A stretch of DNA of 64,000 nt from Triparma columacea (taxonomy: Eukaryota > Sar > Bolidophyceae > Parmales > Triparmaceae): the NCBI GenBank assembly GCA_030267965.1, contig BRYA01000276.1, positions 27,567-91,566 of the forward strand, given 5' to 3'. Below, in pieces: positions 1 to 64,000 of this stretch; position 1 is the stretch's first letter, and each line of letters begins with the position of its first letter. A program made the translations under genes and the position numbers. Below the pieces are notes generated by a model that had not been told where the DNA came from, did no database searches, and saw only the letters and a list, made by a program, of their open reading frames with translations.

Positions 1-303
1 ATGTACGTGTGTGTTTGATGATGTGATAAGAACGAAAAATACAGTTCCCCACCCCCCCCCACCCGCCCAAGGGAAAAGCAGTTATTAACCTCCTTACCTT
101 GTTAACCTCGAATGTGTTGGTCAAATTATGCAAATGAAATAATATATACTCCGATTATACGGCGCGTTGTGACAATAAACGGATTTAAAGCTTTAAAACT
201 ACAGGGAGAAGTGTGATCCAGAATATTTCGGGCTCCGGTCGGTCGGTGTCCGGCGGATGGCTTGGATTGGGCGATCAAGGATATCTGATATCTGTCAAGG
301 CAA
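1..303. other. Upstream flank without a supported gene
   Basis: No convincing coding region is visible. There is a C-run near 48-68 and otherwise mixed sequence. It presumably holds the promoter and 5' leader of the glycosidase gene that starts at 304, but no TATA-like or other motif is clear enough to call. Confidence 0.4.
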
Positions 304-1380
304 ATGTTGCTCTCTATTGCGTTACTCGTTATGCTCTTATCTATAACCGCTACTCCCATCAGTTCCCTGACCTACACGAATGCTTTAATCAGCACAGACG
401 CTCCAGATCCAGGATGTATGTACGATCCTCCCACGAAGCAGTTTTATTGTGCTCATACATGCAATGGAGAAGGAGCACTCTGCACTAACGATTCTGGTAA
501 TTTCCCCATATATTCCAGCTCCGATTTAACCTCATTCTCCTACGTCGGCGTAGCCCAACCACCCTACACTGATGGATGGGCAAAGGATAGATTCTGGGCA
601 CCCGAACTTCACACATCTCCCAATGGTGAGGGGTACGTACTCTTCCACACAGCGGGTAATGAAGAAGGGAACCTTTGTTTAGGTGTTTCAACTTCGATGA
701 ATATAACAGGTCCGTACACCCCTTCTGACGAACCTTTGCTGTGTAACTCGGATGAACACAACCCGAATGTCGGGCTCATAGACTCGACGCTATTCGTCGA
801 CAAGGACGACTCCAATAAGCCTTACTTAATATACAAAGTCGACGGAAACAGCAACGGCACCCCATCTGATATAAAGATCGTGTCACTTTCAAACAATGCC
901 ACATTCGTCTCTGACAAAAACGTAACCAACCATGTCACGCTCATCTCAAACGATGTTAACTCATGGGAGGGACCTTGCACTGAGGGACCGTGGGTTTACG
1001 ACGACCGGTCGAAGAGTGGTTACCTCTTCTTATTTTACTCAGGCTCAATGTACAACGTAGTCAGTTATTCCGTCGGAGTAGCACGTAGTAAGAGTTTGTT
1101 ACATGGTTGGGAGAAGTCCCCTCACAACCCTATCCTACACGTCGGGGGTAGTGAAGATAGTGGTTTCTCAGGTCCCGGTCACTGTTCTGTAATAGAAAAT
1201 GAAATCACGGATGGGGACGAACTCGCCATGATCTACCATGCGCATGTAGGGTACAACGTACCTACGGTTGATAGTGAGAGGTACTTAATGTTGGATTTTG
1301 TAAGGATTAATGAGGAGGGGTGGCCTGAAATGGTTAACGGTGACGGGACTCCAAGCGAGGACGAGCAAGAGATATTGTGA
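304..1380 (+). CDS. Secreted GH43-family glycoside hydrolase
   Basis: A single-exon protein of 358 residues. Residues 1-21 form a hydrophobic signal peptide, so the enzyme is probably secreted or enters the endomembrane system. The five-bladed-propeller family GH43 (arabinanases, beta-xylosidases and relatives) is indicated by DAPDPG near residues 32-37 (general base Asp about 35), FWAPELH, IDSTLFVD (Asp about 160, pKa modulator) and EGPWVY (general acid Glu about 227), followed by GPGHCSV. All three catalytic carboxylates are therefore present in the family order and spacing. Several N-glycosylation sequons occur. Substrate specificity within GH43 cannot be read from sequence; arabinan, xylan or galactan side chains are all possible. 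The stop lies 57 bp from the stop of the next, convergent gene. Confidence 0.85.
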   Translation: MLLSIALLVMLLSITATPISSLTYTNALISTDAPDPGCMYDPPTKQFYCAHTCNGEGALCTNDSGNFPIYSSSDLTSFSYVGVAQPPYTDGWAKDRFWAPELHTSPNGEGYVLFHTAGNEEGNLCLGVSTSMNITGPYTPSDEPLLCNSDEHNPNVGLIDSTLFVDKDDSNKPYLIYKVDGNSNGTPSDIKIVSLSNNATFVSDKNVTNHVTLISNDVNSWEGPCTEGPWVYDDRSKSGYLFLFYSGSMYNVVSYSVGVARSKSLLHGWEKSPHNPILHVGGSEDSGFSGPGHCSVIENEITDGDELAMIYHAHVGYNVPTVDSERYLMLDFVRINEEGWPEMVNGDGTPSEDEQEIL

Positions 1381-1437
1381 AGAAAATTAGAAATATCGTA
1401 GACTTTAAATCCACACACTTATTATTGCCTCTCCACC

Positions 1438-2088
1438 CTAAACGTACTGTTCGATCATACTCATCCCCCAGTAGCTAATCCCAATCCCCGTTACAAACAC
1501 TTTCCCATACTCCAAATCCAGGTTCTCCCCCACCAGTAATCTCCATCCCGCTACATAAGTAACGACAGTACCCAAATACTGTGGATGTGGCATCCCTATG
1601 TTATAAGGAAACCCCTTAACCCACGGTACGCTATACCCGAACTTTGCACCGTAGTATACACCCTTTTTTCCGATTGCCTTGTAGACTGAGAAATTAAGGA
1701 ACTGTCCTAAAGCTATAAAGGCAGTGCAAAATAGGGTTACGGATAGGGAGGATGGGAGAGTTATGTAAGGGAGGAGGTAAGGTAGGGATGTTGCTAATTG
1801 GAGGAACTTGCAGATTATAAGGAGAGTGTGAACGCGGTCTGTCGGGTTAGATTTTGCTTTTAATATCAACTTGAAAGACTCAGGGGATACCCAAACCCAA
1901 GTGTACACCAGGTGCTCCACGAAGGAGAAGGTTATGAAGTTGAGGATACCCTGGAGGGGGGATGATGAGAGGTTGTAGATATCGCAGGATAGGACGGTCT
2001 TGATGGTGGCGGTAAGGGGGGGGAAGGAGGAGCGGATTGAGGTTGCGAATGTGTAGACTGCGATGGGGGCGAATAGGACAGATGCCAT
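1438..2088 (-). CDS. Phospholipid methyltransferase-like (PEMT-type) membrane protein
   Basis: An unspliced 216-residue, strongly hydrophobic protein with about five membrane segments. The C-terminal third carries the pattern of class III phospholipid methyltransferases: QFLNFSVYKAIGKKGVYYG, then GFPYNIGMPHPQYLGTVVTY, which resembles the N-P-x-Y/W-x-G segment of phosphatidylethanolamine N-methyltransferase. The length of about 200 residues also fits PEMT. The likely role is SAM-dependent methylation of phosphatidylethanolamine derivatives to phosphatidylcholine at the ER. The C-terminal Glu pair seen in animal PEMT is only partly matched (MIEQYV), so function is inferred from family likeness. 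The start is the ATG at 2088; no upstream exon is needed. Confidence 0.7.
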   Translation of the reverse strand: MASVLFAPIAVYTFATSIRSSFPPLTATIKTVLSCDIYNLSSSPLQGILNFITFSFVEHLVYTWVWVSPESFKLILKAKSNPTDRVHTLLIICKFLQLATSLPYLLPYITLPSSLSVTLFCTAFIALGQFLNFSVYKAIGKKGVYYGAKFGYSVPWVKGFPYNIGMPHPQYLGTVVTYVAGWRLLVGENLDLEYGKVFVTGIGISYWGMSMIEQYV

Positions 2089-2622
2089 TGTTGAGGCAGT
2101 GGGGAGGAAATGGGAAGTGGACGGGAGGGGGCTGAATTAACGAGGAGAGGCGGGGGGGGGGGGTGAGGAAGGTTACTAATTTACTCGCCACTTGGGGGGC
2201 TTGATAAATTAGTAACTAGAGAGACTTTGAGACGTATTTAAGTCACAACGTCGATGAATGTATAATACAACGCGATTTAAAGTTGAATTGGGAGCGATGG
2301 AATGCTTTTGAGGAGAGATAGCTCACACTGGAAAAGTTAGAAGAATCTGCGAATCATCCAGGATCCAAGAATCATCAAGGAATCTTCCAGATCTTTGGGG
2401 AAGTGGGGTAGATTCAATCGAAGAATTGATAGGCAACAATAAGACCGTGTGATAATAAAATCCGTGTAATTTTTTCCGTCCTCGCGTAAACCTGCAAAGC
2501 AATTATTAAACGTTTTTCAACCCTGTGTTCAAGTTCTGCTCTCCACCCGTCGCAATTCCCGTGTGAGCCAAATAAAAGAACCCTTCCTCTCACCCCCCAA
2601 ACCCTCCTCCCAAATCCCCTTA
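2089..2622. other. Intergenic stretch between two minus-strand genes
   Basis: No gene is supported here. The segment includes a G-run near 2152-2163, a 12-bp inverted repeat (listed separately) and AT-richer sequence after 2220. It should contain the promoter of the PEMT-like gene and the 3' end of the next gene upstream. Confidence 0.4.
2172..2216. repeat. Short inverted repeat upstream of the PEMT-like gene
   Basis: The arms GTTACTAATTTA (2172-2183) and TAAATTAGTAAC (2205-2216) are perfect reverse complements with a 21-bp spacer. They lie 84-128 bp upstream of the ATG at 2088, where a dimeric transcription factor could bind. That role is a guess. Confidence 0.5.
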
Positions 2623-3069
2623 TTAACTCACCTCGATATCAACCCCAGCAACCCTTGCAATGACTCCACTTGTGAAACCTCCGATTAACCCAGCAACTGC
2701 GAAACCCATAACCCCCCTACTCCCACCTGATCTGTTGGATACGATCCCCAGGTTGAGTATCGTCATAATCCAGCATACCGGTGACCTCCTTTTCCCAGTG
2801 CTTAAAATGATACCTAGGGCTAGGAGGTTGCAGATGCAGCCTTGGACGTCGAGGTTGTTCTTGAGGTTGTTTACAGTTACATATCTCTGCTTGGGGAGGG
2901 AGGGGTTTGGTGATATTATGTGAATTAATAGCATTATACCGCCGATGAATTCTAGGGAACCGGCTAGAGGGGATAAATAATGACGAAGGAAACCAAGCGC
3001 CTTTAAGGCACCCACAATAATCATAAATAGGGCGTTAAAGTGCGTTGAGATCTCGAGATGAGTTGTCAT
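2623..3069 (-). CDS. Small four-helix membrane protein of unknown function
   Basis: A 148-residue single-exon ORF beginning with ATG at 3069. It has about four hydrophobic segments: around residues 12-30 (FNALFMIIVGALKALGF), 37-52 (AGSLEFIGGIMLLIHI), 78-92 and 96-110. A Gly/Ala-rich C-terminal helix GFAVAGLIGGFTSGVIA follows. I do not recognise the family; the size and layout resemble DoxX-like or TMEM-type small integral membrane proteins. The opposite strand carries a shorter open frame over the same DNA, which I treat as a shadow. Confidence 0.55.
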   Translation of the reverse strand: MTTHLEISTHFNALFMIIVGALKALGFLRHYLSPLAGSLEFIGGIMLLIHIISPNPSLPKQRYVTVNNLKNNLDVQGCICNLLALGIILSTGKRRSPVCWIMTILNLGIVSNRSGGSRGVMGFAVAGLIGGFTSGVIARVAGVDIEVS

Positions 3070-3628
3070 TATGGTATGATGTCTTAATTTTGAATTGATG
3101 AGGCCTTGAACGTCGTTAATGAGAGTAAAATGATGAGATTCCTGAATTTGCTAGATTCTCCTCATTCTCTCCTCTGGATTCTTGCTTCGAACTTTGCCTC
3201 AAAACAGCTCCTCCTAAAAGGCAATTTAATTCGCTTATTTTGACCATGAAGATCCTAATAATCACTCCATTCATAACAACTAATTCGACATTTGGATCAG
3301 TGAGTAAATAATGACGACAATTAAGGCAATTAAGGGCATTTAAGGGCATAAAAAGGACACACACACTCCCTCGCCCCCTCGCCCCACACAAAACAAACAT
3401 CCCTCAATATTTCCTTCATCTAACTACATATTGAGTATAAATGACTATATATACTCATTTCATATACACATCAACTACAAAATATCATAATATTTCAATA
3501 TCACGCATATTTAGTCCATAAAACAAGACAATTAGAAACTGAAAGCCGACCCTCCCACTCACACGCTCCAAAACACCCTCCCTAACCCACTCCCTCACCC
3601 TCACCCCCACCCCCACCCTCACACCCAG
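3070..3628. other. Intergenic region, probably holding an unresolved first exon
   Basis: AT-rich from about 3400 to 3530, then a pyrimidine-rich tract ending in an acceptor AG at 3627-3628 that serves the glycosyltransferase exon at 3629. A first exon with ATG for that gene must lie here or further upstream, but I could not identify one with confidence. Confidence 0.4.
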
Positions 3629-5318
3629 TTTGTCCACACCGGTGGTGGTGTAGCGGTCCGTTACGAGAACTACGAGTCGTTATTAAAGTCCCTCTCCCAC
3701 TCAGTCCGTGTCCTATCTCCCAACCGTCGTTCCGTCGATACCTTCGTTCTAAAGTCTTCCCACCACCCCTGCGTTACGGGGTTCCCGATGACGGGTATAA
3801 CGGAGGGGAATATTAAGAGGTACTGGAGGAGCTTGAAGTGGTGTGATGTTGTCGTTTGCCCGGAGAACGAACATATGATGATTATAAGCGGGATGGCGGA
3901 ACTGCTAGGGAAGAGGTGAGAGGGAGGGAGGGGGGTTGCATTGAGGAATTGGGAGAATGATATGACACGGCAGGGAGAGAGAAGGGGACGACGATGATAG
4001 AACCCCCCACCCATTGCGCGATGAAATTGAACCACCCCCTTTAACTCCATGCACCTCCAATTAATTCCATTCGAATCTCCCCCCCCCCCCCCCAGGATGG
4101 TCCTAAACGTGCACACGAACGTCCACCAAATGCTGGGTCCCTCCTCCCCCCTCGTTTCCTCCCTCGCCCGTTCTCTCTACTACTCTCTCCTCCGTTGTGC
4201 CTCTACCGGTACGAATAAAACCTGCTACACAGTCAGCGATACTAACAGGAAAATCATGGAGGGGGAAGGGGTGAGGGTGGATGGGGTTTATGAACTAGAT
4301 ACGAAAGAGGGGGAGGGAGAGATTAGCGAAGAGGAGAGGGAGATTATCAGGTGAGTTGTCGCCGACTCTTTTTGCGACGCGTCCAAGACAAAAGACCACC
4401 AATACCACCAATCCACCCATCCTCACTCAAACCCCCCCACCCCCTCCACCAACCCTTAGGAAGAATCTAGCTCCCCATCATTCTCATCTCCCCATAATCC
4501 TCTTCGCCGGACGTTGGCTCCCCGAGAAGCGTATCCACCGTCTCGCTTCCACCCTCCCCTCTTCCGCATGTCTCGTAATAATCGGTTCCGGTACCCTCCC
4601 ACTCGATAAAATCCTCCACTCCCCCCCCTCCCGCATATACGTACATAAAGGTTTCGTCCCACACACGAGGATGTACTCGCTGTATAAATGCTGTGACTTC
4701 GTTGCGAACGCGAGCGACTTTGAAACCTTCGGGAACACTAGTTACGAAGGTAACTCGGTTGGGACACCGTGTATACTACACCCTGAGGGAGGGCATTTAA
4801 GCCAGATTGGGAGGGAGGGGGGGAATGGGGTTTTCGTGGACTTTGATAGGGAGGATGAGATTGTTAGAAAGGAGTTGGAGGTTATTGTGGGGAGGAAATG
4901 GGATAGGGAGGTTGTTAAGAAGAACATGGTTAGGAAGAAAGACGCTGTTGGGATCGAGGACGCCGTAAGGGGGGTGGGGGTAAAGGGGAGGGAAGAAGAG
5001 GAGGAGGAGGAGGATAACTACGTTTTTAGAGGATGTAGGAAGGTCAAAAGATGCGTCAACAAGTACGTGACAGTACCTCTAATTCTAATCTTCGGGATCA
5101 CAGTCAACGTTATCATCGTCCTCCTCGTCACGTATATAGTTGGGTTCGATTTAGTTAAAGCAGACACTTACTCCGATAGGAAGAAAAGAGTCACCAAAAT
5201 TAAAAGGAGGAAAAGAGACGCGGTTAAGAGGTTCGTGGTTGAGTTAAAGGAGAAACTAGGGACGGGGTGGAAGATTATTGGACGAGAGTTCAAGGAGAAG
5301 AAGAAGAGGAGGGATTAA
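3629..5318 (+). CDS. GT4-like glycosyltransferase with C-terminal membrane helix (5' incomplete)
   Basis: Three exons join in frame: 3629-3915, 4096-4350 and 4460-5318 (phase-2 junctions, each restoring an Arg codon). The start of the first visible exon, FVHTGGGVAVRYENY, resembles the glycine-rich acceptor-side loop of GT-B enzymes. The last exon has LFAGRWLPEKRIHRLA, VIIGSGTLP, SDFETFGNTSYEGNSVGTPC and EGGNGVFVDF, the donor-sugar half of family GT4. A membrane helix (PLILIFGITVNVIIVLLVTY) sits near the C-terminus and is followed by a very basic tail, suggesting tail anchoring in ER or Golgi. The relatives best matched are sugar transferases acting on lipids, but the acceptor is unknown. No start codon could be placed, because the sequence before 3629 looks intronic. 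The poly-C tract at 4081-4093 precedes the second exon. Confidence 0.65.
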
Positions 5319-5343
5319 GGGGGGGGATTTAAACAGATATCGT

Positions 5344-5396
5344 ATTTTCACCACTACGTAATTTCACCACTACTACTCATTTCACCACTACTACTC
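5344..5396. repeat. Short tandem repeat between convergent genes
   Basis: Three imperfect copies of a unit of about 19 bp built on TTTCACCACTAC occupy most of the 109-bp gap between the stops at 5318 and 5428. Confidence 0.5.
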
Positions 5397-5427
5397 CAAA
5401 CATTATTAACGTCTCCCCCCCCCCACC

Positions 5428-8400
5428 CTAATCCACTAACTTCCCGTTATCCTCTTCCTCCTTTGGTTTCTCAACCTCCGGACCACCTTCAACTCCCCCC
5501 TTCTTCCTGAGTGCGCTCCAGTCGATACCCTCCTTCTCCTTTTCCTTTTTCTCCATGTTCTCTAGTTTCCCCTTGACAACCTTTATCTCGTTCTCGATCA
5601 TTTCCTTTGCCATCTTCTCAGCTTCTTCCCCTAACGTCTTCTTCAGTTCCTCCTCCCCGCCCTTAACCTTCTCCATGACCTCCTTCTTAAGTTCCTCCTC
5701 CCCGCCCTTAACCTTCTCCATGACTTCCTTCTTGAGTTCCTCCTCCCCTCCCTTGACCTCTTCCATAACTTCCCCCTTGACCTTAACCAATCCTTCCTCC
5801 AATGCCTTCTTAACCTCCCCAACCTGCTCCTCCGTCTTTTTGTCCAAGGTAATAACCGATCCCTCCGCACCCTTCACGGCCTCCTCAATCTCCCCCAGCA
5901 TGCTGTGAACGTCCCCCCTAACCGCCCCTGTCTCGTCGCTTATGAGCTGAACAATGTCCCTGTGCTCGGCCTCAGCCTGGAGCCTGACGTTCTCGCCAAG
6001 GGACCTGACTTGCTCCTGGGACCGTTTTTGCTCACCGTTAACCCACCTTTGCATCTTGGCGTCCTCGATCTCTATCCTCTTTCCTATGTTGACCAGCTCG
6101 TCGACCCTCTCCTGTGCCTCCAACGCCCCGACCAGCTTGTCCAATACGAACCTCATGCTATCCTCCGCTCCCTCTCTGCAAAGTTCCTCGACCCTGATAT
6201 CCACGTCCTCCTCCAGCCTCGCCTTTGTCTCTGCCCTGATGGCCTTCGCCGCGGTCTCCTCCACAACCTTCACGTACGCCTCTGCCTTCTCGACCCGAAC
6301 GACCAACTTCTCTTCCTCCTCCCACAAGTTATCGACCCTGCCATCCAGCCGCACGACCTCCTTCGCCCTCTCTTCCTCCTCCCTCCCGACCCTCTCGCCC
6401 AACAGCTTATCCCCCTCAATCCTCTCCAAGAACTCCTTCCCAATCTTGCCCTCAAACTTCTCGTCCAACTCCCTGTCTTCCCTCTTCCTCTCCTCCTCCT
6501 CCTTCTCAACCTTCTCTCCCAACAACTTATCCCCTCCCCTACTCTCCTCCCTCAGCGCCCCCACATCCTTCTTCATATCCACCAGCCCATTCATGATCCT
6601 CCTCGTAGTCTTAACCATCTCTCTATGCCTATTAAGCAAGTCAACGTCCTGAATCTGGTCCCCCATCATCCTCAGCGTTTCCCTGCTCTCCGCCCTCGCC
6701 GCAGCCGCCGCCGTCCTGACGTCCATCTCGTTCCTAATCTGCTGCTCCGCCAACATCCTCTTACCCTTCTCGTCGTCGACCCACTCAGCGCTCTTCTGGA
6801 GGACGAACTCCTTGTCACGGCCCATTTGCTTTACGAGGATGTCCCTCTCATGCACGAGCCTCTCCTCCGCTATGCCCTTCGCAGCGTTCACGTCTGACAT
6901 CCTCTCGCTAGCCTCCGCTGCAACCGTGGCCTTGATCAAGCTCCTTATGCTCCGGGCCTCGGAGATTATCTTCTGACCCATGGAGTCCTCGACCTTGCCG
7001 CAGCTTACGGCGATCTTATCGATTATCTTGTTCCTCTCTGTCGCGTCCTTGACCTCCTGGAGGTCTATGAGATTCTTCAGTCCCTCCAACATTCCCTGCA
7101 GCTTAGCCGTCTCAGAGACAATCAATTCGTTCGCCCTTCCAACGTCCTTGACCCTCGAGTCAATCTCCGAGTCTAGCCCGTTCTTCACGGCATCGATTTG
7201 CTTGGTCAGAGTCCCCCTTACAATTTCCAAAGTATCGTGCATTCTGTTGCTCTTCTCGTTCGCCACAACGTCCGCGTAACTCTTCGCCATCACCAGGTGG
7301 TCGGCGATCTCCTTCCGAGCGACGCTCATTAGGACCTCGTCCATCTTTCTTGCATCCCCGATAACCTTCGAGGCCAACTCGACCCTGGCCTTCTGGCTCT
7401 CCATACTGAGCTCGTGAATCTCTGCCTTGCTCTTGTTGTAGAATGCCACATCGTCCTTCTCGATCTTGTTAAGCAAGCTCAGGTTAGTCTCGCTCAGCTT
7501 CTCGCCAAGCGCCGCGTCCTGCTTCTCCCTCTCCCCTCTCTCTGAGCTCATGGCCTCGTCGAGTTTCATGTCGCCGTCGTGGTCTCCCTTCTCCCTCGCC
7601 ATTATCTCCTCGTTCAACTTCAGCTCCACGCCCTTGCACTGCCCGTCGACCGTGCTCAAGTGAGTGCTCATCCTCTCCAAGTTCGTGTTGAGGTGCTCCC
7701 TTGCCCTCTTGGACTCGATCCTAACGTCTTCGACGTGCTGAGCAAGCTCGTCAATCCTTATGGACATCTGCTTCAACTCCATAGAAAGCTCGTACTTCAC
7801 CTTGTCGGCCTCACCCGTCGCAAATGATTTCGCCTCGTCCTTGGCCGACGTTACCATGGCAGGTACCGCGTCGATTTGGTCCTGAATCCTCCTAACCTCT
7901 GTCCCCAGGAGCTCCTCAAGTTGGCTCAACCCAGCCTCCTCCCTAGACTCAAGGTCAGCGACCCTCGCGACGACCTTGTCGTTCCCGTTCCTCCTTGCGG
8001 TGATTTCAGCGCTCATGACCTCCCTGAGCTCCTTGATGTCCTGGTTGAACTGCTTCATGCCGCTCTCCATGGCCGTGCTTATACCCTGAAGTGAACCAGC
8101 TGTGAGCTCCCCGATTCTCTTCTCGGCTTTCCTCGTGGTCTCCTGAATGCTAACGACCTCGTAGCTTAGCTCCCTCAGCTGCTCGGCCGTCTGGGCTGTC
8201 ATTGCTTCGTGCCTGGACTTCATCGTCTCAGTCTCCGTCTTTGCCATGTTGGACAACTCGGAGAAAAACTTCCTGAACTCTTTCTCCCGGGCTTCGTCCT
8301 TTTTCCTCCTCACGTCAGACTCGCCCCCTTGCGCCTTCTCAAGCCTGACGATTCTGTCCTCAATCATTTCCAAGTTGGCCTTCTCCCTCTCCTCGATAAT

Positions 8401-9856
8401 GTTGGAAAGGAACCTTGTCTTATTGTCAACTTCGCCTGCTCCCTCCCTCCTCGCCGTGGCCTCGGCAACGATCTCATCGTGAAGGGTCCCGGTCTCCTTG
8501 CTGATTAATCTCCTGGTTTCACTTTGCATATCCATCATGCTTCTCTGCAGCTGCCTCCTTTGCTCCTCCTCGCCCGTCAGTCTTTGCATGAGCTGTTTCA
8601 GGGAATTCTGCAGGTCCACAATGTTGGCAGCGTTGTTCTCCGATGCAGAGTGTTGGCTGAGGGGGATCAGAGTGCGGAAAAGGTGGGGATGAGAAAAATT
8701 CAAAGTAGCTCCTCAAAGACCGCTAAACAACTTACCTAACGACGTTTTCTCCCTCCCTGTCTACGAGGTTAACAATCTTGTCGGTTTGGGAGTTGACGGT
8801 GTTCTCCACGACCCCAAGCCTCGCTGACATGTCGTCATCGAGCCTGGACTGGTTCGATTTCACCTGTTCAAGCTTGTTGGTGAGCTCCGAGAGAGCCTCT
8901 GCCATTCTCCTCGCCCTGTTGTCCTCGGACTGTTGCCTTGATTTGCTGTCCTCCTCCCTCGCGCGAAGCTCAGCAATCGCGGCAGACGCAGAGTCTTCCA
9001 CCCCCTCGTTCCTCTTGCGCTCAAACTCTGCACGCCACGCACGCGTTTCCAAAATTTCGGTCTCGGCGACCCTCACGCGGTCCCTCAAAGCAGCGAGAGT
9101 CTCTGAGTCCTTCGTGTGCTGGTTGACCAACATTGCAGTGTGCTTCGCATAGTCGCCCCTGTTCTTCTGGAGCTGTTCGGTCAGCCACTTGATTGTGGAC
9201 TCACTGCGTTGCTGGCTGGCTTTGAACTTGTTGAGCTGCTCCGTGACGGCGTTCACGAGGAGGTCGTTGTTGTTGGCAAAATTCAAGTTGATCCGGTTGC
9301 TCGGGTTCTCCTGGTTAGTCTGGGGGTACTGGTACTGCTGGCGCTGAAGCTCGGGGTCGAAGGAGTTGTTGTTTGCGGCATCGTTATAGTTGGTTGGGCC
9401 GCCAAGTACTTGTGATACGCCACTTTCGTAAGCCTTCCCATAACGCCTGCGCCCATCTTTCATACCGGGGTCGTTCGCTTCCTTGAGAAGCTTCAACCCT
9501 TTGCCAATGCCTCTTGGTGAACCTCTCTTGGTCGGGTCGACGGGAGGAAGGGGAGCAAGGAGTAAATTGTCGAGAGAGTCGTCGGGTGTTGCTGGCAGGT
9601 TGCGGACAAAGTGCCCGTCGGCAGCATCCTCGACAGCCTTCTTGCGCTGTTGCTGCTTCACCTGTGCATCAAGTGATGCAAGGTAGGCCTAGCGTGCGGA
9701 TGTGGGAATGACGAGTTGGCATGCGAAATCGAAAACTGATACTAACCCCCCCCCCCCGTCGTGGCTCTCCATCCTCTCCTCCTTGAACACCCAACTCACC
9801 CTCTGTCGATTCCTGACTGCCTGTCTGTTATTTTCCTGCTCAGACGGGAAAAGCAT
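5428..9856 (-). CDS. Very long coiled-coil protein, probably cytoskeletal
   Basis: Three exons splice cleanly: 9856-9800 (19 codons), 9688-8736 and 8656-5428, giving about 1412 residues. The junctions use GTGAGT/CTAG and GTAAGT/TCAG. The spliced N-terminus contains NRQRAYLASLDAQVKQQ, a motif style seen in centrosomal and ciliary coiled-coil proteins such as the CCDC66/CSPP type. Residues 20-150 are low-complexity and Asn/Gln-rich; from about residue 150 to the end the protein is almost continuous heptad-rich coiled coil. Near the C-terminus three back-to-back 16-residue units (VMEKVKGGEEELKKE) form an internal repeat at about 5640-5760. No enzymatic motif is present. A scaffold or fibre role near basal body or cortex is inferred from composition only. 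It is divergent from the LRR gene across 178 bp. Confidence 0.75.
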
Positions 9857-10034
9857 CTTGAGTCGTTAAGTTGGGAGTAATAGAAATGACGGTTGAGGCG
9901 GATAAGGACGAAGAGCGGTAAAGTTGCGTTGTTTTGTTGATGTCCCAAAACCGACTTCTTTAACAGTCACCTTGCTTGTTGCTGGGCCAGGCCCTCTTTT
10001 ACATTTGGAATTTGTCAATTGCGAAAGAGACAGG
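9857..10034. promoter_or_regulatory. Shared divergent promoter region
   Basis: Only 178 bp separate the ATG of the coiled-coil gene (minus, 9856) from that of the LRR gene (plus, 10035). Both promoters must lie here. No specific element is recognisable. Confidence 0.45.
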
Positions 10035-11031
10035 ATGAGCGAGAACAAGAAGAAGCTCCACTCGGTACATAGTACTCTAGAGGATGACGTGCCATTCTCG
10101 GAGAAGGACAATGAGAGTGATTTGGCCAATCAAGCCTTGAAAGGGTTGCTTGAGCCGAGTGATGAAATAGTGAATGCCCTGGCCGATTGCAAGGCCAAGT
10201 TGGGTGGGATACGGTTGAACATGGGTAGTATGAATTTGGTGAGTCCGGATGGTGGATGAGGGAGGTCGGGGAAAGGTTTGGGGGTGGGGGGAGGGCTGGA
10301 TGTGGTGGGAGGGGAGGAGAGCCAAGGCGTGTGTTGTCGCAGTATGTGTCATCACGAATTTGTCGCTCACCAATACTTCCCCCTTGATCCGCCCCGCCCC
10401 GCCCCGCTCCTCCTAAAAGGCATTCGTCCCTTTTGAAGTGAAGGCCCTCACAGACCTGCGCATTCTCAACCTTCGAGACAACAAGCTCACTATGTTCCCC
10501 TCGGACGTGTGCGCTGCGCTAAACGAGCTCGAAGAGCTCAACCTTGCCCAGAACGAGCTTGCGTACTTGCCCGAGAACATTTCGGTAATGAGTAACTTGA
10601 AGAAACTCCAGCTTAGCAGGAACCAGCTGAAGGAGCTTCCCATGGGACTATTTGGATTGCCGGCTCTGCAGGAGCTGAGACTGGACAACAATTTGCTGGT
10701 GAATCTGCAGGGGCAGATTGCTGACTGTCACGTTTTGAGAACGATCGTGCTGAGCAATAACTTTCTGAAAGAAATCCCACACAGGATGGCGGAACTGAAG
10801 TTCTTGTCCAAGGTGGACCTGAGCGGCAACCCAATCGACAAGTGCCCGCCCAATGTAATGCTACTACACCAAAAAAACGAACTTTTGCTGCATAAGAGCA
10901 AAAGAAAGGGGCTGATCAAGAGAAGTCATGTGCTCAAGAAAACAATGGACGACAACCTGGAGCGGATACTCCTTGAGGAACAGAATGAAATAGACGCTAT
11001 GAATGAAGGGGGCGATATAGACATGGCATAA
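10035..11031 (+). CDS. Leucine-rich-repeat protein
   Basis: Two exons, 10035-10238 and 10420-11031, join in phase 0 to give 271 residues. An in-frame GTG/ATG-rich extension upstream of 10035 exists, but the first well-placed ATG is MSENKKKLHS. The second exon carries about five to six LRRs of the 23-residue short type (LTDLRILNLRDNKLTMFP, LEELNLAQNELAYLP, LKKLQLSRNQLKELP, LQELRLDNNLL, LRTIVLSNNFLKEIP). It ends with a basic, then acidic tail. The family is generic: LRR proteins of this size often act as adaptors or phosphatase regulators, or in cilia (LRRC/SDS22 type). The neighbouring coiled-coil gene shares its promoter, which makes a structural partnership possible but unproven. Confidence 0.8.
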
Positions 11032-11123
11032 AAGTTAGTTAGTTAGGTACTTTCGTCCGATCATAAAATCAGCTGCTTTACAATGTTTTTGACGCTGTGA
11101 AGCTTCCCCGACCACTTCGTCAG

Positions 11124-13111
11124 CTACGATGAGCGAAGGGATTGAGTTAAGTTTGATTTCTGAAATGTAGTAAAGAGGACGCTCATTCTCACCTCGTCCT
11201 TCGGGTCGAAGTCGATCTCGAAGGAACAACTCTGGTCGTTGTAGTCCTCGTCCATGGACACGCCGTCACAGTAGTAGGACGAGACCTCCCTGTCTGTGCC
11301 AGCGTGGATGAGCTGCGACACCGCAGTGAGATCTTGCATCTTGTTGCGCATGCAGTAGTAGATGGAGGAGCGGGAGGCTGTTTTAACGAAGGATAGGATC
11401 TGGGGGGGTGTTAGGGGTGGTTTTCTGTCTCGCTACTTCTTGAATTGGCCCTGCGCTCTCCCTGCATCGGCCCCGCTCTCACCTTCTCAATGAACCATAT
11501 GTTCCAGGAGTTCTCTCGGTCGTATTCAAAAGGTGGCACAAAGATATAGCAGTCGTTGTCTCCCGTGTCCTTCTTCTTCACAACCATGCCACACACATCA
11601 CTCGGGGTTTCGCCCATGGCATATTTGGCCTTGAGGACGAGGGTGGGGTACATTTTGAAGTCCATCCGAGGCTTGACGACGAACGGCCTCTGGGCGAGCG
11701 TCTTCGAGGGGAGGACTTGCTGGACGTCACGATCCTGCCAATGGGGGGCTACCTCGATGTTCGACTTGACGCGGCGCGAGATATTGACCGGGCGGGCTGA
11801 GTTAGCGTCACCTTTTTTCTCGCACAGATCGTGCTCCAACGCCCAAAGCCTCTTGCCGTCGTAATGATTCATGCCAATAAACTCGAACCAGGTGAAGAAG
11901 AGCATGTTCTTGAAGCACCCCGGGTCCTCGACAAAATCGGGGGTCGCCTCGTCGACCGAATAGGAGTGGGTGTCCCGCATGGTAGCGAATTTTATGTAGT
12001 TCCATGCGGACGTAAAGAAAAATTGAGCATTCCACTTCTTCTCGAGGTAACGGTGGTTGCCCAGAGCGTTGATTTCGCTCCTGCAAAGCAAGCGATAAAC
12101 GTGGTGAAGCGATTGGTGAGTGAGACGAAGCGCACGAAATGTTGCTAAACAGTTGTGCGCCTTCCCGTGCACTTGACGTAAAGTATCGGCTCAAGCTACC
12201 GCCCCTCACCTCCTCCCCGCCATGTACGGAATGTCTCCTAGGCTCAAGTCGTCGTGCCTGACTCTAAACTCGATCCTCACATCCGGGTCAAAGTGCGGTT
12301 TGATTCCGTCCTCGTGCATCATGTTCAGATACATGTCGATATACTCCATGGTAAAGGCGCTCCCCGGGTCGATGAGCTTGTCAATGAACTCTGTAGTTAC
12401 CATGAAGGCGTGGTCCTCGAGGAAGTGGGCCTGGTCCCCGGCAGACATCTGGTCGGACCATCGCATGAGGCCCTTCCTGAGGTCCATCATGTGGCCGAGG
12501 GTCGGTGGTTTAGTCGTCGGGTCAATGTGGAGGTCGGAGTGAACAGCGTGGGGGGAGAGGGTGACATTGCCCTCGCGCTCGTATATCATGGGGACGACAA
12601 CGCTGTAACCATCTCTGTGTTTCTTCCTCATCGTATCGTAGAGCTTGAGAACCCCGCCCTTGTCGATGAAGTAAACGTCGTTGTGCATGAGCATAGTGAA
12701 CTTGGTTTCAACGTGTACAGAATCCAGCCGCCAGGCCGCGAAGGGGTTGAAGTTGTTGCGGTACGTCACCACGGTGTCCGGAAAGAGAGAGTGAATGGCG
12801 TTCATCGACGAGTCCAAGATGTGGTTGCAACCGAGGGTGGTGGGCAAGGAAATGCGGACAGATGTCTCAGCGGGAACCTGCGTGCGAAGGTCTTCCAGGA
12901 CATCCAGAGTCTGGGAGCACGTATCCTTGGCTGTGATCAATATGGTCGTATCATTGGCAAAGTGTCGGGCGAGGTGGTTGAGTTCGAAGCTCTTTGGAAC
13001 CACCTCACGAAATGCCAGAACATTCCTCAAGGCGGCTCCTATTGGGATATTGTGGTACTGAACGAACAGACCAAAGACCAACACAAGTAGCGCAACCAAA
13101 ATATTGCCCTT
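11124..13111 (-). CDS. Type II membrane protein, possible glycosyltransferase
   Basis: At least three exons: 13111-12210, 12080-11483 and 11399-11124, about 591 residues; the first exon with ATG is not resolved because the frame meets a stop just above a likely acceptor at 13112-13113. A hydrophobic segment at the start (LVALLVLVFGLFVQY) looks like a signal anchor. The following part has a Rossmann-like pattern, TTILITAKDTCSQTLDVLED and then FTMLMHNDVYFID, in which HND could be the metal-binding D-x-D equivalent of a GT-A fold, and later EDHAFMVTTEFIDKL. These features suggest a Golgi glycosyltransferase, but no family motif is decisive. A 33-nt GTGAG...CAG segment near the 3' end could be an optional intron that keeps frame. 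It converges on the LRR gene with 92 bp between stops. Confidence 0.5.
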
Positions 13112-13630
13112 CTATTCGATTGAGAGGGGTTGTGGAGGGACGATGAGACGTGTTGGTGTAGATTTGAGGTAGGGTGGGGAGGTGCGAGTGTGAGGGGGTG
13201 GGGATTTTCATGCTCCAGGATCGAATTATCGTAAAATTGGTGTGATTCTGAGGATTTAATAACTATACACGACTAGTTTCTTACATGTTTTGGCAGTTGG
13301 ATAAAAGGGGACATAAAGATTCCTTGATTTGATTGGTGGAATCCTTGGGGTTTGCAACAAATTAAAGGTTCGTGGATATTCAATGCTCGTTCTTCCGTAA
13401 TTTCTGTGTTCCACCTTCAATATATGCAATCTTGTTATTCATTGCGCTTTTAAGGGGAACAAAACGAAGGGATTGGTGAAATAACACAACTTTCGTTCAC
13501 TATCCCCTCGTCAGAATCTCATCTATGCTTTTTTTATCCTCATTTCGACAGTAGAATGCGTATAAACCTTTCGATCTAAAGCTAACAAGTATAATCCCCT
13601 CTATTCAATTCGTTCTTCTTCGTTCAGGCG
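13112..13630. other. Intergenic region between divergent genes
   Basis: AT-richer than its surroundings, without a supported ORF. It must contain the missing first exon and promoter of the minus-strand gene and the promoter of the aminotransferase-like gene at 13631. Confidence 0.4.
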
Positions 13631-15850
13631 ATGTTTAGCAGTATTAATGTTGGGTTTCGACTCCTTTTCTATCGTGTTATGTTCTCCGGAATGAAGGTGA
13701 GATGTGACGGTTGTTGACTAGCTTTTGTGGGAGGAAATATTTAAAAACGCTGGTCGGTTTCTGCGGGCTCTGCCCCTCACAACTCTACCACCTCCCCATC
13801 ACCCCCCCTTTTGCAGGTTGCATTCCTCCCTCCAACATCTCCTCTTTCCCCCGATGTTTCCTTCGTCCTCTCTTTGCTTCCCCCGACGTTGAGTGTACCT
13901 CTCCCCTCGAATCTTCTCGGTGAGGTCTACTACCTGTCTCTGGGGTTTGCTGTCCTCATCCTTCCCGAGGTGTATCGTAGATTGCTGACACTCTGTGCCA
14001 TTCACGTGGCGTCGATCGCCCCTCCATACGTCTCGACCGTGCTTGGTTCATTTTCTCACTCTGACGGTGACTGTCTCCGTGCTGACGGAGCGCCTGATGA
14101 TGTTGCATTGCAGAGGGGGAAGGCGTTTGCAGAGCTAATTGAGAAGCTTGCCAGGCTCTTCCCCAAGTCGTCCAAGATTTACGACGACATCGAAGGTCGC
14201 TTCTCCGACATTCGCTTCTTCGACGTGAAGAAAGTGTTCTTTCCCTTCCGCGAGATGGCCAAGAAGCTCTCTGTCTGTGTTGTTGCCACCAGAACTGATG
14301 GGCCTTACCTCATCGATGCCGACGGTCACAAAATCCTCGATGTGTCCGGCTCCTACGGCGTGAATGTGATCGGCTACGAGGGTTTCAAGTCCATCGGGAA
14401 TCGCGCCCACAAGGAAGTTCTCAACGACCTGGGACCCGTGTTGGGGCCCATCCACCCAGACTTGCGTGGGGCCCTCTCCATGCTCAGTGAGGTCTCAGGC
14501 CAGCCTGAGTGTAGTCTTCACATGTCGGGGACCGAGGCTGTCATGTGCGCGACAAGATTGGCTAGGTTCAACACCAAGAAGAAGGTGAGTGGGAAGGGGG
14601 GGGGAGAGCGAGTGGCACATCACATCACTTCCTCGGCTTTCGACTCACTATATCCATCTCCTCCCATCTCAACCTCCCCTCAATCCAGTTCATCGTGACC
14701 TTTGGAGCCGCCTATCACGGGTGGTACGACGCAGTGCAGCCGGGCGTGGGCAACGAGCGCCCCGTCCCAGACATCATTGTGCTGAAGGACCAGTCCCCGG
14801 CCTCCCTCCGAGTGATCCGTGCCAGGGCCCACGAGATCGCCGCCGTCCTCGTCAACCCACTACAGGCCTTCACTCCGAACCAGCCTCCTCCCTCGGACGG
14901 CACCCTCATCGGAAAGGTCCGAGATTCGGGAGTGACCAACGCCCGTGAGGACTTCAGGAATTGGCTCCTCAAGCTCCGCGCCACCTGCACCGAGACGGGC
15001 GTCGTTCTCATCTACGATGAGGTCTACACCGGCTTCCGCCTCGCGCCCGGTGGGGCTCAGGAGTACTTCAACGTCAAGGCGGACATGATCTGCTACGGAA
15101 AAGCCCTAGCAGGGGGGATGCCTATTGGGGCCGTCTGCGGGCCCGCCAAGCTCATGAGAAGGTTCGATCCTGACCATCCATTGAGGTTGTGTTACCTCGT
15201 CGGCACTTTCTCAGCCCACCCGAGTATCGTCACCATGACAAAGAAGTTCCTGGAGGACGTCAAGAAGATCGATTACCAGAAGAAACACGACGAATACGAC
15301 CTTTGGGTCGGGCTCATGAACAAGGAGCTTGAGGAGAGGTGAGGAGGGGGGTGGGGACATCAGAAACGAAGCGTAATACGGGCCCGAACACGCAATTTAT
15401 GCAAGTCCATCCAGCCTAACCTCTACGCACACACTTCCCACTCCCTTCGTCTTTCCATCTCGTTGCAGAGGGCACCCCGTCCGCCTTGCTCACTTTGCGT
15501 CGGTCTGGCTCTTCCAGTACACCGAACCTGGGCGCTTTCACTGGCTTATGCAGTATTACCTGAGGTCGAGGATGGTCAACCTCGCCTGGGTAGGAACAGG
15601 GAGGCTGAGCTTCTCTCTCGACTTCAATCAGACGCACCTTTCCACGCTCCGCGAGTCCATCCTTCTCGCGTGCCAGGACATGCAAGACGGAGGGTGGTGG
15701 TGGACTAGCGGCCCTGACCACTCCTCGGTGATTAAAAAGATGGTCAACAAAGAGATCGCCTGGAGTCTTACGGTTAGCGTCGGAAGGAAGATCAGGGCAA
15801 TGCTAGGTTTGGGAAGGGCTGGAGAAGGCAAGACTGTCAAGGCCGTCTAG
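13631..15850 (+). CDS. GSA-aminotransferase-like PLP enzyme with membrane N-terminus
   Basis: Four exons (13631-13696, 13817-14584, 14689-15338, 15469-15850) give about 621 residues with all junctions in phase. The first 90 residues are hydrophobic (FRLLFYRVMF; LLGEVYYLSLGFAVLILPEVY), suggesting membrane anchoring. From about residue 170 the protein is a class III aminotransferase: MSGTEAVMCATRLARF (PLP phosphate loop), FGAAYHGWYDAVQPGVGN, IYDEVYTGFRLAPGGAQEYF (PLP-pyridine Asp) and CYGKALAGGMPIGAVCG (Schiff-base Lys about 416). The DEV-TGFR-GGAQ block is characteristic of glutamate-1-semialdehyde aminomutase. However, the length and N-terminal extension differ from the roughly 430-residue plastid enzyme of chlorophyll synthesis. 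I infer a paralogue with a different amino-transfer substrate, perhaps in specialised metabolism. Confidence 0.75.
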
Positions 15851-16071
15851 CAATGCGAATTAAATAGTTGTAAACGGGATTTGGGCTGCGGGGTTATGGC
15901 TACGGTAAGGAAATGTAAGGCGGGATAGTTTCAATGAAATTCGCCTCACTTCTCTTACTTCCAATTATTCTAAATATTAAACTCGGATGTGCTTTTTCTC
16001 TTCCTCCCCCTCCCCCTTGGATCTCTGATTACTCTGGATTCCTAATTTTTTCCCGTTAGAAAATTTATAGC

Positions 16072-18426
16072 ATGAGCTTGCGGCCCATGCAGCATAATGC
16101 GGGGAACAAAAAGATTCCCGGGATGGGTTCGACGTCGCTCTACAGTAACTCACCCGTACGGAACCCTGCGTCAAGGTTTACCCCGAAACATGGAAGTTTT
16201 TCTTCTGCGGGGCACAAGGTGAAACGTTCTGGTTTTGGAGCAGGCGTGGGGATGATCCGGCCTGGGACCACGGGTCAAGTGATGAGGACCTCATCTAGCG
16301 TGCCTGCGCTCCAGAGGTTCGCCAGCGGCGGCTTTTCGGAGGGAAAAAAGTTGGATGGCCTCTCGCCCTTCCACAAGGCGCAACATTTGTTGGAGACAGC
16401 GCAGCAGCAACAGCAAGATAAGGCCAGGAGGGCGGGGCTAGGGACGGAGGGGGGGGGGAGGGGGGGGTTGCTCGGTTCGGGGAGCGTCATTAGGAGGAAC
16501 TCAGACCCCAAACTTTCCTTTCGTGGGGGGGGGGGAGGGAGCGATGACAACAGCAGCGTGGGGGGTGGGGGGAGCTTGANNNNNNNNNNNNNNNNNNNNN
16601 NNNNNNNNNNNNNNNNNNNNNNNNNNNNNNNNNGGGGGGGGGAGGGGGGGAGGGGAGCGAAGTGACGACCTTTTGAAGTTCATTATATAGCCCTTGGTAG
16701 TGGCGGCATAAACTTCTGTGGTGACTCCGATCCCCATGTGACTCCGACCCTGTGCCTAACAGATAGCCCATCCCCTCTTTACCCTACTCCCAACCGCAGA
16801 TTTACAGGCGGGTCTCAATTTAGGGCGAAACAGCAAACCCCTGACAACAGTGAAAGGTCGGCTGAAATGAACAGCTTGAGAACGGCAGTCAAGAGCCTGA
16901 GAGAACAACTGAGGTGCCTCAAAGTAGACTACGAGGAGATGGAGGGCGGCTGCGCCCAGGATAGAGCTGCGAGGCTCGTGGTCGAGGAGCAGCTTAGGAA
17001 AGAGCACGGAGATGCTGTGAGCCTGAAGCAGGAGCTGGACAGGGTCAGAGCGCTGCTAGAAGCGAACCAAACCAGGGTGGTTAAGACGCCAGTGAGGACG
17101 GAAAGAGGCGTGGACAACGGGGTCTTGAGTGCCTTGGAGCAGAGACTCAAGGAGGAAAAGAAAACCACCGAGGCCCTCAGGGAGAAGACCAAGGGTCTGG
17201 AGGGCAAGGTCAGAATGAAGACGGAGGAACTCAAGGAAACCGAGCAGAGGAAAGAGGCGGAGCTAAAGCGTTGGGAGGAGGAGAGAACCCGGTTGTACAG
17301 TGAGATCGACAGATGGAGGCAAAGGAGCACCGAGGCCCAGAAGACCCTTGAGGGGAACGAGGGCAAGGCCAAGAGGGAGAGCAAGGCCATCGAAGACAAG
17401 CTGAGGAGGCTGAGCAAGTCGGCAACGGAGAAGAGCAAGAGGGCCCTAGCGGAGAAGGAGAGGGAGCTGAAGAAGTTGGCCGAGGAGGCCGAGGCCCTGA
17501 GGTCTACTTCAGATAAATTGAAAGAGCTGGAGAAGGAACACGGGAAGGAGAGGAGGAAGAGCGTGGCGGCGCTCTCGAAAGCAGACCAGCTGGGTTTGGA
17601 GATGGAGAAGATGCGAGCATTGTTGGAGCAGGTGAGGCTGGGGGTGAAGCGGAGGAGGTGACAGAGAGATTCGACAGAGAGATTCGACAGAGAGATTCGA
17701 CAGAGAGATTCGACAGAGAGATTCTGCCAAACAAAAACAACAACCGCTGCTTACCTTCCCCAACCTCTCCCATACCCCCTCCCACAGCTCCAAAGGGATA
17801 AGGAGGAAGCTCAAAAACACCTCTCGGAAAAGGCCCAGGTAGAATTCAACCTAAAGGAGGATCTCGTAAGGGCAAACGAAACCAACTTTGTTCAAGAGGA
17901 GGAGATAGAAGAGCTGAGGTGCCAGGTCAGGGACCTGACAGGTAACAACGAGAAGGAGCTAGAGAAGAGAAAGGGCAAATACGAAAGTCTTGTCACCCAG
18001 CTGTCCCTGACCACCGAGGAGCTAAGAACGGCCACAGGGGAGAAGCTCGCAGTGCAAAACGTATTGAACGAAAAGGTCGCGGAGTTCAGGAAGCTCGAAA
18101 AGAGCATCGCCAAGGAGAGGAAGATGCACAAGGCAAACATGGAGCAGGCTCTCAACAGCATAGTCAGGCTCTGCGTCGTCGCACCTACAGTAAACGTCCA
18201 GATGGCAGAACAAACCTTGAGCTTCAAGGCCCCCCTGCCCAAGGAAAAAATTAGACACTTTGTGCAGGATTCCGTCCTACCCAAGTTCAGCATCATCTTC
18301 CAACAATCGGCAGATGGTATGAGCCCTGACGGTAGGGACTTGGACTCGTGGCTACAGAACCTCCTCATAGAAATGCAAGGGACCATTGAAAAACACTTGA
18401 GCAAGGTCTTCAACACTAAGCGGTAG
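16072..18426 (+). CDS. Coiled-coil protein interrupted by an assembly gap
   Basis: The first exon starts at ATG 16072 and encodes a Gly/Ser-rich basic head (GMGSTSLYSNSPVRNPASRF) up to a gap of unknown bases at 16580-16633. Coding resumes in exon 16800-17631, a continuous coiled coil (NSLRTAVKSLREQL, EQRLKEEKKTTEALREKTKG). A last exon 17788-18426 ends in a non-coil segment (IVRLCVVAPTVNVQMAEQTL) of about 90 residues that I do not recognise. The first donor is hidden in or beside the gap, so total length is uncertain (at least 650 residues). The intron 17632-17787 holds a 13-bp minisatellite. The basic head with Ser-Pro sites followed by a long coil suggests a cytoskeletal linker, but this is inference. 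Confidence 0.65.
16580..16633. other. Assembly gap (54 N)
   Basis: A run of 54 unknown bases flanked on both sides by long G-rich homopolymer tracts. The gap size is probably a placeholder. The G-tract is likely the reason assembly failed. Confidence 0.95.
17660..17724. repeat. Intronic 13-bp minisatellite, five perfect copies
   Basis: The unit GACAGAGAGATTC is repeated five times head to tail inside intron 17632-17787 of the coiled-coil gene. All five copies are identical, implying recent expansion and probable length polymorphism. Confidence 0.9.
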
Positions 18427-19224
18427 GAAGTGGAGTGAGTGAAGTTAAACAAAGTGTCTATGTATACGTTTCGGTTGAACGATGATAGTGCGTCTTTTTT
18501 TCTATACGTAGACTCCGTGTCAGAAAGAGTATCACCAGTTCCTTTAACAGTTCTCTGTTGTTGCGATATCATATTTTGTCATATTTATGAGCAAATGAGG
18601 AGATCACTTTGGACTTCAACAATTTCATGATTCCAACGTCTCATCAGATTCCTCAAAAGCCAACACCTAACCACTCTCTTATCAGCTAAATTACAGACGT
18701 ATTTACTTACTTACAGCACTTAAACTCCGACGATTAGCTCTCGAAGAAATCAATTTAATTGCAAATTTGCACAAAATTTTATTTCACTCAAATCATTTCT
18801 TATGTGTCTGACTTACTTAATAAACAACTATCTTTTTCATTTGATTAGCATATGATATCTATATATGAAATCATAAATTAAAAAAAAAAAATTGGATATT
18901 GTACTTCATTTTGTATCATAACTTTACACAAAATATTTTAATATATTTTAATTACTATGTGACAGTTTCAATTGATACTAAGAGTTTCTCAAAATGTCGC
19001 TAAGATTTATCAAATAGCCTTTTTAGAAGACAAATATTTCTTATGAAATTATGTAGTGAATAATATTGAATATAAATATACCAAAAGATATAAAAGGTCT
19101 ATAATCATTCACAATTTCCACTTCAAAAAATTCTAGCAAACAAAGATCTTTTCTACATCTTCTTTCCTCCTTCACAGTCGGATCTTTACACTATCTTCTC
19201 TTTTTCCTCCTTCACTGAATTCAA
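18427..19224. other. AT-rich intergenic region
   Basis: About 800 bp, markedly richer in A and T than the flanking genes, especially 18700-19140. It contains homopolymer A near 18880 and no ORF worth calling. It would hold the promoter of the DNA methyltransferase gene. No tRNA or repeat structure was recognised. Confidence 0.6.
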
Positions 19225-22200
19225 ATGCCAGATTCAACGACATTCCAACCGATCCCTGGTTGCCCAGCAGGTTGGGAGGTATCTTTTAAGAGCCGAGGGC
19301 AGCAGAGGGGTGTCGACAGGATCCTCAGGGGGCCTAATGGGAAAATCTATAAAACCATAAAGAGTGCCAAGGGTGACTTCCCCGACGCCTTTACATCCTT
19401 CGGTGAGCGAACTCGTCTGTAGTAGAGGTTCCACTGCCTGATCTCTCCTCTCTCTCATCACCCCCCTCCCATCCCACCTCTTCCACAGACAACCAAGCCC
19501 TTAACGTCATGCAGGACATGTGTGCAAAGAAGCTTGTTTCTTCAGAGTCCCGATTCATGAGCACAGATGCGCAGTATGAAAAGCAGCTGATGAAGCAGCG
19601 AGCAAACGCACGTGCAAGGGGGGTCGCCCCCACGACGCACACATCCGTAGTCGCTCCGATTCGCTGCCTCAAGAAGGACATCCCAGGGGCTCCCCTTTCT
19701 TTTCGCGATCCATCTATCACTCTGAAGTACAAACCTCGTCTTATAGTTGCACCGAAGGTGAGAGTGGGCGAAGATGAAGCAGCACTGGACGAACTTCGTG
19801 CGCACTCCATAACCAAGCTAACCTTCTATTTATCTTCCTCTGTCGTTGCTTCGCTATTCCCCTAAGTGGCTGGTCAAGATAGTGAGCTATACACACACCA
19901 TCGAGAAGCTTTTTGACAAGCATCCCTCGTACGACAACAATTATATCCTCAATGATGCACTTACCGCAGATGAACTCCGCCACTTTGGAATCGACGACCC
20001 TGGACTCGCCTCTGAGCGCAATCTCTTCCTAACCTCGAACAAGTATCTTGATTTTGGTGAGATAACAGATGACACTACTACAATGCAATACAACCTTCTG
20101 ACCTTGCACGTCACGCACTTCTCTCACCCATCCATAATTTCAATCCCTATCGCGCTTTACCCCGCTCATTGCGTAGGCTCCCTCATATTCTCGGCAACCG
20201 AGAACATAAGGACTCTAACAGAAAGCTGGAAGACAGGCTTCACGCACATGGACAAGAAGAGTTACAGCGCTTTCGCAAACGCATTGAAGGAGTCCGAGAT
20301 TCGGTGCGACCCGTCGCTGTTCGTCGAAGGCATGAGCCTACTACTACAGTCCTTGAAGCCTGCCAACCTCCTGCCTACCGTCGGGACCAGCTCCGCAAGA
20401 CTTTCCCTCATTTCGTCGTTGAAGACGCAGTGCATAGCGCAGGTTGCGCCTTCGTACAATAACAGCAAGGTGAGATGCAACGAGACGAGGAGGGGCGAAT
20501 CGATGGGAAAAACTTTTTGCTCATCGCTTCACTCATCTCATCTCATCTCCTCTCATTGCTTCGTACGTCGCACAGGCATACTTCTGTTGTTGTTGTCACA
20601 CATACATGAAACCATCAGAAGTTAAAAGGTTGCGGGTCAAGGAAGAGGAGGAGAAGGTGACGAAGGGGAAGTTCTCCAGGCGATCAACTTCGAAGAGAGC
20701 GGGTGGAGGGAGCGAAAGCAAAAAGACGGAGGAAAACGATAAGGTGGAGACTTGGAGCGCGACGAAAGGGGCTCGAGAGGGTAAAAGAACTTGCCCCCCT
20801 CTTTCTGACTTCGAGGATCTTATGGAATCGGACGTCGAGTCAAACATCGACTCAGACGACGACTCGGACGATGACGTGGACAGAGAGGATCTAGAAATTG
20901 TCAAGAGTGTCTTGGACCGAGCGATCAGTGGCGTGATACGCCGCGATAAAATGAACGACTACCAGCAGCTCAGGGAGGTGAGAATAGACACAGAACGAAA
21001 TTATACAGTGACAACGACATCAGAACACTAACACAAGCCGCTCGTCGCAGTCCAAGATATCTCGCAATAACGCATTTCTCAAAAATCTCGGGCTCAAACC
21101 TTTCTCAAGCTTGCAAGAGGAGAAGAAGGAGGCGAGAAAAAGGAAGAAGAAAGCGGCGAAGTTGACAATGGACATCTCCAAGAAGGCGAAGACCGCAGGG
21201 TCATCTAACCCTGTCGTCCATATTGATGCCTCCGAACAAGTCGACGTCAACAATGTCCAGGCCGCCACTGCAATGGAAATCGATGAAGCCGTTGCCACAA
21301 CGACGACGACCACAACGACGTCAACCACGATGACGCCTGCAACAACGACCACAACAACGTCATCGCAGAACTGCTCCGACTCCCCTGACGCCCTCCCCGA
21401 CGCCTCCCCAGACGCCCCCCCAGACGCCCCCCCAGACGCCCCCCCAAAGAAGCCGGCGTCGGCATTTGCAATTTTCATGTCGGAGAAGAGAGTTGAGGTT
21501 GTCACCAAGTTTCCCAGCGCTACGTTCGGAGAGATAGGAAAGCGAATTGGAGCGATGTGGCGTGCCCTCTCCAAAGAAGACCGACGACCATACTCTGAGC
21601 AAGCATCCATCCGTAAGGCTGCATACAAACAGAGTTTGAAATCCTACCGTGAAGCTCACCCTCCTCAGAAGCAACAGCCATCACATGTGACTTCCCCTCC
21701 TCCAGCCGTATTGACAGAAAAGCAGGACGTTAAGGACCCCGACGATCTTGATCTCCCTTCCTTTGTCCCGCACCCGGTGTTTCGAACGTATTTTTGCGTC
21801 CCTTGCGCAAAGCAGTATGCCGACAAAATGAGGACATTTACGTACGCAGCCGTTCGCAAACCGTCCAGGCGACCGATTGTTTCAACTCCCCAGCCAACGT
21901 CTTTAAGCAACTTCCGAATCGAGGAGGAAGCCGCGCGTGACCCCAACGATTACGTGAGTGTAATTTGTATTATGCTCGCCTAAATAAACCTGGCACTAAC
22001 ACCATTATTGCACTCTATTTCAACTATCCAGATGTGTGAACTCTGCGCTCGTCACAGTGCGCCGAAGAGCACACCAGTTTCGAAGTTGCCACGAGACGCT
22101 GCTAAGAACGTGGTTTGCACGAGAAAGGGATGCGATTGTAGCTTTTGCGAAAAGTGCATCCTACTGCTGTGCGGTGGAGCCGAGCTCAACTTGGCGAGAA

Positions 22201-24482
22201 ATGTTCCAGGTTGGATCTGTTTTCTTTGTCGGAATGCAAATTTTGTCCGACCCGACCACGAAATGCTGCTCTACCAATTCCTCCAGCCAAATAATCCTAA
22301 CTTAACTGGGGCCTTGGACCTCAACGAGGTTCAAGCAATGATTGGAAATCACCAGATGGACGTTACCGGGTACAAGGAATCAGAATTCACTCTCGAGTCT
22401 TTCGCACAACAACAGTGGCTGATCGACTCAGCATCGAAGAAGAACGAGAAGATGCAGCTAACGAAGCGTGATTCTGCATGGTTTCATCAGGGGGGACTTC
22501 GAGTGCTGAGTCTCTTTGGAGGTATCGAGGCTTCCCTAGTTGCGCTCAAACAACTGAGTTTAAAGATTGACCTTTACGTCAGCGTGGAAAAGGACGAGGA
22601 TGCAAGAAAAGTTACAGCTGCGAACCACGTTGATCTCCTCGCAAAAGCCAAGCTGATCTTTGTCAACGATATCCTCGACGTTGACGCTTCTCTATTACTT
22701 GGTCTTCAGAAGGCTGGAAGCGGTGGCGGCGGTGGGTTTCACCTCGTTATTGGGGGGAGTCCTTGTCAGGACTTTAGTTATCAGGGCAATCTCAACGGTG
22801 GAGAACGACCCGGCTTAGACGGCGATAATGGGAAACTGGTTTATGAGTTTTTCCGCGTCCTTGGTCTTGTTGAGCGACTGAACTCAAAGGTTGGCTTCCC
22901 CAAGCCCGCCTTCGTCTACGAGAACGTCGCCGGCATGGACTCGTCTATAAAGAAGACCATTTCTTCATGGCTAAGAGTTGAACCAACACGTTTGAATGCC
23001 GACTTGTTCTCTCCAGCTTCTCGGCCAAGAGACTTCTACACAAACATCCCGGTTGAGCTGCTTCCCGGCGACACTGAGAATAATGACCTCAAAATGCCCA
23101 CGCTTCAACAGATCCTAACCTCACCAGCCCAAGCCCTCACGCCCAAAGCAAAATGTATTATCACGTCAAACGGAGCTGAGGTGTTTGCGACAGGGAGGAC
23201 TAATGTGTTCTACCAATTCGACAAGAAGTGGATAGACCATTTCAACCGCGTCTATCGAAACCGCTACGACCACAGCCTCGGCTTCAGAAACCTGTCGATC
23301 GCGGAAGTCGAGAGATTGCAAGGGTTACCCCCGGGGTACATGTCCGTCGTAGACACTGCGCGTTCGAAGGACTTTAATCGGTGCTGGGGCCTTCTCGGGA
23401 ACATGTTTTCTGTGCCGGTAGTTGTATACTTACTCTCTCCGTTCCTACAGAACGTACCAGCGACAGTCTACCACACGCCTGTGAGGTATCCCTTCGAGGT
23501 GGAGTTATCTCCTAGAATCCCTTTCCCTGAGGACAGTCTTTTGCAGGCTGATCCCACGACCGTGGTCGCAAAACCAACGACTGCTGCGGCTGCTAAAACG
23601 ACCATTACCACGCAACCCAACAATCAGATTACAGAAAAAATTGTAGTCAGCAAGAAAGTTGTAGAGAACTCCAATGATAGGGACTACAACAATGACGAGG
23701 AGGAAAGTGACGAGGAGATGGAGATTCTGCCCGGTCCGACGAATTGGGTTCCTGGACTGGACTCGCTTCCGACGCGTTTTAAATTCATCTGCTGCGATAA
23801 GTGTAACACCTGGAGGCGAATCCCCGCTCACATCAAGTTTGATGAGGGGGAGACCTTTTTTTGCAAGGACAACATCTGGAGCAACATGACGTTTGACAAG
23901 ACATGTCAGTGGAGAAATGACGAGGCAGGCAAGAGCAGCGAAATTGTTGCCGAACGTGCGAGAAGATCACGGATGCCAACCTCCAACGATGAGGATGACG
24001 ATGACGGCGACGATGAAGAGGGCGTTATCCCCGAGCTTACTGAGGTTCGCCAGGAAGTAGTTGACGAGCTTCAAGCTGAGCTCAGAGCAGCTCGATCGGA
24101 GATTGAGAGGCACAAGGGAGAAGAACGGGCTCGGCTCCTTCGCCAGCAAGACCTGATCGCCATGCTGGCGGCCACTGCTTCCGTCCCCGCCTCATTCCGA
24201 GCTGCTGATGTAAGAAGTGACAATCTCGCAGTGATGCAAAAAAAAGCGCAAGATGAATTGATTGAGCGAACTCAGAAGGAGCACGAGAAATCAGCACATA
24301 ACCAAGGTAATCTAGTGACTCCGCCTTCAAAGAAGAAAGGCGCGGGAGGGAGGAAGGTGGCTAAGGCTGCGGGGGGGGGAGGAGGGCGAAAGAGGACGAG
24401 CGACGGAGGAGGGAGGAAGGTGGCTAAGGCTGCGGGGGGGGGAGAGGGGCGAAAGAGGACGAGCGACGGAAAAGGTAAATGA
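19225..24482 (+). CDS. Mosaic DNMT3-type DNA (cytosine-5) methyltransferase
   Basis: Seven exons (19225-19402, 19489-19757, 19867-20056, 20177-20469, 20576-20977, 21051-21953, 22032-24482) join in phase to a protein of about 1561 residues. The order is: MBD-like N-terminus (PAGWEVSFKSRG, VDRILRGPNGKIYKT; residues 14-50); an unrecognised region; an acidic stretch near 370-400; an HMG box (PKKPASAFAIFMSEKR to KQSLKSY; about 575-645); an ADD-type zinc finger (MCELCARH, then CSFCEKCILLLCGGAEL, then GWICFLC; about 690-815); a catalytic domain from about 900 to 1215; a CW zinc finger (CCDKCNTWRRIPAHIKF, ending in TCQWRNDEA; about 1330-1377); a coiled coil; and two basic GGRKVAKAAGGG repeats. Catalytic motifs are canonical: VLSLFGGIEAS (SAM), VIGGSPCQDFS (nucleophile Cys about 988), FVYENVAGM, RPRDFY and LLGNMFSVPVV. 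Motif order and the ADD place it with DNMT3. It should methylate nuclear DNA. Confidence 0.9.
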
Positions 24483-24547
24483 ATAACAAACAACGAGCAA
24501 ACGACGGTTTCATTCTAACAAAACAAACCGATTTATATTCCTCTCTT

Positions 24548-25663
24548 TCACTTGTAAACTTGAGCCCAAGGCGCAGCGTCCTTCCTCGCTTTCCCTGCTG
24601 GCTGTCTGATAAGTTGCACGTTTTGCACCAACCCAGCATCGTTAATATCTGGTCCTAAATTTGCCAGCCTATACACCCTCGTGCTCAGCAACTTGGTTGT
24701 GTTGTTGGCAGCCTCGTTCGGGGTGAATCCTTCGTTCTTTATGAACATGGTGGGAGGAGCAACGTAATTCGTTACTAACGATCTTCCTCTCCCCGGCCCA
24801 CCCAGCTTCCTGTTGGCTATCGACTTTGTCCTTTTCAGCTCCTCACTGATGCCTATGGAGTACTTCTCCTTCATCTTTTTCGCCTTTTGCTGGGGATCGG
24901 TCTCGATCATGATCCAGCTCGGCGGTTCCTTGATCTTACCGTGGATATCCATCTCCCTGAGCATCTTAATTCGATCGTACCTAAACTTGACGATTTGCTG
25001 CTGCATTTCGTGGAAGAGCATGAGGCCGTCCTCGTCCTTCTCCACTTCTCGGAAGAGCTCAACTATTTGTTCCTGGTTGAAAGCCGGCATCTGAGCGTTG
25101 CTCATCTGGCTCGCTAATTTTCCCTTGGTCGTCTTCGTGTTCCTGTTGGCACCCTCAAGCATTTCGGCCTTTTCCACCCTGCTCAGGCTGGCTAGAGGCC
25201 TGCTCTTGCTGATGTAAACTTGCATGATGTCCTCCTTCTCAAACTGGTCACACATGCAGTCAAGCTCAAAGGGTTGCACAACGTGCATACCTGGAGGCAC
25301 GCGTGCGCGCGGGGGGGGAGTGGTGTCGGATATGTCAGAACGAACAGCACATAAATTTCACCCTCACTCCCCCCTTACTCCCCCCCCCCCTTCCTTCCTT
25401 CCTTCCTTACCTTTCTCCCCGCTGTGCAGGCACAAGTTGTCATCTAACGGACCATACATTCCAAACGCAATCAACCGGCCTGCCACTAGAGGATGCTGCA
25501 GGCCCGGCGGAAAAAGGAACTCGAGGAGCTGTGATATGTCCACCTTTACTGATTTCTTCCTCGGGGTGTTCATCGTCTTGTCTCTGAATATTGTCCCAGA
25601 AGCTCCCAGCCCCCCCCGGCTGCTCATGCCCCTCGACAGTCCTCTCTTAAGCGTTGGAGGCAT
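24548..25663 (-). CDS. EF-hand-like protein, possibly ciliary
   Basis: Two exons, 25663-25411 and 25290-24548, give 331 residues; the junction restores a Gly codon. The first exon has a basic Gly/Arg head, then VDISQLLEFLFPPGLQHPLV. The second has an EF-hand-like segment, NQEQIVELFREVEKDEDGLM, followed by FHEMQQQIVKFRYDRIKMLR. The Lys/Arg-rich middle and C-terminal part (RKLGGPGRGRSLVTNYVAPP) are not assigned. The gene is divergent from the PGYTGH ciliary protein gene with only 48 bp between ATGs, which suggests co-expression; this is the main reason for the ciliary guess. It converges on the DNA methyltransferase gene, 65 bp between stops. Confidence 0.65.
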
Positions 25664-25711
25664 TTTAAGTTGACAGTTTATTTCACTGTGACCGACTATT
25701 TCCCAAAGCAA
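25664..25711. promoter_or_regulatory. 48-bp bidirectional promoter between two probable ciliary genes
   Basis: The two ATGs (25663 minus, 25712 plus) are separated by 48 bp. Transcription starts must therefore be very close to, or within, the coding regions, or the start codons lie further downstream. No TATA-like element is evident. Confidence 0.4.
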
Positions 25712-26923
25712 ATGTCCCCACAGGATCGTTGCCCCACTGGCGCAACTCCTGAAACAACAGCTTTGTCCCTGCTGGTCAAACTGCTTTTGCCCATGGCTCA
25801 CGTCAAGCGCAAGGAAACCCAGTACCAGGGGTTCGTTCCGTCGTACCTTATACACCCCCCTTCACTTAAAAATGGCGAGACGTACCAGACACTCCGCAAT
25901 AAGTTTGGCAACGTTGGACAGGGTCAGGTATATGAGAAGAACCTTGTCTCATCCGTAATGAATTTCGACAACAAGACGCTCGACGAGGACACCTTCAACG
26001 TTTCCAAGTCCACCGACTACAAGCGCGCTGATCGAAGAGGCGTTGCTGCCTTCCATAGCTCTGCTCCTGTCGAGGAGAGGAGCAAGGTGAGGAAGTTGGC
26101 TCTCCCTTTGCAGGGCCTTCAGTCCACAACACCTCGCTCACTAACCCCCCCCCCCCCTCCCTCCCCTCGCGCGCAGCCTTTCCTCGGCGAGACAATGTAC
26201 AACTCCACCTTCAGGAACTTCCCCCAGGAGGCGAAGATGATTGTCGATGTTCCCGTTGAGGCCTTTAAGGAGAGTTTCGCAAAGTTCGCGAATCCCGAGG
26301 GAGAGTTAAGCCTCAAGAAGATCTCCAAGATGCTCAGCAACGCGTTAGGAAAGATTGTCCCTGACTGGATTGTTGCCAAGTTCCTCAAGACCTTTGACAA
26401 CAACCCCACAGGACGGTTCACATACTCTGAGCTTGTCGCCGAATACGACATCATCATCCGTGCCATAAGGGCGGATACAAAGAAGGACGTGGTCGGCCAA
26501 CCCGAATGGCTTGTAGCTTCGAAAAAGATGCCCACCAAGATCCTAACATCCACAGGGATGAAGTCGGCCATGCAAATTGCCATGGCGCACCCCAACGAGA
26601 GGAGGTACCTCAAGAAGGAAGGGGTGGGTATGTGGAGCTGCGACAATGACATGCTCGCTGGAACCACCCGTGACACCTACCACATACCGGGATACAGTGG
26701 CCACATTCCCGCCTCGAAGCGTGTCCCCAAGGTTACCGAGCAGGGCATGGCGAAAAACCCTCGCGCGATCAAAAATAATCTGAGACTTATTTACTCTCAC
26801 GACCTTCCCGGATACACCGGGCACAAGCCCAAGGCTGCACGCAATGATATCGGAGAGAAAAAGGGCGGTAGGGATCCTCGCACAACGTCTGGCTCTGCAG
26901 CTGTTGGCGAAGACATTCTTTAA
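25712..26923 (+). CDS. Ciliary microtubule inner protein-like (PGYTGH motifs)
   Basis: Two exons, 25712-26086 and 26177-26923, give about 373 residues. Two copies of the motif PGY(S/T)GHxP (HIPGYSGHIPAS and DLPGYTGHKPKA) near the C-terminus are the hallmark of the FAM166/CIMIP2 group, which binds the inner wall of axonemal doublet microtubules. A middle helical region (EAFKESFAKFANPEGELSLKK) resembles a degenerate EF-hand pair. The 90-bp intron is a multiple of three and has no stop in the reading frame, so retaining it would insert 30 residues. The start could also be slightly downstream. The gene implies that the organism builds a flagellum at some life stage. Confidence 0.75.
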   Translation: MSPQDRCPTGATPETTALSLLVKLLLPMAHVKRKETQYQGFVPSYLIHPPSLKNGETYQTLRNKFGNVGQGQVYEKNLVSSVMNFDNKTLDEDTFNVSKSTDYKRADRRGVAAFHSSAPVEERSKVRKLALPLQGLQSTTPRSLTPPPPPSPRAQPFLGETMYNSTFRNFPQEAKMIVDVPVEAFKESFAKFANPEGELSLKKISKMLSNALGKIVPDWIVAKFLKTFDNNPTGRFTYSELVAEYDIIIRAIRADTKKDVVGQPEWLVASKKMPTKILTSTGMKSAMQIAMAHPNERRYLKKEGVGMWSCDNDMLAGTTRDTYHIPGYSGHIPASKRVPKVTEQGMAKNPRAIKNNLRLIYSHDLPGYTGHKPKAARNDIGEKKGGRDPRTTSGSAAVGEDIL

Positions 26924-27019
26924 AGAGGGCGGACCCTGTCCTTAACAGACTGTAAAGTAGAAAGATATATTGACACACAAAACAAAACGATTATCTTTGT
27001 TGACACCTTTTCATTTCCA

Positions 27020-28410
27020 TCAGTCCCCCTCGGTGATCTTCACGTCTGAAGCAGGAAATACATACAGCGCAAACTTGTTCTCCCACTGCCCCCACGGATC
27101 TTTCACGTACAACCTAAATTGCTCCGCCGAAAGGCTGTAGGCTTCCGTGCTCCTTACAGTGTACTGGGCATTCAGCTTGCAAGTCCCAGGCATTGCAGTG
27201 TCAAAAGCGTAAAATTCCGTGTGATCAAGCCAACCCTTGCTCGCGCTCTGCGACGGCTCCATCCCTATCCTCGTTCTATAGTGGGGCTCATACTGCTGCT
27301 GGATGCAGTACCTATTTGTCCCTGGCACCTGCGTCTTAAAGGCGTAAAATGCCAAGATGCAGTCCCACTGATCGCCATTTTCATCCAAGCCAATCGCGTT
27401 CCCAACTGTATGTCCCTCCACGATCTTGTAGCACAAGGGGTCCTTGCACTCGAGGACGTGAAACTTGTTGGCAGTGAAGGCGAAGAAGTTGAAGCACCTC
27501 GTCCACTGCCACTCAGGCTGCGGATTCGTTGTTATTTTATACCTGTCCGGGCCCGACGTCCAGTCCACATTGAACAGCTGGCTGCCCGTCACGTGTAGCG
27601 GAAAGGCCCAGAATCCGGTCTCCTCGACTTTCCTGCTTACGCTCCATTTGCTGATGTCCCTCTTGGCCTGGGACGCAGCCTTTTGGGGGAGAAGCCTATT
27701 CCTAAAGGGATTCATCCCGTAACTTATGTCGTACCTCACGGTGTTCGGCATCTGGTGGCAAAATGCGTAGAAGACCATCTTCGTTCTCCACTCCTTGGGC
27801 GCTGCCTCGGTCAACCTGAAGCTGCGATCGGATAGGGGTAATGGGTGAATATATAGTTCTGGAGTGAAGAGAAAAGTCACGCCCTCATCACTCGTCGCTC
27901 CGCTCCGCTCCGCTTATCCCCCCCTTCCCCCCTTCCCCCTCACCTCTCCCTGCTTGGACTGTCAGCCTCAAAGACGTTAATCCTGAGAAATGGGCTCGGA
28001 TTTTCGATTCCGTGGAAGAGTATTTTCTGGCCAAAGTCCGTCCACCGTTTCGGCACTAAGGGAGGAACAGTGAACGCCGCCAGGGCCTGCTTTACACCAG
28101 AGGGGTCATAGTCAACCTCCTCCCCCCCCTCCCCCCCAACCCACTCGTCACCCTCACCGTACTGGTCATAGTCGTAATCTGCCGTTTCACCCATAGGAGT
28201 CCACGCAGGCTCATCCCAAGTGGTCTCCCCAGTCTTCTTATTGTAAAAGTAAGCGCTCTGAGACTCATCGTCAAAGTGCCGTTCCCAATCAGGGTGAGGA
28301 ACGAGCTCTCCCCCCTCCCCTTCTTTCCCCTCGTAATCGTAGCCCTCGTCATAGTCCCCAAAATCGTGCGTCAGCGCAGACTGGTCGTCATCATCCAGTT
28401 CATTTGCCAT
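27020..28410 (-). CDS. WW-domain protein with an unnamed FYAF-PGT repeat
   Basis: Two exons, 28410-27944 and 27821-27020, about 422 residues. The splice is phase 2; the acceptor after CGATCGCAG is chosen because it alone keeps frame. An acidic N-terminus precedes a WW domain (WERHFDDESQSAYFYNKKTG, then TTWDEP; residues about 43-70), which would bind proline-rich ligands. The rest consists of five to six degenerate units of about 45 residues, each centred on F-(Y/F)-A-F followed by PGT and aromatic residues: VFYAFCHQMPNTVRY, GFWAFPLHVTG, FNFFAFTANKF, AFYAFKTQVPGTNRY and EFYAFDTAMPGTCKL. These look like beta-strand repeats, perhaps a small propeller or jelly-roll array. I know no name for them. 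The gene is divergent from the coiled-coil gene at 28448. Confidence 0.65.
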
Positions 28411-28447
28411 TTTATGTCAAGCCAAAAATAGCAGTTGGCCAAAGGAA

Positions 28448-30731
28448 ATGTCCTCACGGGCTTCGTTCCTCTCAAACTCGGTGAAGGGAGGAAACGGCTC
28501 GACAACGTCCTCATTTCAGTTCATGACTTCTCAAGAGAAGGAGAAATACCAAGATTTTGAGACATTTCGATCAGGTCCGTTTGGGAGTTGCCTGGGTTGA
28601 GAGCAAGAGGAACGACTCAATGGTACAGCGACCCCCACTAACCCCCTAACTCTCCCTCCTTTCGCACATTCAGCGTTCGCCAAGGCCAAAGTCTCGAAGA
28701 TTGCCAGGGCCAGGGAAGCCCTCTCGACAAAGGACCCTGTGCAATTCCTCAACAAGGCGTACTACAAGGAGTGGGGGGAGAAGGAGGAGACTTCAGACAT
28801 GCCCCTTTACCTCCAGAAAATAGTCAAGCTTCAGGACAAGGCTGGGAAGTGGTTACCCTCTAAGGAGCTGTACTCTGCCCTAGGTGGGTCCATCCCTGAC
28901 CCGCCAGAGGGTATTTCGCCGTGGCGATGGTGTTGCGCAATGGTGATGGCCTTCATGAGACGTCACCCGGAGCATATAGACGAGCTGAGGGAATCCTACA
29001 AGAAGGGTCTGGAATGGACAGAGCCCCGGATAATTGAGACAGCCCGTGAGGCCCTCCCACCCCTGAACCCTTACTATCAACTGGACGAGGAAATGGTGAA
29101 GAAGGGAAAGTGGAAGGACTCGGTTTCGAGGTCGTACGAACTTGGAGGGTACCAGAACTTCATTCCGGAGTCTTTGCGGACAAAGAGGGAGAACGCGGAA
29201 AAGGTGAGAATGGATAAAAATTGAAGAGTGTATTACGTGAATATCTCCCATAACATGACGATGCTAACTTTTTGCCTCAGGAAATGAAGGATGCTGTAGA
29301 AAGGGAGCAGAAAGCGAAGGCCGATGCGGAAGAGGCCAAGCGGCTCAAGGCAGTAGGGGCCCAGATGAACGACAAGAAAATCAGGGCTGTTTACAAGAAG
29401 GAAGAGAGGGACAAAATGGAGCAGGACAGGATGAGGAAACTCCGCTTTTACAAAAACGAGGACAAGCGACAGCCCCTTCTCGGCGTAGAATTCAAACGGC
29501 TTGCAAAGGCCAAGAATTTCACCGAGCTGAAGAAGAGATGGGAGTCGACTTGTAGCATGGACGAGGAAATGAACAGGTTAAAGGTTGTCAAGAAGGAGCA
29601 GAGTCAGCGCAAGGTGAGAACGGACGAGGAAGAAGAACACGACAATTACAAAATACTCAAAAACACCCGAACGCATATCCCTTTTCCTTTGTTCAATCGT
29701 CGCAGCCCTGGGACGGTTCCATCCCAGCTGTCGAGCACGCCCTGGCGAAGCGAGCCCCCCTCGGCCACAACCTCGCGAAGAATTCAAAAGCCATAACTGG
29801 ACCGTCCCCACTCGCCATTGCAGCGAAGGAAAGGGCCCACGCCCGCGTGTTGGAGAAGCAAAACCGGAATAAAAAACCCTTGACGAGCCTCCAAAAAGCC
29901 ATTTTGGACACAGAGAAGAACAGCAAACAGTTCAAGTTCGAAGCCGCAGAAAAGCAAGAAATTTTGAAGGTCGCACTGGATAGGGCACAGTCTAGTGTTG
30001 TGACAAAAATCATGGAGTACGAGGATTACATTCGGAGCATCAAGCGGGCGCTTGAGAGTTCCGTCGCCTCATATAGGAAGGCTAGGGTTGTGGCAGGTAG
30101 GCAACAGTCCTTTGACAGATTAACTGCCATGCTCGGAGTGCCAAGACAGGCAACCATGGGCTACCAAGACTGGAGGGGCCAGTACATCAAAGGTGTAGTC
30201 CTCATCACAGTGGAGTTGATAGAGGCCGTAGGGATATGGAGGGAAGCCACCCTAGCGGCGCAAGGGAAACTTGGGGCTAGAAATGAATTTGGGGAGTTGC
30301 TTGACCACGGAACGCCTATCCCTTTCACTTGGAATGGCAAGAACATTCTATTGCAGATCCCTACTGGACTAGATTTTCTCAGCAAGTGCGACGAGCTTGT
30401 GAAGTGGTTCGGAAACGACTTTACATTCCACAGGAACCCCTTTATGCTAGCAGTCCCCCTTGACGATCGGCCCGTGACCCCAATTAAGGCTACGAGAACC
30501 GTGACCATTGACGGGATCGAGGTCGAGAAAGCCATTCCGTCCTTGCAGAAGGAAGCTGAAGACCAGAGGCTGTACTTCGAGCACTGCGAAAAGATTTATG
30601 CGGACGGAGGGAGCTGGTGGCCCAGCGAAGGCGGGAAGAAGATGCACGAGTCTCTGAAGAGGAGGGTCAGGAGTGCAGAAAAGGTGATCACTTTGGAGGA
30701 GGCCATCACTTCATGGGAATCCCGGCGTTAA
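28448..30731 (+). CDS. Lys/Glu-rich coiled-coil protein of unknown function
   Basis: Exons 28674-29203, 29281-29613 and 29706-30731 are firm. Upstream, either a start at ATG 28523 (exon to 28574, donor GTCCGT) or an extra small exon 28448-28480 spliced to 28520 is possible; both keep frame. The protein is about 645-660 residues. It begins with helical basic sequence and includes PLYLQKIVKLQDKAGKWLPS and PWRWCCAMVMAFMRRHPEHI, a compact possibly globular part. A charged coil follows (VYKKEERDKMEQDRMRKLRF). A C-terminal domain has Trp-rich loops (GYQDWRGQYIKGV, GSWWPSEGGKKMHESL). I recognise no family. Placement among ciliary-type genes is the only hint to role. Confidence 0.6.
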
Positions 30732-30862
30732 ATTAATTTTGATGTTGTAAATAAATACGTAGTATTCCTTGAAAAGCGACGGCTTCGTATCAGTTAAGGA
30801 TAATGTGTCGGTACTTTCAAATTCTCATCCGTTCCGTTTCGTCCCACTGCTCCAAACTCTCA

Positions 30863-33235
30863 TCATTGGGCACTGGGTTCCATCTTGACGTCCACAATCT
30901 TCACCTCCATGTCGCCTTCTCCTGCCTCCTCGACAAACAAGAGCAGCTCGTTCTCCCCTTCCTTGTTGAACCAGATGCTGGGAAGCTTGTAAATAGTCTG
31001 ACTCAGCTCTCCGCAACCAGTGCGACACCTTGCGGCCTCATACTGTCCATTATATTCCATTTCATCGCAAATATTGCAACCTTCATCCCCCGCCTTCATG
31101 TCCCAGAACCTCCCGATGTGATTGCCATTCAAGTACGCCGCACCCTTCCCCATGGCCGAAAGATCAATTCCAACAACCCTGTCGGCAATATCAGCAGGGC
31201 TTGGGAACGTGGTCGTGTACCAAATCAACGACTTATCACTCCTCTCCCCCCCCACCCTCTTCACGACTCCTGCTCTTCCTTCCCCATCCATTCCCACCGT
31301 GTGGACGATACCGCTGTCGCACACCTTTCCGTCGACAAGGATGTCAGACACAATGCCGACCCTGTTCCTCTCAAGATAGGGCCCATAGTTTTTCAGGCCC
31401 ATTGAGGTGCTCAAGATGCTGATATCATTCGAGCCCTCCTTAAGGGGGATGCTGATCGAGAGGTGCGTTGCGTAGTTACTGTCCTCTAACTGGGATGTGG
31501 AATCAGACACTGCCCTCTCGGTATTCTTCAACTCTCCATCGACGAAAACCATCAAGCCGACTCCGCCGCTCGTCGCAAGCTCGAACTCCAAGACGCTACT
31601 TGTGGAGTCGGCAGGGGAATCGTAGTTGAAAGTGTACCACACATAGTCAGTGGAGTCGTCGGTGAGAGTCAGTTGCTCCAGAGGACTTTCGTTCACGATG
31701 ACAGTGTCAGACGCTGCGTCTTTGGAGGTTGGAACTGCGACTGTGGACTTGATAGCGAGCTCCCCCACCACGATGTCCTCAGCGGCGCCGTAAGCGACCA
31801 TGTTGGGCTGCTCCGCCTCCTCAAGACTTGTCTTTGTTCCATAGATTTCTTCCATGCCTGAACACTGGCCATCGTGTGCGTTGTGTGTGTTGCTCGTACC
31901 GACAACTATGGATGTAGACCATGACGGGATCTTGAACTCGCCGTAGAACTCGCAATCCTCTCCGTCAACACCAATGTTGCTCAAGAAGAGGACGCACTTG
32001 TCCTCCTTGTAGTAGCTTTGAATCTCACAGTTTGTACCGTTGGTGGAAGAAATCGGCTCCATGGTGAACATAACGTCCTGGACGCTGTAGATTGCTTCAT
32101 GAAGCATAGTGAGGAGGGAAAACTTGGGCTCAGCTCTATAGCCGTACTCGTTGATGGCAACGTCGTAGTCGTAGCTCGTGATGATGTTGGGTCCTCCGAC
32201 TTTCCTCCCAAAGGAAGTTCCTCCAAAGGCCATGTAGTAGTTCATGAAGCTCCCTCCCTTGGCGAACCAGCGGGCAACTGAAAAGGCAACATCAGACGCA
32301 GGCCTGTGAGGCACGGCCTCTCCCCACTTCTGGAACCACCCCGGCCAGTTCTCCGTGAACATATGAGGGTGGCTGGGATTGGAAGCAGAGTGCCTCTCGA
32401 TCCAGTTGTCGCAGTAGTACCCGTTGCAGGCGTTGATGACATTTTCAGGCGGCGTCGTTCCGACGCCTTCGCCCTGCTGGCACATGATGATCGGAACTTC
32501 CTTACTGATGGGGTGGTTGGTCGCGAAGTCAGCAACCTTTTTGACGTAGGCAGCCCCACCACTTCCGTAGCCGTACTCAATGTTCCCGTACTCGTTCTCG
32601 ATCTGAGCCATAACGATCGGCCCCCCGGAGGACGCCATCAAACCGGCGTTAGAGACAACCTCAAAGGTCTTGTCCCAAAAGTCCTCAATCTTCTGCAACC
32701 AGAAGTCATCGTCGGTGCGGAAAATGGTTTCCTTGTGGTGAGTCTCCATCCAAACTGGGATTCCGCCGTTCGACCACTCAGCACAGGCGTAGGGGCCAAC
32801 CCTCAGGTGAACATACAGACCAACTTTCTGGGCTTCCTGGAGGAAAAGCACGAGATTGGCTGGGTCCTTAGGGTCGTCAGGGAAGTTGTATTCGCCCTCC
32901 GTCGGCTCATGCAAGTCCCAGAACACATACGTCTGGATCAGGTTCAACCCGTTGGCCTTCATCTCTGAAAAGATGGCAGGCCACTCATCGGGGGTGGCTC
33001 GAGGGTAATGAAACGATCCTCCAATCAAGAACGTCTGAAGGATGGTCAGGGGCAGATTATAGATTATGAAGTTAGCGGAGTGGGCGAGTTGAAATTGAGA
33101 TGTGCTTGTTTACATCCATGGTTTGAGTTCCCTCACCTCTTGGCCGTCAATGACCCATCTTCTGTTATCGAAGGAAACTTCATACGCGGCGGCCAATGAC
33201 AGCACAAATAGGACAGAGACGATGGAAAGAAGCAT
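30863..33235 (-). CDS. Secreted GH35 beta-galactosidase (plant type)
   Basis: Two exons, 33235-33137 and 33034-30863, give about 756 residues. The N-terminus MLLSIVSVLFVLSLAAA is a signal peptide. The TIM barrel of family GH35 is clear: GGSFHYPRATPDEW, YVFWDLHEPTEGEYNF, GPYACAEWSNGGIPVW, GGPIVMAQIENEYGN (acid/base Glu about 181) and FTENWPGWFQKWGE (nucleophile Glu about 262). Beta-sandwich domains with Trp/Gly-rich signatures (GKGAAYLNGNHIGRFW) follow, as in plant BGALs. It should release terminal beta-galactose from cell-wall or extracellular glycans. The start at ATG 33235 is preferred because the longer frame begins without ATG. The gene lies near a LecA-like galactose-lectin candidate (39103). 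Confidence 0.92.
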
Positions 33236-33402
33236 GGATACTCTGCCGTTGCCACTTCGTCTCGCAGGAACAGAACAGAAATAAAATGCGATTGTCAATG
33301 GTCAGGTTGCCAGAAGAATCCCTTATTCCTTCACTCCTTCACACAAAAATATGATATTACAACGTTTACACATTCAACATGACACAGACTAAGCAATTTT
33401 CA

Positions 33403-36400
33403 TCACGATCCTTGCCTCCTCTTCCTCTCCCTCTTGTCCTTCTCCTTTTCGTGATCGCGAACCCACTTCACGAACAAATTCCTCACAACGATGCCGTCGG
33501 CCAACATATCCTCCACGTCTTTGCCATCCTTTTGTTTCCTCTTGCGGGGCTTCGCCTCCTTGAGAGGATACGCCAGTACCCAACCCACCTTTCGCTCGTA
33601 CTCCATAGTCGCGACGGCAAGCTCAGAGGCGAAGTAGCCGAGCTTCTCCTGGTCGCACTCAAACTCTTCGAAGTTCGTCATGGCTTTTTCTTCATAATTT
33701 TTGGCAATGTTCGCTTCGGTTCTCTCTTTGTACAGTAGCGGACAAAGCTCCTTCGTTAGTTTTTGGATGGCCCAACTCAGTCGATTGCTCAACTTCTTCT
33801 CAACGACAGCGTCTGGTGCAATGTACTTGTTCTTGATGAGCTCCAGCTGAGACCTGTCCACAGCATCCCCGGCCATCATGACGAGGGTGTCCCGAGTTCT
33901 CCAAATTGTGTTGTTTTCTTGCGCTTTCCAAGAATACTCAATGTCGACATTCCTGTCAATGTCAATAACGCGAGTTTTGGCTTTGCCCAGCAATCCCAAC
34001 TTTTCCTCGTTTCCGTGACCTATTATCATATCCACCCCATAAATGGTTCTCTGTCGACACATACTTGACTCGGCGTGATATTTCTTCCATAGGGGCAGAG
34101 CTGCCTCAGCGGCGGACTTTTGACCACCCCCTTTCCCCTCCCCTCCTTCCCCTCCCTCTTCCTCCTCTTTCTTTTTCATCTTCATCATCTTCTTCTCCAT
34201 CTTGACGAAATTCCGCACCTCAGCCTTCAAGCTGCTTTCGAAGCACGACGCTATGTTCCTCAAAGATTGCGTCCAGAGGTTGTTCAAATTCTGATGCCTC
34301 ATCTTCTTCAAGAGGTCGTCCTGGTCTTCGTCTTCGTCGAAGGCGTTTCCGTTTACGTTGATGTCAACTTCATCAAGAAATCCATCCTCGGACGAACCGT
34401 CGGTAAGGTCTTCTATCCACTGGAAGAATGTGGTGTAGGGAGCTGAGTTGACCTTGACAGACAACTTGTGCACGTAGACTCTCGGGAGAGGCCAGGAATT
34501 CGAGAGCATCGTGAAGGCAGTGAGCGAGGTCGGTGACCCCCCCTTCCTTGTCAGAAAGGCGTTGTCGAGGTACTCAGATGCGACAAAGTGATTTTCTTTC
34601 ATGTACTCTTGCTGCTCGATGACCTTCTTGATTTGGTCCTTGGTTCCAACGAAGATCCCCCCACCCTTGGATCCTCTCCTCGGTTTCATTACCCACTTTT
34701 TCAAAGTCCTGCCGGTGGGTGCACCACCATCTTCTTCTTCTCTATCGTCATCTTCATAACCGTCGATGTCCCACTCTTTGTCTTCTTCCTGCGAGAAGCG
34801 AAGCGGTGAGATACGGTCATGTTCATGTACTTTTCACCAATTCTCACCTCCTCCCCCCCCCCCTCTTCCTCCTCAAACTCCCCCTCTTCCTCCTCAAACT
34901 CCTCCATTTCTTCCATCTCCTCTGGGAGAAGGTGCACCTTACCAATCGCGGCTTCGGTTGCGTTGTTCTTCCTTAGGGCCAGCGCGAGGAGGGCGCGGTC
35001 TGTCATGCGATGGTCGACTACGGGGCACGCCGGCAGCGTGTGGACGACGCTGGCGAGGTGCTTGTACTCACTGGAGTCCCCCTTCTTCCAGGCTTCGTCG
35101 GCGCTCTTGAGGACCTTCTTGTACTTGGCTTGCGCGTCATTGTGAGCGTTGGCCGCGCTGTAGGCGAGGCCGATCGCGAAATCCCAGGACGAGGAGGGAG
35201 GGGGATTCTCGAGTTTAGAGTTGAGCTCGAGCGCCTTCTCGAACATACCCCTGGCCTGATCCTCTCTCTTCGTCGTTAGGAATTGCTTCCCAAGGTTTAC
35301 GTATGAAGGAGTGTCTCGAGAGAGCGGGGAAATTGGGGATCTTTTACGAAGATGAGCACCAACAGCCATCTTGAAGTAATCCTCAGCCTCACTGTGCTTT
35401 CCTAGCAAGGTGAGAGCGGAGCCAAGCTGCAGGAGGAGGGGGGGGATAAGACAGGGGGGGTTGAGTTTTCAATTCGAAGCCGGTTTGGGGCTCGCTGTCG
35501 ACCCTCACCTGGAAACTTAGCTGCGCGGTGGCTCTGAACGACCCCTCGCCACCCTCTTCGTTGGCGATCTTCAAGGCCCTGTCGTAGAAGACCGACGCAA
35601 ATGTGTAGTTCCCCAGCAGCATCTCGAGGTCTGCGGCCATGATGAGAGTGGTGTTGGAGGAGGGATCCAGCTCGACCGCCCGTTGGCAGCTCCCCCGCGC
35701 ATCGTAGTACATCCCGCGTTGTAGCTCGAACACGCACAGGTTCGTTAGCAGGGCTGACCTTTCAGAGGAGTTGAGTTCTTTTTCAGGGGACGACAGCAAG
35801 AACTTGTCTAAGAAGGAAGATGCATTAACCACATCATATAATTCTATCGATACCTCGTAAAGCTGACGAAGGAGCGACGAATAGTCCGAGGGCCGGTTGG
35901 TGTGGTTGGTGAGGGGAGAGGAGTCGAGAAGGTAAGTTCTGCGAGGGGGGAGGGGTGTCAGTTGCAAGGTGGAGGTTGGTCAGTAAGGGTAGGTGCATTC
36001 CCGTCCTCCAGCTTACTTCGCCGATTCCAGCAGGGAGCCCTCTCTCTGATTCAGGACCTCGAGCTTGGGGCACGCCGATTTGGCGTGCTGGCAGATCCTG
36101 TACACGTCGGAGAGCTTGAAGTGCGCGTCGAGCACGAGCGCACTGAAGGTCGCGTTGAGGTTAAGCTCTTGAAAGGGGACCTGAGTTTGGGGGTACTTGG
36201 ACGCTTTGATGACCTTCCGGAAGTGGTGGGCTGCATAGGCGTACGGGCTCACCGCAGTTGCATTTGTAAGCGAGGTGGAAGTGGAGGTGGAGGTTGAATT
36301 GGTTTGTGACGTCGCATTGTAAAGGAACGACATGGCCTTCCCAAAGTGACCGAGGAGCTGGAGTGACATTGGGGGGAAAGATGGGGGGTTAGGGGAGAGA

Positions 36401-37217
36401 ATTGTCTTCGATTTACTAACCATGTTCGTATCTCGCATCTCGCATCGCCTCACCTTGCTCACAGCGTAGGTAGAGTTCCTCCTGCACTCAGGCTGGCAGG
36501 CCGTGTAGTTCCAGATGTCGTGGAAGGTTCCCATGTGGTCGGACGAGCTCTTGAAGATGTCAGAGTCAGACTCCTGGGGGTTCGGGAGGAGGAGGGTAGG
36601 GGGGGGATTAATTGGGGCGGAAAGGGTGAGCCCGGGGCGGGTGGGCCCATCTCTCTTCCCCTCACCTTCAATGAACCCTTCATTTCTTCGAGTCCCTTCT
36701 GAAAGCGTCCGACTATGCCCCTGATCTCATCTTCTTCTCCGGGATCGAGGGATCTCAGCGACTCTTCCTCGTTTTCGTCCTCGTCGAAGCCCAGGAAGTC
36801 GTCGTAGTCGCCTTGGAGGGAGGAGAAGGGGAGGTAATCAACAGGAGGTGCAGGCATCAAGTATTTGTTTTTGAACGGGTACCAGAAGTTGTTGATGCCT
36901 AGGGGTGTGGGACAAGGGGGGAGCGAGGGGTAAGAGAGGGGTAAATAACTTCAATCGCCTCTCAGGGTCTCCTCAAGTCTACTGTCTCTCGACTTACACC
37001 ATATAAAGATCAATCCCCAGAACAGCAGCCAAGTCTTATACGTAATGAATCTCCTCTTGGAATCAATATTTTTGCGATGCCTTATTCGGGCCGCAGTGGA
37101 AGCCTTCTTCCGGCGTTGACGATCCTTGTAAGACTCCCAAAACCCGGTTTGGGATTTGGAGGAGGTGGAGTTTGTGGTTGAGGAGGGGGGAGGGGCAGCA
37201 GCGGGGGCGGAGGACAT
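33403..37217 (-). CDS. Membrane-anchored TPR protein with C-terminal TTL-like (ATP-grasp) domain
   Basis: Seven exons (37217-36998, 36898-36666, 36573-36454, 36357-36017, 35938-35509, 35426-34848, 34788-33403) join in phase to about 1102 residues. A basic cytosolic head precedes one membrane helix (TYKTWLLFWGLIFIWC; about residues 58-73). Then come an acidic linker, several Asn-x-Ser/Thr sequons, and TPR-like helices (ALLTNLCVFELQRGMYYDAR, AADLEMLLGNYTFASVFYDR, GSALTLLGKHSEAEDYFKMA). The last exon has WVMKPRRGSKGGGIFVGT, HFVASEYLDNAFLTRKG and IYGVDMIIGH with VIDIDRNVDIEYSW. These match the nucleotide-binding and C-terminal parts of tubulin-tyrosine-ligase-like enzymes. If the helix is a type II anchor, the ATP-grasp domain would be lumenal, odd for a tubulin enzyme. 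A peptide or amino-acid ligase for secretory proteins is an alternative. Confidence 0.7.
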
Positions 37218-37505
37218 CGTTTTAGGTTACGGGGAAAGTATTCGGAGTGGTTTTGTTAGTGTAGCATGGGGGGAGGGGTTTGCTATGGGTCTATTTCGAA
37301 GACTGTCCAAAAGACTTTCTGAGCAATTGAGCAATTGAAGTGTCCGAAAGTGTTCCATGAAAGAATAAGAAAAGCACGGACGTTCTAGTGTGACGCTCTT
37401 GTATCGACAATTTAACTTTACGTACAAATCAGTCGTCGGCGTAACTTTCCTCAACCTACTTCCGCTCTCGAACAGAAGGGAATGGGAGGGAGCTTCAAAA
37501 GCTTC

Positions 37506-38682
37506 TTAGACAAGTCCGGCAGAGACGGTTCCCTCGATGCCGCACTCGTTGGAGCCACGGAGGATCTTGAAGAATCCTCCGTCTCCCCAGGAGTCGTTCC
37601 AGGAGTTCTTGACCTTCCAGTAGGGGGTTCCGTCCTCAGTTCCGTAGCCGACGATCTCGATGGCGTGGCCGCCGAGCTGGCGTCCGGTCTGGTGGGTGTA
37701 GACCCCGGACTTGTAGGAGGTGAAGTCCTCGTAGACGGTGAAGGCAGCGGTGATGGGGCCGTTGGTGGAGATCTCCTCCATCATCTTGTCAGCAGACGAG
37801 ATGGAGTAGGCGGACTTAGCCTTGACCTTGTCATCAGCGTACTTGGTCTCGTACTTGGAGTCGAGGCATTCGGAGGTGCACTTGGGAGTGGAGTACTCAT
37901 CAGAGGGGCACTCAGGGTAGTCGGTGTTGTCAACGTGGTGGGCGCAAGCCTCGAAGGGGTAAGGGTTGCAGGTGCTTCCAGTGTCGACGTCCTCGAACAT
38001 GCCGCCGGTAGTGACGCCGGTGGAGGCGAACCACTTCCAGGCGGAGGTGGGCTGTCCTCCGTTGCAGCCCATAGAGAGTCCGCACCTGAGGCCAGAGCAG
38101 CAAGCGAGGGTGTCCTCAGCGGCGTACCACTGCTTGTCCCCGTAGGCGACGCACCTGCGATCGTTGAAGGCCTCGGTGGAGCCAAAAGCCCAGCAAGATC
38201 CGCAGCTAGACTGGTCACGGACGTGTCCAATGATGTCCTCACATCCCTCGAAATCAGTGGTGGCATCGAAGGAATCAGGGACGGAAACAGCACCGTAAAG
38301 GTGCTCCTCCCTGGGGGGTAGGGCCTCGTAGCGAGGGTCATCAGGCATAATGGCGCCAAGGAGCATGGCAACATCTCCGAGGGTGGCGTTCATGAACCTA
38401 GGGGAAGCGTGAGCCTCCCAGGTAGATCCAGGGCGGTTGACAACGTCAATGATCTCCTGGTTGATGGCTGATCGAATGGAGAGGGATAAGGAGGGCAATT
38501 AAAGCGTCAGAAAGGGCTCAGAAAGGGCTCAACGGTAGGTGACACCCGAACGAGGCTGCGGGGCAATAACGTATAACGTGCTCTACACCCTACGAACACA
38601 AAATAAAATAACACTGACCTGGGGCACTGAGGTCAAGAGCGGACGCAGAGGCAAAAAGAGCGGCGGCAAGAGCGTACTTCAT
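37506..38682 (-). CDS. Cathepsin B-like cysteine protease
   Basis: Two exons, 38682-38619 and 38467-37506, give about 341 residues. MKYALAAALFASASA is a signal peptide. The mature C1A peptidase shows VRDQSSCGSCWAFGSTEAF (nucleophile Cys about 113), GCNGGQPTSAWKWF, GGHAIEIVGYG (His about 289) and KNSWNDSWGDGGFF (Asn about 309). The segment FEACAHHVDNTDYPEC matches the occluding loop with paired histidines that gives cathepsin B its dipeptidyl-carboxypeptidase activity. The prosegment is present. It is expected in lysosome/vacuole or secreted. The first intron uses GTCAGT as donor. Confidence 0.93.
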
Positions 38683-39102
38683 GATAATTTTTGAGATATA
38701 TTTGTGGCTCAGACCATCCCAGACCCCAAACACAGAAAATTGAAAACCCTTTTTGGGACTCAAAATTTGGACAATAACGCGGCATTTTGTTTCCTGATTT
38801 CTCACCTTGCGGGACTAATGTTAGATTAGATGCAAATGGAAGACGACTTCGCTCGAAATACTTCCAAAAACTGCCTATAACCATAAATTTGCGAATTGAA
38901 TATTCTTTATTGGGGTCACGCCGCCACATCGAAGGCAACCGTTACGTCTTCACCAAAGCCTCCTCATAGATACAAAATTATTTAATCAATCGTCATCCTC
39001 TAACCCACCCCTTAACCTTCCCAACCCCCCACCGGCACCATTTCGGAAAAAGTGTTACTGTTATTCTTGACTCCATCAAAATCTCTCTCTACCTTGTATA
39101 CG
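38683..39102. other. Divergent intergenic region
   Basis: This 420-bp gap separates the cathepsin B and lectin genes and serves as promoter for both. It is moderately AT-rich with no ORF or repeat worth calling. Confidence 0.45.
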
Positions 39103-40421
39103 ATGCCCCCTCTGCACCTTGGGCTCCGCACCCTAGCCCTTCCTGTATGCTTCCTCCTTTTAATGTCCTCTCCCACTCCAACCCTGACCCAGACAACAAC
39201 CATCTCGAATAGGTGCGCTTCTTCCCTTTTCTTCTTTCACCCTCATTGGCTTCTCCCCCCCCCTTCTAACTCACCCCCCCCCCTTTCGCTCCATAGGCTT
39301 CCCGAAGGGGACCAGACGATAACCCCAAATCCCTTAACTGGTGAAGTAGAGTTGCCTGGTCATGCCAACGACCCCCGAGGGCTTCCCAACCTCCCCTTTT
39401 CAGTCGACTCAAACAGGCGTTCGGATGGCGTTTCGAGCATATCCCCCTGGACGTCCACCGGTCCGTCCTTCCCCATTTACAAGGGCGGTTCCCTCGCCGA
39501 TCCCACGTCCCGTAAAACTCACAGCGGGGTCGTTGATGACAACAGGGTGGACCAGGGGGCGGGGCCGAAGGGGAGCGGGGCGTTCGAGAAGGCGCAGGCG
39601 AGGCTGGCGAGCTTGGTCAAGTCGAGCGGGGGGCTAGCTGCGCTGGGGGGGAACATACCGCTCGAGATCAACAGCGACACTGACACATATGAGGTGGGTT
39701 AATGTGACGTAGAAACGCTCATTTTACGGCCAGGGTTTCGACCTTGCGTTTACAACTGCTAAACCCTCCCTACCCCTCTCCCCCCGCTTAGTGGACCGGA
39801 ACGCTGCCCTCCGCAGGTTCCGCTCCTACAAAGTCCTTCACAGTGATGGCCGCCGACCGTTGGAACCCCAGCGGTTTCGCCATCCAGCCCGGCGAGACTT
39901 ACTCTGTCACAGTCTCCGGTTCCTGGAGCGACCTCTCCGGTTCCCTATCCGTCTCCACCATGGGCTACGACGCCCTCTTCAACGTTCGCAAGAAGTGCTA
40001 CGAGGCTCAGGGCGTTTGCAGGCCCCACCTTAGGCAGAGGCCTAGGTTCGTGGGGAGCAACTGGATGCACCTTATCTGCGGCGTCGGGAACTACGCCAGC
40101 CTCCTCATGGAGGTCGACGACGGCACTAGCGCAGGTGTGAAGAGGTACCTACCCATAAAGGAGGAAGAGCTGGCGGAGACCCTCTTTGCCGTTGACAACA
40201 CCGTCACGTTCCAGGCGACGCCGGCGCAGGAGGGGGAGCTCATATGCTTCGCAAACGACGCCGACGGTCTCTACTACGACAACTCAGGTTCCGTAACGGT
40301 GACGGTGAAGAGGCTAAGCTGGCCGCCTAGCGAGGAGTTTGACAAGGACTACATAGAGTACTTGAAGGAGGGCCTTGAGAACCCGAGCAAGTACGACGAG
40401 TACGTCGGGCTGCACCCGTAA
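39103..40421 (+). CDS. Secreted protein with C-terminal LecA (PA-IL)-like lectin domain
   Basis: Three exons, 39103-39212, 39297-39693 and 39792-40421, give about 378 residues. Residues 1-30 are a signal peptide (LRTLALPVCFLLLMSS). A Pro/Gly/Ser-rich region with SSISPWTSTGPSFPI follows. The third exon begins WTGTLPSAG, then SGFAIQPGETYSVTVSGSWS, HLICGVGNYASLLMEVDDG, and GELICFANDADGLYYDNSG followed by SVTVTV. This matches the fold pattern of the bacterial galactose lectin LecA, including an N-D-x-x-G-x-Y-x-(D/N)-N-S-G calcium/sugar loop. A C-terminal helix ends the protein. It probably binds terminal galactose outside the cell. Its 3' end was copied in the downstream duplication (43257-43349). 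The stop is 59 bp from the convergent membrane-protein gene. Confidence 0.7.
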
Positions 40422-42133
40422 TAAACAGGGAGAACATGTAACACACGCTGGTTTATTACGCCTGAAACGTCCCCCCCTTACTATTTTACCCCCCTTGTCC
40501 TTTTCTCTTTAACAATATCTCTCACAACCATGGCCGTCCATCCCCCCGCCATTACCGCCCCTTTTGCAAAACCCCCCCAAGTCCCCCCTCCCCCAAACCC
40601 TTCCGTCCTAACAATCCCCGCCGCAATCCCCGCCGTAATCATTGCTTTATTAAACCCCCCCCCCCACCCACCCCTACCTATTGCCTCCCAAGCCCAGCAG
40701 TACGTTGCTCTAACAATCGCTTGAACCGTCATTGCACAAACGACCCCACCCCCTCCTCCTTTCACCCCAGCCGTTGCAGCGAAACCCGCTGCTCCAAGGG
40801 CCCTAGCTAACCCCCCGTGTCCAACTGTTAGAGACGAAGGTGGAGCGAGTATGTGTAGGTATGTCTCTGTAATCCCCAGTACCGCAAGTGTTGAAACGTA
40901 GTGCGCGTAGTTACCCATGGATTTGATTAACCGGAGATCTGCTGTTGGTAGGATAAGTGGGAGGATAAGAGGGAGGTAGGGGGGAACGTATGTTGACACG
41001 AGAGTGGCGAGGATTAGGGAGGCGCGGAGGTAGGAGGAGTATACTTGTCTTGTCTTTTTAAAACGTGACGATGAAGACGATGAAGACGATGATGATGACC
41101 CTGAACTACCCAAGGTTACCACTAACTTTGACTTGAACTGTTCAACCATAGGAGCTAGCACGACTCTAACGACGATTCCACCTATCCTTTCCGTCTTCCT
41201 GTAGTTCGTTATGTCCTCCGGTGTGCCGGAGACGCTGGAAAGGTAAACCCCGTCAGCCGCTGTCATTACGTGCTGGATTAAAGAGTTACCTAGGTAGTGT
41301 AGGAAGGTAGACGACCTGGAGAGGAGTTCCGAGATTACCCTGGTAGGGGTTGGGGGTAAAGTTGGTCCCCCGGAAATGGCCGTGCAAGCCGCGAGTAGGG
41401 AGAGTGCCTGGGCGAGGTTGCCTAGAGCGTGGAGGTTCTCGTACCCCCCTTCCCCGGGGTTGAGGTAGCGGAGGGATAGGAGGATGCAGATGGTCCTGAC
41501 GGCGTTGGAACCGCTGACGCAGGCCTGCTTGTGGGAGGGATCGGAGAGGAGGAGGAAGCAGAGGTTGGGATAGTTTATTGACTCCAACACGCAGGATAGG
41601 AGGTTGAGGAAAACGGGGAGGAAGAGGGGGGAGGGGAAGATGAGGGAGTATAGGAGGTGGACGAGGGTGAGGGAGGCAGTGAGGTAGAATGGTAGGTAAA
41701 GTATGTCCGTGGTGGTTGAGTTGGTTCTGTTTGGTCTGGGGTCTCCATCTTTGTATGTTCCATCTTTGTATGTTTTGGAGTATGTTTTTGAGTACGTTCT
41801 GAAGGCCGTGTCTTGGAGTGTGAAGTTCAAGGTGGTTCTGAAGAGCTCAAGGGACTCTGTTAGTGTTGAGTGGAAGGAGGGGGGGAGGTATCTGAGGAGT
41901 AAAAGGGTTAGGAGGAAGGGTGGGAAGGAGTAGAGGATTGGACGTAGTTGTGAGAGGAGGGAGAGTAGGAGTTTGGTGGTTGAAGGGGATGGTGTCGTGG
42001 ATGGGGTAAGGAACGTGGATGTGGATGGGGTAAGGGAGGATGTTGATGATTGTGATTTTGTTTGTGATTTTGACCTCTTTGATGGCTTCCTTGAGCTTCC
42101 TCTTGACCTTCCTCTTGAGCTTCTTCTTGTTGT
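40329..42133. repeat. Segmental duplication, copy 1
   Basis: This block is nearly identical to 43257-45040, offset 2928 bp at the left end. It includes the last 93 bp of the lectin gene, the intergenic spacer and the membrane-protein gene on the minus strand. Similarity stops at 42133, exactly where a dispersed repeat begins. Confidence 0.9.
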
Positions 42134-42136
42134 CAA
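40481..42136 (-). CDS. Multi-pass membrane protein, copy 1, lacking an ATG
   Basis: An open frame of about 551 codons, roughly 90 percent similar to the intact copy at 43409-45088. The N-terminus is Arg/Ser/Thr-rich (RRSSRGRSRGSSRKPSKRSK), followed by about eight to ten hydrophobic segments (PFLLTLLLLRYLPP, ASLILATLVSTYVPPYLPLI, GGLARALGAAGFAATAGVKG, AMITAGIAAGIV). I do not recognise the family. Copy 1 has no in-frame ATG. Reading upstream, the frame enters a dispersed repeat and meets TAA before any Met codon, whereas copy 2 has ATG plus about 15 extra codons. It is therefore either a recently truncated pseudogene or relies on an unseen upstream exon. Selection appears to have kept the frame open, or the duplication is very young. 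Confidence 0.6.
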   Translation of the reverse strand: MTTRRSSRGRSRGSSRKPSKRSKSQTKSQSSTSSLTPSTSTFLTPSTTPSPSTTKLLLSLLSQLRPILYSFPPFLLTLLLLRYLPPSFHSTLTESLELFRTTLNFTLQDTAFRTYSKTYSKTYKDGTYKDGDPRPNRTNSTTTDILYLPFYLTASLTLVHLLYSLIFPSPLFLPVFLNLLSCVLESINYPNLCFLLLSDPSHKQACVSGSNAVRTICILLSLRYLNPGEGGYENLHALGNLAQALSLLAACTAISGGPTLPPTPTRVISELLSRSSTFLHYLGNSLIQHVMTAADGVYLSSVSGTPEDITNYRKTERIGGIVVRVVLAPMVEQFKSKLVVTLGSSGSSSSSSSSSSSRFKKTRQVYSSYLRASLILATLVSTYVPPYLPLILPLILPTADLRLIKSMGNYAHYVSTLAVLGITETYLHILAPPSSLTVGHGGLARALGAAGFAATAGVKGGGGGVVCAMTVQAIVRATYCWAWEAIGRGGWGGGFNKAMITAGIAAGIVRTEGFGGGGTWGGFAKGAVMAGGWTAMVVRDIVKEKRTRGVK

Positions 42137-42218
42137 TTTGAGTAGACTAAATTGAAGCTGTTGATAACGCAGTTCCAGAAATAGCTTCAGATGTTATAAA
42201 GACGCGTGTTGTAGAAAG
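42134..42218 (+). repeat. Dispersed repeat, copy a
   Basis: Starts CAATTTGAGTAGACTAAATT and contains GCAGTTCC and CTTCAGATGTTATAAA. It abuts the truncated 5' end of the membrane-protein copy. About 70 percent similar to copies b (42299-42372) and c (42950-43027, inverted). Confidence 0.7.
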
Positions 42219-42298
42219 ATATGAGCAAATCCCCACTCGCACAATCACTCCCGAGGGAGGAGGGAGCTTAAACTTCTTGAGATCGTAATGCTTTTTAT

Positions 42299-42372
42299 AT
42301 TTGAATAGATGGAATTGAAGGTCTTGGCAACGCCGTTCCAACGGTACCTTCAGATCTTAGAAAGGCGTGCAA
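42299..42372 (+). repeat. Dispersed repeat, copy b (left arm of foldback structure)
   Basis: Contains TTTGAATAGATGGAATTGAA and CCTTCAGATCTTAGAAAGGC. Its inverted counterpart, copy c at 42950-43027, shares CCTTCAGATCTTA and a trailing AAAAGG/AAAGG. The pair encloses about 580 bp with a central perfect hairpin. Confidence 0.7.
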
Positions 42373-42651
42373 ATAGAGGAGATATTTGTGATCCAAAATC
42401 CCAAAAAAACCGAGAAAGACGAGCCGAGCCAGCCGAGCCAGCCGAGCCAGTTTCAAATGAGAGAGGAGGGAGGAACAACAGCAACAACAACAACGAAGAA
42501 GAGAAGAAGAACAGGGAACAGGGAAAGGATCCTCAGAGCAGGATCCACATTAATGTATGTAAGACAGAGCCAGCCCGAGCCAACATCCAAAGCCAAGACA
42601 GAGCACAGAGAACAAAGCCAAAACACACTTAGAGAATGTACATCAATAGAT

Positions 42652-42723
42652 AAACACACATCAATAGATAAACACACACCACAGAGTGTTGATTGGTGTG
42701 TGTTTATCTATTGATGTGTGTTT
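42652..42723. repeat. Perfect 30-bp inverted repeat (hairpin)
   Basis: Arms 42652-42681 and 42694-42723 are exact reverse complements (core ATCAATAGATAAACACACAC) separated by 12 bp. The left arm itself contains two tandem copies of a 16-bp ATCAATAGATAAACAC-type unit. It lies at the centre of the larger inverted pair b/c. Confidence 0.92.
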
Positions 42724-42949
42724 CATACTGTATTATGGCTTTGTTCCTGGATCCCTCCCTGCTCGTGGTTCGGTGGTTCGGTGTCCCCTCCCCTCCCTTC
42801 TGTGTGTTTCTTCCCGTCCCCCTCCCCCTTCTTCTATACTCATTCTGTTAGGGCTCTTTTGGCTTTGTTCCCCTCCCCTTCCCTCCCCTTTCCCTTCCCT
42901 GTCTGGCTCGGGGGGTTCGGGTTCGGGTTAGGGACATTTTACTCTTTAC

Positions 42950-43027
42950 AACACGCACCTTTTTAAGATCTGAAGGCACCATTAGAACAGCGTTAACAAG
43001 AGCTTTCATTTAATCTACTCAAATTGA
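42950..43027 (-). repeat. Dispersed repeat, copy c (right arm of foldback structure)
   Basis: The reverse complement reads TTTGAGTAGATTAAATGAAA, then GTTAACGCTGTTC and GCCTTCAGATCTTAAAAAGG. It matches copies a and b. The GTTAACGC piece also recurs in the adjacent 32-bp minisatellite. Confidence 0.7.
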
Positions 43028-43084
43028 AAAAGCGTTGCGATCTGGTTGTTTGGGTTATTCGGTATTGGGCCTCTGTGTAGAAGG

Positions 43085-43244
43085 CCCATTCTGTTAACGC
43101 CTTTTAATGAGGAAAGCCCATTCTGTTAACGCCCTTTTATGAGGAAAGCCCACTCTGTTAACGCCTTTTCATGAGGAAAGCCCATTCTGTTAACGCCCTT
43201 TTATGAGGAAAGCCCACTCTGTTAACGCTTTTTTATGAGGAAGG
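43085..43244. repeat. 32-bp minisatellite, five copies
   Basis: The unit is CCC(A/A)(T/C)TCTGTTAACGC followed by a T-rich part and ATGAGGAA. Five contiguous copies alternate two slightly different versions, and the array ends just before the second duplication block. No unique spacers separate the units, so it is not CRISPR-like. Confidence 0.9.
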
Positions 43245-43256
43245 CCCTCAGGTTCA

Positions 43257-43349
43257 AGCGAGGAGTTTGACAAGGACTACATCGAGTACTTGAAGGAGGG
43301 CCTTGAGAACCCGAGCAAGTACGACGAGTACGTCGGGCTGCACCCGTAA
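43257..43349 (+). pseudogene. Lectin gene 3' fragment carried by the duplication
   Basis: Encodes the last 30 residues of the lectin (EEFDKDYIEYLKEGLENPSK and on to the stop) with one or two silent differences from 40329-40421. Nothing upstream of it is coding, so it is a non-functional remnant marking the left edge of duplicate block 2. Confidence 0.85.
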
Positions 43350-45040
43350 GAAAGAGGGAGAAAATGTAACACACGCTGGGTTTATACGCCTGAAACGTCC
43401 CCCCCTTACTATTTTACCCCCCTCGTCCTTTTCTCTTTAACAATATCCCTCACAACCATAACCGTCCACCCCCCCGCCATAGCCGCCCCTTTTGCGAATC
43501 CCCCCCAAGTCCCCCCTCCCCCAAACCCATCCGTCCTAACAATCCCCGCCGCAATCCCCGCCGTAATCATTTCTTTATTAAACCCCCCCCCCCACCCACC
43601 CCTACCTATTGCCTCCCATGCCCAGCAGTACGTTGCTCTAACAATCGCTTGTACCGTCATTGCACAAACGACCCCACCCCCTCCCCCTCTTCCTCCTTTC
43701 ACTGCAGCCGTTGCAGCGAAACCCGCTGCTCCTAGGGCCCTAGCCAACCCCCCGTGTCCAACTGTTAGAGAGGAAGGTGGAGCGAGTATGTGTAGGTATG
43801 TCTCTGTAATCCCCAGTACCGCAAGTGTAGATACGTAGTGCGCGTAGTTACCCATGGATTTGATTAACCCGGAGTCTGCTGTTGGTAGTATTAGTGGGAG
43901 GATTAGAGGGAGGTAGGGGGGAACGTAGGTTGACACGAGAGTGGCGAGGATTAGAGATGCGCGGAGGTAGGAGGAGTATACTTGGCTTGTTTTTTTAAAA
44001 CGTGACGATGAAGACGAGGATGATGATGACCCTGAACTACCCAAGGTTACCACTAACTTTGACTTGAATTGTTCAACCATAGGAGCGAGGACGACTCTAA
44101 CGACGATGCCACCTATCCTTTCAGTCTTCCTGTAGTTCGTTATGTCCTCAGGTGTGCCGGAGACGCTGGAAAGGTAAACACCGTCAGCCGCTGTCATCAC
44201 GTGCTGGATAAGAGAGTTACCTAGGTAGTGGAGGAAGGTAGACGACCTGGAGAGGAGTTCCGAGATTACCCTGGTCGGGGTCGGGGGTAAAGTTGGTCCC
44301 CCGGAAATGGCCGTGCAAGCCGCGAGTAGGGAGAGCGCCTGGGCGAGGTTGCCGATCGCATGGAGGTTCTCGTACCCCCCTTCCCCGGGGGTGAGGTAGC
44401 GGAGGGACAGGAGGATGCAGATGGTCCTGACGGCGTTGGAACCGCTAACGCAGGCCTGCTTGTGGGAGGGATCGGAGAGGAGGAGGGCGCAGAGGTTGGG
44501 ATAGTTTATTGACTCCAACACGCAGGATAGGAGAGTGAGGAAAACGGGGAGGAAGAGGGGGGAGGGGAAGATGAGGGAGTATAGGAGGTGGAGGAGGGTG
44601 AGGGAGGCAGTGAGGTAGAATGGTAGGTAAAGTATGTCCGTGGTGGTTCTGTTGGGTCTAGGGTCTCCATTTTTCGAGTATGTTTTTGAGTACGTTCTGA
44701 AGGCCGTGTCTTGGAGTGTAAAGTTCAAGGTGGTTCTAAAGAGCTCAAGGGACTCTGTTAGGGTTGAGTGGAAGGAGGGGGGGAGGTATCTGAGGAGTAA
44801 AAGGGTTAGGAGGAAGGGTGGGAAGGAGTAGAGGATTGGACGTAGTTGTGAGAGGAGGGAGAGTAGGAGGTTGGTGGTTGAAGGGGTAGGTGTCGTGGAT
44901 GGGTTAAGGGACGTGGATGTGGATGGGGTAAGGGAGGATGTAGATGATTGTGATTTTGTTTGTGATTTTGTTTGTGATTTTGATCTCTTTGATGGCTTTC
45001 TTGAGCTTCCTCTTGACCTTCCTCTTCTTCTTGTTGTTCT
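43257..45040. repeat. Segmental duplication, copy 2
   Basis: Counterpart of 40329-42133. Besides substitutions, the copies differ by short coding indels: a YKDGTYKDGD versus SKNGD segment, Ser-run length, and an RGGG insertion near the C-terminus. Confidence 0.9.
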
Positions 45041-45088
45041 TGTTGTCGTTGTTGTTGCAGACGTTGCAGACGTTTTTGTTGTAGTCAT
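43409..45088 (-). CDS. Multi-pass membrane protein, copy 2 (intact)
   Basis: A single exon with ATG at 45088, about 559 residues. The N-terminal 60 residues are Thr-, Arg- and Ser-rich (SATTTTTRTTRRRGRSRG, then SKSQTKSQTKSQSSTSS), with a 5-residue SQTKS-type repeat. The rest is hydrophobic with about eight to ten membrane segments and a Ser run near the middle (SGSSSSSSS). The C-terminus is Gly-rich in membrane helices (GGGFNKEMITAGIAAGIV). No known family was recognised; a channel, carrier or lipid-handling protein is possible. A longer frame upstream of the ATG begins with TTG and is not preferred. The tail-to-tail arrangement with the lectin end is preserved in both duplicate blocks. Confidence 0.65.
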   Translation of the reverse strand: MTTTKTSATSATTTTTRTTRRRGRSRGSSRKPSKRSKSQTKSQTKSQSSTSSLTPSTSTSLNPSTTPTPSTTNLLLSLLSQLRPILYSFPPFLLTLLLLRYLPPSFHSTLTESLELFRTTLNFTLQDTAFRTYSKTYSKNGDPRPNRTTTDILYLPFYLTASLTLLHLLYSLIFPSPLFLPVFLTLLSCVLESINYPNLCALLLSDPSHKQACVSGSNAVRTICILLSLRYLTPGEGGYENLHAIGNLAQALSLLAACTAISGGPTLPPTPTRVISELLSRSSTFLHYLGNSLIQHVMTAADGVYLSSVSGTPEDITNYRKTERIGGIVVRVVLAPMVEQFKSKLVVTLGSSGSSSSSSSSSRFKKTSQVYSSYLRASLILATLVSTYVPPYLPLILPLILPTADSGLIKSMGNYAHYVSTLAVLGITETYLHILAPPSSLTVGHGGLARALGAAGFAATAAVKGGRGGGGGVVCAMTVQAIVRATYCWAWEAIGRGGWGGGFNKEMITAGIAAGIVRTDGFGGGGTWGGFAKGAAMAGGWTVMVVRDIVKEKRTRGVK

Positions 45089-45280
45089 TTTTGGAGGTAT
45101 CCTCGATCTACAATCCAATGTTTCTCTTTTCTTCTCCCTTATTAACCTCAATTACGCTTTAAAAACACTTTCACGCACTTTCACACACTCTCAAATACTC
45201 TCACACACTTTGTATCAATAAAGCAACCCTTTAATGGAATTCTCAAAGCACCAGGTGAAGAGAAGAAAAGTGAGAAAAAG

Positions 45281-45602
45281 CAGAGCTTGGGACCGAATGG
45301 AAAAAAGACCGAAAAATCGGTCCGGTCCGGTCCGGTCCTGGTCTTTTTGAGGATCGGACCAGGACCGATCCTGTTTTTTCAGAACGGTCTTTTTTGGTCC
45401 TCGGCGGACCACTCCGAACGGTCCTTTTTTAGTACTTTTTGTCCTTTTTTGGTACTTTTTTAATGAATTCACGCCGGCAGGGACCAGTAGGACCGGTAAG
45501 GACCGGGACCGGGACCGGACCGGACCGGACCAAAAAAATTCTCACACACCAGGACGGACCGGACCGGACCAATCTCCAAATTGGCATCGGTCCCAAGCTC
45601 TG
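45281..45602. mobile_element. hAT-type MITE with 8-bp target-site duplication
   Basis: A 322-bp non-coding element bounded by perfect 16-bp terminal inverted repeats CAGAGCTTGGGACCGA (45281-45296 and the complement at 45587-45602). It is flanked on both sides by the 8-bp direct repeat AGAAAAAG (45273-45280 and 45603-45610). The CAG-start and 8-bp TSD are diagnostic of hAT-superfamily transposition. The interior is built of GGTCC/GGACC repeats that can fold on themselves. No transposase is present, so it would have moved with an enzyme supplied in trans. Perfect TSD and TIRs imply recent insertion. Confidence 0.88.
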
Positions 45603-45610
45603 AGAAAAAG

Positions 45611-45990
45611 GCGAAAAAGGAGGAGAGAAAAAAGCTAACAAGTGAAAGTGGAAATTGGCATATGTTTTACGTTACGTTAACGTGGCACTTATGCCCGAAA
45701 GCAAAAAGTTTTAGTCTTTGCGAATGAAATGGGACCAAATACAGTCCCAAATACAGTCCGAATGCAGTGGAATTTCCGCTGCCAAGTTCGACCAGCATTT
45801 TCTTGGCTTTCTAGGAACCTCCCTCCTTTATTTCCTCATTTCTCATCTTTGTAATTCTAAACTTATACCATTGCCTATATTATATCATTTAATAACTCCC
45901 CTATCAAAATTATAGCCACAAACGCCCACAATCAAAAATAATCACACCAACCAACAAAGCCATCCATCTCCCCCATCACCTAAATCAACA
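45611..45990. other. Promoter-side intergenic region of the RRP9 gene
   Basis: AT-rich sequence after the MITE with no supported gene. It leads into the ATG at 45991 and probably contains the RRP9 promoter. Confidence 0.45.
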
Positions 45991-47852
45991 ATGCCAAAGA
46001 GAACGGCAGCAAATAGAGGGACAACCAAAAGTAGGAGAACGTCTGTAAGCAAAAATTCAGCAGGAGGTAGAAATTCATCAAAAAACAGCCCAAAAAATGA
46101 TCAAACTCCAATTTCCCTCGACAAAGATATGATAGATTCTGATGATGACACCTCAATATCATCCCAAGACGATCAACGCCTTCAGGATTTGTCCTCAGAC
46201 GACGAGGATGAGGGCGTTGAGGAGAAGAGGGCTAGGATGGCAAGGGAGTACCTGAGGATGGTGGAGGGTGGAAATTCTAAGAAGAAGAAAAGGAGGAGGA
46301 ACACGACCAGCAGCAGCAGCGAGGAGAGCAGCGACGATGATGAGGAGGAGGAGGGGGAGGAGGGAGGGTACGGGGACGAAGGAAGCGACGAAAGCGGGGC
46401 AAGCGACGATGAGGATGACCACGATAGAGTCAACAAACTACTACAGAAGAGAAGGATGCAGCAGATGGGTACCTTCGTTCAGCAGATCTCAGGGAGGATA
46501 ACCGCGGGTCTTGACCTGGACAGTTCTTCCTCTGAGGAAAGCTCGTCTGACGACGATAGCGACTCAGACTCTGGCTTCGTCTCACCTCGATCCTCTCCCA
46601 ATTCCCGTTCCCGTCTCCCTCATTCCTCCTCCTCCTCATCGTCCTTAACCTTCTCAAGAATGAGGTCAACCCCGACCTCGGTTTGCCTGTCACCCCCAAC
46701 ATCCCTATCCTCCCCCCCCGGTACCTACTACGTATGCTCAAAATCAGGATCCGTCCACTCCTCCTCCATCCTATCCTCCCCCACCCATACCTCCAGAACC
46801 TGGTACACGGGTAAGGCTGATACGGGTACTCAGGCTATGGCGGTCGCGGTTGATGGGACGGGGAATAAATTAGCGGTTGGTATGGAGGATGGACAGGTTA
46901 GGATATACGACGTTAGGAAGGGGGGGGGGGGGGGGCCTGATATGGTACTTAAAGGACATAAAGGTACAGGTGAGAAGGGATGGAATAATGGGGGAGGAGG
47001 GAAGAGATTTTTGCAAACATTAAATTTACATTAAATAATCACGTTAAGTGCTCACCCCCCCCCCCTCCCCCCAAAATCCCAATCTCTCGTCCACCAGTTA
47101 CCGGTCTCTACTTCTCCTCCAAGAGTGGTGACCTCTACAGCTCAAGTTCCGACCGTTGCGTCCGTCGTTACAACGACGGTTTCGCTTACCTCGAGACCCT
47201 CTACGGTCACCAAGGTTCCGTCGAGTCTATCTGCGGCGTCGCTGGCTCGAAAATATGCACCGTTGGAAGAGACAGGACAGCGAGGGTATGGGACGTTGAT
47301 AACGAAAGCCACGGGATATACAGACCTGGTAAAAGGGGTGGCGCTGAGGACTGCGCATGGGGGATAGGGGATAAGGGGTGGGTAACCGGCGGTGAGGACG
47401 GGACGGTTAGACTCTGGGGTGTCGGGAGGAAGAAACCTATTGACTCAATAGAGGGGGCACATGGGGGGAAGTGGGTGGTGGCGGCGGGGGGGGTTAGGGG
47501 ATTAGGTGATGTGGTAGGTACGGGTGGGGGGGACGGATGGGTGAAGTTCTGGGGACTTAAGAAGGAGGGGGGGATGGAGGACGAGGAGGAGGAATCTAAG
47601 GGGGGGGGGGAGGAGAGGGACAATAAGCAGAGAAGGCAGCAGGCGGGGAAGCTGGAGAGCCTGGGGGGATACTTCGTCGACGGTTTCGTAAACGGGATAG
47701 CCATAGGGGAAGGGGGGAGATACGTGGTGGCGGCGGTGGGGAGGGAACACAGGAGAGGGAGGTGGAGGGTGATGAAGGGGGCGAAAGACGGAGTCACGGT
47801 TAAGGACATGACGGGGGGAGGGGAGGAGGAAGAGGAGGATGATGTGGACTGA
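45991..47852 (+). CDS. RRP9: U3 snoRNP WD40 protein RRP9 (U3-55K)
   Basis: Two exons, 45991-46969 and 47098-47852, give about 577 residues; the junction restores a Val codon in KGHKGTVTGLYFSS. The basic N-terminus with acidic Ser/Asp/Glu blocks is typical of nucleolar proteins, followed by a helical segment (RRMQQMGTFVQQISGRI) and WD40 repeats (NKLAVGMEDGQVRIYDVRK, DLYSSSSDRCVRRYNDG, LYGHQGSVESICGV, TVGRDRTARVWDVDNES, WVTGGEDGTVRLWGV, GTGGGDGWVKFWGLKK). The phrase TLYGHQ-SVESI with GRDRTARVW is characteristic of RRP9, which binds the U3 box B/C motif in pre-rRNA processing. Low-complexity insertions lengthen it relative to yeast and human. A run of about 16 G at 46920-46935 encodes a Gly stretch and is a likely error spot. 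Confidence 0.85.
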
Positions 47853-48130
47853 AGGGAGGGGACGGAAAATTGGGGATTTATGGCGGATAATACACTGCTA
47901 ATTACAAGTGTACTACAAAAAGCGAGAAACATGTTAAGAAAAACCAACGAGGATATCTTTTTGGAAACGCACCTAGTAACTCACCGTAGCAAAGTACCGA
48001 GCAAAGAACCGTAGTAAAGTACCGTAGTAAAGGGGACTGTTCACATGAGGCAAAGGCACTCCCCAAAATCCCCCAAGAATCCTGTGAAAAATTCACCACT
48101 TCCCCAACTTCCCACAAACATCCTTCAAAT

Positions 48131-49314
48131 ATGGGCGGTACGTAGTCCTTCTTCCTTATTCCCCCCCTAGATCCCCCCCCTCTATCTCCTTCCGTACTCT
48201 CTTCCCATCCGATACCGCCCAACCGCTCCCAAACAAAAAAATCCTGTGCCCCCCACCCGTGGAAGATCCATCAACTTCGTTTGGCAATTTATCCCTTCTT
48301 GTCACCCCCCAGTTACCAAAATTTTCGCGCTCAAGGTCTCTCTAACCCCCCCCCCCTCCACCCTCCCCCTCCTTCCCCCCCCCTACCCCCAACAGATGAA
48401 AGCCTCCCGTTTGCCGAGCAGGTAGACCCATTCAACACTGGGTTCATAGAGTTCAAGCCCCCCGAGGTCGCAGAGCCCCGGTGGCAGATTAGTGGGGATG
48501 ACTGCCAGGTCGTCACCGTCATGCTCGAGCCCTCTGAGGTCCTAAACACGGAGCCCGGTAGCATGATGTTCATGAGCCCCGCAGTGGACACCAACGTGAG
48601 CTGCTCCCCGTGCGACGGGTGCGTCAGGGTCTGCGCGGGGGAACCATGCGTCAAGGTGAGAACCCACTGAACAAGGGGGCGGGCTTCCAGCGTAACGAGC
48701 TCGTCTCACTACGCAATTAATCTCTAACCCCCCCCTCTCCCCCTCCCTCTCCCGCACACCGCTTCTCTTCGCCGCAGGTCCAGCTCGAGAACGGCGGCGG
48801 GGACTCTGCTTACGTCGGGCTCACCCCCAACTTCCCTGCCAAGGTGGTCCCAATTGAGCTCAGCACCATGAAGGGCTTCGTGGCAAAGAGCGGGGCCATC
48901 ATGTCCAGCCTCGGGGACGTCAATATCTCAACATCAACAGACTGCAACCCCGCCACGTGCTGCTTTACCAACCTGGGCATGTGCAGGCAGTCCCTTGATG
49001 GGGAGGGCACCGCCTTCATTGCCGCTGGAGGGACCATCCTCGTGAAGGATCTCAAGGAGGGCGAGAAGCTCATCGTCGACTCCGCTTCCGTCGTCGGTTT
49101 CCAGGACACCGTCTCCTTCGGCATCACCCCTAACGTCTTCTGCACCTTCTGCTTTGGCGGGGAGGGCTGCTGCAACGCCACCATGGAGGGCCCGGGAACT
49201 GTCATCACACAGAGCATGAGCTTCGAAAAGTACATCAAGGTGGTCGCGCCGCCGCCGAAAGCGGGCAGTCAGAGGATGTACCGGGGCGCTGCGGGCGAGT
49301 TTAATTTTGACTAA
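48131..49314 (+). CDS. AIM24-family protein with a 7-nt first exon
   Basis: Exons 48131-48137 (ATGGGCG), 48396-48655 and 48778-49314 give about 267 residues. The tiny first exon supplies Met-Gly and the first base of Asp; the ATG at the start of the second exon is out of frame. The protein matches the AIM24/TIGR00266 beta-sandwich family: VVTVMLEPSEVLNTEPGSMM, GTAFIAAGGTILVKDLKEGE and KLIVDSASVVGFQDTVSFGI. Cys-rich loops (VSCSPCDGCVRVCAGEPC; CTFCFGGEGCC) are unusual and may bind metal or form disulfides. In yeast the family supports mitochondrial inner-membrane organisation; no mitochondrial presequence is obvious here. A mini first exon this small needs transcript confirmation. Confidence 0.75.
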
Positions 49315-49479
49315 ACTAACTGTAATCTAACATGCACAGCACTCTCACGGGGGGTGGGGGGGGCAGGAGGGGAGGAGATGCTTTCCGATAATAAAAAAAT
49401 ACTACGTAGCAGAAGAACCATTCGCCTTTCGTCGTTTCCGGACGGCTAACTCGCGTTTATATATATATGCACACACATC

Positions 49480-50829
49480 TCATGTAGCGCCCAGCCTAAA
49501 GGCTCCACGACACGGCCCTGAGTCTACTAGTCGGAATATTTGAGACCTGAATGAAAGGTGGTGGTGGGTCGCCATGTCAGCCATCCTGTACACTGCCAAG
49601 TTAGCACCCAGGTCATTGTCGCCATCCTCACTTCTTACCTTGGAAACGTTCCTGATGAAGGAAGCCCTGTTGTTCCCTACCCCGTCTTCCTCCTCACCGA
49701 AACCCTCATCGTCGTCGTCCTCATCCAAATCATCCTCAATGTCTAGCCGTGTCAATAGCCCAATGTCCCCCGAGGCCTCGTTGACGTTCGCTGAAATGGA
49801 GATTTCAACGTGAGTCAGCTGGTTAAAGAAGCTGCAAAGGAATGCCATGAACGAGAGGGCCATCATGAGCTCAAAGGCGCTCGAATAGTCCTTTTTCTGC
49901 AACGTGCAAGAGGGAGCAGGGGTTGAGGCGAGGTATTTCGTGACGCTCTCTCGCCGCCCTCCCTCCCCTAACTCACCTTGAGGATTTTCATACTAACAAT
50001 CATCCCCACAAGCCCACAGGCACCAATGTAGGCCATCCCTATCCTCGCGCCGTGCAGCATCTTCTCAGTCTCGTTCAGCTTGTATAGCTTGAGGCTCCTG
50101 TCGAGGGAGATCTGCATCATCATGTAACCCACAATGTTGCTGAACGCCACGAACGCAAAGAAGAAGTGCGCAGGCTTGTGAACCACTGAGGGGAAAGCTG
50201 CGACCCCGAAAATCCCCACCGACGACAAAGCCGCGCAGATGAGGGACATGTTGTTTCGCTTGTGAGGAAACAATGTGTACGCCCCCTCCCTGCTTGGTAG
50301 GTGCGCATGAACGTAGAAGTACCTCCACGTTGCAATGAGACAGAAGCCAACGCCAACCATAGGGAGACCCACGGAACCTATGCAGCGGGCGATACCATAG
50401 TCGACGCTGGTGCTGATGTGAAAATCGGTTATGTTGACTTGCCTCCTCGGGACCTTGAGGGGGGTATCGGAAGCAACCTCGAAACCAAAGTAGGATATCA
50501 CGTAGGTGGCAATGAATGTGAAGGCCGTCATGAAGGCATGGCTAAGGATGATCCGCTTTCCTAAACCATGGCCGACCAGGTTGATTTTATCGTTTTCATA
50601 GTGACAGTTGACGGTGCGTGGAACTACTCGTGACACGGGCGGTACCTTACTCCGCCCCCCCGCTCCCCCCCCGCCCCCAGTAGGCGGCATATTGCCACCC
50701 CTCAACCCTCCCCCACCTCCACCTCCCGACGCTGCTTCTTTGGTGACTTCTGTAACGGAACAGACGAAGCGAGCGTGTCAGTTTAGCTCGAAGCACCGAG
50801 ATACAGTCGCACTCACGTTTTGTTACCAT
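49480..50829 (-). CDS. Frag1/DRAM/Sfk1-family membrane protein
   Basis: Three exons, 50829-50817 (13 nt), 50749-49977 and 49896-49480, give about 400 residues. After a Gly/Pro-rich cytosolic head come six hydrophobic segments: AFMTAFTFIATYVISYF, GLPMVGVGFCLIATWRYFY, ICAALSSVGIFGVAAF, FFFAFVAFSNIVGYMMMQI, IGMAYIGACGLVGMIVSM and FELMMALSFMAFLCSFF. Length, helix number and a large first extracytosolic loop fit the Frag1/DRAM/Sfk1 family, whose members act in plasma-membrane lipid asymmetry, PI4-kinase regulation or lysosomal autophagy. The acidic C-terminal tail (DDLDEDDDDEGFGEEEDG) faces the cytosol. The 13-nt first exon encodes MVTK. It is divergent from NAP1 over 124 bp. Confidence 0.72.
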
Positions 50830-50953
50830 CACAATCCACGAAAGGAAAAAGGACAAAATGGAAAGCAGTCGGGGAGGTGTTCCTGAGCGGATCCAACATT
50901 TATTTCAGTAACTGGTTGAAACCCCACATCGGCCCTATTTGTAACTGATCACC
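50830..50953. promoter_or_regulatory. Divergent promoter between DRAM-like and NAP1 genes
   Basis: The ATGs at 50829 (minus) and 50954 (plus) are 124 bp apart, so both promoters must be here or overlap the first exons. No motif is distinct. Confidence 0.4.
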
Positions 50954-53900
50954 ATGGCAGCTCGCATAGCAGAGAAATGTACAATTCTCCTGGACGTGGG
51001 TCTCGGAATGATCTCCCGCTTGTCCTTATTGTCCAGGAACCTGAAATCCCCGGGTGGGAGGCCTCACTCTTTGCAGAACCCAGAGGTGCGTTTGCCTAGT
51101 ATCCTTCCCTTTTAATTGCCCCTTCGAACCTCTAACCCATCACCACTACTGCTTACCTTCCGTTCCTCACCTTCCCTCTCCTCCACAGTGGGCCAAGATA
51201 AGGAAGGCCTTGGAGAAGAAATTTCCAGATGCTTCTGTTTCCACCCTTGGCGATATGGCTGGGTTTGAGTCGTTTCAGTCCGCCGCGGGCCGGATCATAG
51301 ACGAGCTCGGTGAGTCGTAGTCGTTGCTGCTGCTTTCTTGTCCTCAAGGCCCAGGTCTAATCTAATCTCACTTCTCCCCTCCCCCCCCCCTCCTTCCCTT
51401 GCAGAGCCCATATACCTGACCTTCCTCGATGTTCAAGAGTTTAACGATACCTGCTTGGAGCTCTTAAAGGCCCTCCCGAACGCGATCCTCTCCCTGAACC
51501 TCACGCAGACCCCACAGATCACGAGGTGAGTGATGGTGGTCGGTGTTCATGCGCGCACTCAAATTGACGCCCAAACGCTATCACCTGTTCCTGGCTGACC
51601 CCCCCCCTTCCCCCCCTCAACCCTCGCCAGGGACTTCGTCAAGCTCCTCACGCTTTACAACCAGCTGCACATTTTCTGGTCTTTCATTGAGGAACGAAAG
51701 GTACTTCTCTCCCTGTACTCGTGCGCTTACCACTGCGTCCACGGCCGTACCCACAAGGACTACGTGTCCCTGTCCTCGCAGGTGGACGCCTACAACGAAC
51801 CCCTGAAGCAGGCCGCTGAGGAGTTCAAGGACGAAAACTTCCAGAAAGTCCTCGGGGACACCCTCATCCAGTTCATGCCTGTTCTAATGACGGCCTATGA
51901 CACAGACGGACTTCGCCAAAAAAACGTTCTCAACCCTATTGAGGAGGGCGACGGAATGCCGCTTCCCGTGGTCGCCCCCATCACCAACCTGGCCCACTCC
52001 AACCCCTCCTCTCCCCCCCTCCTTCACCCGGAGCTCTGCTACGTGGAGGAGTACGTGACGGGAATTATCTACGCTGGCATAGTCTGCCCGAACCTCCTCG
52101 CGAGGGACGACTTCCTAGGCCTCTTCAAAATGGTGGCCAGCGACTGCCTCGTTGTGCCGCTATACAGGAGCCACGTCCTCAACGTCCACACGGAACTCGA
52201 GCACTTGGCCTCGTGGTTCCCTCCCAGGGCCTGGACGGGCAGCCCCCTCCCCAAGGGCTTCAAGCTTAAGAACGTCATGAAAGAGCTCTCGAAGGACGCA
52301 ACCCTGACGGCCGGGTTGAAGCACAGGGAGCGCAGGTCTTACCTCAGGGGGGAGATTAACACCCTTATCCAGCTCTTCAACCAGCTTCCCGGACTCCTTG
52401 CACCAAAGTTCCCCATGGTCATGACTGCCCTCACGATGGCAAAGACAGAGATCCTGTGGCACTTCCGCCACGTCGACCAGCCCACCGTCAAATCAAGGAT
52501 GAAACACTATTCCGAGGAAAACTACAGTGACCCTTACATTTCAATTCTCATCGGTCTTCACGACGAGCTCCTCCAGCTCGTTTACCGAAACGGGAAGATC
52601 GTCAGGAATTACTACATCGAATACATGAAGGGTGCGCACCGGACGGTCCTAGAGGAGGCCCTCTCAGGCCTCGAGTCCCACAAGGCCGCCTTCTCTGCCG
52701 GCGTCCAGACAATTCTAGGGTCGATACTCCCCACCATTGACGCCCTGGCGACCGACAGCGACAGCCACGACCTCGCAGGTTTCCGCCTCGACTGGTACAG
52801 GGCCACGGCCGCCCTGACCTCCTTCGGGTCCAACGCCCTCAAGATCGATCCCGTTCGCAACCTCGTGTCCAGGATGCTCCGCGTGGTCGAGCACTCCTGC
52901 TACGTCGACGCCCTGAGGGACACCGTCGAGGGGAGGTGCGAGCTCCACGAACTATGGTGGTTCAAGGACTCCTTCAGAGAGCAATATGGGGTCTGCCTTG
53001 ACAATCCCTCCGCCGCACTCCACGCCGTTGCCTTCGTTAGGTCGCTGAGGGTCATGGCCGAGAGGAACTGCCACGCATTCTGCCCCGAAGAGCAGCAGCC
53101 TATAGGTCAGGAGGCCGCCAGGGTCGCCGACGACATGCTCCAGCAGCTCGCCGACAGGCTTGAGGAATTGATGGACCCCTTGACGGCAATGATTCAGGAC
53201 CAGGAGATGCAGACGAGCGCATCAGAGGCTGCAAAGAGGATAGAGCGCCAGCAGGTTGCCAAAGCCCAGCGCAAGCAGGGTTCAGCGACCACCTCCGAGA
53301 CTCTCCCCGGCGCCGAATCTGTCCTCTCCACTGCCGGCCGCGATGGGATTCGCGACCTCATTGAGCTCGAGAGGACAATCGCGCGCCTACTCTGGGGCGT
53401 CAATAAGTCGGAGCAGATTGCCGTCTACGACAGGATCCTCAGGCCCAAGGAGTACGTCAGGGAGCAGCTTATCAGCCACTTCGTCAATTTTACCAGGAAC
53501 ATGTTCGACAGCGGCGACGAAGGAGGTGCCTCCCCCGTCCCCCCAAGTGCCGCCCTTGCGAGGCTCAAGTGCGCCATCGCAGCAATGCAGAAGTGCAGCA
53601 GCCACCTGGACATTGAATTTTCGAGTCTGCTGAGGGAGGCTCTCTTCGAGCAGAGCTGCGAAAAGGGAGTTTATGACGTAAGCGCAGTTCTGAAGGCCAT
53701 CCCTGCGTTGGAAGACAATGGAAGCCGCAATGTCCACAAGATTATCAGCCACTACATCAGCTTGGTGGAAAGGTCAGGGAACGCTGACTGCCTTTACTCC
53801 CCCTCCAACTCATCCTTCGTCCTGAACCCTGGCCGCAAGGTTGGGAGAGGATACTCTCCGGGCCTCGAGCGCTACGCAACGCCCAGCGAGCTGCAGGCCT

Positions 53901-54823
53901 TGACCCTACTCATAGGCACTCACGGGGCGAGGGTCTTGGACAGCGCGCTGCTCAACCTCGTTGGGACCCACACTAGCAAAATCAAGGGTTTCCTGAGCAA
54001 CAACGAGGCGCCCTTGAGCCAATTTAGCAACCAGTTCATGGGCGACTTGGGTGGGGGTTTTGAGGGGATCCTCTCGGGGGTTAAGGGTAGCGGGGAGTTT
54101 ATAAGCAGCAGCATAATCATCGGCAACGCCCTCTCCCTCCGCTCCATGCTCCACACTGCAACTGGGGAAACGCAGAGGGCAACGGTGCCCCTGGTAAATT
54201 CGGCTCTCTCACTGGTGGCAGCCTCAATCAGCCACGACGAGGCCGGGGGCGCCAGCACGCCCAGCGTCATCAGCCTGGCGAAGAGCAGCGGGATCAACGT
54301 TGGGGGACTTGATCCTTCCCTCGTCGAATCCCTTGCCCACTTGGTGGGGCAACCGACCGACCGAAACATCTGGCGGCTGCTTCCCTACGCCTACGCCGCA
54401 TCTTTCTCCATGGGGGAATCTTGGAGGTCGACGAAGTACATCAGCGCAAGCGACGTAATGTCAGGGGGGGAGCACGTTCTCATGGACAGCGTTAGCGCCC
54501 TTTGCGGGGCGCTCCTCGGATTCTCTGAGGCAGAGGTGGCAAGCAAGGCCTTTATAAAGGCGAGCTGTTCGGTTCTCTTCATGATGAAGGCTGACGAGGC
54601 GGGCAAGTACAGCTCTTTCCCCATCAGGGCACAGTTCGCTCTGATGGAGAAGTTCGTCAGAGTTTCCCCATTCGTGACCAGAAGCACACTCGAGACTTAC
54701 ATGCCTTACACAATCCTTCACGCCGCCTATGTCGACATGAGCCTGAACAAGCAGAGGGCAGGCGACGTAGCACTCCAAGCCGAACTGGCCTTCAAAGAGA
54801 ACAAGGCGGTTGCCGTGGAGTAA
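50954..54823 (+). CDS. NAP1: Nck-associated protein 1 / HEM (SCAR/WAVE complex subunit)
   Basis: Four exons, 50954-51085, 51189-51309, 51405-51525 and 51631-54823, give about 1188 residues, close to the family norm of about 1130. Signatures of the HEM family are present throughout: AEKCTILLDVGLGMISRL at the N-terminus, IYLTFLDVQEFNDTCLELL, FIEERKVLLSLYSCAYHCVH, and AKTEILWHFRHVD in the middle, with helical sequence to the end. NAP1 pairs with SRA1/CYFIP in the pentameric regulator that holds SCAR/WAVE inactive until Rac binds, then drives Arp2/3 actin branching. Its presence implies Rac-controlled protrusion or endocytosis in this protist. The last exon is intronless for 3.2 kb. The intron before exon 4 carries runs of C. 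Confidence 0.92.
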
Positions 54824-55151
54824 GTAGCAGGGGGGAAAAGAAGGAGACGAAAACGATCGATTGGGAACGAAGACGAAGTAAACAAGAATATTTGATAAAC
54901 AAATATTTGCAGCCTTTTTTGTTTGTAAGCAGGGCTTACAAATTGGTGGGTGAAGGGGTTAAATAGAACCAGTCCAAAACCTGACCTGGTCTCTACTACA
55001 GTTGTGTGGATCCCTGTACTCAAAGAGACGACTACCACGATCTTCAGGAGCACTTAATCCAAAGCGAACTACGTCCATAAGTGGAAATACACCCGCGAGG
55101 TCGTTGTTAACATAAAAAAACCCCCCGAAGGAGTGAGGCTAACCAAGACAA

Positions 55152-55230
55152 GTGCTGAGCAGGTAGGTTGCAGGAGAGGATCAACGGAAGAATATAGGCA
55201 CCGGTGGGGCGGAGCAGTCGTAAAAGTGGC
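55152..55230 (+). repeat. Direct repeat, copy 1
   Basis: Begins GTGCTGAGCAGGTAGGTTGC and is about 85 percent identical to 56084-56160, 932 bp downstream. Shared core: CAGGAGAGGATCAACGGAAG. Confidence 0.8.
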
Positions 55231-56083
55231 AAATGCAACCCACCACTCGCAGTTGATGTGGAAATCACCAGTGCTGCAAAGGTAAGACAGTCGGAATTGA
55301 GGTGCCTGGGGAGGGCAGGATTTGGATGGTGGAGCTTGCGTGATGAGAGACAGCAGAGGGAAGGCGAGGATCGAGATTTGATGTGTTGGAGGAGCGAAGC
55401 TAGTGCTTGTAGCAACGCGAGTTGCTGAAAGGGCTGCGTTTGGAGATCTAACATCATCATGTTACTTTGGCATGTTACTTTGGGTGGTTTCTTGGACGTC
55501 TTTGCTTGCAGAGACATAGTTTGGGTCGTCACAACGATGCGAGTGTGGGCTGGTTAACGTCAATCTGCTACTCCTGTACTAACCCCTTCTTCTTCCGTCT
55601 TTGTGTTCTTCATCGCTTAGATCCTCCACCATTCTTCGCTTCTCTCATTGCAGCATGAAGACCACGACGAGAGAGAACCAGCGAACCATAGATATATACA
55701 CCAAGACGAACGCATCGATGGCGCGCGCGGGGGGGGGGGGGTTGACCTCGAGGCGCAGGAAAAGCCGCCGTCGACGAGTCCGGAGGGAGCTCAACGTGTT
55801 GCCGTTAAGATTCTCACCCCCCTCTCCCCCCCACGATCGCTCCATCTCAGCAGATCTTGGCGACGGTAACAACGACAAGAATCAGACAAAGGTGAGGGAG
55901 CAGCACCGCGAGAAGCGTGTGACACGAGCAGTCTTATGTTCATCGATTGTCCCTCTGTTCTTGGGGGTGCTAACGTCTTCATTGCCATACGAACTCACCC
56001 CCCCTTCCCCTCCCCCCCCCTCCTCCTTTGTTAGGTCGTTGTTACTTTTTGAAACTCTTGAAGGACTGGGGCTACAAGGACGT

Positions 56084-56160
56084 GTGCTGAGCAGGTAGGT
56101 CGCAGGAGAGGATCAACGGAAGATTATAGGCGTTGGAGGGGCGGACGGAGTAGGCGTAAA
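56084..56160 (+). repeat. Direct repeat, copy 2
   Basis: Begins GTGCTGAGCAGGTAGGTCGC and matches 55152-55230. Each copy contains GCAGGTAGGT, which could act as a splice donor, so duplication of an exon end is possible. Confidence 0.8.
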
Positions 56161-56343
56161 TGGACAGAAAGTGGAACAAAAAGACCCTGAGGAGAGAGGC
56201 AGCGATGGAACTTGTTGTGTGTGGGTGTGTTGGATTCTCGGAAGGGGCCTAAATGTCGGCTTGAGTGATAGAGGGCATCATATCTCTCAAATATGGGACC
56301 AGCAGTCTTCTCACTCTCACAAAACGTACCCATGCTCCTACAG

Positions 56344-59300
56344 ATTCTAAATCCCCGCGAGAGTTGAGCTCACAGCACATGGACACGAAAATTGATTCCC
56401 GAGGAGGGGGTGAAGAGCGTGTGAGGGAGGATCATATACTCCAGGTTGACGCCCCAATGCCCGATAACTGCCATTCAGTACCCAATCTAGGCCACGAGAG
56501 GCAAGTTACTCCGTCTTCAGCAATTGAAAGACTTCATGGGGACGCTGGACAAGGTGAGAGAGCCGTGTCAGGGGGTACCCAACCCAAGGGGTGGAAACTC
56601 TTGATATTCTACAGGGAAAAAGGACGATATGTCGGATCACACATAGAAATCTTTCTCATTTTGACTAACAAATGCCATAATCGCCATTACCGCAGACTCT
56701 GAAAATGGTCACGAGGACGCTGGACGAGGTGAGTTGCGCCGAAAAAGGAAAAATACATTTTAATTCTCTTGCAGAGAGTGGGAGACTCGCGGGAGGGCGC
56801 GTTGAAACTTTGTAATATTTTCTCACTTTTGCAATTCGTTGTGTTGTCCCTTCACAGTCTCTAAATCTAAAAACTCTCATGAAGACGCTGGACAAGACCG
56901 AGGTAAGTTCGATTCAGGGAGTCGAAGGGGGGGAGACCCTTGATATTCTACATCGAGGAGCACGCGTTGATATCTCTTCATGTTGACTAACAACACCATA
57001 ATCGCCATTGCCGCAGACTCTGAAAACGGCCACGAGGACGCCGGACAAGGTGAGTTGTGCGTTGAGAGCAGGAAAAGAAAAACACACTTTAATACTCTAG
57101 GGGAGAGCGGAAGAGTCGCGGGAGGGCGCGTTGAAACTTTGTAGTTTTTCTCACCGCCTGCGTGCGGAACGTGCGGAGCCGTTCCCGGAGGGCCTGGCCC
57201 TCGGCGTCGAGCTCGACGGGCAGCGGCCGCCCGGCGCACGCGCGCGCGCGCCGGTCTGCGGCGACCGCATGGGATCAGTCTCTGGCGACCGCGTGGGTTC
57301 CGTCTGCGGCGACCACATGGGGCGTTTCTGCGGCGACCGCATGGGTTCCGTCTCTGGCGACCGCATGGGGCGCTTCTGCGGCGACCGCATGGGCTCTGTC
57401 TCCGGCAACCGCGTGGGGCGCTTGATATGCTACACAGAAACGAGGAGCATGCGTTGATATCTCTTCATGTTGACTAACATAACAAACACCATAATCGCCA
57501 TTACCGCAGACTCCAAAAACCGCCACAAGGATGCTAGACGAGGTGAGTTTGCGTAGTCGTGTAGAGGAAAAGTAGAGTATTTTGATTGTTCAAGAGAGGG
57601 CTGGGAAGCCGTTCTAAGAGAGTTTCAGATTGCCCTGTTTCAACTTTTTAACACCAAAAATTCCCCCAAAACCACCCCCAGAAATTTCTGGCCATTCTCA
57701 ACTTCAACCTGGATTTGAAAAATTTAACACCGACATTTCCGACGACCCCTTAAACGGCGGAGTAGCGGGCGAGAACAATCTAAGCGCTATACCGCCTGCT
57801 GTCGGGTGCGAGACTCAAGGCCGCACGCCAGTCGGCCTTGCGACTGTCAGCCACGCCACTGCCGCTCAGTCCATGACATTAGATCCTGACAACACCGTCA
57901 GGAACAAAGACCCCCCCGAGTCCCTCTCTAGCCCCAATCACGCCTCTTCCACTACGCAAGGACAAGTTGATATCAATTACGCAGCTCTTGGACCCGAGCA
58001 AGGCAAACTTGTGAAGCTTCTTGAGGAGAGAGGAGCCGTTGAAGGCCTCATCGACACTTCCACTGGCCACGATATTAAAGTTTCAGGGCTCGCTGGCGTT
58101 TTCCACGACGAGCGCGACAAGATCATTGACTATATCCTCACCGATTGTGAGCAGGGCAAGTTCCAAAGGAAGACCCTCCAGGAGTATGACGAAAAGGAAA
58201 AAGTCATTCACAGACTCGTCTACTGGAAGTATTACGACAGGAGAAGTAAGGTCGTCGAATTTCTGCTTGACGTCAAGGTCGTCTCTCCTGACAAATCGAC
58301 GAACATTATGGAATTGGCACCCCTTGATGAGGACGATCTTTCTGACGAGGCAACTGCAAAGCTCGTTGAGATTCTAGCTTTAACAAATACCAAGACTGTC
58401 AAGCGAGGTGTCATTAAGGGCGAGCTCAGCTTCACTGATTTCGAGTTTGGACAAACTGCAGTCACCATGGTGGGAACTCTTAAGGCAGAGGAGAGAGCAA
58501 CAGAGACGAAATCAGAAGTAGACGTTAGCGCAGTCAAAAGCTTTAAGAGTGTGAGATCCACGAGATCTAGTGTTGAAGGGAGGAACAGTGGCAGGATCAA
58601 GAAGGGAGATGTCAAGGCTGCGTATGCAGCAGTAAAGGGTATTATGGAGGAGGTCAGGAAGAAGTTCAGACATCCTGCAGTCATTGACGAGCGGAGGAAG
58701 GCGCGCTTTGTGGAAGAGGTCATGCCAAGGGCACCGCCTCTGACAAGAGAGGAGGAGGCAATGTTGGAGAGGGTTGGGAGCCTAGAGAAGGAACTTCACA
58801 CAAATGGGAAGAGAATCAAGGGGACACTGAAGGAGGGGATTGACAAGTTCCAGTGGAGAGACGGGGACAAGGTGTGGGCAGCCTTTGGGGTCACTGTGGA
58901 CAAGTCAGCAAAGGGTGTATTGGCAGAGCAATTTCTGCTTGACACATTTGCGCGATCCGAGAAGCACTTAAAAAACAATGGGAACTTACCAAGGGCTATC
59001 AGGAATGATTTTGAGGGAACAAGAAGCATGCACTATCATTTTGGCGTGAAGGTCCCTGCCGCCACCAATCGACTATTTGAGAATTGGTTTGTGTGGAAGG
59101 AAGTTAAACTTGAGAATGGCAGGACATCATACATTTTGGCTTTTGTGCCACTGACAGAGTACCCAGGAGGAGGCTTCAACGACCTCAGTAAGGAAGGATT
59201 TGTGCTAGCAGAGACTACAGGTGTCTACTTTTTCAACGAGATTGCCCCAAATGTCTGTAGGGTGACGCGTATTCAAACAGTTGATCTGCATTTCCAAGGC

Positions 59301-62300
59301 CTTCAAAAGACACTGATGGACAAAGCCATTGACTACCTTGCAAAGAGTCAGCTTGTTGAGGCCAACAGGTTGCAGAAGAAGTTCAGGAGGAACGAGAAGG
59401 AAGTTGATGCTGAGGTCAGAGGGGCCTTGATGGAGAGGATGAGGGAGGGGGTTGAGTTGGAGGAGGACCAGAAGAAGGTGTTTGGGGAGTTGGAGGCACT
59501 CTTTGGTGGGGAGAGGGAAGGAGGGTGGGGGCCTCTTGAGTCACCTTATGGGGGAGTGAAGATGGAGATCAAGTACAAGCAGCAGGAGAAAGGGAAAAAG
59601 ACACTTGGTTTTGGAAGAGCCGAGTGTTTAGCTGACTGTTCAGCAGAGGAAGCAGCTGCTTGGTTCTTTGAGTTCTGCAGCAGGGAGAGGATGTCAGTGC
59701 ATAGAGAGGAAGGGAATCCTGCAAGGCTGGAGATAAAGGAGAGTGGCGAAGGAGTGGTGAATGAAAAGCTGTTTGCAACAGTCAAGAAACTTCCTTTCCC
59801 TCTTCACAAAAGAGAGTTTGTGATGAGATGTGTATGGCAAAAAGTACAGCATGACAACACAATGTCTGTAGCCTTTGTCCCAGCTAAAGAGCAGGTAGAC
59901 TATGGGGAAAATCTAGGAAAGCTTGTGCTGGCAACAACAAGTGGCATTCTCACTGCCAAGAATATTGAGGACCATAATGGTGTTCTCCAGTGTAAACTTA
60001 CATTGACCCAGTATATGGACACAGGAGGGCACATTCCAGTAAAAGTTGTCAACAAATCAGTCCCATACGCGCTAAGTGCGATAGCAGAGCTCAGGGACTC
60101 TTTCAAGCAAGATGAAAAGGTTGATAAAGCTGCACTGGCCTCTCTTGCAAACACCATGACAAATGCGCCCCAAATGCACTCTGCAGAGGAGGACATTGCA
60201 GTCAAGGAGGGGATAGATATCTACGAGAGCTGCACAAAAAGTAGATTTGATGTCCTCAAAAGTCCAGATAATTGTGTTGAGATGAAAGCCATCCACATTG
60301 AAGGAGAAAGCCTTGTCACTGGTCTTGCAACAACTGTGGTTGATGCAAGTATAGAGGAATGCACCGCATATGAGTTCTACCTTGATAGTAGGAAGCGCAG
60401 AAATACTGCCAAGGAAAGAGGTATTGTTGATTTAATGGTTGAAAAGGCCAACAATCACACTCGATACTACTTCACCACCAGAAATCTCGGTGTTCCAGGT
60501 TTTGCTAAACGCCAATGGCGGAGCAAAATAATATGGAAGAGCGTAAACAATGGGAAGATAGTCATGGTAGTGGCAGATACTCTTGATCTTTTAGATAAAA
60601 GTCCAATTTTACCTGGTACTGTGCTTGCCTCTGGTAACACTATTTGGATTTTTAAGGCCCTTCCTTCTGTTGGAGGAACACCACAGACAGCTGTCACCCT
60701 AACTGCAAAAGTAGATATAGGTGGTGCAGTGCCAACATTCATTATGAATAGGTTGACAACCGGATTCTTATCCACAATTTCTGACCTGAGAAAGAGATTC
60801 GACAAGAGTCAAGAAATCGACAAATCGAACAGACTGCAGGTCGCAGAATATTTGCAAAGACTCAAAGTTACAAGCATAAAAGGATTAGACGATGCTTTGG
60901 AGGATGTAGAGGGTGCAAGTAAGACTGGCAGTCTTTCCTTTGCTAATACTGCGATTAAAGCAGTGGGGGGAGGAAAGGGATGGGGTAAGACCACTGTTAC
61001 CATGAGATCAACCCTAGAAGAGGTGGTTGCTTATTTTTGGAACATTGATAGCCGGGCTTTGTCAAACAAGAGCAAAGGCATGGAGAGAAAAGTCGAGAAA
61101 AAGACTGATAACTTTGATATGACTGTGAGGACAAGGGAGAAGCTTGAGAGTGAGCACCACTTTGCCCATCACGACAGGGAGTACTTGTCCAATGTGAAGT
61201 TATTAAAACCAGAGGAGGATACATTTATCTTGACTGTTCAACCTGTTGCAGAGAAGGGGGGCGAAAGGTCAATTCTGCAAAAACTTAACACCAACCACCA
61301 AAAAGGAGGGAGAGGTACACTATTATCCATAACACACAAGGCCACTGAAGCAACGACAATGAGATTTACCAAGGTTGGAGACAAGGAGACCAAGGTCGAG
61401 ATGGTTATAAACCTTGATGTTGGAACACATGTGGGTAAAAGTGCTACAACAAAAGTTGTTGAAAAACATTTAGCAAAGGTAGCAGACGCGACCTTCTACT
61501 TCCAAGATTTGCTTAGCAGTTTAGAGACAACAGAAGAGGATGGCAAGACTATAGCGGAGGAGCTGATGTTGAGAGTGAAGGAAAGGGAGAAGGCGCCAAA
61601 AAAGGATGTTGTGAAGGCATACATCAAAGCTAACAGGGCTCTGAAGGAGATGGTTGAGAGGTACGGCTTCATGGAGCCTTTACTGTGTTCTATAGTTGAA
61701 AACAAACTTCGGCCGGCTGCCAAGGTTGAAGGAAAAGCGGATTGTTTGGAAGAGAAGGATGGGAGGGACATTGGCAGCAGTCTGGCATTGACATTAGCCT
61801 CGACATTAACAGCAGGGCATGGTGTGGACGAGTGGGCTCACCAGTTCCCAGCAGTTCAGGAGCTTGAATTGGAGTATAGTTGGCTCAGGCCCATGCTGGA
61901 GACAATCAGTTACAAGTTGGTGGGGGAAGTTGGGTGGGGTTTGAAGGCAAGGGTGTTTGTAGGAGCAGCAACAAGTATGCTTGACTTACTGACAGATGTG
62001 TATGTGACCTACAAGCTTTGGAATGATAAGAAGTATGGGTACTTTATGGCTTCTCTGGCAAGTTTAATGACGTCAATTGGGATTCAGATGTTTTGCGTTT
62101 TTGTGCAGAACAAGAAGTTGGGACTGAAGAGGGTGGTGTTGGAGTGGTTTCCAATTTTAATTGGATTTAAGCCTGCTGTAGATGCCTACAGGGTGGCAAC
62201 TGGAGCAAAGCAAGAGGTTGGTACTGCAATGGACCCAATGTTTGAGATGGCATTCATGAAAGGGATAGAGATGTTTGCTGAGGCCATCCCTGGTGTGATT

Positions 62301-64000
62301 ATCCAACTTATGGCTATAGTAACAAGTGAAAAAGATGTTGGAACTTCAGCATGGCTTTCAGTTGCAGTGTCAGCAATTACAATAGGCTTTGCCTCTGCAA
62401 CAATTAGTTATGACTTTGACACAGACCCTGCTAACAGAGAAAGAGCACCAGACTTTTATGGGTATATACCTGCAAAAGCAAGCAAGAGAACAGTAGTGTT
62501 TGTTTCCACGATGCTATTGACAGCAGGGATGCTTCTAATAAGATGTACAACAATAGTACTTCTTGGGTTGATGGGAGGTAGTTGGGCCATTCTCTACATT
62601 GGCGCTGACCTTGGCCTATATTTGTTGGTTAAGATATTGAGGGGAGACTTTTGGTACTGGATACCATTTGGGGGTAACATTGAGATCGTGAGTAGTATTT
62701 TAATGAGAGTGGTGGTAAAGATCATTGTAGACTTCACTTCAATGGTACAATTACGACATCCCAATGAAGTTGGGGGTGCCTATTGGTTGTTTGGTCTTTT
62801 GTTGACAATGGGAAGCCTACCAGTGTCAATATATATATATCTATTTTCTCCTTATGTAGATGAGAGAGCAATTGATATTGCATCATTTATAGTGAAGTAT
62901 ATCATACCAATAACTACCATATGCCTTGGTGTTTTCTTTTTTAACATTGATAGCAAGTACTTGCACACCTTCTGGAGTACACAGAAATCAACGGAATATG
63001 CGATGGCATACTTTCAAGAAGGAGAAAGAGATGCTATTAAGATTGTAGTCTTTATGTTCTCAAGGCATAAATGGGTCTCAATTGAAGGAGAAATTAAGAA
63101 ATGGGTCGAGTTGAACTGGGCTAAATGGGAAGAGGAGCAGCCAGAGTGGTTTACTGATGTGATGAAGGCTAAAGTACCTGTAGATTTTATTCCAGCAGAT
63201 GGAGATGCACGAAGGAGAGAGAGTGTGAGAAGAGCAAGTGTTGATGCTCAAGTTGAGGGTGGTCTAGCAGGTTCTTTGAGAGCAAGTATTATGAGAGCAA
63301 GTGTTGGCTTGGACAATGGAGGCGCACTGATTGCGTCACATGCTGTGAATGATACTACACAAGACTATGCAGGTTTATATCCTAACAAAATAGGAAAGTT
63401 GTTGGGTGAGCAACTGTTGGTTGCATTGAGTTTCAGGAAGAAAGGAATGACAAAGGAGGAAGCTGTCAGGTTATTTATAGGGTCAAACTACATTCTGAGA
63501 CAGGCTGCAGAGGAGTACACGTTTATCATACCAATGCTTGGCTCAGTTATCAAGAACAAGCTGTGCAAGTTGAGGAAGATAGAGGGTAAGGCTGTGGAGC
63601 TGGGAGAGAAGGAAGGAAGGGAGATTGGAGAGTCTCTAGCGAGGAGCTTGGCTATTAATACTCAGCCAGTTGCTGCAGTTGATGCCTTCATATTAAATTT
63701 CCCTGCTTTACAGGAGCTTGATGAGGAGTATGAGTGGTTCAGACCTCTACTTGAGACAATTAGCTACAGGCTTTTGGAGGAAGTTCCTTGGGGGTTGAAG
63801 GCGAGAGTGACTGTTGGGGCTATCACCAGTATGACTGATTTGCTAACTGATGTGTATGTGACGTACATGTTTTGGAGTGATGAGAAGTATGGGTACTTTA
63901 AGGCTTCTTTGGCAAGTTTGGTAGTGTCAATGGGGATTCAAATGCTTTTGGTTTGGGGTCAAAATAGAAATTTGGGGGTGTTGAGGGTGATGAGGGAGTG
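56344..64000 (+). CDS. Giant START-repeat multi-pass membrane protein (partial at both ends)
   Basis: Exons 56344-56553, 56696-56728, 56858-56902, 57017-57049, 57510-57542 and 57682-64000 all join in phase 1. The last exon is open for 6.3 kb and runs off the window, so the visible protein exceeds 2200 residues. The N-terminus is disordered with repeated (N/R)-H-(E/K)-DA-(G/R) units from the mini-exons. From about 58.1 kb at least three, probably four, START-like lipid-binding modules follow. They end in typical C-terminal helix signatures: YMDTGGHIPVKVVNKSVPY near 60.0 kb, KVDIGGAVPTFIMNRLTTGF near 60.7 kb, and a related end near 61.5 kb. A membrane module follows (TSMLDLLTDVYVTYKLWNDK at about 61.98 kb, then about eight helices), repeated from 63.5 kb (TSMTDLLTDVYVTYMFWSDE). 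The likely role is lipid sensing or transfer linked to a membrane channel or scramblase-like unit; this is inference from domains. Confidence 0.75.
57255..57422. repeat. 24-bp GC-rich minisatellite, seven copies, inside an intron
   Basis: The unit TCTGCGGCGACCGCATGGG plus five variable bases repeats exactly seven times. It lies in the intron between mini-exons 57017-57049 and 57510-57542 and follows a GC-rich island (57155-57254) unlike the flanking sequence. Confidence 0.92.

Follow-up and report, generated by a model that had tools for sequence, protein, structure and literature searches.

Gene structure and domain order

The window, a stretch of 64,000 nucleotides from contig BRYA01000276.1 of Triparma columacea, carries on its forward (+) strand a gene that encodes a C5-DNA methyltransferase together with several chromatin-type modules. 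Seven exons between positions 19225 and 24482 splice in frame into a protein of 1561 amino acids with a single terminal stop; the six introns of this model are all of the GT..AG type and measure 73-120 bp each. Exons 1-5 (19225-19402, 19489-19757, 19867-20056, 20177-20469 and 20576-20977), which are predicted from in-frame splicing and coding score, encode an N-terminal part of 444 residues without a recognised domain but with a CCCCH cluster at residues 314-318. Exon 6 (21051..21953) rests on splicing, Pfam and coding score and encodes the HMG box followed by the GATA-like half of the ADD domain. Exon 7 (22032..24482) is an open reading frame encoding the PHD half of the ADD, the methyltransferase, a CW zinc finger and the C-terminal tail, and an environmental copy (P0001) is 99% identical at this exon. 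The ADD is interrupted by intron 6 (21954-22031), and the splice site between exons 6 and 7 coincides with an uninterrupted run of P0002, an MMETSP transcriptome protein that is 67-75% identical to the window protein. The coding score is positive for all seven exons, and for exons 1-5 it is positive in the frame of the gene and negative in the other forward frames. Splicing and coding scores hence bear out the sequence-only reading, in which seven exons join into about 1561 residues without a frame break.

The order of domains is HMG box, ADD, C5-methyltransferase, CW finger and a conserved helical tail. The HMG box (residues 576-644; 21444..21650) is recognised in the spliced protein by Pfam PF00505 with 62.5 bits (E 5.1e-17; cut-off 25.4), which confirms its proposed position upstream of the ADD, and most of it is present in P0002 as well (profile positions 14-68 of 69). 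Towards the C-terminus, a conserved stretch at 24037..24192 (limits approximate) that aligns in P0002, P0003 and P0004 appears helical and, judged by eye, coiled-coil-like; the last segment (24320..24482, stop codon included) encodes a basic tail that is rich in glycine and repeats the unit GRKVAKAAGGG..GRKRTSDG.

The Pfam search of the spliced protein was run with E up to 10 requested, and the HMMER filters remove most matches above 0.1. The domain set expected from the sequence alone was recovered in part: HMG_box and DNA_methylase matched, zf-CW scored near its cut-off, the ADD reached only E 0.064 and the MBD failed to appear. The predicted absence of a PWWP domain stood, with no Pfam match to it in the spliced protein, and the enzyme is therefore not a full DNMT3 of the animal type.

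The catalytic domain and its relatives

The C5-methyltransferase domain (residues 898-1237; 22488..23507) is delimited by Pfam (DNA_methylase, 44.6 bits, residues 902-1052), PDB search and motif comparison. Motifs I, IV (PCQ), VI (ENV), VIII (RPR) and X (GN) are intact in the window protein and in five of the five relatives compared, and the best PDB matches are DNMT3A/3B followed by DRM, with DNMT3A on top (E 3.1e-23); the DNMT3-type character suggested earlier is upheld by both lines of evidence. A query composed of ADD and methyltransferase is covered to 88-92% by the alignments of several animal DNMT3s. Taken by itself, the methyltransferase domain falls outside animal DNMT3: one tree places the family beside plant DRM (98/93), apart from the animals and the single-domain rows, and in a second tree it forms its own clade, both trees being built without DNMT1/5/2 and without any named algal DNMT3.

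The module set varies among the relatives. P0002 combines most of the HMG box, the ADD, the methyltransferase and the CW finger in one frame. The environmental protein P0006 has the order methyltransferase-HMG-CW, and the environmental protein P0004 joins its methyltransferase to a near-threshold C-terminal MBD (20.8 bits against a cut-off of 21) and has no CW match. Relatives of the P0006 and P0004 types share the methyltransferase clade of the window protein (100/99) but differ from it in the order and set of their modules.

Such reshuffling would also be expected if the catalytic domain were a virus-derived or 'orphan' eukaryotic methyltransferase rather than a DNMT3 orthologue, with ADD, HMG box and CW finger gained through fusions of its own. 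The long branch of the family (0.72 and 0.96 changes per column in the two trees) fits this reading, as do PCQ (motif IV) and GN (motif X) in place of the animal PCN and GK/GR, and many viral contigs encode methyltransferases, 26-35% identical among the 80 loci listed. Nevertheless, the ADD lies directly upstream of the methyltransferase, as it does in animals; among the 80 viral loci listed, no match extends into the ADD part, each of them starting from query residue 148 onward; and the family groups with plant DRM, although DRM is itself a long, un-permuted branch. A viral origin was rejected because no ADD appeared among the 80 listed viral loci, abundant as methyltransferases are on viral contigs, and a catalytic domain that is virus-derived or no DNMT3 orthologue is considered unlikely overall.

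The N-terminal exons and the reader modules

It is improbable that exons 1-5 constitute a separate gene and that the methyltransferase starts in exon 6. Residues 1-355 have no Pfam match, exons 1-5 are covered by none of the relatives (which were found with queries other than exons 1-5 alone), and P0002 begins within the HMG box while P0003 begins directly upstream of the ADD. Against a separate gene, the frame is unbroken and stop-free across the five GT..AG introns of this part, each of the five exons has a positive coding score in the frame of the gene, and a start within the HMG fold suggests that P0002 is a cut transcript.

The ADD (residues about 676-831; 21744..22289) consists of an HPxF...CxxC half followed by a PHD half, and was located by hhalign, a PDB profile search and comparison of profiles against decoys. 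In the window protein alone, the Pfam score for a DNMT3 ADD is not significant (13.8 bits, E 0.064), and in P0003 PF21255 reaches 25.4 bits against a cut-off of 27. With a profile of three sequences, all 12 of the PDB matches (E up to 10) were chains that carry an ADD, and in a comparison that included decoys the profile matched animal DNMT3s just upstream of the catalytic domain, through the PHD half only. With hhalign, the algal ADD aligns to 18 animal DNMT3 regions over 103-110 columns at 25-26% identity; the GATA-like half is covered by this hhalign match and by weak scores (8.5 bits to DNMT3L; E 0.063 in P0003). Since relatives, animal DNMT3 profiles and PDB matches agree, the ADD is regarded as established, and its proposed place before the methyltransferase holds.

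The PHD half of the ADD retains its Cys ligands and the W-x-C-x-x-C end. The GATA-like half has the second Cys pair only (C693, C696), and none of the three algal sequences has the first CxxC. The hhalign alignment reveals two insertions relative to animal DNMT3; as read from its ligands, the domain is ADD-derived with an altered zinc site. ADD domains classically read unmethylated H3K4. Of two acidic residues that we take to be the H3K4 contacts of DNMT3A, one is kept in the window protein and in P0002 and neither in P0003 (by alignment). Because the first CxxC is absent and the acid pocket only partly kept, H3 binding by this ADD may have been lost.

The CW zinc finger (core residues 1331-1362; 23787..23882) is preceded by a conserved W-x-PGLDSL-like motif and is supported by Pfam, PDB and relatives. 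Its zf-CW scores lie on either side of the cut-off of 27.5 (24.0 bits on the spliced protein, 31.2 bits in the genome search), the best PDB match is the CW of ASHH2 (E 2.6e-4), and conservation in P0002, P0005, P0006 and P0007 agrees with its placement after the catalytic domain. CW fingers read methylated H3K4. At the two positions that presumably form the aromatic cage (Trp, Trp), the second Trp is kept, as are the Cys ligands, and the first aromatic is Phe. That one enzyme senses both H3K4 states, as had been proposed, is conjecture.

The sequence-only reading had also placed an MBD-like domain at the N-terminus. Pfam (including the MBD profile PF01429) found no match in residues 1-149, 1-81 or 64-355, a PDB search with residues 1-75 gave two matches, both at chance level and neither to an MBD, and a genome-wide MBD search returned nine places, none of them at this gene. 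A local MBD profile scored 1.6 bits, equalled by 27 of 2000 shuffles; hhalign gave a score that none of 200 shuffles reached but a probability of 14%, where leave-one-out runs on eight MBDs gave 39-99%. Residues 15-44 are faintly MBD-like, and an MBD at residues 1-80 was rejected. Sensing of existing DNA methylation through an MBD, which had been envisaged, is without basis because the MBD is not supported. A triple reader, with the MBD on methylated CpG, the ADD on H3K4me0 and the CW finger on methylated H3K4, is accordingly very improbable: ADD and CW do occur in one methyltransferase, a few MBD positions are in sensible register (GW, PNGK) with the shuffle result in their favour, and P0004 has its C-terminal MBD, but the MBD tests, the incomplete acid pocket of the ADD and the W-to-F change in the CW cage all speak against it. 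A catalytically dead regulator like DNMT3L, which is the top PDB match of the ADD profile, is the least credible reading, given the intact PCQ, ENV, RPR and motifs I and X in the window protein and all five relatives compared.

Proposed function and comparison with known systems

The genome of T. columacea also encodes a DNMT5-like gene that combines methyltransferase and SNF2 and a gene with DNMT2-like motifs; at locus L008, the Pfam match is to the methyltransferase only and there is no PDB match at E 0.01. Light-harvesting and silicon-transporter genes in the same genome mark the host as a photosynthetic alga; an 18S V4 primer pattern matched nowhere. CpG-loss footprints are present in the host genome, and a sharp one lies within the window at 59-64 kb. 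Seven copia-type (RVT_2) loci of the genome show no CpG depletion (o/e 0.73-1.49; one of the loci in this test, L124, has a GC content of only 24%), so transposons are not supported as targets.

Judged from its sequence, the gene of this photosynthetic alga probably encodes an active DNMT3/DRM-type enzyme that is coupled to chromatin and methylates DNA de novo at cytosine-5. In such an enzyme, the ADD might control activity in the manner of animal DNMT3, by docking on the catalytic domain or the H3 tail. Binding to linker or bent DNA could be favoured by the HMG box, a methylated lysine (of the H3K4 type, judging by homology) could serve as the anchor for the CW finger, and the C-terminal tail may allow oligomerisation. 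The predicted de novo enzyme would place new CpG methylation at chosen loci, which would then be maintained by the DNMT5-like enzyme that the genome also encodes.

It is possible, if doubtful, that the union of ADD and DNMT3-type methyltransferase is older than animals. A shared ancestor of animals and ochrophyte-like algae would have had it, and most lineages would have lost it. The module set of this algal group would then have become fluid, with the HMG box before or after the methyltransferase, the CW finger kept or lost and an MBD added in one relative, and targeting would rely on readers of histones and DNA different from PWWP. With this family one can ask whether the ADD's control over de novo methylation is ancestral or convergent, and its naturally reshuffled enzymes provide a way to find out which reader determines where DNA becomes methylated. 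An ADD occurs here in an algal enzyme, though a 2024 paper ties the gain of PWWP and ADD to animals and links it to gene-body methylation (PMC11244446).

In two further publications, microalgal DNMT3s are described as having no chromatin-associated domains (Hoguin 2023, PMC9998398) and protist and algal DNMT3s as having no companion domains (MBE 2025, PMC12344493). The algal ADD-methyltransferase family has HMG and CW modules, and the claim of companion-less algal and protist DNMT3s is therefore not general. The enzymes of diatoms and other algae share with the window protein a DNMT3-type methyltransferase in algae that also have DNMT5, and are set apart from its HMG box, ADD and CW finger by these descriptions. 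In the literature searched, as far as the texts were available, the order HMG-ADD-methyltransferase-CW is undescribed, as had been suspected for a longer order whose MBD part fell away.

Animal DNMT3A/3B (PWWP-ADD-methyltransferase) share with the window protein the ADD directly before the C5-methyltransferase and are its best PDB matches; they differ in having PWWP where the algal protein has an HMG box and a CW finger, in an ADD with the first CxxC and without the two insertions, and in motifs IV and X. Plant DRM2 falls next to the family in one tree, whereas plant DRM is circularly permuted, with UBA in some cases, and is listed without ADD, HMG or CW. CW proteins such as ASHH2/SDG8 share the finger with its second cage Trp and Cys ligands; there the CW is fused to a histone methyltransferase, while in the Triparma protein it is fused to a DNA methyltransferase.

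The window gene and its domains

On the evidence of its sequence, the gene at 19225..24482 (+) encodes a real multi-reader DNMT3-type enzyme of an alga, with the order HMG box, ADD, C5-methyltransferase (MTase) and CW, and the same set occurs in another source, the MMETSP transcriptome protein P0002. Splicing of its seven exons across six GT..AG introns (73-120 bp each) yields 1561 residues and one terminal stop, which bears out the unbroken join of about that length in the sequence-only reading. The start ATG, at 19225, is the earliest in frame after a nearby upstream stop, and the exon 6/7 junction agrees with P0002. In a codon-usage test trained with 15 long ORFs from the source genome (13,939 codons, without the window ORFs that overlap 19000-22031), 7/7 exons score above zero in frame and the remaining 14 forward exon frames score negative; no intron exceeds zero in any of three forward frames, and one minus-strand frame each in exons 3 and 4 is slightly positive, yet under the coding frame.

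Pfam identifies in the spliced protein an HMG box (62.5 bits) and a DNA_methylase domain (44.6 bits), no PWWP, as had been claimed, and no MBD; the DNMT3 ADD reaches only 13.8 bits (E 0.064). The zf-CW match of 24.0 bits lies under the cut-off of 27.5, but rises to 31.2 bits in a genome-wide six-frame search, in which the window gene is among the 12 of 17 matches at E <= 1 that exceed the cut-off. The closest solved structures are the CW fingers of ASHH2 (PDB search, E 2.6e-4), compared with which the window CW retains the second cage Trp, whereas the first is replaced by Phe. For the catalytic domain the top solved structure is DNMT3A (E 3.1e-23), followed by DNMT3B and DRM, and the window protein and five compared relatives all keep motifs I, IV, VI, VIII and X intact; the DNMT3-type motifs thus stand as first read.

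The ADD and the N-terminus

The ADD finger proposed from the sequence is upheld by profile comparisons, if not by Pfam on the window protein. An hhalign profile aligned from the ADD regions of the window protein, P0002 and the relative P0003 matches 18 animal DNMT3 regions at a probability of 97.6-98.2% (103-110 columns, 25-26% identity). Against 128 proteins (127 plus window exon 7), each with five shuffled versions, 26 animal-type DNMT3 rows outscore the top decoy (best 27.5 bits vs 4.8), with matches that lie just before the catalytic domain and cover only the PHD half. ADD-bearing chains account for all 12 PDB matches at E <= 10, led by DNMT3L (E 0.0037) with both halves in order and 8.5 bits for the GATA half, followed by ATRX (E 0.026-0.043), then DNMT3A and DNMT3B (E 0.42-3.7). 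P0003 alone scores 25.4 bits against the Pfam ADD PHD finger (cut-off 27) and weakly against the GATA half (E 0.063). The algal ADD carries insertions of ~31 residues between the halves and ~15 within the PHD half, and all three proteins lack the first Cys pair in their GATA-like half. A CCCCH cluster (YFCCCCHTYMK) at residues 314-318 of the spliced protein, in exon 5, resembles by eye the YFCVPCAKQY of the GATA half, and could be a degenerate repeat. Of the acidic residues D529 and D531 of DNMT3A, which we take to contact H3K4, the hhalign alignment retains one in the window protein and P0002 and neither in P0003; double reading of H3K4 is a putative function only.

The proposed MBD-like N-terminus found no such support. 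Pfam gives no match of any kind in residues 1-149, 1-81 or 64-355, a PDB search with residues 1-75 gave two chance-level matches, neither an MBD, and none of the 9 MBD places in the source genome (E <= 10) falls at the window gene. A local profile built from eight MBDs of the source genome and the relative P0004 scores 1.6 bits on the window protein, which 27 of 2000 shuffles reach. In hhalign, residues 15-44 align with the MBD profile in a sensible register at a probability of 14%, with a score attained by 0/200 shuffles; with each of the eight MBDs omitted in turn, the probability for the omitted one is 39-99%. Judged from these comparisons, the likeness is a faint resemblance and no domain, and the MBD should be dropped from the five-module protein originally described, the other four modules being kept. 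HMG box (74.3 bits) and MBD (21.7 bits, cut-off 21) are combined outside a methyltransferase gene in a 606-aa frame elsewhere in the genome (L014, G000:C503, 1180-2997, minus strand).

Relatives and the origin of the catalytic domain

Homology searches, including one giving the best 120 of 770 matches, yielded 11 proteins counted as family: P0001-P0007 and the fragments P0013, P0014, P0017 and P0036. P0001 is 99% identical to the window protein and, coming from the same species or nearly so, is not independent evidence. P0002 (915 aa) holds most of the HMG box, the ADD, the MTase and the CW in a single frame; it starts within the HMG box and is therefore uninformative on exons 1-5. P0005 and P0007 combine MTase with CW. 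P0003 and P0004 show no Pfam match to CW, yet both retain the W-x-PGLDSL motif ahead of it, suggesting loss or an exon overlooked by gene calls. P0004 has a C-terminal MBD at 20.8 bits (cut-off 21) and no ADD match in the 83 residues preceding its MTase, though exons further upstream could be absent; P0005-P0007 start at, near or inside the MTase and are uninformative on the ADD. In P0006 the order is MTase, HMG box (59.5 bits) and CW (38.7 bits). As order and presence differ among P0002-P0007, the module set looks fluid. P0006 is environmental (19 member sequences, 7 contigs) and belongs to the same MTase clade, with its HMG box shifted behind the catalytic domain.

In a tree of 49 MTase rows selected from 128 proteins, with plant DRM restored to linear order by script, the six family rows group as one clade (100/99), and a second tree (42 rows, without DRM and P0042) recovers it (100/100). 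In the first tree the clade adjoins DRM (98/93), separate from animal DNMT3 and single-domain rows; three rows initially labelled single fell among animals there. IMG/VR contigs hold at least 433 relatives, with MTases 26-35% identical and the match confined to the catalytic part in 80/80 of the matches listed. Both trees are unrooted and without named algal DNMT3s; with such MTases in viral contigs, the trees are compatible with the catalytic domain being of orphan or viral origin, and membership in DNMT3 rests on best hits, motifs and the ADD.

CpG depletion and comparison with known systems

The source genome searched (37.85 Mb, 789 contigs) gave 57 light-harvesting matches, and one of its contigs carries silicon transporters (E 1.6e-112). 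A search for the C5-MTase family found five matches, spread over four loci: the window gene; L006, a DNMT5-like MTase+SNF2 gene; L007, whose motifs are DNMT2-like; and L008 (G000:C467, frame 3051-4661, +), not placed in a class, with a SPPCQDFS motif and no solved-structure relative at E 0.01 in the PDB search. An open 2127-aa frame at 57618-63998 (+; XK-related PF09815, 33.1 bits, weak START) shows CpG depletion over its last 5 kb, from ~59 kb to the window end, with a sharp edge and the frame unbroken. At 59001-64000, CpG o/e is 0.18-0.40, TpG and CpA are elevated, and CpG is scarce relative to both at all three codon positions. Such sharp-edged loss is a sign of past CpG methylation. Only 3 of 126 other kilobase bins (some from overlapping loci, the window's own loci excluded) fall below 0.45, all in L018, and seven copia-type loci of the source genome show no depletion. 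L018 (G000:C193) has CpG o/e of 0.28-0.44 over its whole 3.1 kb, beside a cysteine-rich membrane-protein-like frame. The footprint speaks for CpG methylation of some genes in the past, but provides no link between it and the window enzyme.

The open-licence PMC literature, taken as at most the 20 best-ranked papers per search and supplements aside, yielded no description of HMG-ADD-MTase-CW, in keeping with the sequence-only reading that the order was undescribed, though mention elsewhere is possible; nor did it yield anything on DNA methylation in Parmales. The architecture is not seen in the available parts of PMC3457860 or PMC10538959. In the available text of Hoguin 2023 (PMC9998398), DNMT3 is missing from most stramenopiles, diatoms excepted, and all microalgal DNMT3s found are without chromatin-associated domains; in that of PMC11244446, the DNMT3 of animal relatives has neither PWWP nor ADD, and acquisition in animals is proposed.
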